NCBI GenBank assembly: GCA_039193195.1
Contig: JBCCWS010000040.1
Location: 1-53,081, forward strand
DNA length: 53,081 bases
Reading direction: 5' to 3'
Origin: Pseudomonadota bacterium
GTDB lineage: Bacteria > Pseudomonadota > Gammaproteobacteria > Steroidobacterales > JBCBZW01
Made by a program: the position numbers and the translations under genes. The notes under the pieces are model-generated. The model saw only the letters and a program-made list of their open reading frames with translations, had not been told where the DNA came from and ran no database searches. The stretch's first letter is position 1; each line of letters begins with the position of its first letter. Shown in pieces: positions 1 to 53,081 of the stretch.

Positions 1-81
1 ATGTGTTGCGGACGGACGCCCATGCAGACGCTGGTGGATGGTCGCGGCTTGTGGGAGAGCAAAGTCAGTTCGCTGAACTGA
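1..81 (+). mobile_element. C-terminal fragment of an IS481/IS3-like transposase, cut by the window edge
   Basis: The frame is open from base 1 to a TGA at 79-81 and reads 26 residues containing RTPMQTLVDGRGLW. DDE transposases of the IS481 and IS3 groups commonly end with a motif of the form R-T-P-x-x-T-x-x-D-G shortly before the stop, so this is read as the tail of such a transposase running in from the left. The rest of the gene lies outside the window, so intactness cannot be judged. A short inverted repeat that could mark the end of the element follows at once. Confidence 0.5.
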
Positions 82-125
82 TCTGACAACTGCACGGCCA
101 TCGAGGTCGATAACTGTCAGATCAG
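78..125. repeat. 11-bp perfect inverted repeat, candidate IS end or shared terminator hairpin
   Basis: CTGATCTGACA at 78-88 is the exact reverse complement of TGTCAGATCAG at 115-125, with 26 bases between. It covers the stop codons of both the transposase fragment (79-81) and the convergent HEAT gene (117-119). Read inwards from base 88, TGTCAGATCAG would suit an IS481-type terminal repeat. A bidirectional hairpin is the other reading, but no clear T-run follows it. Confidence 0.4.
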
Positions 126-971
126 GTCGCGACTAGCACAGTTGAGGAGTGCTTGAGCGGTTGCAAAGTCGACAACTGCATCATTTTCCGGCAAAGCAGC
201 CGCGGTAAGTACGGCCTTCACGCGGATGTCTGGGCGGCGATCTGTTTTGCTCGCAAGAGCCACTAGTGCCTTGCCCGATCTGGGATCTCTGTGCTGTCCG
301 AAGTAGTCGACGATCGTCTCCGCCACCTTGCCGTAGACACCCGCACCTAGGGCTGAAAGCAGGATTTCCTTGATTTCGCCAGATGCTGACGCTGACAAAG
401 CACCGTAGAGTTCAGCGTCGCTGAATCCCGAATTCGAGTCAGCTAGGTACTCAGTTCGGTTCGCATAGAGGTCCAATAGAACTTTCTCGGCGCGTTCGTC
501 TCGACCTCCGGCCGCGGAGCGAAGATAAGCCGCTGCTGCTGCCAATCGGACCCGAGGATGCACCTGTGGTTCGACGAGTAGGTTGCCCAGGGGACTCAGT
601 GCCTCTTCGGCGCCGATGTGGCCAACAGCACGCAGGGTCAGGGCCGTGACGTAGCTATCATCATTGGAATCGAAGGAGGCACGACTAGACAGATACTGGA
701 GGAGCGGGCTTGCGGCCTCGCCGGTGCCCAATTCACCGAGTGCGAACACAAATCTGAGGGGAAACTCCTCTCCAGCCGTGAGCCCAAGTCCGATCTGCGG
801 AACGCCCGCAGGCCCAAGGGCAACGAGCCTATCGATGTGTTCACCGTCGTACATCTGAGGCTGATCGATGATCTCTGTGACCCTCGGGTATGCGGGATCG
901 GCCTCGTGTCGTACCAACCACAGCAACGAGAGTCCGCGCATTGCAAGTAGTGCAACATGGGGAATTCTCAT
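117..971 (-). CDS. HEAT-repeat protein
   Basis: A 284-residue protein, mostly alpha-helical by composition, with repeated helix pairs typical of HEAT or PBS-lyase-like repeats. Examples are LRFVFALGELGTGEAASPLL near residue 70, LTLRAVGHIGAEEALSPLGNLL near 110 and a third copy near 140. The first about 20 residues (HVALLAMRGLSLLWLVRHE) could be a short signal or anchor segment. HEAT arrays are protein-binding scaffolds and no catalytic motif is seen. It lies between an IS fragment and a ruined deacetylase gene. The last codons coincide with the inverted repeat at 115-125, so the C-terminus may have been trimmed by an insertion. The partner is unknown. Confidence 0.7.
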   Translation of the reverse strand: MRIPHVALLAMRGLSLLWLVRHEADPAYPRVTEIIDQPQMYDGEHIDRLVALGPAGVPQIGLGLTAGEEFPLRFVFALGELGTGEAASPLLQYLSSRASFDSNDDSYVTALTLRAVGHIGAEEALSPLGNLLVEPQVHPRVRLAAAAAYLRSAAGGRDERAEKVLLDLYANRTEYLADSNSGFSDAELYGALSASASGEIKEILLSALGAGVYGKVAETIVDYFGQHRDPRSGKALVALASKTDRRPDIRVKAVLTAAALPENDAVVDFATAQALLNCASRDLI

Positions 972-976
972 TCAGT

Positions 977-1400
977 TCACACTCGCGATTGCAGCTCTTT
1001 GGAGACCACTGGGAAGTTACCTTCACCGGTGATTCTGTCCTCGATCAAGTCCAGATAGGAATTGATATTGTCCGCCGTCCTCGAGTGTGTATCGTGGAAT
1101 AGGATGACCATATCCCGGCTGCGGCCCTGCACTTGCGAACGAACGCCTGACTCAACGGCTGCGGATATCGAAGCAAAGTTTGAGGGGCATGCGAATCGCC
1201 GCTGTCCACATCTCAAAGTCTGTGGACGAGGGTCTCCCCACGAACTATGGACATGTCCTTCCCGGAGAAGTAGGGAGGTATGGCTAGAAAGGAAATTAGG
1301 CATCACATGACGAGTGCCGTGGAGAAGCCGTTCGTAGAGTGGATGAGGCTGCTGTCGCGGCAACATAGGTGGCGAAAGAACTCGGCACTCACGTTGCTCG
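977..1400 (-). pseudogene. Decayed polysaccharide deacetylase (NodB fold)
   Basis: Three landmarks of NodB-type deacetylases lie in the right order on the minus strand but in different frames. FFR (1372-1380) is next to PP (1367-1372). DVDSGD is at 1195-1212. The C-terminal MVILFHDTHSRTADNINSYL at about 1058-1117 is followed by an apparently natural end at 977. Stops and frame changes separate the pieces, and the N-terminal TFDDGP motif was not found. A working enzyme would remove N-acetyl groups from chitin-like or peptidoglycan sugars; this copy is almost certainly dead. Its left limit is approximate. Confidence 0.6.
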
Positions 1401-1731
1401 GATCTGAAACTGTGTAAACAGGTATAGAATTCGAAGGCTTCGGTGAGGAGAGACGGTGCGCCGTCAGTTCGATGAGTTAGATGGCAGCAACTACGCTGGG
1501 AGGCGGGATCGTGGGAACTGCGTGATCTGTGCAAGCGCGTCACCATCACAACGGGAGTCTGCATGTTGCACGTTGCGCGTGCTGCTGCGACGATGACCCT
1601 TTGGCACGAGAGCCCTGTTCTAGGGAAGCCTTGGGAACGCGATTGTAGACCTACGGGCGGGAGATGGCTTTCGGGTTCAACCAGGATTGAAACGGGTAGG
1701 GCCGCCATCTTCGCAGACGCTGGGCGGTTGA
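1401..1731. other. Intergenic; no gene recognised
   Basis: Open frames on both strands read as low-complexity Arg/Ser/Pro sequence typical of out-of-frame GC-rich DNA. The 5' part of the deacetylase would be expected here, but no TFDDGP-like motif is readable in any frame I checked. The promoter of the ORF starting at 1732 may lie at the right end; no clear -35/-10 pair was found. Confidence 0.4.
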
Positions 1732-2325
1732 ATGACGGATTTCTTCGAGAAGATCGATACGCGGGGGAGTGAGCGGGAGGGTCGCCTCGTGCGACTTGAT
1801 CGACGCGGGAACGCGGTGCACGACACGCTGGATGACTGGTTTGGTTCGTTCGTCGCCAGCATTGTCCTCGCGCCAGGCGCGGCACTGCTACTGTGGCCGT
1901 TGATTGACTCTCTAGCATCCCTGGCACTGGCCTATGCGGGCGGAATGCTATGGGCGGCCGCGGGCTATCGGTCTGTCATGAGTACGTATCGCCTGCAGGT
2001 GTTTTCCGCAAGGGACCACGCGGCGGAGAACCGCGCGCTAGCAATGGCGTGTGCTCAATCGCTTGGTTGGAAGCCGCATCGAAACAACCGCGAGGTGATC
2101 GCGAGCTACACGCCGAGGTCGCGTGGGACTCGCGAACTTGTCACGATGATTCCAAGGCCGGGGAAGTTGCTGTTCAACGTTCGAATAGCGAGCGAGGGAC
2201 GCTATGGCAGAGCGCCATTCCAAGGGAAACGGCTTGGTCGCGCCGAGCAGTTGTTCAGGGGTGTATTCGAAGAACACCTGATGGCCTTCGAAGAGAGCGA
2301 AGCGTGCGATGCGCAGGGATCATGA
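1732..2325 (+). CDS. Hypothetical membrane-anchored protein
   Basis: A 197-residue ORF with a plausible cytoplasmic N-terminus, then a hydrophobic hairpin around residues 39-75 (SFVASIVLAPGAALLLWPLI, then SLASLALAYAGGMLWAAAGY) that predicts two membrane helices. A soluble, basic C-terminal domain of about 115 residues follows. I do not recognise the family. The stop overlaps the ATG of the next small ORF in an ATGA arrangement, so the two are probably translated together. Confidence 0.55.
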   Translation: MTDFFEKIDTRGSEREGRLVRLDRRGNAVHDTLDDWFGSFVASIVLAPGAALLLWPLIDSLASLALAYAGGMLWAAAGYRSVMSTYRLQVFSARDHAAENRALAMACAQSLGWKPHRNNREVIASYTPRSRGTRELVTMIPRPGKLLFNVRIASEGRYGRAPFQGKRLGRAEQLFRGVFEEHLMAFEESEACDAQGS

Positions 2326-2612
2326 GCTCCCCTAATCAGAGGGTTGGGGGCGACGATGGGAAGTGGGCAGAAATTGGGCAGATCGTGCGCCCCTTCGCCG
2401 AGAGAGGGTGTTGTTTCGGGATGGGCCCGTACGGCGTAGAGATGAGGGAGCGGTCAGGCAGTCTTCGATTCAAGCGCCATGGAGAACCGCTAGGTGTGCT
2501 TCTGGACGTGGAGATCCCCTCAGTACGATCCTGTGGGATATGGCGGACAACTTCCGTTTGGCTCCGCACCGCAGGAGCGATCCCGCCGCTGCTGGGTGTG
2601 ACGGGCATCTAG
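2322..2612 (+). CDS. Small hypothetical protein, terminated by a MITE-like insertion
   Basis: This ORF starts at an ATG overlapping the previous stop (ATGA at 2322-2325) and encodes 96 residues, ending LLGVTGI. The composition (KWAEIGQIVRPFAERGC, VLLDVEIPSV) looks like real protein, while the antisense frame is Ser/Pro/Arg-rich. The stop TAG at 2610-2612 is made of the TA target plus the first base of the palindromic element. Without the element the frame would read one more Tyr and then stop, so the protein is nearly unaltered. Function unknown. Confidence 0.4.
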   Translation: MSSPNQRVGGDDGKWAEIGQIVRPFAERGCCFGMGPYGVEMRERSGSLRFKRHGEPLGVLLDVEIPSVRSCGIWRTTSVWLRTAGAIPPLLGVTGI

Positions 2613-2773
2613 TGTGCCGTCCCAGAAGTTCGTTGAAAAATACGCGGATACTTTTCGCCCCCGGGGTACGTTGCTCCTCCTCCCGTGGGGCCTGCCACGC
2701 TCGTCGTCGCGCGGCACCCAGGAACGAAGAGCCCCGTGCGTATTTTTCAACGAACTTCTGGGACAGCACACTA
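2610..2773. repeat. MITE-like palindromic element 1 (160 bp, flanked by TA)
   Basis: Arms of 34 bases at 2612-2645 and 2738-2771 are reverse complements with one mismatch; they begin GTGTGC(C/T)GTCCCAGAAG. A TA dinucleotide lies directly outside each end (2610-2611 and 2772-2773). Terminal inverted repeats plus a duplicated TA fit a non-autonomous element moved by an IS630/Tc1-mariner type transposase. The 92-bp core shows no ORF of its own. The family assignment is inference; the repeat and the TA flanks are seen directly. Confidence 0.6.
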
Positions 2774-2887
2774 CTAGTTATGCTGGATGGGAAAGTTGGC
2801 ACCGCCCTCCCTTCCGGGTTGCTCGAGCGGCCCATGTCCGGCGCGCTCACCCTTGACGTTAGGCAGCACATGAAGGAGGTTAGGGAG

Positions 2888-3386
2888 ATGCCTACCGAGG
2901 CGTTTGCGCTATTAGCAGCTGCAGTGGCCAAGTTGTCGCCAGCTGTACCGGGGCGAGTCTCAACGAGCACCTCGGTGGTAGTGATCACGTATTCGTCGCT
3001 CTCGTTACCGATGTGCAGCTAGCGTCGCACGGGGTGGCATGGTACGCCGAGCAGCGTGCGAATTACTCAGTCGCTAGAGCGTACAAAGGGGACCCGCAGC
3101 TTGTGGGATCACTTGTGGCGAAGTCCAATTACCTGCCGTCGATTCCCTCCGATGCCCCGGAACTGGACGAGGAAGGTCGGAAGAGCGCCGTGAGGCAGGA
3201 GAGCTCCACGCGGACGGGTGTCGGGTACTTCGCCGGCTTTCAGCTAGGCGCTTACTACCTGGTCGGTTGCCAACACAGGGACACGCCCGAGTATGTCCCA
3301 TGCGAGTACTCCGTGCGGCGCTGGTCGAAGCGGCGTACAGCTCGCTTGAGCGCATGTTTGGGCACCCCAGTCGCGGCGTCCCGTAG
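2888..3386 (+). pseudogene. Doubly frameshifted gene, family not recognised
   Basis: An ATG at 2888 sits 8 bases after a strong AAGGAGG (2873-2879). The frame begins MPTEAFALLAAAVAKLSPAV, then coding character moves to another frame near 2950-2965 (SLNEHLGGSDHVFVALVTDV, continuing to GYFAGFQLGAYYLVGCQ). It moves again near 3290-3303 into a frame reading RAALVEAAYSSLERMFGHPS and stopping at 3384-3386. Each piece has normal composition, and the three join into about 165 residues. The breaks may be true mutations or sequence errors. No known domain is visible. Confidence 0.4.
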
Positions 3387-3500
3387 GAACCCTCAGGGCG
3401 GGCCAACGGCGATGTGCGCCGTCATGCAGATGCGACTTCTGGGGGCATCGAGGCTGATCCACTGTGCGCTCTGTAGCAGCAGTGAACTGAACCTATCGAG

Positions 3501-4105
3501 ATGACATCTTCGGCACGTACCAACGAGAGCGTTGCGCGATACGCGATCGAGGCAGTACTCATCGTCTTTAGTGTGCTACTGGCTCTGTTCCTCGACAGCG
3601 TGTTGGAGCAGCGACGGGATGCGCACATGGTCGATGAGCTCATCAGCCATATTGCTGACGAGATGACCAGGAACCTCGCAGTCGTTGACGAATGGTTGCC
3701 CTATCATCGAACGGTGATCGAGGCGATAGATGGGCACTTGGCCTCGGACGAGCTCATGCAGAGCTTGCTGACTGCGGATGGCATCGCCATGGACGGTTGA
3801 TGGAGAGGGGGCTGATACAAGACTTCTACAGCGAGTCGTCTTGGCGGCTGGCTCAGCAAAGCTCTGTGTCGTCGCATATCGACTTCGAAGTTTCCTATGT
3901 GATCTCGCAAGCCTACCTATCACAGACAAATGTCAATGTAACGCTTAGGCGTCTATCGGATTTCTTTTTCTCGCGCGATGCGCAAGATCCAGATCAGCTG
4001 ATTGGTTCGATGCGAATCCTCCGGAGTCTCCTGCAAGAGTTGTCCGGGCAGCAAGCCGTTCTTCAGCACAACTGTCGGGAGGCGCTAGAGTCCGTTGGCG
4101 AGTGA
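3501..4105 (+). pseudogene. Frameshifted single-pass membrane protein
   Basis: The first frame (ATG 3501) encodes a short N-terminus, one membrane helix (YAIEAVLIVFSVLLALFLDS, about residues 13-32) and a helical stretch with EQRRDAHMVDELISHIADEM, then stops at 3798-3800. The natural continuation is in another frame from about 3800: ERGLIQDFYSESSWRLAQQS through QELSGQQAVLQHNCREALES to the TGA at 4103-4105. Joined, it gives roughly 200 residues. Proteins with one helix followed by a coiled region of this style occur widely as uncharacterised envelope proteins. One indel near 3790-3805 explains the break. Confidence 0.55.
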
Positions 4106-4515
4106 ACTCGAGTCCAGGGTAGCGTGCGGGGGTTGAATCGCTGCTGACAGCGCGTTGGACGCCGTGACCCCGGCATCAATCCTCTCAGGGTCTTGCTTTT
4201 CCATGGATACACAGAGTTGTTTCAAGTCTGGACCAGGTGGCGGGCAGCAGAGGTGAATCGGGCGGGACTAAGGGCTCGTGCTGACTTGACGATCCTGCCT
4301 GCGCTGGGTGCGTGTCGGAGCGAGCTTGGTCTATGCCTCTGCGGTCGCGATCCGGGTGCGCTGTGAGCCGGCGCCGAGTAGCGCAGCGTCGAAGCCCGCC
4401 GGGCACAGCTCGGCGAGCTCACCGGGCCAGGGGGTCCGCAGCAAGCTTGCTACTGATCGGTCTCTTGGTGTGCTCGCGCGCAAATCGAGGGCTCAGCGGG
4501 GCAGCAACTGAGCTA
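4106..4515. other. Intergenic; no gene recognised
   Basis: No frame gives a convincing protein. Short open stretches on both strands overlap one another and are rich in Arg, Pro and Ser. No repeat, tRNA or terminator was noticed. It may be further eroded coding DNA like its neighbours. Confidence 0.35.
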
Positions 4516-4954
4516 ATATGATAGGCCATATCGAGAGTTGACAGGGAGCGTGTTCCACTCCAGAACAGGCGGCTTGGGCGAGATCCACGACGTGGGTGAG
4601 TTGCTGCTCATCGATACCGGCTTGGAGGATGTTGGGCTAGAGACGATCCCCTTCGAACCGCTGGCATTCGCGACCTCTCTCGTCACTACTCGATAGGCCG
4701 TAGCGCAGCTCTGGGCGGAAGTCGCGGCGTGGTGGCAGGAACGGACCGACGCGTCGGTGAGGTTGACGCTCCTGTCGGATGCGCTGGGCCTTGTCCGCGA
4801 ACAGGAGCGCGCGCGACTGAGGGGGGCATTTGATGATGGCTGGGCACGTAGCGGCGCATTCGTGGCGCTCGAGCGCGGGAATTCGCAGGCGCAGAGCAAA
4901 GCCGTAGGCCTGGTGCGTGCGAACTCTCTCTTGGGCGGCGGATGGGCACCGTGA
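4516..4954 (+). pseudogene. Possible gene remnant interrupted by an in-frame TAG
   Basis: One plus-strand frame stays open from about 4516 to a TGA at 4952-4954 apart from a single TAG at 4693-4695. It reads sensible protein on both sides: GGLGEIHDVGELLLIDTGLE before the stop and AVAQLWAEVAAWWQERTDAS, then DALGLVREQERARLRGAFDD, after it. No start codon with a ribosome site was found and I do not recognise the family. The opposite strand is Ser/Arg-rich in the matching frame, which favours the plus strand. Treat as tentative. Confidence 0.25.
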
Positions 4955-4976
4955 GGCGGGGAACCATCTCGCGAAC

Positions 4977-5603
4977 ATGGCTCAAATGAGGCAGCCGGCT
5001 GGCGTCGCAGGCTACGGGTCGGCGATCGAAGAGTTTACGACTGCCAGCCAACGACTGCGGTTCGAAGAGGTCTGTTCAGCGTTCTTGCCCTATCTGCCCA
5101 GAGCAGGCGCTGCAGTGCTGGATGCGGGGTCCGGCGTCGGACAGAATGCTGCCTGGCTGTCGAGGATGGGGTACAGGGTGGACGCCGTAGAGCCGTTCGC
5201 ACCGTTCCGGAGAGCTGCGGTCGAGGTCTATGGCCGTCACGGCGTCCGCTGGATCATGGACAGTCTTCCGTACCTCGAGAGTTTGGGCACTGTCGGCGAC
5301 CGCTACTCCTTCATCCTAGTCGAGGGGGTTTGGCACCACCTGGATCCGTCCGAGCGAATTGCAGGGCTAGAGCGTCTTGGTGCGCTGCTGCAGGCGCGTG
5401 GAGTTCTTTGCGTATCCCTGCGCCATGGCCCTCCTGGAGTAGGGACGAGGGTGTTTCCAACGGACGCCGATGAGACGATCGAGGCCTCGAAAGCCTTTGG
5501 ATTCAGGTCCGTCGCCGTCCAAAGGCGAGCGCCGAGTGTCATTCCAGGCAAGACGAATGTGACTTGGTCTCGCGTCACGCTGCAACTCAAGTCCTCGCGC
5601 TAG
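4977..5603 (+). CDS. Class I SAM-dependent methyltransferase
   Basis: Residues 25-60 carry the family's motif I as VLDAGSGVGQNAAWLSRMGY, followed by VDAVEPF as the acidic end of strand beta-2 that binds the ribose of S-adenosylmethionine. ILVEGVWHHL resembles motif IV. The fold fits small-molecule or generic methyltransferases of about 208 residues. The substrate cannot be told. The chosen start is ATG 4977; the frame is open further upstream, but that part (RTLSWAADGHREAG) looks non-native. It is flanked by decayed genes yet appears intact. Confidence 0.75.
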   Translation: MAQMRQPAGVAGYGSAIEEFTTASQRLRFEEVCSAFLPYLPRAGAAVLDAGSGVGQNAAWLSRMGYRVDAVEPFAPFRRAAVEVYGRHGVRWIMDSLPYLESLGTVGDRYSFILVEGVWHHLDPSERIAGLERLGALLQARGVLCVSLRHGPPGVGTRVFPTDADETIEASKAFGFRSVAVQRRAPSVIPGKTNVTWSRVTLQLKSSR

Positions 5604-5874
5604 CGGCCACCACACGGGTCGCACGTCCCCCGGTGTGAACTTGGGGGGTACCGTATCGCATTTGAGGACGCGGATATCGAGTTGGCTAGGCAATTTGACT
5701 GTGGCCCGCCTAGGTCACCATCCGCAGTCCCTTCGCCGATCAATTGGCCGGCTGGTAGAGTGGTGGAACGCCGCTCCCGCATGTACCGTTCTGGAATCGG
5801 GCACCGTAGGCACGCCCCGCGCTGCGCGAACGCGCGGTGGCGAAGGTCCACGCGACAGCGAAACGCCCCTTTCA

Positions 5875-6265
5875 GTGCGCCGCCGTGTACGCCGCTACAC
5901 GAACGATGCTGCGACGAGAGCATTCCTGGAGAGAGAGCGACTGCGCATGGCGCCGGGACAGCGCAAAAAGTCAGGCGCCAAGTACCGCCTAAGCCGGTGG
6001 CGAGAGGAGCAGCTCGCTGCGGGCGCGACCTTGACCTACGGACAGTTGGCGCGCAAGTTACACAGAGCTCTGCCAGATCGAGGGGTCCTTTGCGCAGGCG
6101 AGATCGGGTCGCTACATCAGTTTTCTGTCTGCGTTCATGAAGGACCAGACGGGTGTGTCGAGAGGCGACGCAATCGCTGCCTGGTACGAGCTAAAGCAGA
6201 TGGACGCTGAGAAGACCTACGAGGCGTGGAAACACGCCAAGTCTGGTCGTGACCGAGGTGCCTAA
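5875..6265 (+). pseudogene. Frameshifted small helical protein
   Basis: The first frame reads NDAATRAFLERERLRMAPGQ, then KYRLSRWREEQLAAGATLTY and GQLARKL. It then loses sense, while the next frame gives TELCQIEGSFAQARSGRYIS, then SAFMKDQTGVSRGDAIAAWY and LKQMDAEKTYEAWKHAKSGR to a TAA at 6263-6265. A single extra T in AAGTTACACAG near 6057 would explain the switch. Joined, the protein is about 130 residues, with a GTG at 5875 as a possible start. I cannot name the family. The final stop codon contains the TA at which the second palindromic element is inserted. Confidence 0.5.
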
Positions 6266-6425
6266 TGGGCCGCTTGGTAAGTAAGGTAACGCTCAGTCAG
6301 CGTAGGGGCAGCGTCAGCAAGGCGCGTCGCGCAGCCAATGGCATCGCCATTAGCAAGCGATGCAACGCCGCGATGGCGCCCGTGCTACTCGCTGAGCGTC
6401 ACCTTATTTGCCAAGCGGCCCACTA
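6263..6425. repeat. MITE-like palindromic element 2 (159 bp, flanked by TA)
   Basis: Arms of 31 bases at 6266-6296 and 6392-6422 are reverse complements with three mismatches, beginning TGGGCCGCTTGG. TA dinucleotides lie just outside at 6263-6264 and 6424-6425. The core has a smaller palindrome, AATGGC-ATC-GCCATT, at 6337-6351 and no ORF. Size and TA flanks match element 1, but the arm sequences differ, so it belongs to another family of the same kind. Confidence 0.6.
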
Positions 6426-6475
6426 GACGCCTGGCTATCGTATTTACTAGCTCTTCAACGAGATAGGCTCAAGCG

Positions 6476-6937
6476 ATGGGCATCCATATACGGCCAGCCA
6501 ACGAGAACGACGCGCAAGAGGTCCTGCGCCTGTATGGCGAGTTCACACGCTACCTCCGAGATCTAGATGAAGAGGTTCAAGGCCGTTTGACGGTGGACAG
6601 TTTCATGCGCGATGGATTCCGGCCAGGGGCGGCGTTTGCAACCCTAGTGGCAGACGCTCCGTCGGAAGCACTGGTTGGCTACCTCATTCACACCATCGGA
6701 TACGATGCAGAACAGGCTGAGCGAACCTTGCAGGTGGTCGATCTCTACGTAGCCAGTAGCCGTCGCAAGCGAGGCATCGGGTCGCAGTTGATGAGCGCGG
6801 CGGGCGAGGTGGCGAGTGCACTCGGCGCTGCGCGAGCGTACTGGACGGTAGCGCGCAGCAATGCGCAAGCGCAAGGGTTTTTCCGGCGCTTCGGTGCCGA
6901 CGCTGTCGACGTAACGTATATGGTGTGGGAGTCCTAG
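6476..6937 (+). CDS. GNAT-family N-acetyltransferase
   Basis: A 153-residue protein beginning MGIHIRPANENDAQEVLRLY, the usual first strand and helix of the GNAT fold. The acetyl-CoA pyrophosphate loop is RRKRGIGSQLM around residues 97-107, after strand beta-4 (LQVVDLYVASS). AYWTVARSNAQAQGFFRRFG is the typical helix and strand beta-5 at the C-terminus. Such enzymes acetylate amines of small molecules or proteins; the acceptor is not predictable here. The gene stands alone, about 50 bases after the palindromic element, which might carry its promoter. Confidence 0.85.
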   Translation: MGIHIRPANENDAQEVLRLYGEFTRYLRDLDEEVQGRLTVDSFMRDGFRPGAAFATLVADAPSEALVGYLIHTIGYDAEQAERTLQVVDLYVASSRRKRGIGSQLMSAAGEVASALGAARAYWTVARSNAQAQGFFRRFGADAVDVTYMVWES

Positions 6938-7132
6938 TGCGTTGAGGCGGGCAATACCACCGAGACTGTCGATGACCCAGCCGCTTGGACGAGGGGCTCC
7001 TAGCGGCGCAGAGGAGCGGCAGATCCGCCTATGTTTGTGCTGGGATTCGCTGACCAAGTGCCTTCTGGTAGCCGCGAGCTGGCAGCCGGTCGGTGTAGTG
7101 CGAAGGTGCCTGGCGTGCGGTGTCGATATGTG

Positions 7133-7927
7133 ATGGCGGGAGAGCTGCTGAGCAAGGTCGTTGCGCTGGCGCTCACCGGCCTTGGCGTGTTCGCGGTCGG
7201 CTTTCTGGCAATGCAGAGGCATGTGCTGTTCCCTGCTCCGCAGTGGGGCGGTCCCACGCTTCTTGGGTTGGGGGTGGAGGAGATTGCCGTCGATATCGGC
7301 GGGGCCTTCCTCGCCCTCCCTGAGCGCGGTCCGCTACCAGCGCCCCTAATCGTCTACGCCCACGGAAACGCCGAGCTTGCGATATGGTCGTTGGAGAGGC
7401 TTGCAGCGTATCGTGCACTCGGCTTTGCCGTGCTGCTGCTCGAGTATCCCGGCTACGGCGGCACGGCGGGTTCGCCGAGCTCGGCGTCGATAGAGGCGTC
7501 GGCGCTACAAGCGTTTGATGCTGTGATAACGCGGCAGGACATCAGCGAGGGTCGCGTGATCGCCTACGGCCGCTCCATCGGCACTGGAATCGCGTCTGTT
7601 CTGGCCCGCGAGCGGCGCGTTGCGGCACTCGTTTTAGAGGCTCCATTCCTCTCCCTGAGACGGCTCGTCTCCTCCAAGGGGTTTCCGGGCTTCTTGCTGC
7701 TGGATCGCTTTGACAACGCCGCGATCGTTAGTACGTTGGGCATTCCGGTGCTGATCTACCACGGCACTGAGGACGCCGTCATTCCCCATGCGCATGGGCA
7801 GAGGCTGGCGGACATGGCTCGCCACGGCCACCTGATCTCGCCTCGGTGTGGTCACAATGACTGTCCCAGCCCCGTCACGCAGGTGATGGCGTTTCTTAGT
7901 CGCAATGGGCTCGCATCCGAGTTGTGA
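7133..7927 (+). CDS. Membrane-anchored alpha/beta hydrolase
   Basis: The start is ATG 7133, giving 264 residues that open with a hydrophobic anchor (VVALALTGLGVFAVGFLAMQ). IVYAHGNAELAIWSLE is the oxyanion-hole strand, with HGN. The nucleophile elbow is YGRSIGTGIAS (Ser in GRSIG), the acid is Asp in YHGTEDAVIP and the base is His in RCGHNDCP. This layout resembles the BEM46/ABHD13-like serine hydrolases. The active site probably faces the periplasm. Substrate unknown. No operon partner; the next ORF begins about 180 bases on. Confidence 0.8.
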   Translation: MAGELLSKVVALALTGLGVFAVGFLAMQRHVLFPAPQWGGPTLLGLGVEEIAVDIGGAFLALPERGPLPAPLIVYAHGNAELAIWSLERLAAYRALGFAVLLLEYPGYGGTAGSPSSASIEASALQAFDAVITRQDISEGRVIAYGRSIGTGIASVLARERRVAALVLEAPFLSLRRLVSSKGFPGFLLLDRFDNAAIVSTLGIPVLIYHGTEDAVIPHAHGQRLADMARHGHLISPRCGHNDCPSPVTQVMAFLSRNGLASEL

Positions 7928-8106
7928 TCAGGGCCAGCGGGTGAGCGCCAGGAGGTCTACGTTGCCCGCGAAAGCGTCGAATTGCGACGGGCATGGAATG
8001 GTCTTCGGTTTGGGCGCAGCGGATCGTGGCATTCTGTTGGGAGAGTTAACCCAGCGACGCTCGCGCGGACGTTGTATCGCATGTGGATCGGACACGCGGA
8101 GGCTTG

Positions 8107-8790
8107 ATGGAGACTCGTTCCTTTGCTCTGGGCGTATTGGTGGGGGCCGTGGCGTGTGCCGGGATCCTCAGGCTAGGTGGCCCTTCCGTGGTCGAGCGCG
8201 ATGGCGCGACTCTCGCGCAACGTCCTGCGGCGATGGTCGACGCGGACGCCGCTCCGGCGATCATGCCGCTCGCGACGCCCGCTGGCGAGCCTGAGCAGGC
8301 TGTCGTGGGAGGAGAATCGCGGACGCCTGGCTCCGCGGCGGATCCAGAGCAAGTTGCAGCCTTAGCGCCGGGGGTCGACCCGCCGCCTATGTTGGCGTCC
8401 GCCGAGCGGATCGTGGTGGCGCAATCCCATCGTTCGCTGGTGAGGGAGGGGGCGGAACCCGATCCTAGCGGAGCTACACCGTCCGAACGCCATGCGGCGC
8501 TCGAGACCGAGCGTCGCGAGGATGCTTGGGCGCCGTTCATGGAACAAGCGGTGCAGCAGTTCCTGGCTGGGCATCCCAAGGCGCTCGGCTTCGACGTGCT
8601 TACAGTGGTCTGTCGGTCGGCGACGTGCGAGATTCAAGCCATGGGCGGCGTCGAGGGCGCGGGACCGACGTGGTCGAGTATCCTCTTCGACATGCGAACT
8701 GAGCCGTGGTTCGAGTTCGAGGAATCGGCTTCCTGGTCCACCAGCGTTGAGGGCGGGCTCGCCTTGGTCTCGTTCTTGGGTAGCAAGTGA
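8107..8790 (+). CDS. Hypothetical exported or membrane-anchored protein
   Basis: From ATG 8107 the 227-residue product starts METRSFALGVLVGAVACAGI, a single hydrophobic segment acting as signal or anchor. A Pro/Ala-rich linker of about 110 residues with no fold features follows. The folded C-terminal domain contains VLTVVCRSATCEIQAMG, where two cysteines four residues apart probably form a disulfide, and ends LALVSFLGSK. A compact C-terminal domain with a C-x4-C strand after a disordered linker is a layout I have seen in uncharacterised gammaproteobacterial proteins. No function can be given. Confidence 0.6.
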   Translation: METRSFALGVLVGAVACAGILRLGGPSVVERDGATLAQRPAAMVDADAAPAIMPLATPAGEPEQAVVGGESRTPGSAADPEQVAALAPGVDPPPMLASAERIVVAQSHRSLVREGAEPDPSGATPSERHAALETERREDAWAPFMEQAVQQFLAGHPKALGFDVLTVVCRSATCEIQAMGGVEGAGPTWSSILFDMRTEPWFEFEESASWSTSVEGGLALVSFLGSK

Positions 8791-8915
8791 GTGCTAGCGA
8801 GCGCGCGTCAAATCGTGCCTTGTCGGGACGGATGCTACTGGGCGTTAGGCATCCGTGATACTTTGGCGGCTAAACCCCTGTGTGCTTACTGAGATTCGGA
8901 CCGAAGGAGATCGAT

Positions 8916-9374
8916 ATGAAATGGCTTGTAGCGCTCCTATCGTGCGTCACGTGCACGCCTGCGTTCACTGCGACGGAAACGGCGAGTGGCCCGGGGTATA
9001 CAGTGCGCAACTTTTTCACCAGCGCGCTCGAAGATACGTTGCCGGTAGACCGCGTCGACATCGTGCAAGCGGGCGCTCAGGTGGTGATGTACACAACTTA
9101 CGCGAGCTTGCCCGACGAGGAGCAGACCCACGTTGGTAAGCTGTTCGATGCGTATGGGACGCTCGTCCATACGTACGAGCATACCTTCGATCCCTGCGGT
9201 GGTACGAAGAGAGTGTGGCAGTGGTTCACCCCGCCCGTGACGGCACCCACCGGAATGTGGACCTTCGAGGTGTGGCTGAACGGCGAGAAGGTGTTGGCGA
9301 ACGCCATCTTCGTTGGCGGTGCCTTGCCAAGCAAGGAAGCGCCGGCTGAAGAGGTCCGGAAGGGGGAGCTTTGA
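8916..9374 (+). CDS. Secreted hypothetical protein
   Basis: The ATG at 8916 follows a good ribosome site (GAAGGAG, ending 8 bases upstream). The 152-residue precursor has a signal peptide, MKWLVALLSCVTCTPAFTAT, with probable cleavage after Ala. The mature part has the pattern YTVRNFFTSALED, a Cys-containing DPCGGTKRVWQWFTPP and a closing beta segment, PTGMWTFEVWLNGEKV. The last is reminiscent of immunoglobulin-like periplasmic domains. It lies among several other small exported proteins between 8 and 12 kb. Not assignable to a named family. Confidence 0.65.
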   Translation: MKWLVALLSCVTCTPAFTATETASGPGYTVRNFFTSALEDTLPVDRVDIVQAGAQVVMYTTYASLPDEEQTHVGKLFDAYGTLVHTYEHTFDPCGGTKRVWQWFTPPVTAPTGMWTFEVWLNGEKVLANAIFVGGALPSKEAPAEEVRKGEL

Positions 9375-9673
9375 CGCCCAACGTTCGAGGTCAGGGCGGG
9401 AGGTCTGATCGCGATGGCTCGAATTGAAGCGAGCGATCAACAGGGCGTGGAGGACGGGGATGAAGCTAGCTTGTGTCAATGCATCTATTGCGCCTTCAAA
9501 CGGGGACTAGAGCGATAGCCTGCCAATGAACCAAAGAACTCATCGTGGGGGGTACCGATCGGTTGTGATAGCGCGGGAATGCTCGGACGTCTTCGGCGGC
9601 GACACTAGAGGCGGTGCTTCCCTCGGGTCCGCACTGAACGGGGCACGGTTCCCCCAAGCTCATGGAGGTTGAC

Positions 9674-10075
9674 GTGTTTCGGCACATCTTACGGCTTCCG
9701 ACGCTGCTGATCGTTTGGGGGCTGGTCGGCGCCGCGGCGGCGGGCGAGGCCAAGATCTATCGGTGCAACTACGACGTCGTGCTCGAGCTTGGTGGGGAGT
9801 CCCATTCGGTGCATCATCAGGACAGTGTCCGCAACGGTAGCTACATTCCGATCCGGCTGCGGGGAGTCGAGCTGCAGATCCGGCTCACGGAGCACTCGGC
9901 GAAGGCAGTGAGTGCTACGGTGTCAGTGGTCGAAATCGGGACTTCAGGAGGGCAGGGGCAGACCCTTGCGGAGCATGAGTTCCTCGTACAGTTGGGGGTG
10001 CCAGTTCGTGAGGCTTGGACCGAGGGTGATCTTTCGGTGGATTCCGCGCTCGTAGTATCCCGGCTGCAGCGATGA
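9674..10075 (+). CDS. Secreted hypothetical protein, GTG start
   Basis: Two starts are possible: ATG 9662, or GTG 9674 preceded by GGAGG five bases upstream. The GTG is preferred because the ATG overlaps that ribosome site and because the signal peptide (FRHILRLPTLLIVWGLVGAA, cut near AAAG) then has a normal length. The mature protein of about 110 residues is beta-rich, with IYRCNYDVVLELGGESHSVH and VELQIRLTEHSAKAVSATVS, and ends LVVSRLQR. A single Cys is left in the mature part. Function unknown. Confidence 0.55.
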   Translation: MFRHILRLPTLLIVWGLVGAAAAGEAKIYRCNYDVVLELGGESHSVHHQDSVRNGSYIPIRLRGVELQIRLTEHSAKAVSATVSVVEIGTSGGQGQTLAEHEFLVQLGVPVREAWTEGDLSVDSALVVSRLQR

Positions 10076-10252
10076 GCGTGCGGACACTAGGCGAAGCGCT
10101 GCGTAGCCAGGTCGGCGCTGATCGCGCGCTTGGGCCCAGGGGTGAGTGGTACGCGTCTTCGGCCCCCAATACCCTCCGTCGCCGGGACCCCGCTTCAGCG
10201 CCGCGTACAGCATGAGACCATCAGGCGTCTGATGAGTGGGATGGGCGCGTAG

Positions 10253-10981
10253 ATGGTCAGCCGCTACTACGATGGCGTCGCCGCCGTCTACACCCGTTAC
10301 CGCGAACCTGATCCGCGACTTGCGGCGCGGTTGGACCAGCCACTTGCCGGCAGTCGTCGCGTGCTGAACGTCGGCGCCGGCACAGGGTCTTACGAGCCTT
10401 CGAAGCAGGACGTGATTGCTGTGGATGCATCGTTCGAGATGCTGAGGAGTCGGGGCGCGGGCGCAGCAGTCCATGCACGGGCGGAGGCACTGCCGTTCGA
10501 GTCAGATGAGTTCGATGCGGCCCTCGCAGTGCTAACAGTGCACCACTGGGACGACCCGTTGGCGGGGCTTGCGGAAATGCGGCGTGTGACGCGTGGCGCG
10601 GTGGTCGTGTTGACGTGGGACCCCGAGCACGCCGGCTTTTGGCTGGTGCAAGACTACTTACCCGAGATTCTGAGGATCGACCGTCAGATCTTTCCACCGC
10701 TCGATGTCTTCCGTGCGGCGCTTGGCGCGGTAGAGGTGACGCCGGTGGAGATTCCCTCAGACTGTACAGACGGATTTCTGGGAGCCTACTGGAAGAGGCC
10801 CTCGGCCTACCTTGACGAGCGCGTTCGCTCAGCGATCTCCACCTTCGACAAGATCGATTGCACCGCGGGCCTGCTCAAATTGCAGCAAGAGTTGGATGCC
10901 GGTACCTGGGCGCGCAGGAACCGTGCCCAGGCGAATCTTATTGAATTGGATTTGGGCTACCGCTTAGTGGTCTGCGCATGA
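10253..10981 (+). CDS. SAM-dependent methyltransferase (Methyltransf_11 type)
   Basis: A 242-residue class I methyltransferase. Motif I is RVLNVGAGTGSYEPS around residue 35, the ribose-binding acid is in VIAVDASFEML, HARAEALPFESDEFDAALAV covers motifs II-III, and LTVHHWDDPLAGLAEMRRVT is the usual helix after motif IV. The N-terminus (VSRYYDGVAAVYTRYREPDP) matches UbiE/Methyltransf_11 relatives that act on small molecules. It is not like the other methyltransferase at 4977 except in the cofactor site. Substrate unknown; single gene. Confidence 0.8.
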   Translation: MVSRYYDGVAAVYTRYREPDPRLAARLDQPLAGSRRVLNVGAGTGSYEPSKQDVIAVDASFEMLRSRGAGAAVHARAEALPFESDEFDAALAVLTVHHWDDPLAGLAEMRRVTRGAVVVLTWDPEHAGFWLVQDYLPEILRIDRQIFPPLDVFRAALGAVEVTPVEIPSDCTDGFLGAYWKRPSAYLDERVRSAISTFDKIDCTAGLLKLQQELDAGTWARRNRAQANLIELDLGYRLVVCA

Positions 10982-11028
10982 AGGCGAGCCGCGGGGCTCG
11001 GATCCGATGTGCAGCGCCTGACTAGGGA

Positions 11029-11673
11029 ATGGAGAGCGCCATGCAAGCTATCGATGCGTTTGGACGCGTGCTGACCGTCGAGCGGCGCGCTAGCCCGATC
11101 GCCATGGGCTGGTGGATAGGGAAGACTGAACGACGTGCTATACGCTGGTTGGCGGAGAACTTGCGACGGGCGATAGCGCTGGCGGGTGGGGGTTTCGGTG
11201 CGGCCCTGCTCGGGTGCGCCCAGGCGTTTGCGAATTCAGGCCAGGCGGCAGAAGAAGACTGCGTCTTCGGTGTTCCGCATCCCGTCGTGAACACCACCCT
11301 TAGCGTCGTGCGCCAGTACCAGCTAGCCCGCCCGGCGCCCTACACGGTGGCCGAGCGGGTGTGGCTTCGAAGCGGGGAGCGGGTGCTCATCTCCCAGTCT
11401 GGCTGTGCGCCAGCCACCATCACCTACGCATTCGAACTCGAGCGTGTCCCGACGGGGACGCTTGCCGGACTAGCGCTCGAGCGCCTGGCGCGCCTGGCGG
11501 AGGTGGTGCCGGTGGGCGTCAGCGAGCTGGTCGAGGCGTTAGCACCACGCGTGTCCTCGACGCCGCAGGCAATCGCCTTCGAGCTTGTACCGGGGCTCGA
11601 GCGTGTGAGCCTGTCGTTGGCGCAGGCCAACAACGGGTCACAGCTAATCGTTGCCTATGAGATATCACTCTAG
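11029..11673 (+). CDS. Hypothetical protein with internal hydrophobic segment
   Basis: A 214-residue ORF. ATG 11029 or ATG 11041 (after GGAGAG) could be the start. A cytoplasmic basic region of about 45 residues precedes AIALAGGGFGAALLGCAQAF, which may be a late signal segment with cleavage near AFANS. The remaining part has a possible disulfide pair (EEDCVFG and SGCAPATITYAFE) and a helical segment, LALERLARLAEVVPVGVSEL. The family is not recognised. Confidence 0.5.
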   Translation: MESAMQAIDAFGRVLTVERRASPIAMGWWIGKTERRAIRWLAENLRRAIALAGGGFGAALLGCAQAFANSGQAAEEDCVFGVPHPVVNTTLSVVRQYQLARPAPYTVAERVWLRSGERVLISQSGCAPATITYAFELERVPTGTLAGLALERLARLAEVVPVGVSELVEALAPRVSSTPQAIAFELVPGLERVSLSLAQANNGSQLIVAYEISL

Positions 11674-11691
11674 GCGTGTGGATTCGGTCGC

Positions 11692-12153
11692 TCAGCCCAC
11701 TTTCCGATAGATTTCGGTGCGCACTTTCGACGGCTCAACACGCTCGGGGTCGTCCACGTATATCTCCCAGATCGGCATTGCGCACGCGATACCCTCCGCC
11801 TCCATCAGTTGCCAGAGTGCCTTGTGGGTCTCGTTCATGCAGTCGTAGGGGCCCACGTGGATAGTGGTCATCACATCGCCCGCGGGCAGCGTGGCAGCGT
11901 TGACGTTACCGCTCGCCTTCGCCGCATCTTCGGCCGTGACAAGAAAACCGCTCCTGAAGCGTAAGATACGAGGGTCCATTTCGAGGTAGACGGTCATCGG
12001 CATCGAGATCGGCGCGATGCCGTGCTGCGCGTTGAACGTGAACACCTCCCCGAAGGCCGAGCCCATCGCCTCGCCGATCTTCGGGCCGTACTCACACTGG
12101 CGATCCACGTAAAGGTAGTGTTGCTCTTGCAGGATCTTGCGTTCGACATCCAT
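11692..12153 (-). CDS. GyrI-like / SRPBCC-related small-molecule binding protein
   Basis: The start is ATG 12153, with GGAGAACGGTC just upstream; the frame runs further, but that extension looks random. The 153-residue product shows the effector-binding pattern of GyrI/SOUL-like domains: QHYLYVDRQCEYGPKIGEAM at the start, ISMPMTVYLEMDP in the middle, then AGDVMTTIHVGPYDCMNETH with the HVGPY signature, and IWEIYVDDPERV near the end. Such domains bind small hydrophobic ligands or act alone as toxin or gyrase modulators. It is convergent with the gene ending at 11673. Ligand unknown. Confidence 0.75.
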   Translation of the reverse strand: MDVERKILQEQHYLYVDRQCEYGPKIGEAMGSAFGEVFTFNAQHGIAPISMPMTVYLEMDPRILRFRSGFLVTAEDAAKASGNVNAATLPAGDVMTTIHVGPYDCMNETHKALWQLMEAEGIACAMPIWEIYVDDPERVEPSKVRTEIYRKVG

Positions 12154-12316
12154 GACCGTTCTCCATGTAGTCGGGGGTACCGAAGGCGCGGATCTTGTCG
12201 CGCCGCAGCGGACACCTCGTCGAAGGGCAAGCCATCTCGCCACATGGCCTACCATATTACCCTACGATGCACGGGGTGGGTAAGGGAGAGTTGAGAATGG
12301 ATATGTTAGGTGACGT

Positions 12317-12772
12317 ATGATCGCGATGAGTGAGAACCCCCACACAGGATCCTGCACCTGTGGCGACTGCTCGGTGAGCATCGTGCTGCCCGAGCCCCTG
12401 TCCAGCTATACGCCACGCGCCTGCGATTGCGGTTTCTGCGTGCCCCGGGGAGTGGCCTATCTTTCGGCACCGCAGGCGAGGATCTCGCTGCGCAGCGTGA
12501 GCGGCTGGCGCCGGGATCAGCAGGGGTCGAGGCAGGCCTTTTTCCTGTCTTGTACCCTCTGCGGTGAGCTGCTGGCAGTGGTGGCGGAGCTCGAGGATGG
12601 CTGGCGCGGCGCGGTCAATGCGCGGCAGCTCGAGGATCGTGAGTTACTCCGCGAGGCCCAGCCTGCCTCGCCGAAGGGTCTCGATGGCTCGGGAAAGCGG
12701 GCGCGCTGGGGGAGTCTGTGGGGCAGGGTGGAGATGGAGGCGGTCCTCGACAGGTTGGAGCAACGCGGTTGA
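12317..12772 (+). CDS. GFA/CENP-V family zinc-binding protein
   Basis: Cysteine spacing is that of the GFA (glutathione-dependent formaldehyde-activating enzyme-like) fold: GSCTCGDCSVSI at residues 12-23, RACDCGFCVPRG at 35-46 and FLSCTLCGEL at 78-87. The protein has 151 residues. The first two pairs usually form a structural zinc site and the second set a catalytic zinc site. Family members range from S-(hydroxymethyl)glutathione synthases to proteins of unknown role, so the name is structural only. It stands alone after a divergent pair with the GyrI-like gene. Confidence 0.8.
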   Translation: MIAMSENPHTGSCTCGDCSVSIVLPEPLSSYTPRACDCGFCVPRGVAYLSAPQARISLRSVSGWRRDQQGSRQAFFLSCTLCGELLAVVAELEDGWRGAVNARQLEDRELLREAQPASPKGLDGSGKRARWGSLWGRVEMEAVLDRLEQRG

Positions 12773-13067
12773 CCTGGGTTGCTGCGATCGTGCACACGCA
12801 TGGCCTTGCTGCGCCCGGAAGTCGCCGCTGCCCCTTGGGACATGGACCTGACTGTCCACGTGGAGAACCATCGGTAAGCGCGCCGCCATCGAGACACTCG
12901 GCGAGATCGCGCCGGTCCGCGCCGCGCGGTGCAACGTCGGCAGTGATTAATGGGCTGAGGCCTACCACTGCGTACCACATCGCCTTGGCAGCCGTGTGTC
13001 ATGGCCACGAGTGGTAGCATGAGCCTGCCGGAGAGGGCCCGGCGATCAGCACACCACGAAGCGAGCG
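12773..13067. other. Intergenic, with a possible coding scrap
   Basis: A short plus-strand frame from ATG 12800 reads 25 residues (MALLRPEVAAAPWDMDLTVH and on) to a TAA; the next frame then gives GKRAAIETLGEIAPVRAARC. Together they could be the debris of a small gene, but no start signal or homology is clear. The promoter of the gene at 13068 is presumably at the right end. Confidence 0.25.
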
Positions 13068-14168
13068 ATGACTCCGTCTGCGGACCCAGGTTTTCATCTC
13101 ATCTTGCGTATCGACGAGCCGCAGCTGAGCGATGCAACGCGTACTATCCTGCAGGCCCTTCGGCCAGTGGGTGTGCACTTCGGCCGCGACGCCTTTCTCC
13201 ACAACGAGCCGTACGCCGTTTGGCTAGCTGCGTTCGGTGAGCTGCGCGATGCGATACGAGCAGCCACGGGTCGAGAGCGACTCATCTGGGCCCTCGATCA
13301 CGAGGGCGGACGCGTGCATCGTCTGCCGGCGCCCATCGCTCACTTCCCTTATCCCCTGAACTGGCGCGAGCGTGCCCCAGAGGTGGGCAAGGCGGTGGGC
13401 GTCGCATTGCATTCCTTGGGCATGAACGTGGTGTTTGGCCCTTGCCTAGATGTGTTCGCTGAGCCGCAGAACGAGGTGATCGGACCGCGTGCCTTCGGGC
13501 GTGATGCGCAGGAGGTTGTTCGCTACGCCCTGCCGTACGTACGCGGCGTGCAGTCCGAGGGGGTGGCGAGCGTCGGCAAGCACTACCCAGGTCATGGTCG
13601 CACCCTGCTCGACTCGCACTTCGCTCTGCCGAGCCTCGACGACCCCCTAGAGACCCTGCGTGTCACAGACCTGGCGCCCTTCGAGGCGGCGATGGGCAGT
13701 GCTGAATTGGGTGCCATCATGAGCGCTCATATCCTCTTTCCGGCAATCGATGGGCAATGGCCTGCGTCACTGTCCAACGCCCTCTGCGGAGACTTCCTGC
13801 GCGACACGATGGGTTTCGAGGGTGTCGTCATCGCTGATGATTTCGACATGAAGGCAGTAGCCGATCGCTACTCACTCGAGGCACTGGCCGCACGGACGCT
13901 TGCTGCTCCTGCGGACATGGTGATCTTCAACCATCACTATGGGCGCGCCTTCGAGTGGTCCGAGGCGATCAGGAATTTGGTGGCTGAGGATGAACAGGCC
14001 GCAGCCCGTCTGGCGGCGGGGCGCGCGCGTGTGGTGCGCTGGCTCAATCGCCTCAGGCATCCATCGCCATCCCCCTTGGAGGCCTGCACCTTGCGATCTC
14101 ATCAGGCGCTGGCCGACGCACTCCCTCAGAAGCACACGATCGAGGTCGAGGAGTTCACGGGTGAGTGA
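13068..14168 (+). CDS. nagZ: Glycoside hydrolase family 3, NagZ-like beta-N-acetylglucosaminidase
   Basis: A 366-residue cytosolic GH3 protein without a signal peptide. LIWALDHEGGRVHRLPAP near residue 65 is the GH3 substrate loop (DQEGGRV in E. coli NagZ). SVGKHYPGHGRTLLDSHFAL around 168-187 is the NagZ catalytic His/Asp loop (KH-x-PGHG-x4-DSH). GVVIADDFDMKAV near 258 holds the Asp nucleophile. NagZ removes GlcNAc from anhydroMurNAc-peptides or MurNAc during wall recycling. The next gene starts within its stop region (GTGAGTGA), so the two are translationally coupled. That neighbour also handles peptidoglycan glycan, which supports the assignment. Confidence 0.85.
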   Translation: MTPSADPGFHLILRIDEPQLSDATRTILQALRPVGVHFGRDAFLHNEPYAVWLAAFGELRDAIRAATGRERLIWALDHEGGRVHRLPAPIAHFPYPLNWRERAPEVGKAVGVALHSLGMNVVFGPCLDVFAEPQNEVIGPRAFGRDAQEVVRYALPYVRGVQSEGVASVGKHYPGHGRTLLDSHFALPSLDDPLETLRVTDLAPFEAAMGSAELGAIMSAHILFPAIDGQWPASLSNALCGDFLRDTMGFEGVVIADDFDMKAVADRYSLEALAARTLAAPADMVIFNHHYGRAFEWSEAIRNLVAEDEQAAARLAAGRARVVRWLNRLRHPSPSPLEACTLRSHQALADALPQKHTIEVEEFTGE

Positions 14169-15549
14169 GCACGATGCCGCCTCGCACGAGGAGCCGACGA
14201 TCACCGTTGGACTTTTGGACGATGAACCCGAGATCCGCTTTTCCTTGAGTTGCCCCTACGCCGTGCAGAGCCAGCTGGCAGTATCGCTTAGTGAAGGCAT
14301 TTACTCGGTGAAGCGTCGCGACGATACGCTGCAGCTGACCGGCGATGGGCGCGTGCTGGAGGCACAGGAGTTCACGCTGATACCTACGCGCGACGACGGC
14401 GAGTTTCGCTTGACCACCGAGATTGGCAAGGGCTTCCACTGGGCGGAGTACGAGGAACAGGCGTTTCCCGCCGAGTTGCAGCTCATAGCCGCCAGAGCCG
14501 GACGGGGTGTGACGGCGATCAATCGCCTGCCCATGGAGCGCTATCTGACGTCGGTTATTTGCTCGGAGATGTCCTCCAGCTCACCGCGCTCCCTACTGGA
14601 GGCGCATGCCGTGGTATCGCGAAGTTGGCTGTTGGCGCGCAGGGTAGCGAAGTCTCGCCTGTCCGCTGCTGAGATACAGGACGCCGTGGAAGCGAGGGCC
14701 ACGGTGGGGAATGAGGACGCCACCACCGTAATGCGGTGGTACGACAGCATCGCGCACGCCGACTTCGATGTTTGCGCGGAGGATCATTGCCAGCGCTACC
14801 ATGGCACTCTGCGCGTCGCCAATCCAGCGGCCGAGCAGGCCATCGCGGCCACCCGTGGACTTGTGCTGATGCACGATGCGCAGGTGTGCGAGACCGTGTA
14901 CTCAAAGTGCTGCGGAGGCCGGTCGGAGGATGCCCGGGTGGCCTGGAGCGATGCGCACATACCCTATCTGATGCCGGTCGATGACCAGGCCCGAGATGCG
15001 CGGCCACTCGCCCACGATCTGACGCGGGAGGCTGACTTTCGTGCGTACCTCGACGACGACCCACCCTCCTTTTGCAACTGCAAAGACGAGGAGGTGTTGG
15101 CGCTCGTGTTGCCACCGAGGGATCAGCGTACGCGCCACTTCTACCGCTGGACCGAGCGCCTAAGCCCTAAAATAGCTGGGGAGCTAGTGCGCCAGAAGCT
15201 CGGTCATGATCTCGGACCGGTGCGAGCGATTGAGCCCGTGCGTCGCGGCGCCTCAGGCAGGTTGCAGTGCGTGCGTCTCGTCGGGGAACGGGCTACTCTG
15301 ACGGTTGGCAAGGAGCTTGAGATTCGTCGTGCGCTCTCACCATCGCATCTATACAGCTCCGCATTTGCGGTGGATCTGGAGGGGCCAGCGGAACGTCCTG
15401 ACGCCCTGGTGTTGCGTGGGGCCGGTTGGGGTCACGGCGTGGGGCTCTGTCAGGTCGGCGCGGCGGTCATGGCCTACCGAGGCTACGCTTACGAGAGCAT
15501 TCTCGATCACTACTACCCTCATACCACGCTGGCGTCGGTGTATGCCTGA
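14161..15549 (+). CDS. SpoIID/LytB-domain protein without signal peptide
   Basis: The GTG start at 14161 overlaps the nagZ stop by 8 bases and gives 462 residues. NRLPMERYLTSVICSEMSSS, then LEAHAVVSRSWLLARR, is the SpoIID core, with the catalytic-type Glu in the first segment. Cys-rich CAEDHCQRYHG, YSKCCGGRSED and SFCNCKDEE follow, and GAGWGHGVGLCQVGAAVMAY is the C-terminal signature. SpoIID enzymes are lytic transglycosylases that cut glycan chains lacking peptides. No signal sequence is seen, so it should act on cytosolic fragments, unlike LytB or SpoIID of Gram-positives. The cysteine pattern recalls Bacteroidota homologues as I remember them, which would suggest transfer. Confidence 0.8.
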   Translation: MSEHDAASHEEPTITVGLLDDEPEIRFSLSCPYAVQSQLAVSLSEGIYSVKRRDDTLQLTGDGRVLEAQEFTLIPTRDDGEFRLTTEIGKGFHWAEYEEQAFPAELQLIAARAGRGVTAINRLPMERYLTSVICSEMSSSSPRSLLEAHAVVSRSWLLARRVAKSRLSAAEIQDAVEARATVGNEDATTVMRWYDSIAHADFDVCAEDHCQRYHGTLRVANPAAEQAIAATRGLVLMHDAQVCETVYSKCCGGRSEDARVAWSDAHIPYLMPVDDQARDARPLAHDLTREADFRAYLDDDPPSFCNCKDEEVLALVLPPRDQRTRHFYRWTERLSPKIAGELVRQKLGHDLGPVRAIEPVRRGASGRLQCVRLVGERATLTVGKELEIRRALSPSHLYSSAFAVDLEGPAERPDALVLRGAGWGHGVGLCQVGAAVMAYRGYAYESILDHYYPHTTLASVYA

Positions 15550-15564
15550 GCAGGGGACTAGCGC

Positions 15565-16260
15565 GTGAAGACCATCGGCTTGCTGGGCGGCATGAGCTGG
15601 GAGAGCACCACGCTCTACTACCAGTTGATCAACCAGGCGGTCAAACAACGGCTCGGCGGCCTGCATTCTGCGCCAATCGCGCTGGTGAGCGTGGACTTTC
15701 ACGAGATCGAATCGCTTCAGCACGAGGGCCGCTGGGACGAGGCGGGTGCGTTTCTGGCTCGCGCGGCATCGCAGGTGCAAGCGGCTGGAGCCGACTGCCT
15801 GCTGATCTGTACGAACACGATGCACAAGGTGGCAGACGCGGTGGAGGCGGCCATCGACGTTCCCCTCTTGCATGTCGTGGACGCGACCGCCGCCCTGGCG
15901 CGCGAGGCGGGACGGCGAAGGCTGGGGTTGTTGGGCACGCGCTTCACTATGGAGCAGCCGTTTTATCGGGACCGCTTCGCCCAGCGATACAGCATCGATA
16001 TTCTCGTGCCCGGCGCCGCCGAGCGTGAGGAGGTCCATCGCATCATCTACGAGGAACTCTGTTTGGGGACGATCAACGACCGATCGCGCGCGCGCATGCT
16101 CGAGATCATCGACGGCCTGATGGCATCGGGAGCGGAGGCGATCGTGGAGGGCTGCACGGAGATCGGCATGTTGGTAGGCGAACGCCATACGCAGGCCCCT
16201 CTCTACGATACTACTGCCGTGCACGCTGAGGCCGCCGTCACCTGGGCGCTGACCCTTTGA
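15565..16260 (+). CDS. ygeA: Aspartate/glutamate-type amino-acid racemase, YgeA-like
   Basis: A 231-residue protein extremely close to E. coli YgeA in visible motifs. The N-terminus is MKTIGLLGGMSWESTTLYYQ, the first catalytic cysteine is in CTNTMHKVADA near residue 81, LLGTRFTMEQPFY follows, and the second cysteine is in EGCTEIGMLV near 193. The two-cysteine, PLP-independent mechanism inverts the alpha carbon; YgeA has broad specificity with preference for residues such as homoserine. It begins 15 bases after the SpoIID-like gene and probably shares its transcript, so it may interconvert D- and L-amino acids from peptidoglycan peptides. Confidence 0.9.
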   Translation: MKTIGLLGGMSWESTTLYYQLINQAVKQRLGGLHSAPIALVSVDFHEIESLQHEGRWDEAGAFLARAASQVQAAGADCLLICTNTMHKVADAVEAAIDVPLLHVVDATAALAREAGRRRLGLLGTRFTMEQPFYRDRFAQRYSIDILVPGAAEREEVHRIIYEELCLGTINDRSRARMLEIIDGLMASGAEAIVEGCTEIGMLVGERHTQAPLYDTTAVHAEAAVTWALTL

Positions 16261-16875
16261 TCACTCCGATGGTTTGACCTTGCGTACAGGTAAGGTCAGG
16301 TCGTCGATAGCGGCTTCCGCCCTGCTACGTGCCTCGGTGTCGCTCGACTGGCCATCGGCGGCGATCACGTGCAGGTCAGTGATGCCAATGAACGAGAGTA
16401 CGTGGCGTAGGTAGCCACTGGCGAAGTCGATTGGGCTGCCCAAGCGGGTGCCCCCTGAGGCCATAACCAGGTAGGTCGGGCGATTGGCGAGCAAACCGAC
16501 CGGCCCGTCTGTGGAGTAGCGAAAGGTGCGCTGCGCCCGGCAGATCAGATCGATGTAAGCCTTCATGGCCGCGGGTACGCCGAAGTTGTAGATCGGGCAG
16601 GCGATCACTACTGCATCTGACTGCTCCCACTCGCCGATCAGTGTCTCCGACAGGGTCAGCACCTGGTGGTGCGCCTGCGTACGTGCCTCGTCGGGGGTGA
16701 TGTTGGCTGCGATCCAGTCACCGTCGACAAATGGTAGGGGCGGATCGGCGAGGTCGCGCTCGGTAACGACGGTCTCGGCCGCAAGGCGTTCGACGAGGCG
16801 GTCGGCGAGGGCGCGCGTCACCGACGCCTCGCGCCGGCTGCTGGCATCCACACGAAGCAAGTGATGACGGCTCAT
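16261..16875 (-). CDS. azoR: FMN-dependent NADH-azoreductase
   Basis: A 204-residue flavodoxin-fold protein. LLRVDASSRREASVTRALAD near the N-terminus is the FMN phosphate loop (AzoR: S-x-R-x2-S-x-S-x2). VVIACPIYNFGVPAAMKAYI around 89-108 is the classic AzoR/NQO signature contacting the isoalloxazine ring. MASGGTRLGSPIDFASGYLR completes the site. The enzyme reduces quinones and azo compounds by two electrons, probably against electrophile stress. It ends back to back with ygeA and starts 7 bases after tal, with which it likely forms an operon. Confidence 0.9.
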   Translation of the reverse strand: MSRHHLLRVDASSRREASVTRALADRLVERLAAETVVTERDLADPPLPFVDGDWIAANITPDEARTQAHHQVLTLSETLIGEWEQSDAVVIACPIYNFGVPAAMKAYIDLICRAQRTFRYSTDGPVGLLANRPTYLVMASGGTRLGSPIDFASGYLRHVLSFIGITDLHVIAADGQSSDTEARSRAEAAIDDLTLPVRKVKPSE

Positions 16876-16882
16876 GGTGGCA

Positions 16883-17854
16883 TTAGCTCCATTGCTCGAG
16901 CAGTGCTTCGAGCTTGCGTTGGTCGATGGCGAAGCGACGGATGCCGTCAGCTAGCTTCTCCGTTGCCATCGCGTCTTCGTTGAGTCTCCAACGGAAAGCG
17001 CCTTCAGAAACCTCTCCTAGGGAGTCGATCTGCATATCCCGTGCGCGGTCCTTGGCGAGTCTGCGCGCGAGATCGCCCTCGCGCTGCTGCAGCTCATCGA
17101 GCAGGGCCGGGGCGATCGTGAGCAGGTCGCAGCCCGCGAGTTCGATGATCTGGTCGGCGTTGCGGAAGCTCGCCCCCATCACTTGCGTAGTCAGTGCGTG
17201 GTGCTTGTAGTAGTTGTAGATCGCCGTTACGGATCGGACTCCGGGGTCGTCCTCCGGGGCGTAGGCCTGTTGGCCCGTGTTTTGCTTGTACCAATCGAGG
17301 ATGCGGCCCACGAAGGGTGAGATAAGTGTGGCACCGGCTTGCGCGCAGGCCACCGCCTGGGCGAGGCAGAACAACAGGGTCATGTTGCAGTGAATGCCTT
17401 CCTGCTCTAGGGCACGCGCTGCCTCGATGCCCTCCCAGGTGGAGGCGAGCTTGATCAGGATGCGCTCGCGGTCGATGCCCATCTCCTCATAGCGCTTGAT
17501 GAGACGACGTGCCTTCGCCACGCTCGCACCCGCATCGAATGATAGGCGAGCATCCACCTCCGTAGACACGCGACCTGGGATCAGCTCGAGGATGGCGTGG
17601 CCGAAGTTTACGGCCACCTGCTCGGCGATGGCGTCAATGCGCGCGCGACCGGTGAGCGTCGTGGGGGCCGTGGCGATGGCCTTTTCGATGAGCGGCTGAT
17701 ACTCAGGTTGCTGGGTCGCGGCTAGGATCAGCGAAGGGTTGGTGGTCGCATCGACCGGTCGGCATTGGTGGATGCTGTCGATGTCGCCGGTGTCCGCGAC
17801 CACGGTGGTCATCGCGCGGAGCTGGGGCAGTAGGGCGTTAGGCTGGGATTGCAT
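16883..17854 (-). CDS. tal: Transaldolase (TalB type)
   Basis: A 323-residue TIM-barrel aldolase matching the enterobacterial TalB length. [20 protein letters not shown] and TNPSLIL mark the first strands. [10 protein letters not shown] carries the DARLSFD motif. [20 protein letters not shown] contains the Schiff-base Lys. [20 protein letters not shown] and [12 protein letters not shown] follow. It transfers dihydroxyacetone from sedoheptulose-7-P to glyceraldehyde-3-P in the non-oxidative pentose phosphate pathway. It precedes azoR on the same strand. Confidence 0.97.
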
Positions 17855-17944
17855 GGGGTGTCCGCTGATTCCAGTTGTTGTTATCGGAAGAGTTAATAGG
17901 GCCCGCAGAGCTGCAAACCGCGCGTCTGGCGTAGCGCGCCCAGC

Positions 17945-18466
17945 TTACGTAGGGGTGGTGCGACCGAAGTCGGTGAACTCCAGCTTGCCCGTGTTCGGCC
18001 GCAACGATGCCCAGTCCTGCAACTGAGGAAGGACAAGGCCGATGATGCCGCAGGTGGGTAGCCCAGCCACCGGATCGGCACTCAGGGTGGCGGCAAGCTC
18101 ACTCAGCCCCGGGTTGTGACCGACAAGGGCCACGCAGGAGTTCCCATCATCCGTATCACTTAGCAGTTCGAGCAGGGTTGTTCGTGAGGCATTGTAGATG
18201 GCCAGTTCGTACTGGATGGCTTCGGCGTCGTAGCGCAGCCTCTTGGCGAGAAGACGTGCGGTGCCGGCGGCGCGCGTGGCGGGCGAACTCACGATCAGAT
18301 CGAGGATGATTCCGCGAGCCTGCAGCCGCCCGCCAGCGAGACGTGCCTCATGTTCGCCGTGATCACTTAGTGGACGCTCCTTGTCCGGTCCGCCCCCCGG
18401 GGGTTCCCGCTCAGCTTGTGCGTGGCGCACAATGAGCACGCGTCGGGGCGGACGCTCGCCGTTCAT
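17945..18466 (-). CDS. sixA: SixA-like phosphohistidine phosphatase
   Basis: A histidine phosphatase of 173 residues. The RHG motif is VLIVRHAQAEREPP near residue 10, with the phosphorylated His, and DKERPLSDHGEHEARLAG follows as the SixA pattern. SSPATRAAGTARLL and CVALVGHNPGLSELAATLSA supply the second Arg and the second His. SixA removes phosphate from His residues of Hpt domains or of the nitrogen phosphotransferase NPr. Here it lies 22 bases after sufT and seems to be the last gene of the suf transcript. Confidence 0.85.
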   Translation of the reverse strand: MNGERPPRRVLIVRHAQAEREPPGGGPDKERPLSDHGEHEARLAGGRLQARGIILDLIVSSPATRAAGTARLLAKRLRYDAEAIQYELAIYNASRTTLLELLSDTDDGNSCVALVGHNPGLSELAATLSADPVAGLPTCGIIGLVLPQLQDWASLRPNTGKLEFTDFGRTTPT

Positions 18467-18488
18467 GAAGATGGGGCGGGCAGTGGCA

Positions 18489-19043
18489 TTAGTACATCAT
18501 GCCGGTTTGTAGGCGAGCAGCCTCACTCATGCGACTTTGATCCCATGCGGGTTCGAAGGTGAGCTCCACGCGAACATCCTCGACGGTGGGGATCAGCAAT
18601 AGCTTCTCGCGCACGTCCGCCACGAGCACATCGCCCATCCCGCAGCCGGGCGCGGTCAAGGTCATCACCACGTCAACCCGTCGGGAGGTGCCACCCCCGT
18701 GTTCGAAAGTGCAGCCGTAGATCAAGCCCAGATCGACCACGTTAATGGGGATCTCAGGATCGAAGCACGTGCGCATCTGATCCCACGCAAGCTTCTCGAC
18801 GTCATCGTTGGTGGCGCCCTCCGGTAGCTCGGGGCGGGGAGTGGGCTCCTTGCCTAGCGCGTCAGCGTCATGGCCAGCGATGCGGAACAGATGCCCGTCC
18901 AGGTAGACGGTGAAACTGCCGCCAAGGGCTTGTGTGATGTAGCCCATCGCGTCCTCGGGCAGGGTGGTCTCTTCACCGCTCGGGATTACGATGGCCTCGA
19001 CGTCGCGACTGATGACTACCGGTTCGCTCTGGTTGCCAAACAT
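18489..19043 (-). CDS. sufT: SUF-associated Fe-S maturation protein SufT
   Basis: A 184-residue protein with a short N-terminal domain of about 85 residues, then a MIP18/DUF59 domain. The signature reads DPEIPINVVDLGLIYGCTFE around 97-116, and VVMTLTAPGCGMGDVLVADV carries the hyper-reactive cysteine conserved in MIP18-type proteins. The N-terminal part (VEAIVIPSGEETTLPEDAMG, then VYLDGHLFRIAG) matches SufT specifically. SufT helps mature Fe-S proteins under high demand. The gene follows sufU after 6 bases. Confidence 0.93.
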   Translation of the reverse strand: MFGNQSEPVVISRDVEAIVIPSGEETTLPEDAMGYITQALGGSFTVYLDGHLFRIAGHDADALGKEPTPRPELPEGATNDDVEKLAWDQMRTCFDPEIPINVVDLGLIYGCTFEHGGGTSRRVDVVMTLTAPGCGMGDVLVADVREKLLLIPTVEDVRVELTFEPAWDQSRMSEAARLQTGMMY

Positions 19044-19049
19044 CTCGCG

Positions 19050-19502
19050 TTACTCCGTGGACACAGTCGTCGGGTCCTCGGTCGACAGGGCCGAGTTCAC
19101 GGTGTGCCAGCACAACGTCGCACACTTCACGCGGGAAGGGTAGGCGCGCACGCCAGACAGGGCGGCGAGCTTACCGAGCGCCGCCTGATCGACATCGGCA
19201 TCGGTGTCGGTGAGCAACGCGTGCATGGCGCCGAAGACCTGCTTCGCCTGCGCGAGCCTAAGACCCTTCAGGTGTTCTGTCATGAGTGAGGCAGAAGCGA
19301 TCGAGATCGCGCAGCCCGCGCCCTCGAAGCGGACATCACTGATGCGTTCGTCGTCGTCCACGTTTAGGTAGATCGTGAGCTTATCGCCGCACAGGGCGTT
19401 AAATCCGTCCGCCGTGTGCGACGCTGGCTCTAGGCGCCCGAAGTTTCGCGGGCTCTTGTTGTGATCGATGATCAGGTCTTTGTAGAGATCCGCTAGCTCC
19501 AT
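19050..19502 (-). CDS. sufU: Fe-S assembly / sulfur-transfer protein SufU
   Basis: A 150-residue IscU-fold protein. The three zinc/sulfur cysteines are in FNALCGDKLTIYL, FEGAGCAISIASASLM and RVKCATLCWH. The insertion between the second and third, and the CATLCWH ending, are features of SufU rather than IscU. SufU binds zinc and accepts persulfide from SufS by ligand swapping, standing in for SufE. The start codon overlaps the sufS stop by one base (TGATG). Confidence 0.95.
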   Translation of the reverse strand: MELADLYKDLIIDHNKSPRNFGRLEPASHTADGFNALCGDKLTIYLNVDDDERISDVRFEGAGCAISIASASLMTEHLKGLRLAQAKQVFGAMHALLTDTDADVDQAALGKLAALSGVRAYPSRVKCATLCWHTVNSALSTEDPTTVSTE

Positions 19503-20779
19503 CAGCCGAACACCTTCTGCGCTACGCGTAAGGCGTCGATAAGTCGGTCAACGTCCTCGTGCGTGTTGTAGCTGGCAAAGGACGCGCGCGCAGTTGCAGG
19601 TACCCGAAAGAAGTCCATCACGGGTTGCGCGCAGTGATGCCCAGTGCGCACGGCGACGCCCTCGCTATCGAGGATAGTGCCTATGTCGTGGGGGTGGATT
19701 CCGTCGAGTGCGAAGCTGAGGGCTCCTGCCTTCTCCGCGGCGGTGCCGATCACCCGCGCGCCCTTCAGATCACTGAGCAAATCGGTAGCGTACTCAAGCA
19801 GCTCGTGTTCCCACGCGCCGATGGCTTCGGGCGTCAGGGTCTCGATGAAGTCCACCGCCGCGCCGAGCCCGATGGCACCGGCGATGTTTGGCGTGCCCGC
19901 CTCGAACTTCGCGGGCAGGGGCGCGTAGCGGGTGCCGTTGAAGCGCACTTCGAGGATCATCTCACCGCCGCCCTGCCAGGGCGGCATCTGCTCCAGCAGC
20001 TCAGCGCGGCCGTAGAGTGCGCCGATGCCCGTGGGCCCGTACATCTTATGGCCAGAGAAGGCGTAGAAGTCGCAGTCGATGTCCTGCACGTCCACCCGCA
20101 GGTGAGGGACCGCCTGGGCACCATCGATCAGTGTCATGGCGCCCGTCTCACGGGCTAGCCTTACCATCTCCTTCACTGGATTAATCGTGCCGATGGCGTT
20201 GGAGACGTGGATCATGGCCACGATGCGGGTCTTGGGGCCGAGCATCTCGCGGTAGGCGACCATGTCCAGCTCGCCGGCTTGGCTGATGGGTACCGGGCGC
20301 AGCGTCGCGCCCGTGCGCTCGGCGAGGAGCTGCCAGGGAACGATGTTGGAGTGATGTTCCATGTGCGTGACGAGAATTTCATCGCCCGCTTGGAGGCGTA
20401 CGCCGTAACTGTTGGCGACGAGGTTGATGGCCTCGGTCGTGCCGCGGGTGAAGATCACCTCGCGCGCCTCGCGAGCGTTCAGGAACGCGCGGACGCGCTC
20501 GCGGGCGTGCTCGAAGGCATCCGTCGCGCGTTGGCTGAGCGTGTGTACACCACGATGAACGTTGGCGTGGTCACGCTCGTCGTACAGCCGTACGGCGTCT
20601 ATCACCGACTGGGGGCGCTGGGCCGAGGCGGCATTGTCCAGATACACGAGCGGGTGACCGTTCACCTCTTGGTCGAGGATCGGAAACTGCTTGCGCACAA
20701 CACTTACGTCGAGGTCCAGGGGCGGCGCGTCCACCACATCGACGTCTGGACGTGGGTGGGACCGGCTAGCAGCAGTCAT
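19502..20779 (-). CDS. sufS: Group II cysteine desulfurase SufS
   Basis: A 425-residue PLP enzyme. VYLDNAASAQRPQSVIDAV near residue 45 opens the fold; THMEHHSNIVPWQLLAERTG carries the stacking His. FYAFSGHKMYGPTGIGALY holds the Schiff-base Lys, and VAVRTGHHCAQPVMDFF carries the catalytic Cys on the short group II loop. It takes sulfur from cysteine, leaving alanine, and hands the persulfide to SufU. It overlaps sufD by four bases (ATGA), showing tight coupling. An N-terminal extension of about 25 residues before the usual start is unremarkable. Confidence 0.97.
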   Translation of the reverse strand: MTAASRSHPRPDVDVVDAPPLDLDVSVVRKQFPILDQEVNGHPLVYLDNAASAQRPQSVIDAVRLYDERDHANVHRGVHTLSQRATDAFEHARERVRAFLNAREAREVIFTRGTTEAINLVANSYGVRLQAGDEILVTHMEHHSNIVPWQLLAERTGATLRPVPISQAGELDMVAYREMLGPKTRIVAMIHVSNAIGTINPVKEMVRLARETGAMTLIDGAQAVPHLRVDVQDIDCDFYAFSGHKMYGPTGIGALYGRAELLEQMPPWQGGGEMILEVRFNGTRYAPLPAKFEAGTPNIAGAIGLGAAVDFIETLTPEAIGAWEHELLEYATDLLSDLKGARVIGTAAEKAGALSFALDGIHPHDIGTILDSEGVAVRTGHHCAQPVMDFFRVPATARASFASYNTHEDVDRLIDALRVAQKVFG

Positions 20780-22116
20780 GACAGTTCCTCCAACAAATGA
20801 GCGCTGTCGCCTAGGCGGGCGAGCACGGCGCGGGTCGCCACCTCGCGCACGGGTGCCAGGTCGATGCGCTCGATCAGGTCGCGCGCGAATGCGTAGGTCA
20901 GCACCTGGCGGGCGCGTTGCTCGTCGAGGCCTCGCGAGCGGAGGTAGAACACAGCTTGCTCGTCGAGTTGGCCGACGGTGGCACCGTGGCTGCAGACCAC
21001 ATCGTCGGCGTAGATCTCGAGCTCAGGCTTGGTGTCGATCTCCGCTCGTTCACTGAGTAGCAGGTTGCGGCTCGACTGGTGCGCCTCGATGCCCTGGGCA
21101 TCCTTGTGGACCACGACCTTGCCGTTGAAAACGCCCCGGCTACGGCCATCGAGCACGCCACGGTAGTCCTCATCGCTGCGGGTGTGCGGCTTGAGGTGGT
21201 CGACGCGCGTGTGCGTGTCGAGATGCTGCTCATCGGTCGGCAGGAACACGCCGTTCAACACGGTGCTCGATCCAGGAGCTGCCAATTGCACGTTGATGTC
21301 CTGGCGCGCAAGGCGCGCACCGGCCTGCAGGTGGTGATTGACAAAGCGCGCGTCGCGTCCAAGCGTGGTGTTTAGGGAATGCACGACGGAGCCCGTACGT
21401 GCTCCGTCATGTACCAAGTAGTGATCGATATGAGCGCCGTCTGCGAGGCGCAGCTCTTCGACCATGTTGGTGAAATTAGTAGGTTCGCCGAGGGTGGCGT
21501 GATGTTCGACGATGCGGGCGCGCGCATGGCAACCGGCCACCACGTAGACCCTAGGTTGGATCAGGGCTGCCGCCGCCTGCTCGACGCTCAGAAACACCAG
21601 GCATATCGGGCGATCCAGCTCGACGTTCGCGTCCAGGCTAATCAGCGCTCCATCCTTCATGAACGCGGTGTTGAGCGCCACTAAGCCGTTACTCTCCAGG
21701 TTGGCAACGGAGCCGAGCGCCATCAGGCGGGTGTCTTCCTGGTCTACCGCGTGCGCCAGGCTGCCCACGTGCACGCCGGCGGTGGTGACCTCCTCGGCAT
21801 CGCTGAGGGAGGGTGCGTAGCGCCCGTTTACGAAGACCAGGCGCAGGGCGTCGTCGTTGGCGAACGACATGGCGGGAAGGGCATCCGCGGCGACGCTAGG
21901 AATGGCCGCCGCTGCTTGAAAGGCCTCGCGCTCTATGCGAGAGAGGTTGGTGTACTTCCAGTCCTCGTGCCGTGTGGTGGGAAAGCCTTGGCTCGAGAAG
22001 GCCTCTATCGCGCGCGTGCGCAGCGCTTTGATCGCCTCGCTGCCAGCGAGGACGCGCTGCATTTGCTCGTGCGCCTCCGTGTAGCGCGCGATCGTGTCGG
22101 CGAGGGCCGTGGTCAT
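20776..22116 (-). CDS. sufD: Fe-S scaffold subunit SufD
   Basis: 446 residues with the beta-helix core of the SufB/SufD family. GFPTTRHEDWKYTNLSRIER near residue 45 is the standard N-terminal motif, ADGAHIDHYLVHDGARTGSV lies in the middle, and DGRSRGVFNGKVVVHKDAQG then NLLLSERAEIDTKPELEIYA mark the C-terminal half. VVCSHGATVGQLDEQAVFYL carries the conserved Cys and the His that binds the nascent cluster together with SufB. It forms the SufBC2D complex and overlaps both neighbours by four bases. Confidence 0.96.
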   Translation of the reverse strand: MTTALADTIARYTEAHEQMQRVLAGSEAIKALRTRAIEAFSSQGFPTTRHEDWKYTNLSRIEREAFQAAAAIPSVAADALPAMSFANDDALRLVFVNGRYAPSLSDAEEVTTAGVHVGSLAHAVDQEDTRLMALGSVANLESNGLVALNTAFMKDGALISLDANVELDRPICLVFLSVEQAAAALIQPRVYVVAGCHARARIVEHHATLGEPTNFTNMVEELRLADGAHIDHYLVHDGARTGSVVHSLNTTLGRDARFVNHHLQAGARLARQDINVQLAAPGSSTVLNGVFLPTDEQHLDTHTRVDHLKPHTRSDEDYRGVLDGRSRGVFNGKVVVHKDAQGIEAHQSSRNLLLSERAEIDTKPELEIYADDVVCSHGATVGQLDEQAVFYLRSRGLDEQRARQVLTYAFARDLIERIDLAPVREVATRAVLARLGDSAHLLEELS

Positions 22117-22868
22117 GCTGCGTTGGCCTCTTCGAGCACCCAGTCGTAGCCGCGTGCTTCGAGTTCGCGGGCAAGGTCCTTGTCTCCAGACTTGATGATA
22201 CGGCCTGCGGCGAGCACGTGAACGTGGTCAGGTTCTATATAGTCGAGCAGGCGCTGGTAGTGGGTGACCAGCAGCATCGAGCGGTCTTCGCTGCGCAGAG
22301 AGTTCACGCCGTTGGCGACCACGCGCAAGGCGTCGATGTCGAGGCCCGAATCGGTCTCGTCGAGCACGGCGAGCTTCGGGGCGAGCACGGCCATCTGCAG
22401 GATCTCGTTGCGCTTTTTCTCGCCGCCGGAGAAACCCTCGTTGACGCCGCGTTGGAGGAAGCTCTCGTCCATCTGCATGAGCTGCATCTTCTCGCGGACT
22501 AGTGAAAGAAACTCATAGGCGTCGAGTTCCGGCAGATCACGGTGCTTGCGCTGTGCGTTGAGGGCCGCCTTCAGGAGGTAGACGTTGTTCACACCTGGGA
22601 TCTCCACCGGGTACTGGAAGGCCAGGAACAGGCCTTCGCGTGCGCGCTCCTCTGGCTCAAGCTCCAGCAGGGCGGTGCCGTCGAAGTCCACGCTACCGCT
22701 CGTGACCTCGTAGCCGCTGCGGCCAGCGAGGAGGTGGGCGAGGGTGCTCTTGCCGGAGCCGTTTGGGCCCATGATGGCGTGCACTTCTCCCGCGCCGATC
22801 TCTAGCGAGAGGCCCTTCAGAATTTCCTTGTCCTGCACGTTGGCGCGCAGATCGCGAATGCTGAGCAT
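22113..22868 (-). CDS. sufC: Fe-S assembly ATPase SufC
   Basis: A 251-residue ABC-type ATPase. Walker A is GPNGSGKSTLAHLLAGR near 35-51, the family signature is GFSGGEKKRNEILQMA, and Walker B is KLAVLDETDSGLDIDALR. The VLDE-x-DSGLD form is diagnostic for SufC. No membrane domain partner is needed; SufC dimerises on SufB-SufD and powers cluster assembly in the cytosol. The gap of 85 bases to sufB is the longest inside the operon and may hold only a ribosome site. Confidence 0.97.
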   Translation of the reverse strand: MLSIRDLRANVQDKEILKGLSLEIGAGEVHAIMGPNGSGKSTLAHLLAGRSGYEVTSGSVDFDGTALLELEPEERAREGLFLAFQYPVEIPGVNNVYLLKAALNAQRKHRDLPELDAYEFLSLVREKMQLMQMDESFLQRGVNEGFSGGEKKRNEILQMAVLAPKLAVLDETDSGLDIDALRVVANGVNSLRSEDRSMLLVTHYQRLLDYIEPDHVHVLAAGRIIKSGDKDLARELEARGYDWVLEEANAA

Positions 22869-22953
22869 GTTGACTTCCTGGTTTCCTTCGGGCGCGGCGC
22901 TCGAGGTCGAGCCCGCGCGATCATGTCCTAAATGCAGCTTGTTGCCGGCGCCG

Positions 22954-24402
22954 CTAGCCTACGGCGCCCTCGAGGCTCACGTTGAGCAGGCGCTGGGCCT
23001 CCACCGCAAACTCCATCGGCAGCTCCTTGAACACTTCCTTGCAGAAGCCGTTCACGATCATGTTCACCGCGTCCTCTTCCGCGATGCCTCGCTGGCGGCA
23101 GTAGAAGAGCTGGTCTTCGCTAATCTTGGAGGTGGTGGCCTCGTGCTCGACGGTGGCCGTTGGTTGCTTCACTTCCATGTAGGGAAAAGTGTGGGCGCCG
23201 CACTTGTCGCCCATGAGCAGCGAATCGCACTGGGTGTGGTTGCGGGCTCGCTCGGCGGTTGGTAGCACTTTGACCAAGCCTCGGTAGGCCTGTTGGGCGC
23301 GGCCCGCGGCGATGCCCTTAGAGACGATGGTGCTGCGCGTATCGCGGCCGATGTGGATCATCTTGGTGCCCGTGTCCGCTTGCTGCAGGTTGTTGGCCAC
23401 GGCCACGGAGTAGAACTCGCCCACGGAGTTATCGCCGCGCAGAATGCAGCTCGGGTACTTCCAGGTGATCGCGGAACCCGTCTCGATCTGGGTCCAGCTG
23501 ATCTTGGAATTGTCGCCGCGGCAGTCGCCGCGCTTGGTGACGAAGTTGTAGATGCCGCCGACGCCGTTCTCATCGCCGGGGTACCAGTTCTGCACGGTGG
23601 AGTACTTGATCTCCGCGTTCTTCATGGCCACTAGCTCGACGACCGCGGCGTGCAGCTGGTTCTCATCGCGCATCGGTGCGGTGCAGCCTTCGAGGTAACT
23701 CACGTAGCTGTCTTCATCAACGATGATAAGCGTGCGCTCGAACTGCCCCGTGTTGGCAGCGTTGATGCGAAAATACGTGCTGAGCTCCATCGGGCATCGC
23801 ACGCCCTTCGGGACGTACACGAAGGAGCCATCGGAGAAGACGGCGGAGTTGAGCGCCGCGAAGAAGTTATCGCGCGGCGGCACTACCGTACCGAGGTAGC
23901 GTTCGATCAACTCTGGGTGGCTGTGTACGGCTTCAGAGAAGGAGCAGAACACCACGCCTGCTTCGGCCAGCTTCTCTTTGAAGGTGGTGGCGACGGAGAC
24001 GCTGTCGAAGACCGCATCGACGGCCACGCCTGCGAGCGCGGCACGCTCGTGTAAGGGGATGCCTAACTTCTCGTAGGTCTCGAGGAGCTTCGGATCCACT
24101 TCATCGAGACTCTTCGGCTTGTCCTTGTCCGACTTCGGCGCGGCGAAGTAGGAAATCGCCTGGTAGTCGATCGGCGGGAAGTGCACGTGGGCCCATTTTG
24201 GCGAGGTCATCTTCTGCCAGTGGCGAAAGGCCTTCAGGCGCCAGTTGAGCATGAACTCCGGCTCGTTCTTCTTGGCCGAAATCAATCTAATGACGTCTTC
24301 GTCCAGGCCGGGCGGTACGGTCTCGGTGTCGATGTCGGTCACGAAACCGTGCTTGTACTTGCCTTCGACGACGTCGTGGACGTCCTGCATTCCGTTACTC
24401 AT
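22954..24402 (-). CDS. sufB: Fe-S scaffold subunit SufB
   Basis: 482 residues, the usual size. Landmarks are [20 protein letters not shown] in the N-terminal helical part, [40 protein letters not shown], and [20 protein letters not shown], which contains the Cys that takes sulfur from the desulfurase pathway. The end has [20 protein letters not shown]. SufB is the main scaffold where the cluster is built. The ATG overlaps the stop of the regulator gene (ATGA at 24399-24402), so regulator and scaffold are made from one message. Confidence 0.97.
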
Positions 24403-24893
24403 GCGTTACTCGTCTCTTCTTGCGCGGGCACGGGGGTGGTCGCGCCATTCGGATGGTGGGCGAGGGTGCCCAGCTGCAAAGATGGCACCGCCCCGTGTTT
24501 CCAATTGGCCAGCTCAGCCAAGGAGATATCGTCGAGGGCCCGGCGAATCGCAACGTTGATGTGCTGCCAGGCGTTGCTAACCCCGCACACGGTCTCCAGC
24601 TCGCAGCACCCCGCGCCCGTGGCGCACTCGGTGATGGCGACAGGCCCTTCCAGGGCGTCGATGATCTGCGCGGCGCTGATCTGGGAGGGCGGTCTAGCCA
24701 GGGTGTAGCCGCCGTTCGTGCCGCGTATCGAATTCAGGATGCCGGTGCGGGCGAGGGCCTTGAGGATCTTGGCGGCCGTGGCGGGCCCTAAGCGCGTTTG
24801 TTCGGCGAGTTGCGCCGCCGACACGCACTGTCCGCCGACCAGCCGGGTCAGGATGAGCGTGCCGTAGTCCGTGAGTTTCCCGATGCGCAGCAT
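24399..24893 (-). CDS. sufR: Rrf2-family regulator of the suf operon
   Basis: A 164-residue Rrf2 protein from ATG 24893; the frame is open upstream, but that part is not protein-like. [20 protein letters not shown] starts the winged helix, [20 protein letters not shown] is the recognition helix, and [20 protein letters not shown] forms the wing. The cluster-binding cysteines are in [14 protein letters not shown]. Rrf2 proteins of this SUF-linked subgroup sense Fe-S status and repress the operon when clusters are plentiful. The C-terminal 40 residues are less conserved. Being first in the operon suggests autoregulation. Confidence 0.9.
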
Positions 24894-24928
24894 TGCAGCG
24901 CCTCCCGATGGGCAGGGTGGAAGCCGAA

Positions 24929-24956
24929 ATGGTACCAGAGAGGTCCTGTTTTGCAA
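24929..24956 (-). promoter_or_regulatory. Candidate sigma-70 promoter of the suf operon
   Basis: On the minus strand TTGCAA (24956-24951) and TACCAT (24934-24929) are separated by 16 bases and lie 36 bases upstream of the sufR start. They resemble weak -35 and -10 boxes. An Rrf2 operator should overlap this area, but no palindrome is obvious. Confidence 0.35.
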
Positions 24957-25108
24957 TAAAGCGATCGCCCGCCGGGCGGCAGGTCTCGAGGTGGCTCGCG
25001 CGTGCCGGGTGGGGCCGATGGTCCCGCCCGCACCTACGGCCGCTCGCACAAGGGCGTATCCCGTTGCACGATAGTGCCACCACCGAAGCGCGCGTCGCCG
25101 AGGCGCGG

Positions 25109-25300
25109 ATGCAGGGTGAGTGCTCGGCGGGACTGAAGGAACTGAACTCTCGCAAGGCGAACGAATTCGATCCTGTCGCCGAGTGGACGGACTACCGCTC
25201 GATCTCCCTGCTACGCCAGTTCCCGCCCTGCGAGGTGCTGGTGATGATGGAAGTGGCGCGAACCCAGCTCAAGGCACCGCTTAAAGAGGAGGGCTCCTGA
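25109..25300 (+). CDS. Small hypothetical protein
   Basis: A 63-residue ORF divergent from the suf operon. It reads MQGECSAGLKELNSRKANEF, DPVAEWTDYRSISLLRQFPP and CEVLVMMEVARTQLKAPLKE. The balanced composition suggests real coding, but there is no strong ribosome site and the frame stays open upstream, so the start is uncertain. No family is recognised. It could be transcribed from the same intergenic region as sufR. Confidence 0.35.
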   Translation: MQGECSAGLKELNSRKANEFDPVAEWTDYRSISLLRQFPPCEVLVMMEVARTQLKAPLKEEGS

Positions 25301-25407
25301 GGCGGTTTTCACGCGAGCCGAAAAAACTTCTCACGGGGGTGCATCTGTAACGATCGACGCGCGCATCTCTCCCAGTAGTAGCCATGAGAACAGCCGAGGA
25401 GGTTGAG

Positions 25408-25869
25408 ATGTCTGACAACGCGGTTGGCCTAGCCGGTTTAGGGTTCTGGCTGTTTATCGCTGCGGCGGTCGTCAGCGCCATTTGGGAGGACATTCGCAAG
25501 CGCGAGACCCGTCACGCTACCTTGCGCGCCCTGATCGCCTCGGGGCAGCCAGTGGACCAGGCGGCCGTCGACCGGTTGCTCGGCAAGACCCAGCGTACGG
25601 AGCACGACATGCGCATTGGCGCGATCGTCCTGCGCTACATCGCCCTCGGGGTGGCGGCGCTGGGCGGGCTGTTGGCATTTCTGGCTGTGGAAGTGCTCTT
25701 CGCGCTACTCGGCGCGGCAGCCTTTCTGGGGCTCCTGAGCCTAGGCATGTCTGCCGCGGCCAACTACGCGGCGCGGGTGGATGCCACGCAGTCGTCGGCG
25801 CCAAACGACATCGTGCTGCCCGGACGACCCGCGCAGGGCGATGCTCCCCAGCAGGACCCAGGTGCCTAG
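25408..25869 (+). CDS. Membrane protein of the DUF6249-like type
   Basis: From ATG 25408, with GAGGAGG nine bases upstream, 153 residues are encoded. The first helix (AGLGFWLFIAAAVVSAIW) is followed by a cytoplasmic stretch, RHATLRALIASGQPVDQAAV and DRLLGKTQRTEHDMR, then two helices (ALGVAALGGLLAFLAVEVLF and LGAAAFLGLLSLGMSAAANY). The motif LRALIASGQPVD before a helical hairpin is typical of small proteins labelled DUF6249, which I recall beside ECF sigma genes. The sigma gene follows 18 bases downstream. Confidence 0.65.
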   Translation: MSDNAVGLAGLGFWLFIAAAVVSAIWEDIRKRETRHATLRALIASGQPVDQAAVDRLLGKTQRTEHDMRIGAIVLRYIALGVAALGGLLAFLAVEVLFALLGAAAFLGLLSLGMSAAANYAARVDATQSSAPNDIVLPGRPAQGDAPQQDPGA

Positions 25870-25887
25870 GTCGGTCGCGTCATATCC

Positions 25888-26454
25888 GTGCGATCACCTG
25901 ACTACTCCCAGGGCCCGGAGGCGCTGGTCGTGGCTCTAGCGCGCACCGGCGATCGCGACGCCTTCGCGGAGCTGGTACGGCGCCGCCAGAGCTGGCTGCG
26001 CACGCTCCTGCGCCGCTGCTGCGGCGACCTGGCGCTCGCCGACGACCTCGCCCAGCAGACCTTCCTGCAGGCGTGGAAGAAGCTGCACCAGCTGCGCGAT
26101 CCCGAGCGCTTCGGACCGTGGTTGAAGCGCTTGGGTCTGAGCGCTTGGCTGGCGCGCATGCGCCGCCTAGACCCTCTGGCCAACGCTGACGTGGTGGGCG
26201 AGGAGGATGCCTCGAGCGAGGCAACTACGGCAGCCGACTCGGCCGACGGAGCGATGATCGCTGGCGATCTGGAGGCGGCGCTCGACGCCCTGGCACCTGC
26301 CGTGCGCCTGTGCGTCGTGCTCGCCTACCACGAGGGCTTCACCCACGAGGAGATCGTGGAACTCACCCAGTTGCCCCTAGGGACGGTGAAATCCCATGTG
26401 CGCCGAGGCACTCAGAAGCTACGACAACAACTGTTGGCCTATGAAGATGCGTGA
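25888..26454 (+). CDS. ECF-type RNA polymerase sigma factor
   Basis: The GTG start gives 188 residues. The sigma-2 region is DAFAELVRRRQSWLRTLLRR with DLALADDLAQQTFLQAWKKL (the -10 binding helix). Sigma-4 is PAVRLCVVLAYHEGFTHEEI followed by ELTQLPLGTVKSHVRRGTQK, the -35 recognising helix-turn-helix. It redirects RNA polymerase to a small regulon. It lies between the DUF6249-like protein and a short membrane protein, which overlaps its 3' end and is the natural candidate for its control. Confidence 0.9.
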   Translation: MRSPDYSQGPEALVVALARTGDRDAFAELVRRRQSWLRTLLRRCCGDLALADDLAQQTFLQAWKKLHQLRDPERFGPWLKRLGLSAWLARMRRLDPLANADVVGEEDASSEATTAADSADGAMIAGDLEAALDALAPAVRLCVVLAYHEGFTHEEIVELTQLPLGTVKSHVRRGTQKLRQQLLAYEDA

Positions 26455-26785
26455 CGATCTCGATCCCGAGCTGCTCGCCCTGTTCGAGCGCGAGCGCCCC
26501 GCACCTCAGGCGGACGAGGCGTTCGTGGCGCAGGTTATGCGCAAGGTGCAGCGGCGCCAGCGCGGGCTACTCGCGGCACGCCTAGCCGCTGGCCTGCTTA
26601 TCGCGCTGCTGGCCGTGCCGCTGCAGGATCCCTTGGAGTTGATCACGGAGGCCTTCCTGTCGCCGCTGTTCGACGCGCCTGGCGCGCTGGGGCGTGAGCT
26701 GCTCTCGCCGCTCAGTAGTCTCGGCGCGTTGCTCACGGTTGGATTGCTTGCGCTCCAGCTGCTCATTCGGCGGATATTGCGGTAG
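26441..26785 (+). CDS. Short membrane protein, candidate anti-sigma factor
   Basis: The ATG at 26441 lies within the last codons of the sigma gene (14-base overlap). The 114 residues start with an acidic cytoplasmic helix (DDLDPELLALFERERPAPQA, then DEAFVAQVMRKVQRRQR), followed by a membrane helix (LLAARLAAGLLIALLAVP) and a second near the C-terminus (LGALLTVGLLALQLLI). No zinc-binding HxxxCxxC is seen, so it is not a ZAS-type anti-sigma. Position and topology favour sequestration of the sigma factor at the membrane, but this is inferred. Confidence 0.6.
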   Translation: MKMRDDLDPELLALFERERPAPQADEAFVAQVMRKVQRRQRGLLAARLAAGLLIALLAVPLQDPLELITEAFLSPLFDAPGALGRELLSPLSSLGALLTVGLLALQLLIRRILR

Positions 26786-26909
26786 GGGGCGCTGTTCACT
26801 GCACGCCTACTGCGGCGGTGAGACGCCGAAGACTAAGGTGGCCGATCGCCGCGAGTACGTGCACCCCGATCAATCCCAGGCGTAGGCGGCTCGGGAAAAG
26901 GGCGCTCGG

Positions 26910-27914
26910 CTAGTCGTCGTTTGCGTTGGCGGGCGCAGACGGAGCAGCGGGGCGAGTGTTGAGCAGATAGCGCAGGGGCGTGTCTAGGCGTCGGTTCCAC
27001 GCATTCTCGCTATGATCCTCGCCCGGGAACGAGCGCGTGATCCAGTGCGCGTCGTCGTAGCCCGCAGTGCGCATTACCTCATCGACCGCTCGCTGATGTG
27101 GTGGGTAGTGCGCGTCTAGGCCCTGATCCCCATGATCGAAGTACAAGCGGTGCGCTCCCGGCGATGGCAGCGTGTCGCGAAGGTAGCTGGCGAACCGCGC
27201 CGGCACGGGATTGTCTGCTGTCTCGAAGATGCCGAGCCAGTGGGTGGAGAGGCAGGCGGCCCCGCCGAAGACCTCGGGGTACTCGAGAAGCCCGTAGAGT
27301 GAGATCAACCCGCCCATGCTGGAGCCGACGAGGAAGGTACTGGCGGGCGCGGTGAGGACGGCGTAGTGGGCATCGACGTAGGGTTTCAACTGCTCGACGA
27401 TGAACCTCAGGTAGGCGTCGGAGGCCACCTCGCTCGCGAACAGCGCAATCCCGGGGGCGCGTTCGAGTTCGAGGTAGGCCCGGCGTGTCGCCGCGGGCAG
27501 GGCGCGCCACGGGCGTTCCGGGAAATACTCCGTGTGTCGCCGGTCGCCGCCATTGTCAATGGCCACGACGAGAAAGGGCCGCGTCTCGGCGCTCGCGATC
27601 AGGGCCGCGGCCGTCTCGTCTACCCCCCATTCCTGCTTGTTCCAGGTCGTGGTCGCATCGAACAGCATCTGGCCGTCGTGCATGTACACGACGTCGTACG
27701 GTGCGTCCTGCGGGTAGTCTGGCGGCAGCCAGACGCGGACCGTGCGCGCCGGCACGTGTGTGGCCTCGAACGGGGGAAGGGTCTGGAGCCTACCGGCAGA
27801 GACACTGGGCGCGGCGCGGACAAGGGCGTTGGGGGTTGTAGCCAGCAAGAGTACTAGGGTGACGACAAGCCAACGGTGCGTCGCCGGCGTGCCTGGCGTG
27901 CTGTAAGTAGTCAC
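26910..27914 (-). CDS. Exported esterase (esterase D / Fes-like fold)
   Basis: 334 residues. A late signal segment (WLVVTLVLLLATTPNALVRA) precedes the alpha/beta domain of the putative esterase family (PF00756). VVYMHDGQMLFDATTTWNKQ carries the characteristic HDGQ loop, FLVGSSMGGLISLYGLLEYP the nucleophile Ser, YFDHGDQGLDAHYPPHQRAV a candidate acid, and FPGEDHSENAWNRRL the His. Relatives cleave ester bonds in siderophores, acyl-thioesters or sugar esters. The start overlaps the bepA stop by four bases, so it is co-translated with an envelope quality-control protease. Confidence 0.8.
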   Translation of the reverse strand: MTTYSTPGTPATHRWLVVTLVLLLATTPNALVRAAPSVSAGRLQTLPPFEATHVPARTVRVWLPPDYPQDAPYDVVYMHDGQMLFDATTTWNKQEWGVDETAAALIASAETRPFLVVAIDNGGDRRHTEYFPERPWRALPAATRRAYLELERAPGIALFASEVASDAYLRFIVEQLKPYVDAHYAVLTAPASTFLVGSSMGGLISLYGLLEYPEVFGGAACLSTHWLGIFETADNPVPARFASYLRDTLPSPGAHRLYFDHGDQGLDAHYPPHQRAVDEVMRTAGYDDAHWITRSFPGEDHSENAWNRRLDTPLRYLLNTRPAAPSAPANANDD

Positions 27915-29443
27915 TGGTCTTTCGGTCGCGGTTTGATACGCCCACGCCGGTCGCGTGGTAGCACCTTCTCGATTTCCTCGATGCGAGCGGAGAAGCGCTC
28001 GCGCTGGACTGGCTTCAGGTCTGACGCTTCCTGGGCCAGCTTCAGCTGATCGATCGCTTGGTAGAGATCACCGTTGACCACATGAAACTCTGACATGTAG
28101 TAGTGCGCGTCGCCCTCATCGCCGGCCTCGCTAGCTGCTAGTGCGATCAGGCGCAGCTGCTCAGCGGTGTAGTTGATATTGTTGAGCAGATCGAGCATCA
28201 ACGTGTGCGCTTGCTGCGCATGCCCGTTGTTCATGAGCGCCCGTGAGTAGCGCATCGTGAGCGGGATGTTGCGGGGGAACAGGCGCAAGGCAGCCTCGTA
28301 GACTTCCAGTCCATCTTGCACCTCGCCCTTGGCGATCAGCGACTCGGCGAGGCCCGAGTGGAAGGCTGTGACGTAACCCAACTCGTTGACTAGGGAGCGG
28401 AAGAACGGTTCCGCGCGCTTCGGCTGGTCGGCGGCCAGCAAAGAAATCGCATAGCCGTAGCGCGTGGGGACATCCGCTTCGAGGATGCCGTCGGGGGAGA
28501 AGTCTTCGAAGTAGCGCACGGCCTCCGTGCGCGTGTCCGCTAAGAGGGAGCGCACACGCACCTTTGCGAGGTCGTAATCGAGGGTGTCTTGCGGCGGTTC
28601 CACATCGTTGTATTCAGCGGCGCGGTTGCGCGACTCGGCCACGCGGTTGGCCTCGAGGGGGTGCGTGCGCAAGAACTCAGGGATCTGGGTGCCTCGGATA
28701 CCGGAGCGCTTGCCCAGGGTCTCGAAGAAGTCGGGCATGCCCTGAGGGTCAAAGCCCGCCTCTGCCAGGATGCCAATGCCCACCCGATCAGCCTCGTACT
28801 CGTTGCTGCGTGTGAAGTTGATCGCCTGTTGAGCCGCGACCCCTTGGGTCACCGAGGCTGCCGCGGCGATCGCATCGCCATCCACGCCCGCCATCGCGCC
28901 GAGCAGAACCGCCGCCAGCAGCGCGGCGCCGGTGACGAGGCCGTTCTGTCCCTGAGCGTGGATGCGTCGGGCGATGTGATCCTGTGTGACGTGGGCAACC
29001 TCGTGGGCGAGCACGCCCGCAAGCTCGCTCTCCGTGTTGGTGGCGTCGATCAGGCCAGCGTTGACGCCGATGAAGCCGCCCGGCAGCGCAAAGGCATTGA
29101 TGGCACCATCCTTCACCACGAAGAACTCGAACTTATCCTCGCCATCACTGGCTCGGCTCGACAGCTTGTGGCCGAGGGCCTGCACGTACTGGGTGAGCTC
29201 CGGGTCCTCGAGGACCTGATCCGCATCGCGCAGCTGGCGCATGATCATGCGGCCGAACTGATAGGCCTGGGCACGCGAGAGCGTGGTGGCCCACGGTGCG
29301 CCAATGTCCGGCAGTTCGCTCTTCGGCATTGGCTGGGCGGCCACTGGCGTGCTGACCACTAGCGGCAGCAAGCCCAGCAACATCACAGCGACCTGGGTCG
29401 GGCGACGGCGGCGTGTGGCGAGCGATGAGGCGAGGCGTGTCAT
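27911..29443 (-). CDS. bepA: Periplasmic M48 metalloprotease/chaperone BepA
   Basis: A 510-residue precursor with signal segment VAVMLLGLLPLVVSTPVAAQ. The M48 zinc site is ELAGVLAHEVAHVTQDHIAR (HEVAH) with the third ligand in SNEYEADRVGI. The C-terminal 230 residues hold TPR-like helices, for example AFHSGLAESLIAKGEVQDGL. BepA assists LptD and outer-membrane barrel assembly and degrades stalled intermediates. In E. coli bepA is also found in the gcvR-dapA neighbourhood, which supports orthology. Confidence 0.92.
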   Translation of the reverse strand: MTRLASSLATRRRRPTQVAVMLLGLLPLVVSTPVAAQPMPKSELPDIGAPWATTLSRAQAYQFGRMIMRQLRDADQVLEDPELTQYVQALGHKLSSRASDGEDKFEFFVVKDGAINAFALPGGFIGVNAGLIDATNTESELAGVLAHEVAHVTQDHIARRIHAQGQNGLVTGAALLAAVLLGAMAGVDGDAIAAAASVTQGVAAQQAINFTRSNEYEADRVGIGILAEAGFDPQGMPDFFETLGKRSGIRGTQIPEFLRTHPLEANRVAESRNRAAEYNDVEPPQDTLDYDLAKVRVRSLLADTRTEAVRYFEDFSPDGILEADVPTRYGYAISLLAADQPKRAEPFFRSLVNELGYVTAFHSGLAESLIAKGEVQDGLEVYEAALRLFPRNIPLTMRYSRALMNNGHAQQAHTLMLDLLNNINYTAEQLRLIALAASEAGDEGDAHYYMSEFHVVNGDLYQAIDQLKLAQEASDLKPVQRERFSARIEEIEKVLPRDRRGRIKPRPKDQ

Positions 29444-29499
29444 TGCAGGTCCGACCGTACGGTGGGCGGCGAGGTTCCCTGCCGCCGCTCGCCTTCAGG

Positions 29500-31050
29500 T
29501 CACAAGATGTCCGAGGCGTAGTGAGCCAGGCGCGAGCGCTCGCCGCGGAGCAGGGTGATATGGCCGGCGTGGGCCCAGCTGCGGAAGCGGTTGACCACGT
29601 AAGTGAGCCCCGAAGTGGTCTCTGTGAGGTACGGCGTGTCGATTTGCTCAACGTTGCCAAGGCAAACCAGCTTGGTGCCAGGGCCGGCGCGGGTGATCAG
29701 TGCCTTCATCTGCTTGGAGGTGAGGTTCTGGGCTTCGTCGACGATTATGTAGCGGTTGAGGAAGGTGCGTCCGCGCATGAAGTTCAGGGAGCGGATCTTG
29801 ATGCGCCGGCGGATCAGATCGTTGGTGGCCTGACGGCCCCAGCCATCGCCATCCTCGGTCTGCGCCAGCACCTCGAGGTTGTCCATCAGCGCCCCCATCC
29901 AGGGCTCCATCTTCTCCTCTTCCGTGCCCGGTAGGAAGCCGATGTCCTCTCCCAGGGGTACGGTGACGCGCGTCATGATGATCTCGTTGTAAGCGCCCTT
30001 GTCGAGCGTTTGGGCAAGGCCCGCAGCTAGGGCGAGGAGGGTCTTGCCGGTGCCGGCAGAGCCTACGATAGTGACCATGTCAACGTCGTCGTGCATTAGG
30101 AGATTGAGCGCGAAATTCTGCTCGCGGTTGCGCGCTTGAATTCCCCACACGGCGTTGTGCTCGCTTCGAAAGTCACGCACCTGCTCGAGCACGGCGGTGT
30201 CGCCCTCGCGCTCGCGCACGATGGCCTCGAAATGCAGATCGCCTTCGCCGTGGACAAATTGAGAAGGATGCCATGCCTGCACTCGCGGGCCGTGAATGCG
30301 ATATAGCGCCTTCAGCCCCTCCTGCCAAGACTCCATGTTCTCCCCGTGCTGGTCCCAGAAGTCTTCGTCGAGCGCTTCACTACCGGTGTACAGCACGTCG
30401 GTGTCGGTTAGCGTGCGGTCGTTGTAGTAGTCCTCTGCATGCACGCCGAGGATGGACGCCTTGATCCGCAGGTTGATGTCTTTGGACACCAGTGTGATCG
30501 GCACGTCTGGATGGCGCTCCTGCAGAGCGAGCGTCGCGGCCAAGATGGCGTTGTCCGGCGTGGAGCCAGGGAGGCCGTTCGGCAAAGAAAATTCAAAGGT
30601 TTGGGTCTGAAAGAAGAGTCGCCCGGGCTCGCTGGAAGGGCTCTCCTCGTGTTCCGGGGAGACGTCATCCGGCATCAAGCCGGGCAGTGCCAAGCCGTCC
30701 TCGATACCCGAGTGCGGTACCCCTTGCATGATGCGGTCGAGGAAACGGCTTGCCTGGCGAGCGTTGCGGGCGGGCTCGGACATGCCCTTCTTGAGCACAT
30801 CGAGCTCTTCGAGGACCACCATCGGCAGGTGCACGTCGTGCTCCTGGAAGCGGTACATGGCCGTGGGGTCGTGGATGAGTACGTTGGTATCGAGCACGAA
30901 TAACCGACGGCCCCCACTGCCGGGCTGGCGCCGGCTGCCGGCTTCGCGCGCATCACCTGGGTCGCCAGCGATCACCCCGGCGGCGGCGAGTCGGGTGGTG
31001 CCTGGCGTGCGGTCGTCTGCGCCGTTGCTCGGGCGGTTGCGGGTGCTCAT
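29500..31050 (-). CDS. PIN-PhoH fusion ATPase (YlaK/PhoH2 type)
   Basis: 516 residues. After a disordered, Gly/Arg-rich leader of about 48 residues, a PIN nuclease domain begins with LFVLDTNVLIHDPTAMYRFQ and includes acidic sites in VVLEELDVLKKG and VSKDINLRIKA. A PhoH ATPase domain follows: Walker A is IVGSAGTGKTLLALAAG near residue 327 and Walker B is YIIVDEAQNLTSKQMKA. Members of the PIN-PhoH group are RNA helicase/ribonucleases in the few cases studied. It overlaps gcvR by one base (TGATG). Confidence 0.9.
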   Translation of the reverse strand: MSTRNRPSNGADDRTPGTTRLAAAGVIAGDPGDAREAGSRRQPGSGGRRLFVLDTNVLIHDPTAMYRFQEHDVHLPMVVLEELDVLKKGMSEPARNARQASRFLDRIMQGVPHSGIEDGLALPGLMPDDVSPEHEESPSSEPGRLFFQTQTFEFSLPNGLPGSTPDNAILAATLALQERHPDVPITLVSKDINLRIKASILGVHAEDYYNDRTLTDTDVLYTGSEALDEDFWDQHGENMESWQEGLKALYRIHGPRVQAWHPSQFVHGEGDLHFEAIVREREGDTAVLEQVRDFRSEHNAVWGIQARNREQNFALNLLMHDDVDMVTIVGSAGTGKTLLALAAGLAQTLDKGAYNEIIMTRVTVPLGEDIGFLPGTEEEKMEPWMGALMDNLEVLAQTEDGDGWGRQATNDLIRRRIKIRSLNFMRGRTFLNRYIIVDEAQNLTSKQMKALITRAGPGTKLVCLGNVEQIDTPYLTETTSGLTYVVNRFRSWAHAGHITLLRGERSRLAHYASDIL

Positions 31051-31577
31051 CAGTTCTTGATTGGCTCCATGATGGCGTCGAGATTGAGGCGGTCACAGAA
31101 TTCCATGAACTCCTCGCGCAGAGCGGCGATATGAACCCGTGACGGGATGCTCACGGACATCTGGACGGAGAACATGGCAGCGCCTGTGTGAGCGGCCGCG
31201 TAGCTGCGGGTACTGAGCTCAGCGATCTCGATGCCGCGCTGGGAGAAAAAGCCTGCCAAGTTGGACACGATGCCCTCGTGGTCGAGGCATACCACGTCCA
31301 CCGCATAGGGCAGCAGGTCACCTCGTACCGCGCGTTCCTCGGTGCGCCGCACTGAGATGGCGAGGCGGTCTTCGCCTAGTCGCTCGAGCTCCCCCTCAAG
31401 GCGCGCCAAGGTGTGCCAGTTGCCGCCTATCAGCATCAACATGGCGAACTCGCTGCCAAGGCCCACCATGCGACTTTCCATCACGTTACCGCCGCATTCG
31501 AGGATTTTCGCGGTGAGATCGTGAACCAGGCCGGGGCGATCTGAGCCCACCGCGGAGATGACCATCAACTGCTTCAT
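31050..31577 (-). CDS. gcvR: Glycine cleavage repressor-like ACT protein GcvR
   Basis: From ATG 31577, 175 residues with two ACT domains: MVISAVGSDRPGLVHDLTAK with ILECGGNVMESRMVGLGSEF in the first, and VVCLDHEGIVSNLAGFFSQR with GIEIAELSTRSYAAAHTGAA in the second. GcvR binds glycine and antagonises GcvA. The gene is divergent from dapA, exactly as in E. coli, which is the best argument for orthology. No DNA-binding domain is present, as expected. The partner GcvA is not in this window. Confidence 0.88.
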   Translation of the reverse strand: MKQLMVISAVGSDRPGLVHDLTAKILECGGNVMESRMVGLGSEFAMLMLIGGNWHTLARLEGELERLGEDRLAISVRRTEERAVRGDLLPYAVDVVCLDHEGIVSNLAGFFSQRGIEIAELSTRSYAAAHTGAAMFSVQMSVSIPSRVHIAALREEFMEFCDRLNLDAIMEPIKN

Positions 31578-31859
31578 GTAGGGGGGAGTCTGTGCACCGT
31601 TGCTTGCTCGGGCCGAGTGTACAGGCAAAGGGTTCCAAGGCAAGGCGACGTATGGACCTGGCTCGGGCCGAAGCAGGCAACGGCGACATAAGCGCCTAAT
31701 TCGGTCCCGGAACGACGGCGTCGACAGGGGGTCGAAGCGAGGGCTGGGGCCGGTGGGCACGGCCCGTCGACGCCTTTGGCTGGCGCTAAGAGCTCGGCGC
31801 CTTGCTAGGTGATTGAGCGGTCATTACCATTGCCGGTTTATCCGGCCCAAGGAACGCGC

Positions 31860-32741
31860 TTGAACACAGTGGGGACCATGGTCGCGCTGGCCAGCCCTAT
31901 GGATGCTGCCGGGCGCGTAGATCGCGCGTCGTTCCAACGCATGCTGGATTTTCAGCTCGCGGGTGGAGTCGACGGCGTGGTGGTCGGCGGCACCACCGGG
32001 GAGTCCGCCACCCTGACGGTTGAAGAGCTGAGCGATCTCATTCGGACCGCGCGAGCGCACCTTCCCGAGAGCGTGAGCGTGATCGCCGGCAGTGGCAGCA
32101 ACAGCACGCAACGCGCCGCCGATCTGACACGCCTGGTGTTCGAGGCGGGAGCCGATGGAGCCATGGTGGTTACGCCCTTCTACAACAAGCCAACGCAGGG
32201 CGGCTTAGTGCGGCACTACGAGGCAGTGGCAGACGCGGCGCTAGGCCCCGTACTGCTGTACAACGTCCCGTCGCGAACGGCCTGCGACATGCACCCGAGC
32301 ACGGTGGCCGAATTGGCGCAGCACGAGCGGATCGTCGCCGTCAAAGAGGCCGTGGCCGACATGCAGCGTTTGCGTGAACTGCGAGAGCGATGCGGGGATC
32401 AGCTCGCGGTGCTAAGCGGCGATGACGGTTCGCTGATCGACGCGCTGGAAGTGGGTGTCGATGGAACTGTCTCAGTAACGGCTAACGTCGCTCCCAAAGC
32501 GATGGCCCAGATGGTGGCCCTCGGTCGCGGCGGTAACCTAGGAGCCGCACGCAAGATTGACGATAGGCTACGTAAACTGCATGCCGCGCTGTTCGTGGAG
32601 AGTAACCCAATCGCGGTGAAATGGGCGCTGACGCGCCTCGGGGTGATCGACGGGCCAGACCTTCGCCTGCCATTGACGCCTCTCGATGGTGCCCACGAGG
32701 CGCTACTGGATGACGCGCTCAGGACAGCTGGCCTGCATTGA
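31860..32741 (+). CDS. dapA: 4-hydroxy-tetrahydrodipicolinate synthase DapA
   Basis: The frame is open from 31809, but homologues start close to GTMVALASPMD. TTG 31860 with AAGGAA upstream (31848-31853) is chosen, giving 293 residues; GTG 31869 or ATG 31878 are alternatives. DGVVVGGTTGESATLTVEEL is the phosphate-like loop, VLLYNVPSRTACDM has the catalytic Tyr and IVAVKEAVADMQRL the Schiff-base Lys. It condenses pyruvate and aspartate semialdehyde at the start of lysine and diaminopimelate synthesis. The 280-base gap to gcvR must hold both promoters. Confidence 0.95.
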   Translation: MNTVGTMVALASPMDAAGRVDRASFQRMLDFQLAGGVDGVVVGGTTGESATLTVEELSDLIRTARAHLPESVSVIAGSGSNSTQRAADLTRLVFEAGADGAMVVTPFYNKPTQGGLVRHYEAVADAALGPVLLYNVPSRTACDMHPSTVAELAQHERIVAVKEAVADMQRLRELRERCGDQLAVLSGDDGSLIDALEVGVDGTVSVTANVAPKAMAQMVALGRGGNLGAARKIDDRLRKLHAALFVESNPIAVKWALTRLGVIDGPDLRLPLTPLDGAHEALLDDALRTAGLH

Positions 32742-33556
32742 TGATACCGAAAGACGCTTTCTACGGGGACCGCACGGTCCGGCGATGCTTGCACGCGTTC
32801 GCCTGTGCGGCACTCCTCTTTCTCCTAGCGACGCTCGCCGCCTGCGGGGGGGGCGCCGCCGTCTGCGAACCGGATCCTGCCTACTCTGGCCGCCTCGACG
32901 GTCGCGAACTGAGCATTCCCGACGGCCTCGACTCGCCCCGAAACAGCGGCCGTTTCGACATCCCGCCGATCGCGAGCGCGGATCGTGAGGTAGATCCGCG
33001 GTGTACGGCCTACCCGCCACGGATCGAAGGGATCGAGGACAACAGCGCGGAAGCGCGTCGTGCTCGCCGAGCCGCCGAGCGCGAACGCGAGGCCGCGGAG
33101 CAAGCAGCAGCAGCCGCCGCCGCCGCGGGTGGGCAGGCTTCCAATCCGCGGGTCGTACCCTCACCGCCGCCAGCCCAGGGCGCACCGATCCCCTCCGATC
33201 GACGCGTTTACCGACAGGTGTTCGACGCCGTCGGCGAATGGGCTCGGGCTTGGGAAGAGCGCGATTTCGCCGGCTATCTTGATGCTTACTCGAGCGACTT
33301 CATTCCCCCTCAGCCGATGACGCGGGCGCAGTGGGAGGACGTGCGCCAGCAGCGTATGAGCGAGGGAGCTCAAGCCTTCACGGATCTGGAGTCTCTGGAG
33401 GTCTATCAGACGCCCGATCGGAACAACGTGATCGTGCGTTTCCGGCAGTACTTCGCATTTGAGAGTATCCAGTCCACGATCGACAAAGAGCTGTGGATGG
33501 TGCGGGAGCGGCGCAGCTGGAAGGTGGTCTCGGAGCGCGTGATCGCCGTGGAGTAG
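32741..33556 (+). CDS. Lipoprotein: BamC-like N-terminal segment joined to an NTF2-like domain
   Basis: The start ATG overlaps the dapA stop by one base. 271 residues. The signal ends in a lipobox, LATLAACGGG. The mature N-terminus (YSGRLDGRELSIPDGLDSP, then GRFDIPPI) has the spacing of the BamC unstructured segment that binds BamD (Y-x-R-x-x-G, then x-P-x-G/L, then Y/F-x-I-P). A charged and Ala-rich linker follows (about 105-135). The end is an NTF2/SnoaL-like domain: AVGEWARAWEERDFAGYLDA, YSSDFIPPQPMTRAQWEDVR, ELWMVRERRSWKVVSERVIA. In gammaproteobacteria bamC follows dapA, so this may be a rebuilt BamC. Confidence 0.65.
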   Translation: MIPKDAFYGDRTVRRCLHAFACAALLFLLATLAACGGGAAVCEPDPAYSGRLDGRELSIPDGLDSPRNSGRFDIPPIASADREVDPRCTAYPPRIEGIEDNSAEARRARRAAEREREAAEQAAAAAAAAGGQASNPRVVPSPPPAQGAPIPSDRRVYRQVFDAVGEWARAWEERDFAGYLDAYSSDFIPPQPMTRAQWEDVRQQRMSEGAQAFTDLESLEVYQTPDRNNVIVRFRQYFAFESIQSTIDKELWMVRERRSWKVVSERVIAVE

Positions 33557-33623
33557 GCGAGGGCATACATGAGGGCGGCGTTGCTGGACATTCGGTCGCA
33601 CTTCGCTAGACTGGCGGGCCTTC

Positions 33624-33714
33624 GGAGAGGTGGCCGAGTGGTCGAAGGCGCCAGATTGGAATTCTGGTATACGGGTCTCCCGTATCGTGGGTTCGAATCC
33701 CACCCTCTCCGCCA
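33624..33714 (+). tRNA. tRNA-Ser (anticodon GGA)
   Basis: A complete class II cloverleaf of 91 bases. The acceptor arm is GGAGAGG with CCTCTCC. The D arm is GCC-GAGTGGTCGAA-GGC. The anticodon arm is CCAGA-TTGGAAT-TCTGG with GGA in the loop. The long variable arm TATACGGGTCTCCCGTATC is typical of serine tRNAs. The T arm is GTGGG-TTCGAAT-CCCAC. The discriminator G and CCA end are encoded. It reads UCC and UCU codons. A 150-base stretch with no clear gene follows. Confidence 0.97.
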
Positions 33715-33870
33715 TCCCATCGTTTTGCCTGGGCGAGCGCGCGCGTTCCAGGTCACCTCGTCTGCTGTCGTCGCTGCTGCCGTACGCTTCTTACGGCTGA
33801 TACGTGGGGGATATAGAGCCGCAGGAGGCGGTGCCGTGAAGCCTTACCTACGTTCAGAGTCAGCTAGCGA

Positions 33871-35112
33871 TTGCGGCCAAAGCCCTTGCGCCGCGTAGCG
33901 TACCCAGCCCCGGCCGGTGCCGCGGCAGCGGATACTAGACGCCGCCTTGCTCGCAGCTACGTGATCGGTTTGATCATCGTGGCCTCGGCTGTGACCAGCA
34001 CCTTCTTCATCCTGAGCGCGCTGATATCCGCGCAGAGCGAAAGTGCCTGGCTGATCAACATCAGCGGCAGGCAGCGCATGCTCTCCCAGCGCATCGCCCT
34101 GCACACGGTTCAGCTTGCTCGGGAGCCGCAGCCATCGCGCGCTACGACTTTGCGGGACGAGCTCGATCACGACTTGGCCCTGATGCTCAGTTCCCATGAG
34201 GCGCTGGTGGCTGCGAGCGGCGGTCGTGAGCGCATGTCTGCTGAGCTTCGAACTCTATACTTCGATCGCATCGACGCGGTCGACCCCGCCGTACAGGCCT
34301 TCTCGAGAGATGTGCGCGCGTTGCTGGCGATGGACGGGCAGGACGAGCGCATCGAAGCGGCAGATGCGCTCACGCGGAGGGCGAAGTCCTCCCTGTTAAA
34401 CGGCCTGAACGCGGTCGTCCTGCAGTTGCAGGTGGAGGCCGAGGCGCGCATTCGCTTCCTTGAGCGTCTGGAGTTCGCCGTCTACCTAGTGACTTTGCTC
34501 GGTTTGGCGGCGGAGGCGATATTCGTGTTCCGTCCCACGCTGCAAGAGCTGCACCGCAGGGCTCGGGAGCTGGATTTATTGAGCTACCAAGCGAGTCACG
34601 ATGAGCTGACCGGACTACCCAACCGCCGCTACTTCCTCGACTTTGCGGACACGACGCTCGCTGTGGCAGCACGCAAGGGTCACCACACGGGCGTGCTTCA
34701 CATCGACTTGGATGGCTTTAAGTCCGTGAACGACCACTTCGGTCACGCTGTGGGCGATGAAGTGCTGCGATGGGTGGCGCATCGCCTGCGCGACACGGTG
34801 CGGGGAGGGGATTTCCTGGCGCGACTCGGGGGAGATGAGTTCGTGCTCCTGGTGGCGGACGTGAAGTCCGCTCTGGAACTGGAGCGGTCGGCCGCGCGCT
34901 TGCTCGATGCCCTGGAGGCATCCCCCCAACCGCCTTCGGGGGCGGCTGGTGCCGGTGCCAGCATCGGCCTAGCGCTGATGGCGCCCGGCGAGCGCTCGAT
35001 CGAGCCGCTCCTGCAGCAGAGCGACCGCGCCCTCTACCGGGCCAAGTCCGCGGGCAAGGCCCAGTGGAGCTGGAGTACTCACCAGGCGGCGCCGAGCCCC
35101 GAGCATGGATGA
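33871..35112 (+). CDS. Membrane diguanylate cyclase with PilJ-type sensor domain
   Basis: 413 residues if the TTG at 33871 is used; the start is uncertain. The first helix (SYVIGLIIVASAVTSTFFIL) and the second (FAVYLVTLLGLAAEAIFV) enclose a periplasmic helical sensor with INISGRQRMLSQRIALHTVQ, the mark of PilJ_N / NIT-like sensors. The GGDEF domain follows: DELTGLPNRRYFLDF, LHIDLDGFKSVNDHFGHAVG and FLARLGGDEFVLLVA. The active GGDEF is intact, and RGGD five residues before it forms the product-inhibition I-site. It should make cyclic di-GMP. Its last 8 bases overlap the next gene. Confidence 0.88.
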   Translation: MRPKPLRRVAYPAPAGAAAADTRRRLARSYVIGLIIVASAVTSTFFILSALISAQSESAWLINISGRQRMLSQRIALHTVQLAREPQPSRATTLRDELDHDLALMLSSHEALVAASGGRERMSAELRTLYFDRIDAVDPAVQAFSRDVRALLAMDGQDERIEAADALTRRAKSSLLNGLNAVVLQLQVEAEARIRFLERLEFAVYLVTLLGLAAEAIFVFRPTLQELHRRARELDLLSYQASHDELTGLPNRRYFLDFADTTLAVAARKGHHTGVLHIDLDGFKSVNDHFGHAVGDEVLRWVAHRLRDTVRGGDFLARLGGDEFVLLVADVKSALELERSAARLLDALEASPQPPSGAAGAGASIGLALMAPGERSIEPLLQQSDRALYRAKSAGKAQWSWSTHQAAPSPEHG

Positions 35113-36538
35113 ACCGACAAGCCTCGCGCAAAAGATCAATGGTGTCCTGACGCCCGTCGCCGATAGTGTTTCATCGGTCATCTTCTACTCGGTGGAGGTG
35201 TTCGGCGTCGCGCTCCCCTTGGTGGTGGTGTGGTTGATGGCAGCGGGCGTGGTGCTCACGCTGGCGAACCGGTTCGTCAATGTCCGCGGCTTTGTACACG
35301 GGTGGAAGCTGGTGCTAAAGCCCCAGTCCCACGTCGACTCGCCCGGTGAGATCTCCCACTTTCAGGCCCTGTCCGCGGCGCTCTCTGGAACGGTGGGGCT
35401 CGGCAACATCGCGTCCGTCCCCGTGGCGATCACGCTCGGTGGCCCAGGTGCCATCTTCTGGATGGTTCTGGCGGGGTTCTTCGGCATGTCGGCCAAGTTT
35501 GCCGAGTGCGCATTGGCAGTGAAGTACCGGCGCGTGCTTTCTGACGGACGGGTGCTCGGTGGGCCGATGCTCTACATCGAGGCGGTCTTCGGGCGTTTGG
35601 GTATGAAGACTGTGGGAAAGGCCGCTGCGGTGTTTTTCGCCGTGATGACCTTGGGGGCATCAGTCAGCATCTTCCAGGTTAATCAGTCTCATGCGCAGTT
35701 CGTCAACGTCACTGGCATTTCCGCGCCGATAGTCTACGGCGTGATCATGGCGAGCGGTGTCGCATACATCATCTTGGGTGGCATCAAGCGAATCGGCGCA
35801 GCCGCGCAGGTGATCGTGCCTGGTATGGGCCTGCTGTATGTGGGATCAGCGCTGTTGATACTAGTGCTGAACGCTGACGCTCTCCCCGCTGCGGTGCAGA
35901 CTATCCTGCGCAGCGCTTTCGGTTTGGACGCGGCTGCCGGCGGCATCGTGGGCGCATTGATCAACGGCATGAAGCGGGCCACCTATTCGTCGGAGGCCGG
36001 TGTGGGATCGGCCGCTATCGCCCATGCGGCCGTGCGCACGAAGGAACCGATGACCGAGGGTTACGTGGCCTTGCTCGAGCCGTTCATCGACACGGTCCTC
36101 GTGTGCACGCTTACGGGCCTGGTGGTTGTGGTGACGGGCGTCTACGAGCCGTACCTCTTCCAGCCGGATGTGGTCGGCATCGAGATCACCTCATCGGCAT
36201 TTGCCGGCACCTTCTCCTGGTTTCCCTACGTGCTGCTCGTCGCCTCGGTGCTCTTTGCCTTCTCGACCTTGGTTTCATGGGCGTTCTACGGCAGCCAAGC
36301 GGCGGCGTACCTGTTTGGGCCGAGCCGCACCACCGACGTCGTGTTCAAGCTCGTGCTGTGCCTGTTGCTCTCAACCGGTGCTGCGGTGTCGCTGTCCGCG
36401 ATTATCGACTTCATTGACTCGATGTTGTTCGGAATGGCGATCCCCAATGTCATCGCCCTGTACCTACTGCTGCCGGAGCTGCGCCGAGATGTCGCGTCCT
36501 ATGAGGTGCGCGCAGGACTGAGGCGCGAGGGCTCCTGA
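35105..36538 (+). CDS. Alanine or glycine:sodium symporter (AGCS family)
   Basis: 477 residues with about 11 hydrophobic helices. Family marks are ALSGTVGLGNIASVPVAITL followed by GGPGAIFWMVLAGFFGMSAK near residues 97-136, SSEAGVGSAAIAHAAVRTKE near 299, and FYGSQAAAYLFG. The N-terminal GTVGLGNI loop and SEAGVGSA motif form the Na+/amino-acid site. It imports small neutral amino acids with sodium. It is coupled to the diguanylate cyclase gene by an 8-base overlap, an unusual pairing. Confidence 0.92.
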   Translation: MDEPTSLAQKINGVLTPVADSVSSVIFYSVEVFGVALPLVVVWLMAAGVVLTLANRFVNVRGFVHGWKLVLKPQSHVDSPGEISHFQALSAALSGTVGLGNIASVPVAITLGGPGAIFWMVLAGFFGMSAKFAECALAVKYRRVLSDGRVLGGPMLYIEAVFGRLGMKTVGKAAAVFFAVMTLGASVSIFQVNQSHAQFVNVTGISAPIVYGVIMASGVAYIILGGIKRIGAAAQVIVPGMGLLYVGSALLILVLNADALPAAVQTILRSAFGLDAAAGGIVGALINGMKRATYSSEAGVGSAAIAHAAVRTKEPMTEGYVALLEPFIDTVLVCTLTGLVVVVTGVYEPYLFQPDVVGIEITSSAFAGTFSWFPYVLLVASVLFAFSTLVSWAFYGSQAAAYLFGPSRTTDVVFKLVLCLLLSTGAAVSLSAIIDFIDSMLFGMAIPNVIALYLLLPELRRDVASYEVRAGLRREGS

Positions 36539-36556
36539 GCCGCCCTGCCCCGGCGC

Positions 36557-37816
36557 CTAGATCGAGCGCAAGAAGGCGAGCAGCGCCTTGCGCTGCTGTG
36601 CGGGCAGCTGCCGGTAAGCCTCGCGGCTCCCATCGGCTTCTCCCCCATGCCAAAGGATGGCCTGCTCAAAGCTGCGTGCTCGTCCGTCGTGCAGTAGGCG
36701 TAGCTCGCCGTTCACCACGGGTAGCAGGCCCAGGCCCCACAAGGGTGCGGTCCGCCACTCGCGGGATTGTTCTCTTCGACCTTCGCCGTCACCCAGCGCG
36801 GGTCCAAGGTCATGTAAGAGCAGATCCGTATAGGGATAGATCGTGCGCTTCGCGCTAGCATCGACTGGGTCCGACGCCTCTAGGGTCGGGCGATGGCACG
36901 AAGCACAGCCTATTGCCTCGAATAGGCTTTGACCCACGCGGTACAGTGGGTGCTCGACACGGGCGGCTGGTGGAGCGAGTAGACGTACGTAAGTCACGAG
37001 CCGTGAGAGCGCCGCGGGGCTCACCTCTCGCGGAGTCTGCAGTCCCATGTCCTCGCGCAGGGCGCCTGCGATTTGTGCCTTGAGGGACGTTTGACTGGCC
37101 CGCCAACCGAATCGACCTAACTGCCGATTGGTCGGATCGCCCTGCCAGCTGGCGCGACCCGACACACCATCACCGTCCTGATCGTGCGGATCAGCCCACT
37201 CGAGGATCGTGCCCACGGGCACGCCCTCGAGTAGCCCCAATCCGACCAGCGCGGGGGGGATGCGGGGGCCTAGTGTCAGTGGCGCGTCCACCTGTGCGGC
37301 CCGTAGCGTGTATCGAGGGCGCAGGAGTGCGTAGGGACTGCCATCCGCTAGCTGGCCGTTGAGCTGCTTATAGGTAACGCTCACCCACCCCTCTCCCGCG
37401 CCTAGCAACGAACGCTCTTGGAGTTGTGGGCCGAGCGGTAGGTGCTGCCCGCCGTCCGCTCTCTCGAGACGGTAGATCAGCGGCGCGGAGCCATTGTCTG
37501 GGGCGCCACGACCGTCGCGGAAGTGACAGTCCGCACAGGCACTCGCGTTAAAGTGCGGTCCGAGTCCTTGGGACTGCGTCCAGGATCGGTTGAATAGCGC
37601 CTTACCGTGAATCACCTGCAGGAACTGCTCGGTGTCGGCATGTGGCAGGGCGTGGCCGAAGGCCTTATCAGAGACAGCAGGCCGCTGCGGCGTATGCGAT
37701 TGCATCCCTTGTGTTCGTAGCGGGGAAGACGCACCTAGAGATTCAACTAGTAGTATGAAAATCAGCGACGCTGCGGAGGGTGTGGACGTGTTAACGAGGG
37801 AGTGACGGGGACTCAC
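36557..37816 (-). CDS. Di-heme oxidoreductase family protein (DUF1111)
   Basis: 419 residues with an N-terminal export segment (SLIFILLVESLGASS). Two c-type heme sites are visible: ASACADCHFRDGRGAP near 92-107 and AIGCASCHRPTLEASD near 300. The rest matches the DUF1111 thiol-oxidoreductase-like family, for example PRIPPALVGLGLLEGVPVGT, DPHDQDGDGVSGRASW and APLWGLGLLPVVNGELRLLH, ending near FEQAILWHGGEADGSREAYR. Periplasmic electron-transfer role; the real substrate is unknown. It is convergent with the symporter gene and 64 bases beyond the next minus-strand gene. Confidence 0.88.
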   Translation of the reverse strand: MSPRHSLVNTSTPSAASLIFILLVESLGASSPLRTQGMQSHTPQRPAVSDKAFGHALPHADTEQFLQVIHGKALFNRSWTQSQGLGPHFNASACADCHFRDGRGAPDNGSAPLIYRLERADGGQHLPLGPQLQERSLLGAGEGWVSVTYKQLNGQLADGSPYALLRPRYTLRAAQVDAPLTLGPRIPPALVGLGLLEGVPVGTILEWADPHDQDGDGVSGRASWQGDPTNRQLGRFGWRASQTSLKAQIAGALREDMGLQTPREVSPAALSRLVTYVRLLAPPAARVEHPLYRVGQSLFEAIGCASCHRPTLEASDPVDASAKRTIYPYTDLLLHDLGPALGDGEGRREQSREWRTAPLWGLGLLPVVNGELRLLHDGRARSFEQAILWHGGEADGSREAYRQLPAQQRKALLAFLRSI

Positions 37817-37880
37817 GGGATGCGCTCCTGGTGAGCCGCTAGCGGGCGCCCCTCCTGGGACATCCGCCAGCGGAGTGGGG

Positions 37881-38660
37881 CTAGTTCGCGGCTTCGTCGA
37901 TGATCACGAGTTGCGCTGCTGAGCTCTGCACCCTGACCGCTTCGAAGCCGGCGTAGGGGTAGCGTGGCGTCTCGGTGCTCGCGACCTCCTCGATCACGAC
38001 TTGGTCGCCGTTGCCGAGGTGGAGGCCAGCTACGGAGACTGACGACTGACCGTCGATCCGCATGGCGTGGCGGCAATTGCCGGATGGGGTCTGATCGAAG
38101 TCGTCTTCAAAGAGCGTAGGATCCTCGATGTCACCTCCGGGTATCGGTTCGACATCGATGATGATGCCGCCGGGGCCGCCACCACCACCGCCACCACCAG
38201 GTGGGTCACCGTCGTCAGGTTCGCAGAAGCCGCCGAGGTAGCAGATCCACGGGCTCACCAGCATCCCGTCGGAGACCACGAGTACGCGGTAAGCAGGATC
38301 GGGGCTCGAGGTGAACTCCACTGACGCGGAAAAGCCCTGGTCGCGACCGACGATGTTCAGGGGGGCAATGTCGTCGCCTTGGGAAACGGGGTTGAAGCGC
38401 AGCGTGTCGCCGGCCTCGAGATCGGCTAAAAACTCCGCACGCCAGGACTTGCTGTTCTGCGGCAAACGGGTACGGAAACCGTCCTTGCCGGCGTCGCCAA
38501 GTTGGCGCACGCGCAAGAGGTCGCCACCGGGGCTGACCGCCAGCGTGGCGGTGCCGACAGCTTGGTGGGGCATCTGCTTGTAGATGACCATATCGTTGGG
38601 TGCGCTCTGGGCGGCCACGGCGAGTGCACCCAGGGCGAGTGCGAGGGCTGCTGTTTTCAT
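37881..38660 (-). CDS. Exported protein with polyglycine linker
   Basis: ATG 38660 has AGGAA ten bases upstream; the frame is open further, but the extension is not signal-like. The 259 residues begin with a clean signal peptide, MKTAALALALGALAVAAQSA. The N-terminal domain is beta-rich (MVIYKQMPHQAVGTATLAVS, SVEFTSSPDPAYRVLVVSDG). CYLGGFCEPDDGDPP leads to a run of eight glycines, then a C-terminal beta region ending AAQLVIIDEAAN. Four cysteines may form two disulfides. The family is unknown. It may be co-transcribed with the di-heme protein. Confidence 0.7.
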   Translation of the reverse strand: MKTAALALALGALAVAAQSAPNDMVIYKQMPHQAVGTATLAVSPGGDLLRVRQLGDAGKDGFRTRLPQNSKSWRAEFLADLEAGDTLRFNPVSQGDDIAPLNIVGRDQGFSASVEFTSSPDPAYRVLVVSDGMLVSPWICYLGGFCEPDDGDPPGGGGGGGGPGGIIIDVEPIPGGDIEDPTLFEDDFDQTPSGNCRHAMRIDGQSSVSVAGLHLGNGDQVVIEEVASTETPRYPYAGFEAVRVQSSAAQLVIIDEAAN

Positions 38661-38869
38661 TGTTAAGTTCCTGTGTGTTGCTGCTAGCGCAGGGCGCACT
38701 GATTGCGCGTTCTGCGGTAGGGAATTCGCCCAGGCGGGCGAGCATCTGACAGCAATCGGACGAGCGGACCTACGTGCTGCTGTACAACATGGCCTGGGCA
38801 ACCAATGGGTGCTTAACCCGGGCCGGCGAGGTAGGCTCCCCCCGAGGAAATCGCGTCGGAGGGAAGCAC

Positions 38870-40093
38870 GTGGCGGAGAAGCTTGCAGGCAAGGTATTGG
38901 TGGCGCAGGGCGGTGGCCCGACGGCGGTGATCAACCAGAGCCTTGTGGGGGTAGTGCTCGAAGCGCGTAAGTTCGGCCAGATCAGCCGGGTCTACGGCGC
39001 CATGCACGGTGTTGAAGGGATCGTGAACGAGCAGTTCATCGATTTGACACGCGAGACCACGCACAATCTGGAGCTGGTGGCACAGACGCCGAGTTCAGCT
39101 CTGCTGTCAACTCGGGTGAAGCCCGATGCCGACTACTGTGCACGCATGTTCGAGGTATTACGGCGCCACGGCATCCACTACTTCTTCTACATCGGTGGCA
39201 ACGATAGTTCGGACACACTGCGCATCGTCAATCGCCAGGCGCAGGAGGCGAGCTACCCTCTGCGCTGCGTCCACATTCCGAAGACCGTCGATAACGACCT
39301 CGTCGAGAACGATCACACGCCTGGCTTTCCGTCGGCGGCTCGCTTCGTAGCGAACGCCTTCCAAGGCATCAATCTTGATAACCGTGCGCTCCAAGGGGTC
39401 TACATCGGCGTCACCATGGGGCGTCATGCAGGTTTCCTCACCGCTTCGAGTACCCTGGCGAAAAAGTACCCAGATGAGGGACCTCACCTCGTTTACCTGC
39501 CGGAGCGCGAGTTCGACATCGATAGCTTTCTTGCCGACGTCGATGCCACGATGTCCGCGCATGGGCGCTGCATAGTGGCGGTCTCCGAGGGCATTCACGA
39601 TGGGGAGGGCACGCCGATTACGCGCACGCTCAAAGACACGGGCGTGGATGACCATGGCAACGTGCAACTCTCGGGAACAGGGGTGTTAGGTGAGTTGCTG
39701 ATGGATCAGGTGAAGGCACGATTGAAGATCTCACGCGTGCGCGCGGACACCTTCGGCTACCTGCAACGTTCCTTCGCTGGCTGCGTGTCCGATCGCGACG
39801 CCCGCGAGGCGCGGGAGGTGGGCGAGAAGGCGGTGCAGTACGCCATGTGGGACGACGTCGACGGCTCCGTAGTCATCCGCCGGCCGGTGCTCGACTACGG
39901 CGTTGACTACGAAATGGTGCCGCTGGAGGCGGTGGCGGCGAAAACTAAGACCATGGCAGATGAGTACATCAACGACGCCGGCAACCAGGTCACAGCGGCG
40001 TTTCATAGCTACTGCCGTCCGCTGATCGGCTCGAGCGTGCCGCGTCCCTATCGCCTGCGTGCGCCAATCGTTGACGCTGCCGCGTCGGGGTAG
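38870..40093 (+). CDS. pfp: Pyrophosphate-dependent 6-phosphofructokinase
   Basis: The start is GTG 38870, after GGAGGG at 38859-38864; the longer frame is not protein-like. 407 residues. VLVAQGGGPTAVINQSLVGV is the nucleotide-type loop, HYFFYIGGNDSSDTLRIVN the phosphate site, and VHIPKTVDNDLVENDHTPGF has Lys after Pro where ATP enzymes have Gly, which marks PPi use. GVTMGRHAGFLTAS and VAVSEGIHDGEGTPI bind fructose-6-P. It makes fructose-1,6-bisphosphate reversibly from PPi, saving ATP. Confidence 0.92.
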   Translation: MAEKLAGKVLVAQGGGPTAVINQSLVGVVLEARKFGQISRVYGAMHGVEGIVNEQFIDLTRETTHNLELVAQTPSSALLSTRVKPDADYCARMFEVLRRHGIHYFFYIGGNDSSDTLRIVNRQAQEASYPLRCVHIPKTVDNDLVENDHTPGFPSAARFVANAFQGINLDNRALQGVYIGVTMGRHAGFLTASSTLAKKYPDEGPHLVYLPEREFDIDSFLADVDATMSAHGRCIVAVSEGIHDGEGTPITRTLKDTGVDDHGNVQLSGTGVLGELLMDQVKARLKISRVRADTFGYLQRSFAGCVSDRDAREAREVGEKAVQYAMWDDVDGSVVIRRPVLDYGVDYEMVPLEAVAAKTKTMADEYINDAGNQVTAAFHSYCRPLIGSSVPRPYRLRAPIVDAAASG

Positions 40094-40185
40094 CGCGCGC
40101 CAACGGCGATGCTTGTGAATCGCGTAAACCGCTTCGGCGCGAGCTGCGAATCGCTTGGGGAGCCCACCCAGACGGAGCCCTCTCC

Positions 40186-40551
40186 ATGCAAGATCCCAAG
40201 TCGCGCGTTGCCAATCACTCGGCCGACCGACGACGCCAACGGACAGGCTTCGAGTTCGAGATTCTCACCCGACTACCCAATCTGTATGCCGCCACCCTGG
40301 TCATCCCTCTGGTCTTCGCGCTGACGGCGCGGATCATGCCGGGTGGGGGCGCGGTAGAGGAGATCACCCGGCAGACGGCGATGGCGGACATTATCGCGGT
40401 GGCTGGCTGGCTCACCTGCTGGTCCCTGCTGTTCGCCCTCACCATTGGCTGCTTCACGGTTTACGTGATGAAGGGGCCGGCGCGCGTGGCTGACTCCTAT
40501 CCCATACCTAGTCGCGAAGACGATCCTCCCACCGAGGGCGGTGGACCCTAG
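40186..40551 (+). CDS. Small two-helix membrane protein
   Basis: 121 residues. A basic cytoplasmic N-terminus (RRRQRTGFEFEILTRL) precedes hydrophobic stretches YAATLVIPLVFALTARIM and ADIIAVAGWLTCWSLLFALT, continuing to IGCFTVYVMKGPARVADSYP, then an acidic, Pro-rich tail. Probably an inner-membrane protein. It is convergent with the K+ channel gene 13 bases further on. No family is recognised. Confidence 0.55.
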   Translation: MQDPKSRVANHSADRRRQRTGFEFEILTRLPNLYAATLVIPLVFALTARIMPGGGAVEEITRQTAMADIIAVAGWLTCWSLLFALTIGCFTVYVMKGPARVADSYPIPSREDDPPTEGGGP

Positions 40552-40564
40552 TGCTGATAGTCCC

Positions 40565-40987
40565 CTACGCTTTCCACAGGCGCTGCATCAACAAGAAGGT
40601 GTAGCTCGCGGACCAGGTGATCAGCGACAGTCCCGCCACAGCTTCCATGCCAGCGATCAACCGCAAGGGGCCGTGCGGCACTAGGTCGCCAAAGCCGACA
40701 GTGGTGTAGATCATCGCCGAGAAGTAGATGAAGTCGAGCATCCCTTCGGCGCCCCCGGCGATGCCGCCGATCCCGAGCCCCTCGGTCATCGCAAAGATAC
40801 CGAGGCCGAAGATCCAGATCTCCAACACGTGGACGGCGAGCAGACCGAGCATGTGCAGCAGTAGCACGCGCCGGCTAGCGGCGTGATGGCTGAGACGGAG
40901 CATCAAGAGGTTGAGCGCCTCGAAGTGGACCAACACACAGAGGCCGGTCAACGCGGCACTGATCAAGGCGGCGGTAAGCGCTTGCAT
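40565..40987 (-). CDS. Small two-pore-helix potassium channel-like protein
   Basis: 140 residues with hydrophobic helices at the N-terminus (ALTAALISAALTGLCVLVHF) and around LLHMLGLLAVHVLEIWIFGL, then the pore: FIYFSAMIYTTVGFGDLVPH. TTVGFGDL is the K+ selectivity filter. A last helix follows (RLIAGMEAVAGLSLITWSAS). It matches the Ion_trans_2 fold of minimal bacterial K+ channels and has no RCK or cyclic-nucleotide domain, so gating is not predictable from sequence. Its start lies 56 bases before the sthA stop on the same strand. Confidence 0.85.
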   Translation of the reverse strand: MQALTAALISAALTGLCVLVHFEALNLLMLRLSHHAASRRVLLLHMLGLLAVHVLEIWIFGLGIFAMTEGLGIGGIAGGAEGMLDFIYFSAMIYTTVGFGDLVPHGPLRLIAGMEAVAGLSLITWSASYTFLLMQRLWKA

Positions 40988-41043
40988 AGCGCTATCCTAA
41001 GAGCATTCGCCTCACGGGGCGAGCCGCTGCTTGCGGCCTCGTT

Positions 41044-42444
41044 TCAGCGCATGCGGTTCCAGGCGTCGAGGGCTGCGATCTTGTAGGCCTCGGCCAGCGT
41101 GGGGTAGTTGAAGGTGCTCTCCACGAAGTAATCGACCGTCCCTTTGAAGTGCATCACGGCCTGTCCAATGTGGATTAGCTCGGTCGCGCCTTCGCCGATG
41201 ATGTGCACGCCGCGCAGGCGCCTGTCACCCAAGGAGAAGAGCAGTTTCATCATGCCGTTTCGCAGCCCCATGATCTGACCACGGGAGGTCTCGCGAAAGC
41301 GCGCGATACCCACCTCATAGGGTTCGCGTCGCTCGCGCAAGGTCTGTTCGGGGTCGCCGCAGGTGGAGATCTCGGGCACGGCGTAGATGCCGTAGGGGAA
41401 GTGCTCCGGTGGGGCGGCGTGGTGCGCATCGAAGGCGTGGCACACGGCGATGCGCCCCTGCTCCATCGAGGTGGAGGCGAGGGAGGGGAAGCCGATTACA
41501 TCGCCGGTCGCGTAGATGTGGGGGACCTCGCACTGGAAGGTCTGAGGGTCCGTGCGCAGGCGTCCTCGATGATCGGTTTGCAGGCCCGCCTGCTGCAGCC
41601 CCAGCTGGGACGTGGCGCCCTCGCGGCCAGCCGCATACAGCACCATGGCTGCGCGCACGGTGCGACCGTTGTCGAGGTGAACCTTGCAGATTTCTTCGTC
41701 CTTTGCGGGCCCGACGATAAGCTCGGTCTTCGCACCAAGATGCAGCTGTACGCCGCGGTCACGCAGCTGATGGATGAGCTCTGCGATGAGCTCCTGATCG
41801 ATGAAATCCAAGACCTGATCGCGCGGGTCGATCAAGGTCACCGGTATGTCGAGCGCGCTGAAAATCGTCGCGTACTCCACGCCGATCACACCGGCGCCGA
41901 TCACGCACAGAGACGGGGGTAGGGCGTGCAGCTGCAGAAGATCATCGCTATCGACCACATGGCGCCCGTCGAAGGGCACCTCATTGGGGCGGTAGGGCCG
42001 GGTGCCGACGCATACTAGGAAGCGATCGGCGCTGTAAGGTGTATCGCTGCCATCGTCGCTGTGAACGGAAATGGTCGTGGCGTCGATGAAGCGTGCGGTA
42101 CCCTGCCGCGTGCATACGCGGTTGCGTGCGAATTGGTGCTCCAGCACTTCGACTTCATGCTCGAGTGTCAGATGCAGACGCTGCTTGAGGTCTTCGGCGC
42201 CGATGTCCTGCTTTACGCGATAGGCGCGCCCGTAGAATCCGCGTTCGCGCCACCCCGATAGGTTCATGACGGTCTCGCGCAGGGTCTTAGAGGGGATCGT
42301 ACCCGTGTGGACTGAGACCCCCCCAACACGCAAGTTCTTCTCCACCACGAGGACGCGCTTGCCCAACTTGGCTGCTTGAATAGCTCCCCGGCGACCCGAG
42401 GGGCCGCTGCCGATAACGATGAGATCAAAGTGCTCTGGGACCAT
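41044..42444 (-). CDS. sthA: Soluble pyridine nucleotide transhydrogenase
   Basis: 466 residues, the usual size. FAD loop FDLIVIGSGPSGRRGAIQAA near residue 6. The redox-disulfide of related reductases is replaced by HTGTIPSKTLRETVMNLSGW, the SthA form. NAD(P)-binding is at CVIGAGVIGVEYATIFSALD near 180 and the second FAD part at HIYATGDVIGFPSLASTSME. The C-terminus ends AEAYKIAALDAWNRM. It moves electrons between NADPH and NADH, chiefly re-oxidising NADPH. This suits a cell with NADPH-using PHA synthesis. Confidence 0.95.
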   Translation of the reverse strand: MVPEHFDLIVIGSGPSGRRGAIQAAKLGKRVLVVEKNLRVGGVSVHTGTIPSKTLRETVMNLSGWRERGFYGRAYRVKQDIGAEDLKQRLHLTLEHEVEVLEHQFARNRVCTRQGTARFIDATTISVHSDDGSDTPYSADRFLVCVGTRPYRPNEVPFDGRHVVDSDDLLQLHALPPSLCVIGAGVIGVEYATIFSALDIPVTLIDPRDQVLDFIDQELIAELIHQLRDRGVQLHLGAKTELIVGPAKDEEICKVHLDNGRTVRAAMVLYAAGREGATSQLGLQQAGLQTDHRGRLRTDPQTFQCEVPHIYATGDVIGFPSLASTSMEQGRIAVCHAFDAHHAAPPEHFPYGIYAVPEISTCGDPEQTLRERREPYEVGIARFRETSRGQIMGLRNGMMKLLFSLGDRRLRGVHIIGEGATELIHIGQAVMHFKGTVDYFVESTFNYPTLAEAYKIAALDAWNRMR

Positions 42445-42576
42445 GGAGGCGCTCCGACGTCAACGGGTGAAACCGAACTAGACTCAGGGCTAACTAGTGA
42501 AGCGAAGGCGACTGGCGTGCACCGGGAAGCAGGCGGCGGTTCGGATGTTCAGTTCGTGCATCGCACCAGAAACTGA

Positions 42577-43300
42577 GCACGAGTTCACACGGGTAGCGCA
42601 GCAGTCGCGGGCCCCGCCATCGACCACACCACCGGCAACGCAGGCGAACCACGAGCTTTCGACACGGACTTGGTGGCGCTGCCGAGCGGCGGCGACCAAG
42701 CATCGGCCTTCGTGCAGAACAGCGGTACTGCCTTGCAGTACACAGGTGTGCTGCTCAACGTCGGCGCTGGCGTCGACAACATCTTCATCAAGGTACAGAA
42801 CCAGGACGCGGACGATCAGTTCGAGCAGGCGGGCTGCTACGTAGGTAACAATATCAACGGCTTTGGGCTTGGGTTCTTCGCTCTCGAGGAGGCCTTCGAT
42901 AGCGCTCAGATGACGGCGACGCGATCGGGCTCTGACGTGGACGTCACGCTGACCAATGTGGACGGAGGCAGCAAGGCCGATCAAACCTACGTGTGTTCGG
43001 GGGCACCGGCGCCGGAGGGTGACGGTATCGGCGTTCACGGCTTCGCGAGCCTGGCGCTGGTCGAGACTTTGGCGACGGCGCTCAGGTGCTCGACACGTTC
43101 TCTTACGCGGGGCCGCTCTCCGCTAGCGGCAACTGGGCGGAGTTGGATCCGGGCATGACCGCCAACGGCAGTAGAGCGTCGGGTGGCTCTTTCGCTCGTG
43201 CGATCTTCATGGGCGAGGGCGGTGGCGGCGCGTAAGCGGCACCTTCAATCTGTTCAACTTCACTCAGGGCGTTCAGTTTCATGTGGACTCCCCCTATCGG
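42577..43300 (+). pseudogene. Broken gene for an exported beta-rich protein
   Basis: Three frames in succession carry protein-like sequence. From 42577 to about 43080: GSAAVAGPAIDHTTGNAGEP, DTDLVALPSGGDQASAFVQN, VLLNVGAGVDNIFIKVQNQD, VDVTLTNVDGGSKADQTYVC. From 43086 to a TAA at 43233: VLDTFSYAGPLSASGNWAEL and ANGSRASGGSFARAIFMGEG. From 43238: GTFNLFNFTQGVQFHVDS. There is no start codon for the first part. It resembles jelly-roll domains of secreted proteins, but no family name is justified. At least two frameshifts and a lost 5' end make it a likely pseudogene. Confidence 0.5.
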
Positions 43301-43780
43301 TCTTTCCCGGACAGTCCTGCTTCGACTACCGCCACGGGTTCCTTCCGCTCGATCCCTCGTACGCCCGCGCCCCGCCCCGCGGTGAACCCTCGAGCGCCTC
43401 GAAGGCGAGGTCTTCCAGGAACGGTCTCAGGGGCGCAGAAGCGCTCATGTCGGGAGGCTGGTACAAAGATGCGCGGACTCCACCTTGCTACAAAAAGCTT
43501 TAGGTCAAGAGCCTAAAGTAGGTCCAAATGACAAGGCTCGCCGTCGAGCTACGGCAGGGCAAGGGAGCGAGCCCCTCACGGGGTGGTCATTCGCTCGCCG
43601 GCGGTGCACAATCGACAGTTCATACGTCATAATTTGTGGTGCGCTGCACATACGGGTTTTCCGAAGGCGGCATCCGTCGTATCGCGAATAGTGATCGATT
43701 GCACGTACTGGTGATATGGCGCAACGGCACGGGGGGGTCCCGGCCGCGACACCACTCGCCTCCGGGAGGATGAAAGTCAC
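43301..43780. other. Long leader of the aldehyde dehydrogenase gene
   Basis: The left part is out-of-frame remains of the preceding broken gene. From about 43500 on nothing reads as protein. It holds a GTGC-N3-GCAC palindrome at 43639-43649 and must include the promoter. A GGGAGG near 43763-43768 is the ribosome site. No sigma-54 pattern (TGGCAC-N5-TTGCA) was found, although related genes in other bacteria use one. Confidence 0.4.
43639..43650. promoter_or_regulatory. Candidate operator GTGCGCTGCACA upstream of aldehyde dehydrogenase
   Basis: GTGC-GCT-GCAC is a perfect 4-base inverted repeat with a 3-base centre, 131 bases before the ATG. Nearly the same sequence (GTGCGCCGCACA) occurs upstream of phaP. 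PhaR proteins are known to bind TGC/GCA-type palindromes near phasin genes, so this may be a second PhaR site. The site is short and could be chance. Confidence 0.35.
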
Positions 43781-45322
43781 ATGGATCAACCCACTACGAT
43801 TACGCCGGAGGTGGCGCTCGCCTCCGTCACGGAGCGCATTACCGTGCGCCAACGCTACGACAACTTCATCGGCGGCAACTGGGTGGCCCCCGCCGAGGGT
43901 CGTTACTTCGACAACGTAAGCCCTCTGACCGGTCGTCCGGTCTGCCAGGTCGCTCGCTCCTCTGCTGCCGATGTCGACAAGGCGCTAGACGCCGCCCATG
44001 CCGCGCGCGATGCCTGGGGGCGCACGTCACCCACGGAACGTGCTGCGCTTCTGCTGAAGATCGCCGACCGCCTGGAAGCGAACCTGCCGGACATCGCCAC
44101 CATCGAGACCATCGATAACGGCAAGCCGATCCGTGAGACCACGGCGGCCGACCTGCCGCTTGCGGTGGATCACTTCCGCTACTTCGCGGCGTGCATCCGG
44201 ACCCAGGAGGGCTCTCTGGCTGAGCTCGACGACGACACGGTGGCGTACCACTTCCACGAGCCCCTCGGGGTGGTGGGTCAGATCATCCCCTGGAACTTCC
44301 CGATCCTGATGGCCGCTTGGAAACTGGCCCCGGCGCTAGCAGCAGGCAACTGTGTCGTGCTGAAGCCCGCGGAGCAGACGCCCTTCGGCATCCTGGCCGT
44401 CATGGACCTCATCGCTGACATCTTGCCCCCTGGTGTGCTCAACATCGTCAATGGCTTCGGGGTGGAAGCGGGCAAGCCGCTGGCCTCCAGCCCGCGCATT
44501 GCCAAGATTGCGTTTACCGGTGAGACCACTACCGGCCGTCTGATTATGCAGTACGCGTCGGAGAACCTGATCCCGGTTACCTTGGAGCTTGGCGGCAAGT
44601 CGCCCAACATTTTCTTCGAGGATGTGCTCGACGCGGACGACGACTACTTCGACAAGTGCCTGGAAGGCTTCGCCATGTTCGCCCTCAACCAGGGTGAAGT
44701 GTGCACCTGCCCGTCGCGCGCTTTGGTACATGAGTCGATCTACGATCGCTTCATGGAGCGTGCCGTGGAGCGGGTAAAGGCCGTTCGCCAAGGTAACCCC
44801 CTGCAGGCTGACACCATGATAGGTGCCCAGGCGTCCAACGATCAGCTGGAGAAAATCCTGAGCTATATCGACATCGGACGCCAGGAAGGGGCCAAGGTGC
44901 TCACGGGCGGCAACCGCAACCGCCTCGGCGGCGAGTTCGACGACGGCTACTATGTCGAGCCCACCGTGCTGGAGGGCCACAACAAGATGCGCGTCTTCCA
45001 GGAAGAGATCTTCGGTCCGGTGCTCGCCGTGACCAAGTTCTCCTCTGACGAGGAAGCACTGGAGATCGCTAACGACACGCTCTACGGTCTCGGCGCCGGC
45101 GTGTGGAGCCGCGACGGCAACCGTGCCTACCGCTTCGGTCGCGGCATCCAGGCCGGTCGGGTGTGGACCAACTGCTACCACCTGTACCCGGCGCACGCCG
45201 CGTTCGGCGGCTACAAGCAGTCGGGTATCGGTCGCGAGAATCACAAGATGATGCTCGATCACTACCAGCACACGAAGAACCTGCTGGTAAGCTACAGCCC
45301 GAAGGCGCTCGGATTCTTCTGA
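43781..45322 (+). CDS. exaC: NAD-dependent aldehyde dehydrogenase (ExaC/AldB type)
   Basis: 513 residues. [20 protein letters not shown] binds the nicotinamide, [20 protein letters not shown] has the general-base Glu, and [20 protein letters not shown] the catalytic Cys of the CTCPSR type typical of this acetaldehyde dehydrogenase group. [20 protein letters not shown] and [20 protein letters not shown] close the fold. It oxidises acetaldehyde or related aldehydes to acids; the acetate could go to Acs at the other end of this locus. The DUF779 gene 76 bases downstream is its usual companion. Confidence 0.93.
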
Positions 45323-45346
45323 TTCGGGAGCCATCGAAGGCACAAC

Positions 45347-45386
45347 GCGGTCGCGGGGGCCTTGCCTCCGCGGCCGCTTTCTTATT
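45347..45386 (+). terminator. Rho-independent terminator or attenuator after exaC
   Basis: GCGGTCGCGGGGGC (45347-45360) pairs with GCCTCCGCGGCCGC (45364-45377) over 14 base pairs, two of them G-U, with a 3-base loop and a following TTTCTTATT. It lies between exaC and the DUF779 gene, so the second gene must be reached by read-through or its own promoter. Confidence 0.75.
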
Positions 45387-45398
45387 GGGAGAACGGAA

Positions 45399-45755
45399 GT
45401 GACTGAACGAGTCGCGATGACCGAAGCCGCTGAGGCGCTGGTGCGCAAGCTGCAGGCCACCCACGGGGACTTGATGTTCCATCAGTCTGGGGGCTGTTGC
45501 GATGGCAGCGCGCCCATGTGCTACCCCTTAGGGGAGTTCAAGGTGGGCGCTAGCGATGTGCATCTGGGCGACGTTGCCGGCTGCCCCTTCTACATGAGCG
45601 CGTCCCAGTTCGAGCGCTGGGCACACACTCACTTGACGGTAGACGTGGTACCCGGGCGCGGGGCGGGGTTTTCGCTTGAGGCACCAGAGGGCGTTCGCTT
45701 CCTCCTGCGCTCTCGCGTGCTGACCGAAGAAGAGCAGACGGCGCTTAATCCCTAA
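45399..45755 (+). CDS. DUF779 protein, partner of aldehyde dehydrogenase
   Basis: From GTG 45399 (GGGAG upstream; ATG 45417 is the alternative), 118 residues. The DUF779 signature is GDLMFHQSGGCCDGSAPMCY, with the CCDG pair, and VAGCPFYMSASQFERWAHTH gives a further Cys. These cysteines suggest a metal or redox site. DUF779 genes nearly always accompany ExaC-type aldehyde dehydrogenases, but their molecular role is not settled. The terminator-like hairpin just ahead may lower its expression relative to exaC. Confidence 0.88.
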   Translation: MTERVAMTEAAEALVRKLQATHGDLMFHQSGGCCDGSAPMCYPLGEFKVGASDVHLGDVAGCPFYMSASQFERWAHTHLTVDVVPGRGAGFSLEAPEGVRFLLRSRVLTEEEQTALNP

Positions 45756-45771
45756 GCGATCGTCGTCATTA

Positions 45772-45802
45772 GGCGTCGGCTCCGCCAGGGGAGGCTGACG
45801 TC
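45772..45802. terminator. Weak imperfect hairpin between convergent genes
   Basis: GGCGTCGGCTCC and GGGAGGCTGACGTC can form an imperfect stem over a GCCA loop in the 65-base gap between the DUF779 gene and phaC. Neither side has a strong T-run. It may be a shared end for both genes; evidence is thin. Confidence 0.25.
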
Positions 45803-45820
45803 GGCAACCTCGTTCTATTC

Positions 45821-47509
45821 CTAGGCGCTTACGTAGGTGCCAGGGGCGTCCTCAAGGGCGGGTAGCTTCTCCGAGCCTGGTTGACGGGCGGACACCTGTC
45901 CGCCAGAGCGAACTTGCAGCCACGCATCCCAGTGCGGCCACCAGGACCCGTCGTGGCGCTCGGCGCCAGCCTTCCATGCCTCAACGGACGGCGGTACGGC
46001 GTCGTTGGTCATGTAGAAGTACTTGTTCGCCGACGGTGGGTTGACCACCCCAGCGATATGGCCGGACCCGGCCAGCATGAAGGTTACCGGGCCGCTGTAG
46101 TGCTCCGTGGCCTTGTAGACGGAGGGGTAGGGCGCGATATGGTCGTCGACGGAGGACTGTAGGTAGACAGGGATACTCACCCGTCGAAGATCGATAGGCA
46201 CGCCGTCGAGCTCCAGCGCATCAGGCTGCACGAGGCGATTGTGCAGGTACATGTTGCGCAGGTAGTACATATGCATTGCTCTCGGCATGCGCGTCGCGTC
46301 CGAGTTCCAATAGAGCAGGTCGAAGGCCTTCGGCTTCTCACCCAGTAGGTAGTTGTTGATCACAAAGGACCAGATCAAGTCATTGGCGCGCAGCATGTTG
46401 AAACTGCCGGCCATGGTGGCACCGTCCAGGTAGCCGCGCCGTTCCATCTGCTGCTCGAGCATGTCGAGCTGTGCGTCATCAATGAACACGCCTAGCTCGC
46501 CGGCCTCGCTGAAGTCCACCTGGGTGGTGAGGAAAGTGGCAGTCGCGATGCGCTCGTCGTTCTCCGACGCCATACGCGCCAGGGTAGCAGCGAGTAGCGT
46601 GCCGCCGATGCAATAGCCAACGGCGTTTACGCGGCGCTCGCCCGTCGCCTGCTCCACCGCATTCAGTGCCTCCATGATGCCCAAGCGCATGTAGTCGGCG
46701 AAGTCGATATGGGCGAGGGAGCTGTCGGGGTTCACCCAGGAGATTACAAACAGGGTGTAGCCCTGACCCACGAGCCAGCGGATGAGCGAGTTGTCCTCAC
46801 GTAGATCGAGGATGTAGTACTTATTGATCCACGGCGGCACGATCATCAGAGGTGTCTTGTGTACCGTCTGCGTGGTCGGCGTAAACTGCAACAGCTCGAT
46901 GAGGTCGTTGCGAAATACTACTTTACCGGGCGTCGTGGCGACGTTCTTACCCACCTCAAAGGCCGAGCTGTCCGTCATGCTGATCCGCAGCTGGCCCTGC
47001 TCGGGGGAGAAGTCCTCGAGCAGATTGGCGAGCCCGCGGCGTAGGTTCGCGCCGCCCGTCTCCAGCGTCTTGCGCACCACTTGAGGATTGGTAAAGGGCA
47101 CGTTGTCAGGGGATGCGGCACTGGTGAGCTGACCCAGCCAGAAGCGCGCTTGCTCTGCTTCCTTGCCTTCGAAGTCCGGCGTCTGCGCGACAAGGGATTC
47201 AGCCGCCTCGGCGGCGAGAAGGTAGTGCTGCTTGAGTAGGTCGAAGGGGAGGCTCTCGGCCCACGCGTCGTCGCGAAAGCGTCGGTCGCCGCGCGCCGGC
47301 TCGCGCACGGGCGCTGGTTTGAGCCCAAGGGTTCGGCCGACCGCGTAGGCACCCAGGGCGCCTACGCCAGCGGCGTACTTCAGCGGCATTTTGACCAGCA
47401 AGTCAGGGTGCTGCGCCAGGTGCGCGGACAGGCGCCGTGCCGGCTTGGTGAGCCCGTACAGTGACTTCAACGATGGCGGCTTCGGGGTCTTCACGAGCAC
47501 GTTCTCCAC
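45821..47509 (-). CDS. phaC: Class I polyhydroxyalkanoate synthase PhaC
   Basis: 562 residues, a class I length; no phaE is present. PLMIVPPWINKYYILDLRED opens the catalytic alpha/beta domain, NAVGYCIGGTLLAATLARMA has the lipase-like box with the nucleophile Cys, YLQSSVDDHIAPYPSVYKAT the Asp, and FMLAGSGHIAGVVNPPSANK the His. The N-terminal domain includes HFWLGQLTSA-like ARFWLGQLTSAASPDNVPFT. It polymerises (R)-3-hydroxyacyl-CoA on granules. The gene starts 2 bases after a reductase gene. Confidence 0.95.
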   Translation of the reverse strand: MENVLVKTPKPPSLKSLYGLTKPARRLSAHLAQHPDLLVKMPLKYAAGVGALGAYAVGRTLGLKPAPVREPARGDRRFRDDAWAESLPFDLLKQHYLLAAEAAESLVAQTPDFEGKEAEQARFWLGQLTSAASPDNVPFTNPQVVRKTLETGGANLRRGLANLLEDFSPEQGQLRISMTDSSAFEVGKNVATTPGKVVFRNDLIELLQFTPTTQTVHKTPLMIVPPWINKYYILDLREDNSLIRWLVGQGYTLFVISWVNPDSSLAHIDFADYMRLGIMEALNAVEQATGERRVNAVGYCIGGTLLAATLARMASENDERIATATFLTTQVDFSEAGELGVFIDDAQLDMLEQQMERRGYLDGATMAGSFNMLRANDLIWSFVINNYLLGEKPKAFDLLYWNSDATRMPRAMHMYYLRNMYLHNRLVQPDALELDGVPIDLRRVSIPVYLQSSVDDHIAPYPSVYKATEHYSGPVTFMLAGSGHIAGVVNPPSANKYFYMTNDAVPPSVEAWKAGAERHDGSWWPHWDAWLQVRSGGQVSARQPGSEKLPALEDAPGTYVSA

Positions 47510-47511
47510 GG

Positions 47512-48267
47512 CTAGATCCTCAGGCCGCCGTCGATGGCGATGTCGCGGCCAGTGAGGTAGTCGTTCTCAAAACAGAATCTTACCGTGTGAGCGATCTCTG
47601 CCGGATCGCCGAGGCGCTTGCAGGGGATCTTCGCTGCCAGCTTCTCCAGCGCTTCAGGTTTGACCGCAGCCACCATGGGCGTGTCCGAAAAGCCGGGGGA
47701 GATGGAGGCCACTCGGATACCGTAGCGCGCCAACTCCTGGGCCCACACAACGGCGAGCGAGGCCACCCCCGCCTTAGCGGCGGCGTAGTTGCTCTGTCCC
47801 ATGTTGCCCGCCTTGGAGATGCTGGCGATGTTCACGATCACGCCTTGGCTCTGCGAGTTGATCATCTGCTTAGCAGCGCCGCGACCCATGAGGAACACTC
47901 CAGTGAGGTTGACGTTGATCACCGCTTGCCAGGCATCGAGCGTCATCTGCGAGACGATCTCACCGTCCCTTGCCTTTACCAACAGACCATCGCGGGTGAT
48001 GCCAGCGTTGTTGATCAGCCCATGAAGGTTGGACCCGAAGTCTCTCGCGATGCTCGCGTAGAGGTCATCTACCGCGGCCTCGTCAGCGATGTTGGCCGCG
48101 TAGGCTTTGGCGGGGGTGTTCAGATTGTCTGCGACGGACTGGGCGGCGTCCTGATCCAGATCGACCAGCGCGAGGTGCGCGCCAATGCCCGAGAGCTCTT
48201 GGGCCATCGCCCGCCCAAGTCCGCCGGCCGCGCCGGTGATGATGATGAGTTTGCCGTCGAGTTGCAC
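47512..48267 (-). CDS. Short-chain dehydrogenase (FabG/PhaB-like) between phaR and phaC
   Basis: 251 residues. Cofactor loop KLIIITGAAGGLGRAMAQEL near residue 6, HGLINNAGITRDGLLV (NNAG), and the active site IASISKAGNMGQSNYAAAKA with Ser and Y-x3-K. The D at the end of beta-2 (LALVDLDQDAAQS) favours NADH, whereas PhaB enzymes typically use NADPH. FabG-type proteins reduce 3-oxoacyl-ACP or 3-oxoacyl-CoA. Its place directly before phaC suggests supply of hydroxyacyl-CoA, in addition to the PhaB at 49350. It lies 17 bases after phaR. Confidence 0.9.
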   Translation of the reverse strand: MQLDGKLIIITGAAGGLGRAMAQELSGIGAHLALVDLDQDAAQSVADNLNTPAKAYAANIADEAAVDDLYASIARDFGSNLHGLINNAGITRDGLLVKARDGEIVSQMTLDAWQAVINVNLTGVFLMGRGAAKQMINSQSQGVIVNIASISKAGNMGQSNYAAAKAGVASLAVVWAQELARYGIRVASISPGFSDTPMVAAVKPEALEKLAAKIPCKRLGDPAEIAHTVRFCFENDYLTGRDIAIDGGLRI

Positions 48268-48284
48268 GGGCGTTTCCTTGTCAG

Positions 48285-48782
48285 CTAATCGTTTTGTTCG
48301 TCCGAGTCGGGGGCGGCGTCGGGCGGTGGCTTGGGCCCGCGGCCGGACCAGGCATCAAAGATCGAGCGCTGCATCGAGATCCAGCTGCTGAGCGAGCGTT
48401 GCGCGGCCTCGGTCAGCACTTCCGCAGGGTGACTCATGGCTTTGGCATCGGCGCGCCAACGTTCGGCGATTTCCGATTGATAGCGTTCGAAGGCTGCGAG
48501 GCTGGCGTCGAGGTAGTTCGAGGCCATCTGTTGCAGCGGGTTGTGGCCGAGGCGGATCAGGGATTCGAGGAAGGCTTCCGAGAGCAGCACGCGGCCGGGG
48601 GATTCCTGTTCCAGCAAGATCTGGAGGAGGATCGTACGGGTGATGTTCTCACCGTTGGTGCCATCTTCTACCTGGATTTGCTCACCCGCGCCGATCAGTC
48701 GGGCGAGCTCCTGAAGGGTGATGTTGCGTCGATCCACCGTGTCGTAGAGTCGACGATTCTTCTGCTTGCGTATGAGGCGCAT
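48285..48782 (-). CDS. phaR: PHA synthesis repressor PhaR
   Basis: 165 residues. The N-terminal DNA-binding motif RLIRKQKNRRLYDTVDRRNI is diagnostic, followed by TLQELARLIGAGEQIQVEDG. ITRTILLQILLEQESPGRVL and FLESLIRLGHNPLQQMASNY make the granule/PHB-binding part. The C-terminal tail is Pro/Asp-rich. PhaR represses phasin and itself until granules titrate it away. It follows phaP after a 59-base gap. Confidence 0.94.
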   Translation of the reverse strand: MRLIRKQKNRRLYDTVDRRNITLQELARLIGAGEQIQVEDGTNGENITRTILLQILLEQESPGRVLLSEAFLESLIRLGHNPLQQMASNYLDASLAAFERYQSEIAERWRADAKAMSHPAEVLTEAAQRSLSSWISMQRSIFDAWSGRGPKPPPDAAPDSDEQND

Positions 48783-48841
48783 CGTCAGCCCCCTCAGCGC
48801 CGTGCCGGCGTGACCGGCCCGGCGCGGGGATTGTTACGGAC

Positions 48842-49183
48842 TTAGGCGTTGCCTTCGGGCGTGACCACATCGGCCCAGGCGCTGAAGGCCTTGTGACTGG
48901 CGTCGTTGACCTGCGCGATGATCTTCTCCGCGCTGGCGCTCACTGTGTCCAGCAGCTCACGTTGCTGCTGCAGGCGATCAGCGAAGAATTCAGCCGGTTC
49001 GGTCTTCTCCGGCAGGCGCATGGCGCGGACGCCAAAGTCGACCAGCTTCTCGGCGGTAGCCGCCTGCTCGCGTAGGATCTCGCTGGTGGCATCGAGGTAG
49101 ATGCGGCTCACTTCCTGCGTGCGAGAGGCCAGGTCTGGGTAGCCCTTGAGGAGGGTGTCGAACTCGAAAGGGGCGGTGCTCAT
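48842..49183 (-). CDS. phaP: Phasin family granule protein
   Basis: 113 residues, helical and amphipathic: FEFDTLLKGYPDLASRTQEV at the N-terminus, SEILREQAATAEKLVDFGVR in the middle and DTVSASAEKIIAQVNDASHK near the end, with no cysteine. Phasins coat polyhydroxybutyrate granules and limit their size. It is preceded by its own leader with a TGTGC-N3-GCACA palindrome and follows a terminator, so it should be transcribed on its own promoter, with phaR after it. Confidence 0.88.
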   Translation of the reverse strand: MSTAPFEFDTLLKGYPDLASRTQEVSRIYLDATSEILREQAATAEKLVDFGVRAMRLPEKTEPAEFFADRLQQQRELLDTVSASAEKIIAQVNDASHKAFSAWADVVTPEGNA

Positions 49184-49247
49184 GGTGAGGCTCCTGAGGT
49201 TGTTGGGAGACGTTCCGTGGACGTCAGATACAGCCTATCACTTTTAT

Positions 49248-49260
49248 GTGCGCCGCACAA
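49248..49260. promoter_or_regulatory. Candidate PhaR operator upstream of phaP
   Basis: TGTGC-GCC-GCACA is a perfect 5-base inverted repeat, 65 bases before the phaP start. On the minus strand its TTGTGC edge can serve as a -35 box with TAGGCT 17 bases further as a weak -10, so a bound repressor would block the promoter. PhaR is encoded just downstream and is known to bind TGC/GCA palindromes. Confidence 0.5.
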
Positions 49261-49279
49261 TATAGATGCGGTAACTACT

Positions 49280-49321
49280 GATTAAAAAGGAAAACCCGCA
49301 GTGTGCAGTGCACGCTGCGGG
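49280..49321 (-). terminator. Rho-independent terminator after phaB
   Basis: CCCGCAGTGTGC (49295-49306) pairs with GCACGCTGCGGG (49310-49321), 12 base pairs with one G-U and a 3-base loop. On the minus strand it is followed by TTTTCCTTTTTAATC. It ends the acs-phaA-phaB or phaA-phaB message before phaP. Confidence 0.85.
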
Positions 49322-49349
49322 CTTTGCGGAAGCCAAAATGCGCAACGCG

Positions 49350-50072
49350 TCAGTACATGTGTTGTCCGCCGTTAATAGAGAGGGTCGATCCGGTTACGAA
49401 CCCGGCCTCATCCGCCACCAGAAACAAGACGCCGCGGGCGATCTCATCCGCATGGCCAAGGCGCCCCACGGGGATCTTGGCGATGATCTTCTCCAGCACG
49501 CGCTCGGGCACGGCAGCGACCATGTCGGTATCGATGTAGCCCGGGGCGATCGCGTTGCAGGTGATGCCCTTCGCTGCGCCTTCCTGGGCCAGCGCCTTGG
49601 TGAAGCCGTGGATGCCCGACTTGGCGGCCGCGTAGTTCACCTGGCCGTACTGACCGGCCTGTCCGTTGATGGAGCCGATGTTGACGATGCGCCCGAAGTT
49701 GCGCTCCCGCATGCCTGGCAGCACGGCGTGGCACATGTTGAAGCAGCCGCCGAGGTTGGTGTCGATCACCTGCTGCCAATTCTCGTGACTCATCTTGTGC
49801 ATGGTGCCGTCACGGGTGATGCCGGCGTTGTTGATCAGGATGTCGGTCGGCCCGAGATCGCGCTCGATCATGGACACCCCTTCCGCACACTGGTCCGAAT
49901 TGGCCACGTCGAAGCGGAAGGTGGCGATGCCGGTCCGGTTGCGGAACGCTTGCGCACGTTCCTCATTGCCTGCGTACACGGCGGCTACCTTGTAGCCAGC
50001 CTGCTTCAGGCCCAGGCAGATCGCTTCGCCGATGCCCCGCGTGCCGCCAGTGACGATTGCTGTCTTACTCAT
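49350..50072 (-). CDS. phaB: Acetoacetyl-CoA reductase PhaB
   Basis: From ATG 50072 (GAGAGG upstream), 240 residues. KTAIVTGGTRGIGEAICLGL is the cofactor loop, with AVYAGNEERAQAFR giving the neutral/positive pocket expected for NADPH. DILINNAGITRDGTMHKMSH and VNIGSINGQAGQYGQVNYAA with AKSG form the active site. ATFRFDVANSDQCAEGV is also PhaB-like. It reduces acetoacetyl-CoA to (R)-3-hydroxybutyryl-CoA. It follows phaA by 31 bases and ends at a strong terminator. Confidence 0.94.
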   Translation of the reverse strand: MSKTAIVTGGTRGIGEAICLGLKQAGYKVAAVYAGNEERAQAFRNRTGIATFRFDVANSDQCAEGVSMIERDLGPTDILINNAGITRDGTMHKMSHENWQQVIDTNLGGCFNMCHAVLPGMRERNFGRIVNIGSINGQAGQYGQVNYAAAKSGIHGFTKALAQEGAAKGITCNAIAPGYIDTDMVAAVPERVLEKIIAKIPVGRLGHADEIARGVLFLVADEAGFVTGSTLSINGGQHMY

Positions 50073-50103
50073 AGGGAAACCTCTCCGTTCACGAGCTAGG
50101 GAA

Positions 50104-51279
50104 TCAGTCCCGTTCGATGCACACGGCGATGCCCATGCCGCCGCCGATGCACAGGGTGGCCAGACCGCGTCGTGCCTCACGTTTGATCATGGCATGGACC
50201 AGCGTGGTGAGGACGCGAGCACCGGAGGCCCCGATGGGGTGTCCGAGCGCGATGGCACCGCCGTTCACGTTGACCTTACTAAGATCCCAGCCAAGGGCAT
50301 CGTTGACCGCGATGGCTTGAGCCGCGAAGGCCTCGTTGGCTTCGATCAGATCGAGCTCGCCAATACTCCATCCGGCTTTCTCGAGCGCGCGGCGCGACGC
50401 GGGGATCGGACCTGTGCCCATCAGATTAGGATCCACGCCAGCGGTCGCCCAGGAAGCGATGCGTGCCAGTGGCACCATGCCGTGCCGGTGCGCATACTCC
50501 TCGTGCGTCACGACCAAGGCAGCGGCGCCGTCGTTCAGGCCCGAGGCGTTGCCAGCGGTGACAGAGCCCTCTTTGTCGAAGGCGGGGCGCAGCCTCGCAA
50601 GCCCCCCGGCTGTCGTTTCCGGACGCGGAAACTCATCGGCGGACACTACGGTGACGCCCTTGCGACCTGGCACCTCGACAGCCACGATCTCATCGGCGAA
50701 TGCGCCGGCTTCAATGGCCGCCGACGCCTTGTGTTGAGAATCGGCCGCGAACGCGTCCTGGCGTTCGCGATCGATCTCGTAGGCCTTCGCCACGTTCTCG
50801 GCGGTCATGCCCATGTGCATGCCACTGAACGCGTCCTGTAGGCCATCCACGAGCATGCTGTCGACGAGAGTCGCTGGGCCCATCTTCACGCCGCCTCGCA
50901 GGTGACTCACATGGGGTGACCCGCTCATGCTTTCCTGGCCACCGGCCACTACCACATCTGCGTCGCCGGCGATGATGGCCTGGTGGGCGAGGGCGACTGC
51001 GCGTAGGCCGGAGCCACAGATCTGGTTGATCGTGATCGCTGTGCGCTCTTTGGGTACTCCCGCGTTGATGGCCGCTTGGCGGGCGGGGTTCTGACCCGCA
51101 CCGCCGGTGAGGACTTGCCCCAGCGTCACCTCGTCGACGAGTTCTGGCGCGCAACCAGCGCGTTCGAGCGCCGCGCGTATGGCGATGGTGCCGAGCTTGT
51201 CGGCGGACAGCGTCGCCAGGCTACCGTTGAAGTTTCCGATCGGCGTGCGTGCAGCGCCGACGATCACTGAGTTGGGCAT
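50104..51279 (-). CDS. phaA: Acetyl-CoA acetyltransferase (thiolase) PhaA
   Basis: 391 residues. The acyl-accepting Cys is in [20 protein letters not shown] near 88. [20 protein letters not shown] has the His and [18 protein letters not shown] the second Cys. [20 protein letters not shown] and [11 protein letters not shown] are typical of biosynthetic thiolases. It condenses two acetyl-CoA to acetoacetyl-CoA. It lies 36 bases after acs and upstream of phaB on the same strand. Confidence 0.95.
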
Positions 51280-51315
51280 GGCATCCTCCGTTCTCGATGC
51301 GCCATCTTCGGCGCC

Positions 51316-53081
51316 CTAGCCCTTGTTTAAGCGATTCTCGACGAGGTCGCTGACGACGGCGGGTTCCGCCAGCGTAGAGACATCGCCGAGGTTATCGGTA
51401 TCGTTAGCAGCAATCTTACGCAGGATGCGGCGCATGATCTTGCCGGAGCGCGTCTTGGGTAGGCCGGGCGCGAACTGCACTAGATCTGGCGCCGCTATGG
51501 GGCCGATCTCTTGGCGAACCCAAGCGCGCAGCGCCTTGGTGAGCTCCGGCGAGGGCTCAAGGCCGGCGGCGAGGGTCACGTAAACGTAGATCCCTTGCCC
51601 TTTGAGATCGTGCGGGTAGCCAACCACCGCTGCTTCCGCGACTGCTTCGTGAGCCACCAGGGCGCTTTCGACTTCAGCGGTACCCATTCGATGCCCGGAT
51701 ACGTTGACGACGTCATCCACGCGACCCGTGATCCAGTAGTCGCCGTCGCCGTCGCGTCGTGCGCCGTCACCGGTGAAGTAGCTGCCCGGATAGTTGGTGA
51801 AGTAGGTGTTGACGAATCGCTCGTGATCTCCGTAAAGCGTTCGCATTTGTCCTGGCCAGCTGTCTTTGATGACGAGGATGCCATCGGCGTCTCCCTCCAG
51901 CTCATTTCCTTCGTTATCCACTAATGCCGGCTTTACGCCGAAGAACGGTCGTGTGGCCGAGCCTGGCTTTTGCGCCGACACGCCGGGCAGGGGCGTGATC
52001 AGCACGCCGCCTGTCTCCGTTTGCCACCAGGTGTCAACGATGGGGCACATCGAATTGCCAACGGCCCGGTGATACCAGTCCCAGGCCTCCGGGTTGATGG
52101 GCTCACCGACCGAGCCGAGCAGTCGCAGGGTCTTTCGGCTGCTGTTCGCCATGCACGTTTCGCCCTCGCGCATCAGCGCACGAACGGCCGTAGGCGCGGT
52201 GTACAGCTGGGTGATGCCGTGCTTGTCGATGATCTGCCCAAAGCGCGAGTAGTCGGGGTAGCTCGGGACGCCCTCGAACATCACCGTCGTGGTGCCGTTA
52301 GCGAGCGGGCCGTAAATGATGTAGCTGTGACCCGTTACCCAACCGACATCGGCTGTGCACCAGTACACGTCACCTTCCTGCGTATCGAAGATGTACTCGT
52401 GTGTCATGGAGGCGTAGACCATGTAGCCACCGGTGGTGTGCAACACGCCCTTGGGGCTGCCGGTGGAGCCGGAGGTGTAGAGGATGAACAAGGGTGCCTC
52501 GGCCTCCATTGGCACCGGCGGGCAGTGCGGGGAGGCCTTAGACACCAGGTCGTGGTACCAGCGATCGCGGCCCTCTTCCCACGCGATCTTGCCGTGCGTG
52601 CGCCGCACGACCACAACGTGTTCGACCGAGTCGACGGACGCTAGCGCCGCGTCGACGCTAGCCTTCAGGGGCACTCGCTTGCCTCCGCGCATGCCCTCGT
52701 CTGAGGTGATGACCAGGCGTGAGCCGCAGTCGGCGATGCGCCCGGCGAGGGCTTCCGGTGAGAAGCCGCCGAAGACCACCGCGTGGGGTGCACCGATGCG
52801 GGCGCAGGCCAGCATTGCGACAGCGGCCTCGGGAATCATCGGCAGGTAGATCGTGACCGGATCACCCTTTTCGATACCGAGGTCCTGCAGGGCGTTGGCG
52901 AAGCGGCAGACGCATTGGTGGAGATCGCGGTAGGTGATGTGCTCGTGTTCGCTGGGATCATCACCTTCCCAAATGATCGCGACCTGGTCTCCGCGCTCCT
53001 CTAGATGGCGATCGAGGCAGTTCGCCGCCGCGTTGAGCTTGCCATCCTCAAACCAGCGTATCGACACGTTGGCGGGACCGA
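51316..53081 (-). CDS. acs: Acetyl-CoA synthetase, N-terminus outside the window
   Basis: The frame is open to the window's right edge, and the part seen matches residues from about 65 on of usual acetyl-CoA synthetases ([20 protein letters not shown]). [20 protein letters not shown] is the AMP-binding loop. [20 protein letters not shown] and [20 protein letters not shown] line the acetate pocket. [20 protein letters not shown] is the hinge. [20 protein letters not shown] carries the Lys that Pat-type acetylases modify. About 60-70 N-terminal residues are missing. It supplies acetyl-CoA to PhaA. Confidence 0.96.

What the first reader, a model, noticed from the sequence alone, without database searches (positions are those of the whole stretch)
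13068..16260. Cytosolic NagZ / SpoIID / amino-acid racemase cluster
nagZ and the SpoIID-like gene overlap, and the YgeA-like racemase follows by 15 bases. None has a signal peptide. Together they could cut and strip peptide-free glycan fragments inside the cell and convert D-amino acids from the peptides, a possible peptidoglycan salvage route not described to my knowledge in gammaproteobacteria.
Basis: partly seen in the sequence, partly recalled or inferred. Interest (0 to 1): 0.6.

Follow-up and report, generated by a model that had tools for sequence, protein, structure and literature searches.

The report
Cytosolic NagZ–SpoIID cell-wall sugar salvage operon
A gammaproteobacterium in which two standard cell-wall recycling enzymes were not found carries a small operon that may replace them, including an enzyme type otherwise known from spore formation but here kept inside the cell.

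Summary
In detail: nagZ (13068-14168), a SpoIID/LytB gene (14161-15549, 8-base overlap) and a YgeA-like racemase (15565-16260, 15-base gap), none with a signal-like N-terminus. The same triple occurs in the one other genome of the genus that the search returned (77/77/85% identity).

The SpoIID protein belongs to a signal-less, evidently cytosolic SpoIID family common in Bacteroidota. There it often sits in, or is fused into, an operon GT2–DUF4922–SpoIID–AmpG-like permease(–NamZ). Annotation and gene order match "lytB" of the published, co-transcribed Tannerella forsythia AmpG/MurTKQ operon, a species reported to use GlcNAc-anhydroMurNAc with no AnmK predicted.

In the window's genus canonical NagZ and AnmK were not found, whereas Mpl and amgK–murU remain. 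I propose that the operon is the sugar branch of peptidoglycan recycling: NagZ plus SpoIID deliver reducing MurNAc to AmgK–MurU. The boldest form is that SpoIID opens the 1,6-anhydro end with water, replacing AnmK.

Against it: three relatives lack AnmK without having SpoIID, 13 of 50 other SpoIID-bearing genomes have AnmK, and no activity was tested. The racemase's role is unsupported.

The parts
13068..14168 (+). nagZ: divergent GH3 beta-N-acetylglucosaminidase, 366 aa, no signal-like N-terminus; best NagZ-model match in this genome (the other two lie in open frames of 739 and 877 aa at 59 and 42 bits)
13578..13619 (+). GH3 GlcNAcase motif KHYPGHGRTLLDSH (residues 171-184)
   Evidence: sequence; aligned with solved GH3 enzymes; meaning of the motif recalled
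14161..15549 (+). cytosolic SpoIID/LytB-domain protein, 462 aa, GTG start, overlaps nagZ by 8 bases
14566..14568 (+). codon of Glu136, aligned with the Glu of the conserved SEM stretch of B. anthracis SpoIID (taken to be B. subtilis E88); identical in 86 of 86 aligned family members
   Evidence: E88 named; that it is the same residue is my inference
14773..14790 (+). codons of Cys205-x4-Cys210 in DVCAEDHCQRY, invariant in the family; possible metal site
   Evidence: metal role recalled
15565..16260 (+). YgeA/EcL-DER-type Asp/Glu racemase family protein, 231 aa, with Thr83 and Cys197 as in 5hqt

Best explanation
The operon is the sugar branch of cytosolic peptidoglycan recycling in this genus and stands in for the canonical NagZ and AnmK. 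Imported GlcNAc-(anhydro)MurNAc fragments (through the divergent AmpG-like permease, with peptide removed and reused through Mpl) are processed by two cytosolic enzymes. NagZ removes GlcNAc from the non-reducing end (inferred from family and motif). The SpoIID protein acts on the C1 bond of MurNAc with water and leaves reducing MurNAc. It could do so as a muramidase on peptide-free glycan or, most simply given that no AnmK was found, by opening the 1,6-anhydro end. MurNAc then enters AmgK-MurU and becomes UDP-MurNAc. Shown here: gene content, cytosolic type of the family, conserved catalytic Glu and fold, no match for AnmK or canonical NagZ, presence of Mpl and amgK-murU. Inferred: substrates, products, direction of flow. 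The racemase is a passenger or has an unknown link to D-Glu/D-Asp.
For: (1) Missing parts: of 30 genomes searched (G000 and G001 included) canonical NagZ is over its cut-off in 27, not in G000, G001 or G008, and AnmK is found in 25, not in G000 or G001. (2) Kept parts: Mpl over cut-off in both. amgK-murU overlap by 4 bases beside an lptD-like gene in both, with MurU at 256.9 bits in G001 and 246.7 in G000 against a cut-off of 250. (3) Family context: of 82 loci outside the genus with a called SpoIID ORF, 61 have DUF4922, 61 GT2, 56 an AmpG-like MFS and 22 NamZ in the locus (families named). In 14 SpoIID is fused behind DUF4922 (6) or GT2-DUF4922 (8), which argues for the cytosolic side. (4) 37 of 50 searched SpoIID-bearing genomes of other groups gave no AnmK match. 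(5) Published: the T. forsythia single transcript runs xanthan lyase-gtf-gtf-lytB-ampG-ybbC-murTKQ (PMC5388701, passages). T. forsythia grows on GlcNAc-anhMurNAc with no AnmK predicted, and the authors call the metabolic step unexplored (PMC7670621, passages). (6) A chlamydial SpoIID is a muramidase on denuded glycan (PMC6635528, passages). (7) Glu136 in 86 of 86; model pLDDT 89.7; match to SpoIID 5i1t Z 24.1, rmsd 2.5, 269 aligned of 285 residues.
Against: Three relatives (G012, G023, G028) also lack an AnmK match yet have MurU and canonical NagZ over cut-off and no SpoIID match. So loss of AnmK does not need SpoIID. 13 of 50 SpoIID-bearing genomes do have AnmK, and no background rate was measured. 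G000 and G001 are of one genus, so their shared losses may be one event. DUF4922, a common partner elsewhere, is absent from 30 of 30 genomes including G000. B. subtilis SpoIID did not accumulate reducing products on denuded glycan. T. forsythia grows only poorly on free anhMurNAc, which its authors put down to import or slow metabolism. The AmpG-like protein is below the family cut-off (259.8 against 350). AmpD, LdcA, MupP, NagK and MurQ were not searched. No activity was tested.
Confidence: 0.55

Rival explanations
1. SpoIID works in the cytosol as an ordinary lytic transglycosylase on imported peptide-free oligosaccharides, making short anhydro fragments that NagZ trims. The anhMurNAc is a dead end and is discarded.
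For: B. subtilis SpoIID gave no accumulation of non-anhydro products on denuded glycan; an E. coli anmK mutant secretes anhMurNAc (passage).
Against: AmpG permeases are reported to take disaccharides, so there would be few internal bonds to cut; keeping amgK-murU would then be hard to explain unless they serve other MurNAc.
Confidence: 0.2
2. The substrate is not peptidoglycan: NagZ and SpoIID process chitin-like or other GlcNAc oligosaccharides.
For: The GH3 is below the NagZ equivalog cut-off (168 against 207) and its closest solved relatives are named as general GH3 N-acetylglucosaminidases.
Against: AmpG-like and NamZ partners of the SpoIID family and the absence of canonical NagZ in the genus point to peptidoglycan.
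Confidence: 0.1
3. SpoIID is a non-catalytic partner (LytB-like enhancer) of NagZ or of a cytosolic amidase.
For: T. forsythia lytB is annotated as amidase enhancer precursor; nagZ and spoIID overlap.
Against: The catalytic Glu is identical in 86 of 86 members.
Confidence: 0.08
4. AnmK and canonical NagZ are only missing from the assemblies, and the operon is an accessory.
For: Both genomes are drafts (113 and about 300 contigs).
Against: Two separate assemblies of about 99% completeness give no match for the same two genes and keep Mpl and MurU.
Confidence: 0.04

Closest known systems
AmpG/MurTKQ operon of Tannerella forsythia (lytB = Tanf_08360)
   Same: Gene order gtf-gtf-lytB-ampG-ybbC in PMC5388701 (passages) matches the GT2-DUF4922-SpoIID-AmpG-NamZ order found here in Bacteroidota; a user of anhydro-disaccharide with no AnmK predicted.
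   Different: The window's operon has NagZ and a racemase instead of GT2, DUF4922, AmpG and NamZ.
Pseudomonas/Caulobacter anabolic recycling (AmpG, NagZ, AnmK, MupP, AmgK, MurU; passages)
   Same: amgK-murU and Mpl present.
   Different: No AnmK match, no canonical NagZ; a cytosolic SpoIID instead. MupP not tested.
SpoIID of B. subtilis, B. anthracis, C. difficile and Waddlia
   Same: Domain, fold and catalytic Glu.
   Different: Signal-less, about 180 residues longer than the solved 5i1t chain, far below the sporulation SpoIID equivalog cut-off (100.6 against 234.75).
EcL-DER / YgeA aspartate/glutamate racemase
   Same: Whole-length match to 5hqt with Thr83 and Cys197.
   Different: Below the PRK10200 equivalog cut-off (303.7 against 417).

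Membership tests
SpoIID/LytB domain family | PF08486 and TIGR02669 over cut-off | tested here: met
   72.1 against 23 bits; 158.9 against 83.3 bits
SpoIID/LytB domain family | catalytic Glu equivalent to B. subtilis E88 | tested here: met
   Glu136 aligned with B. anthracis SpoIID; 86 of 86; E88 named, equivalence inferred
Sporulation SpoIID (TIGR02870) | equivalog cut-off | tested here: not met
   100.6 against 234.75 bits
Classical exported SpoIID | N-terminal signal or anchor | tested here: not met
   (hydropathy only); sister species the same
SpoIID lytic transglycosylase/muramidase | cleavage of glycan | not testable with these tools
   needs purified protein
Cytosolic SpoIID family of Bacteroidota | full-length similarity and shared invariant residues | tested here: met
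   39-47% identity, nearly the whole protein in most rows
Cytosolic SpoIID family of Bacteroidota | GT2-DUF4922 partners | tested here: not met
   no DUF4922 in G000; no GT2 or DUF4922 relative in the window. DUF4922 was also not found in 21 of 82 other loci, so it is common, not universal
NagZ | GH3 N domain with KH-x-PGHG-x4-D(S/T)H motif | tested here: met
   motif definition recalled
NagZ | NCBIfam PRK05337 equivalog cut-off | tested here: not met
   168.1 against 207 bits
Asp/Glu racemase (YgeA/EcL-DER) | TIGR00035 subfamily; Thr83/Cys197 pair | tested here: met
   220.5 against 93.1 bits; alignment; meaning of the pair recalled
Asp/Glu racemase (YgeA/EcL-DER) | PRK10200 equivalog cut-off | tested here: not met
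   303.7 against 417 bits
Canonical Gram-negative recycling | AnmK present | tested here: not met
   0 matches in G000 and G001 (draft genomes)
Canonical Gram-negative recycling | AmpG present | tested here: inconclusive
   259.8 and 262.5 bits against cut-off 350; G022 likewise has only a 263-bit match
Canonical Gram-negative recycling | AmpD, LdcA present | not tested
Anabolic AmgK-MurU route | amgK-murU pair | tested here: met
   AmgK is the best model but 221-223 bits against cut-off 550; MurU 249.6 and 257.5 against 250

The most novel reading that the evidence does not exclude
Cytosolic SpoIID proteins are a new kind of recycling enzyme: an ATP-independent 1,6-anhydro-MurNAc hydrolase, a lytic transglycosylase run backwards with water, that turns GlcNAc-anhMurNAc into GlcNAc-MurNAc. 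It replaces AnmK in this gammaproteobacterial genus and in many Bacteroidota. It would be the missing step by which Tannerella forsythia uses anhydro-disaccharides without AnmK.
Probability: 0.3. Interest if true: 0.88.

Novelty: new variant of a known kind. Interest (0 to 1): 0.68.

Why it matters
How AnmK-less bacteria handle anhydroMurNAc is an open question stated in print for T. forsythia (PMC7670621, passages read). The window's genus isolates one candidate protein next to NagZ, without the other Bacteroidota partners, which makes the question directly testable. If right, it assigns a function to a large family now annotated only as SpoIID/LytB or amidase enhancer, and it adds a route to UDP-MurNAc that does not need AnmK.

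Tried and rejected
A single-sequence scan of genome contigs found no confirmed relative; an alignment with plasmid-collection hits was needed. Phylum-wide search of 398 genomes: 8 match; the own match is strong, the other 7 genomes reach at best 25.7-38.8 bits, over the last third or less of the query, in other long frames; not counted as relatives of this family. Donor of the SpoIID gene: the tree puts it with L013 (Gemmatimonadota) and L009 (Planctomycetota), outside the Bacteroidota rows, but flags long branches meeting and odd composition, so no donor is named. Donor of nagZ: the 15 plasmid-collection matches listed of 291 are 30-43% identical over 56-83% of the protein; undecided. Considered and rejected: export from an upstream start; a spurious overlapping ORF (sister genome and dN/dS). 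My ORF picker dropped the window's own nagZ, so I repeated the test for nagZ and racemase relatives by tblastn on the DNA of 86 loci. Outside the genus only distant GH3 matches turned up, in L057 (28%, about 6 kb away; a 1000-aa GH3-beta-lactamase protein) and L082 (26%, partial, about 7 kb away), both on the opposite strand; not taken as linkage. The pdb_via list also shows NAD-kinase-like matches to about residues 12-115 at Z 6-7, read as a common arrangement. The PF08486 control rings in E. coli, so the domain as such is not foreign to gammaproteobacteria; which protein it is was not followed. Papers: 10 searches; no listed title, abstract start or passage that I saw gives a cytosolic SpoIID a recycling role. 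Papers were seen as passages only, and the library lacks most subscription papers. Searches are my notes.
Full report
Observation. The three ORFs are present as described: nagZ 13068-14168, spoIID GTG 14161-15549 overlapping it by 8 bases, racemase GTG 15565-16260 after 15 bases. Families: GH3, SpoIID/LytB, Asp/Glu racemase. None has a signal-like N-terminus by hydropathy. G001, the one other genome of the genus among 39 relatives searched, has the same triple in the same order with the same 8-base overlap, at 77.1, 77.4 and 85.2% identity for nagZ, spoIID and racemase. A collinear block at 80% DNA identity covers window 13008-23230, which includes an azoreductase-like gene, a transaldolase and genes that look suf-type by eye. 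dN/dS is 0.10-0.14.

Rarity in the class. With the window protein, 2 of 39 relatives (own and G001) and 1 of 369 class genomes (own) match. With PF08486, 1 of 369 class genomes matches (own). In the phylum, 8 of 398 match, only the own genome strongly. The PF08486 control does ring in E. coli, Bacillus, Synechococcus, Thermus, Deinobacterium and Bacteroides.

What the SpoIID protein is. It is a member of a SpoIID family found in Bacteroidota, Ignavibacteriota, Planctomycetota, Gemmatimonadota and Myxococcota (group names). Identity of 71 of them to the window protein is 40-47%. Invariant residues include Glu136, which aligns with the Glu of the SEM stretch of B. anthracis SpoIID and which I take as the equivalent of B. 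subtilis E88 (named essential in PMC6635528, passages). It is conserved in 86 of 86 aligned sequences. The AlphaFold model (pLDDT 89.7) matches C. difficile SpoIID 5i1t with Z 24.1 (rmsd 2.5, 269 aligned) and B. anthracis SpoIID with Z 18.5 (rmsd 3.3, 241 aligned); the lytic transglycosylase SleC follows at Z 11.6 and unrelated rows start near Z 7. Foldseek's three matches with E below 0.001 are the same SpoIIDs. The window protein has 462 residues against 285 in 5i1t.

Why it is cytosolic. Of 82 loci outside the genus with a called SpoIID ORF, 14 have it fused: behind DUF4922 in 6 and behind GT2-DUF4922 in 8 (716-1291 residues; L005 also by Pfam). The three unfused plasmid-collection members start directly in the domain. 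Among the five unfused loci looked at for their high hydropathy, the peak lies in domain strands, or in one (L021) in what is probably an over-extended start. The secreted SpoIID of Monoglobus (L008) shows a clear hydrophobic N-terminus.

What it lies with elsewhere. In the same 82 loci (78 and 4 of the plasmid collection), DUF4922 is found in 61, GT2 in 61, an AmpG-like MFS in 56 (48 adjacent), NamZ in 22 (19 within four genes on the same strand) and a BadF/NagK-like kinase in 27 (12 within four genes on the same strand); 11 loci have none of the first three. The AmpG-like protein of L047 hits TIGR00901 best, below its cut-off (174.7 against 350). NamZ is clear (PF07075, 289.6 bits). The kinase is below the cut-offs of its models. 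ORF calling was crude and contigs are cut, so these counts may be low. By tblastn on the DNA of 86 loci, nagZ relatives outside the genus are two distant GH3 matches about 6 and 7 kb away on the opposite strand (L057, L082), and racemase relatives none.

Published counterpart. Ruscitto et al. 2017 (PMC5388701, passages) show by RT-PCR that Tanf_08345-08385 of T. forsythia is one transcript: xanthan lyase, gtf, gtf, lytB ('amidase enhancer precursor'), ampG, ybbC, then murT, murK, murQ. This is the order found here up to ybbC (NamZ). That lytB is this SpoIID family is inferred from annotation and order; its sequence was not read. Mayer et al. 2020 (PMC7670621, passages) report that T. forsythia uses GlcNAc-anhMurNAc and GlcNAc-MurNAc through AmpG, that no AnmK is predicted, and that the subsequent step remains to be explored. 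They also report poor growth on free anhMurNAc. MurK prefers MurNAc (PMC5790795, passages).

What the window's genus lacks and keeps. In each of the following genomes were searched, G000 and G001 among them. Canonical NagZ (NF003740) is over cut-off in 27; in G000 and G001 the best match is the operon gene (167.2 and 166 bits, cut-off 207), and the third exception, G008, is 82% complete. AnmK is found in 25; absent in G000, G001, G012, G023 and G028. AmpG is over cut-off in 27; G000, G001 and G022 have only a match near 260 bits. Mpl is over cut-off in 28 including both. DUF4922 is found in none. MurU is over cut-off in 25; G001 256.9, G000 246.7 against 250. In both, amgK overlaps murU by 4 bases, next to an lptD-like gene (the lptD name is recalled from the sequence and was not scanned). 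Thus Mpl of the peptide branch and the last two steps of the anabolic sugar branch are kept, while the known steps between GlcNAc-anhMurNAc and MurNAc-6-phosphate are the ones not found. AmpD, LdcA, MupP, NagK and MurQ were not searched.

Mechanism. The simplest chain that uses everything present is: GlcNAc-anhMurNAc -> (SpoIID, water at C1) GlcNAc-MurNAc -> (NagZ) GlcNAc + MurNAc -> (AmgK, MurU) UDP-MurNAc. The order of the first two could be reversed. The precedent is that SpoIID of Waddlia gives mostly non-anhydro products from denuded glycan, while B. subtilis SpoIID does not. Opening an anhydro end with water is the reverse of the lytic transglycosylase step with water as acceptor; this is my inference and no tool tested it. 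A weaker form is a muramidase acting on imported longer peptide-free strands.

Results against. G012, G023 and G028 lack an AnmK match while having canonical NagZ and MurU over cut-off and no SpoIID, so there is another way to live without AnmK, or these routes are broken. 13 of 50 SpoIID-bearing genomes of other groups have AnmK (30 of the 80 loci's genomes not searched, completeness not given, no background rate). G000 and G001 may count as one event. The main partners in Bacteroidota are absent here. The AmpG of the genus is divergent.

Racemase. It matches 5hqt (aspartate/glutamate racemase) end to end, with Thr83 and Cys197 at the same positions (that 5hqt is E. coli EcL-DER and the catalytic meaning of that pair are recalled). 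With Mpl present there is no need to dismantle the tripeptide. Its place in the operon was seen in the genus only. I leave its role open.

Comparison with the known. It works like peptidoglycan recycling but fails the AnmK and canonical NagZ criteria. It is a SpoIID/LytB domain protein but not a sporulation SpoIID. Its NagZ is a GH3 GlcNAcase below the NagZ equivalog cut-off. In ten paper searches I saw no description of a cytosolic SpoIID in recycling (listings and passages only).

Verdict. Observation confirmed; interpretation partly supported and sharpened to a replacement sugar branch. The value lies in the direct link to an open question on AnmK-less recycling.

Noticed in passing
L005:5526-9314 and 7 further loci (L023, L030, L058, L064, L068, L069, L087): Single proteins of 1251-1291 residues join GT2, DUF4922 and SpoIID. 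What GT2 and DUF4922 do in a recycling operon is unexplained.
   Followed up: partly
G012, G023, G028 (relatives): These genomes give no AnmK match but have MurU and canonical NagZ and no SpoIID; how they handle anhMurNAc is unknown.
   Followed up: no
L111:7312-8856 (G000 contig 2): 514-residue AmpG-like MFS below the family cut-off; G001 and G022 likewise have only one AmpG-family match each, at a similar score.
   Followed up: partly
L070:2728-4654: In a Myxococcota contig the SpoIID gene is followed by a sugar nucleotidyltransferase cut by the contig end, about equally close to mannose-1-phosphate guanylyltransferase and MurU models, both below cut-off.
   Followed up: partly
L046 and L066, 2-3 genes after SpoIID, opposite strand: A MurU-like nucleotidyltransferase and an AmgK-like kinase fused to RapZ lie near the DUF4922-SpoIID gene (L046 scanned, below cut-offs; L066 by clustering).
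   Followed up: partly
window 13008-23230: 10 kb collinear with G001 contig 76 at about 80% DNA identity; upstream of 13008 similarity is patchy at 70-72%.
   Followed up: partly
and controls: PF08486 rings over cut-off in the E. coli control genome; the protein was not identified.
   Followed up: no
window 33624-33714: tRNA-Ser (gga), the only tRNA found in the window.
   Followed up: no
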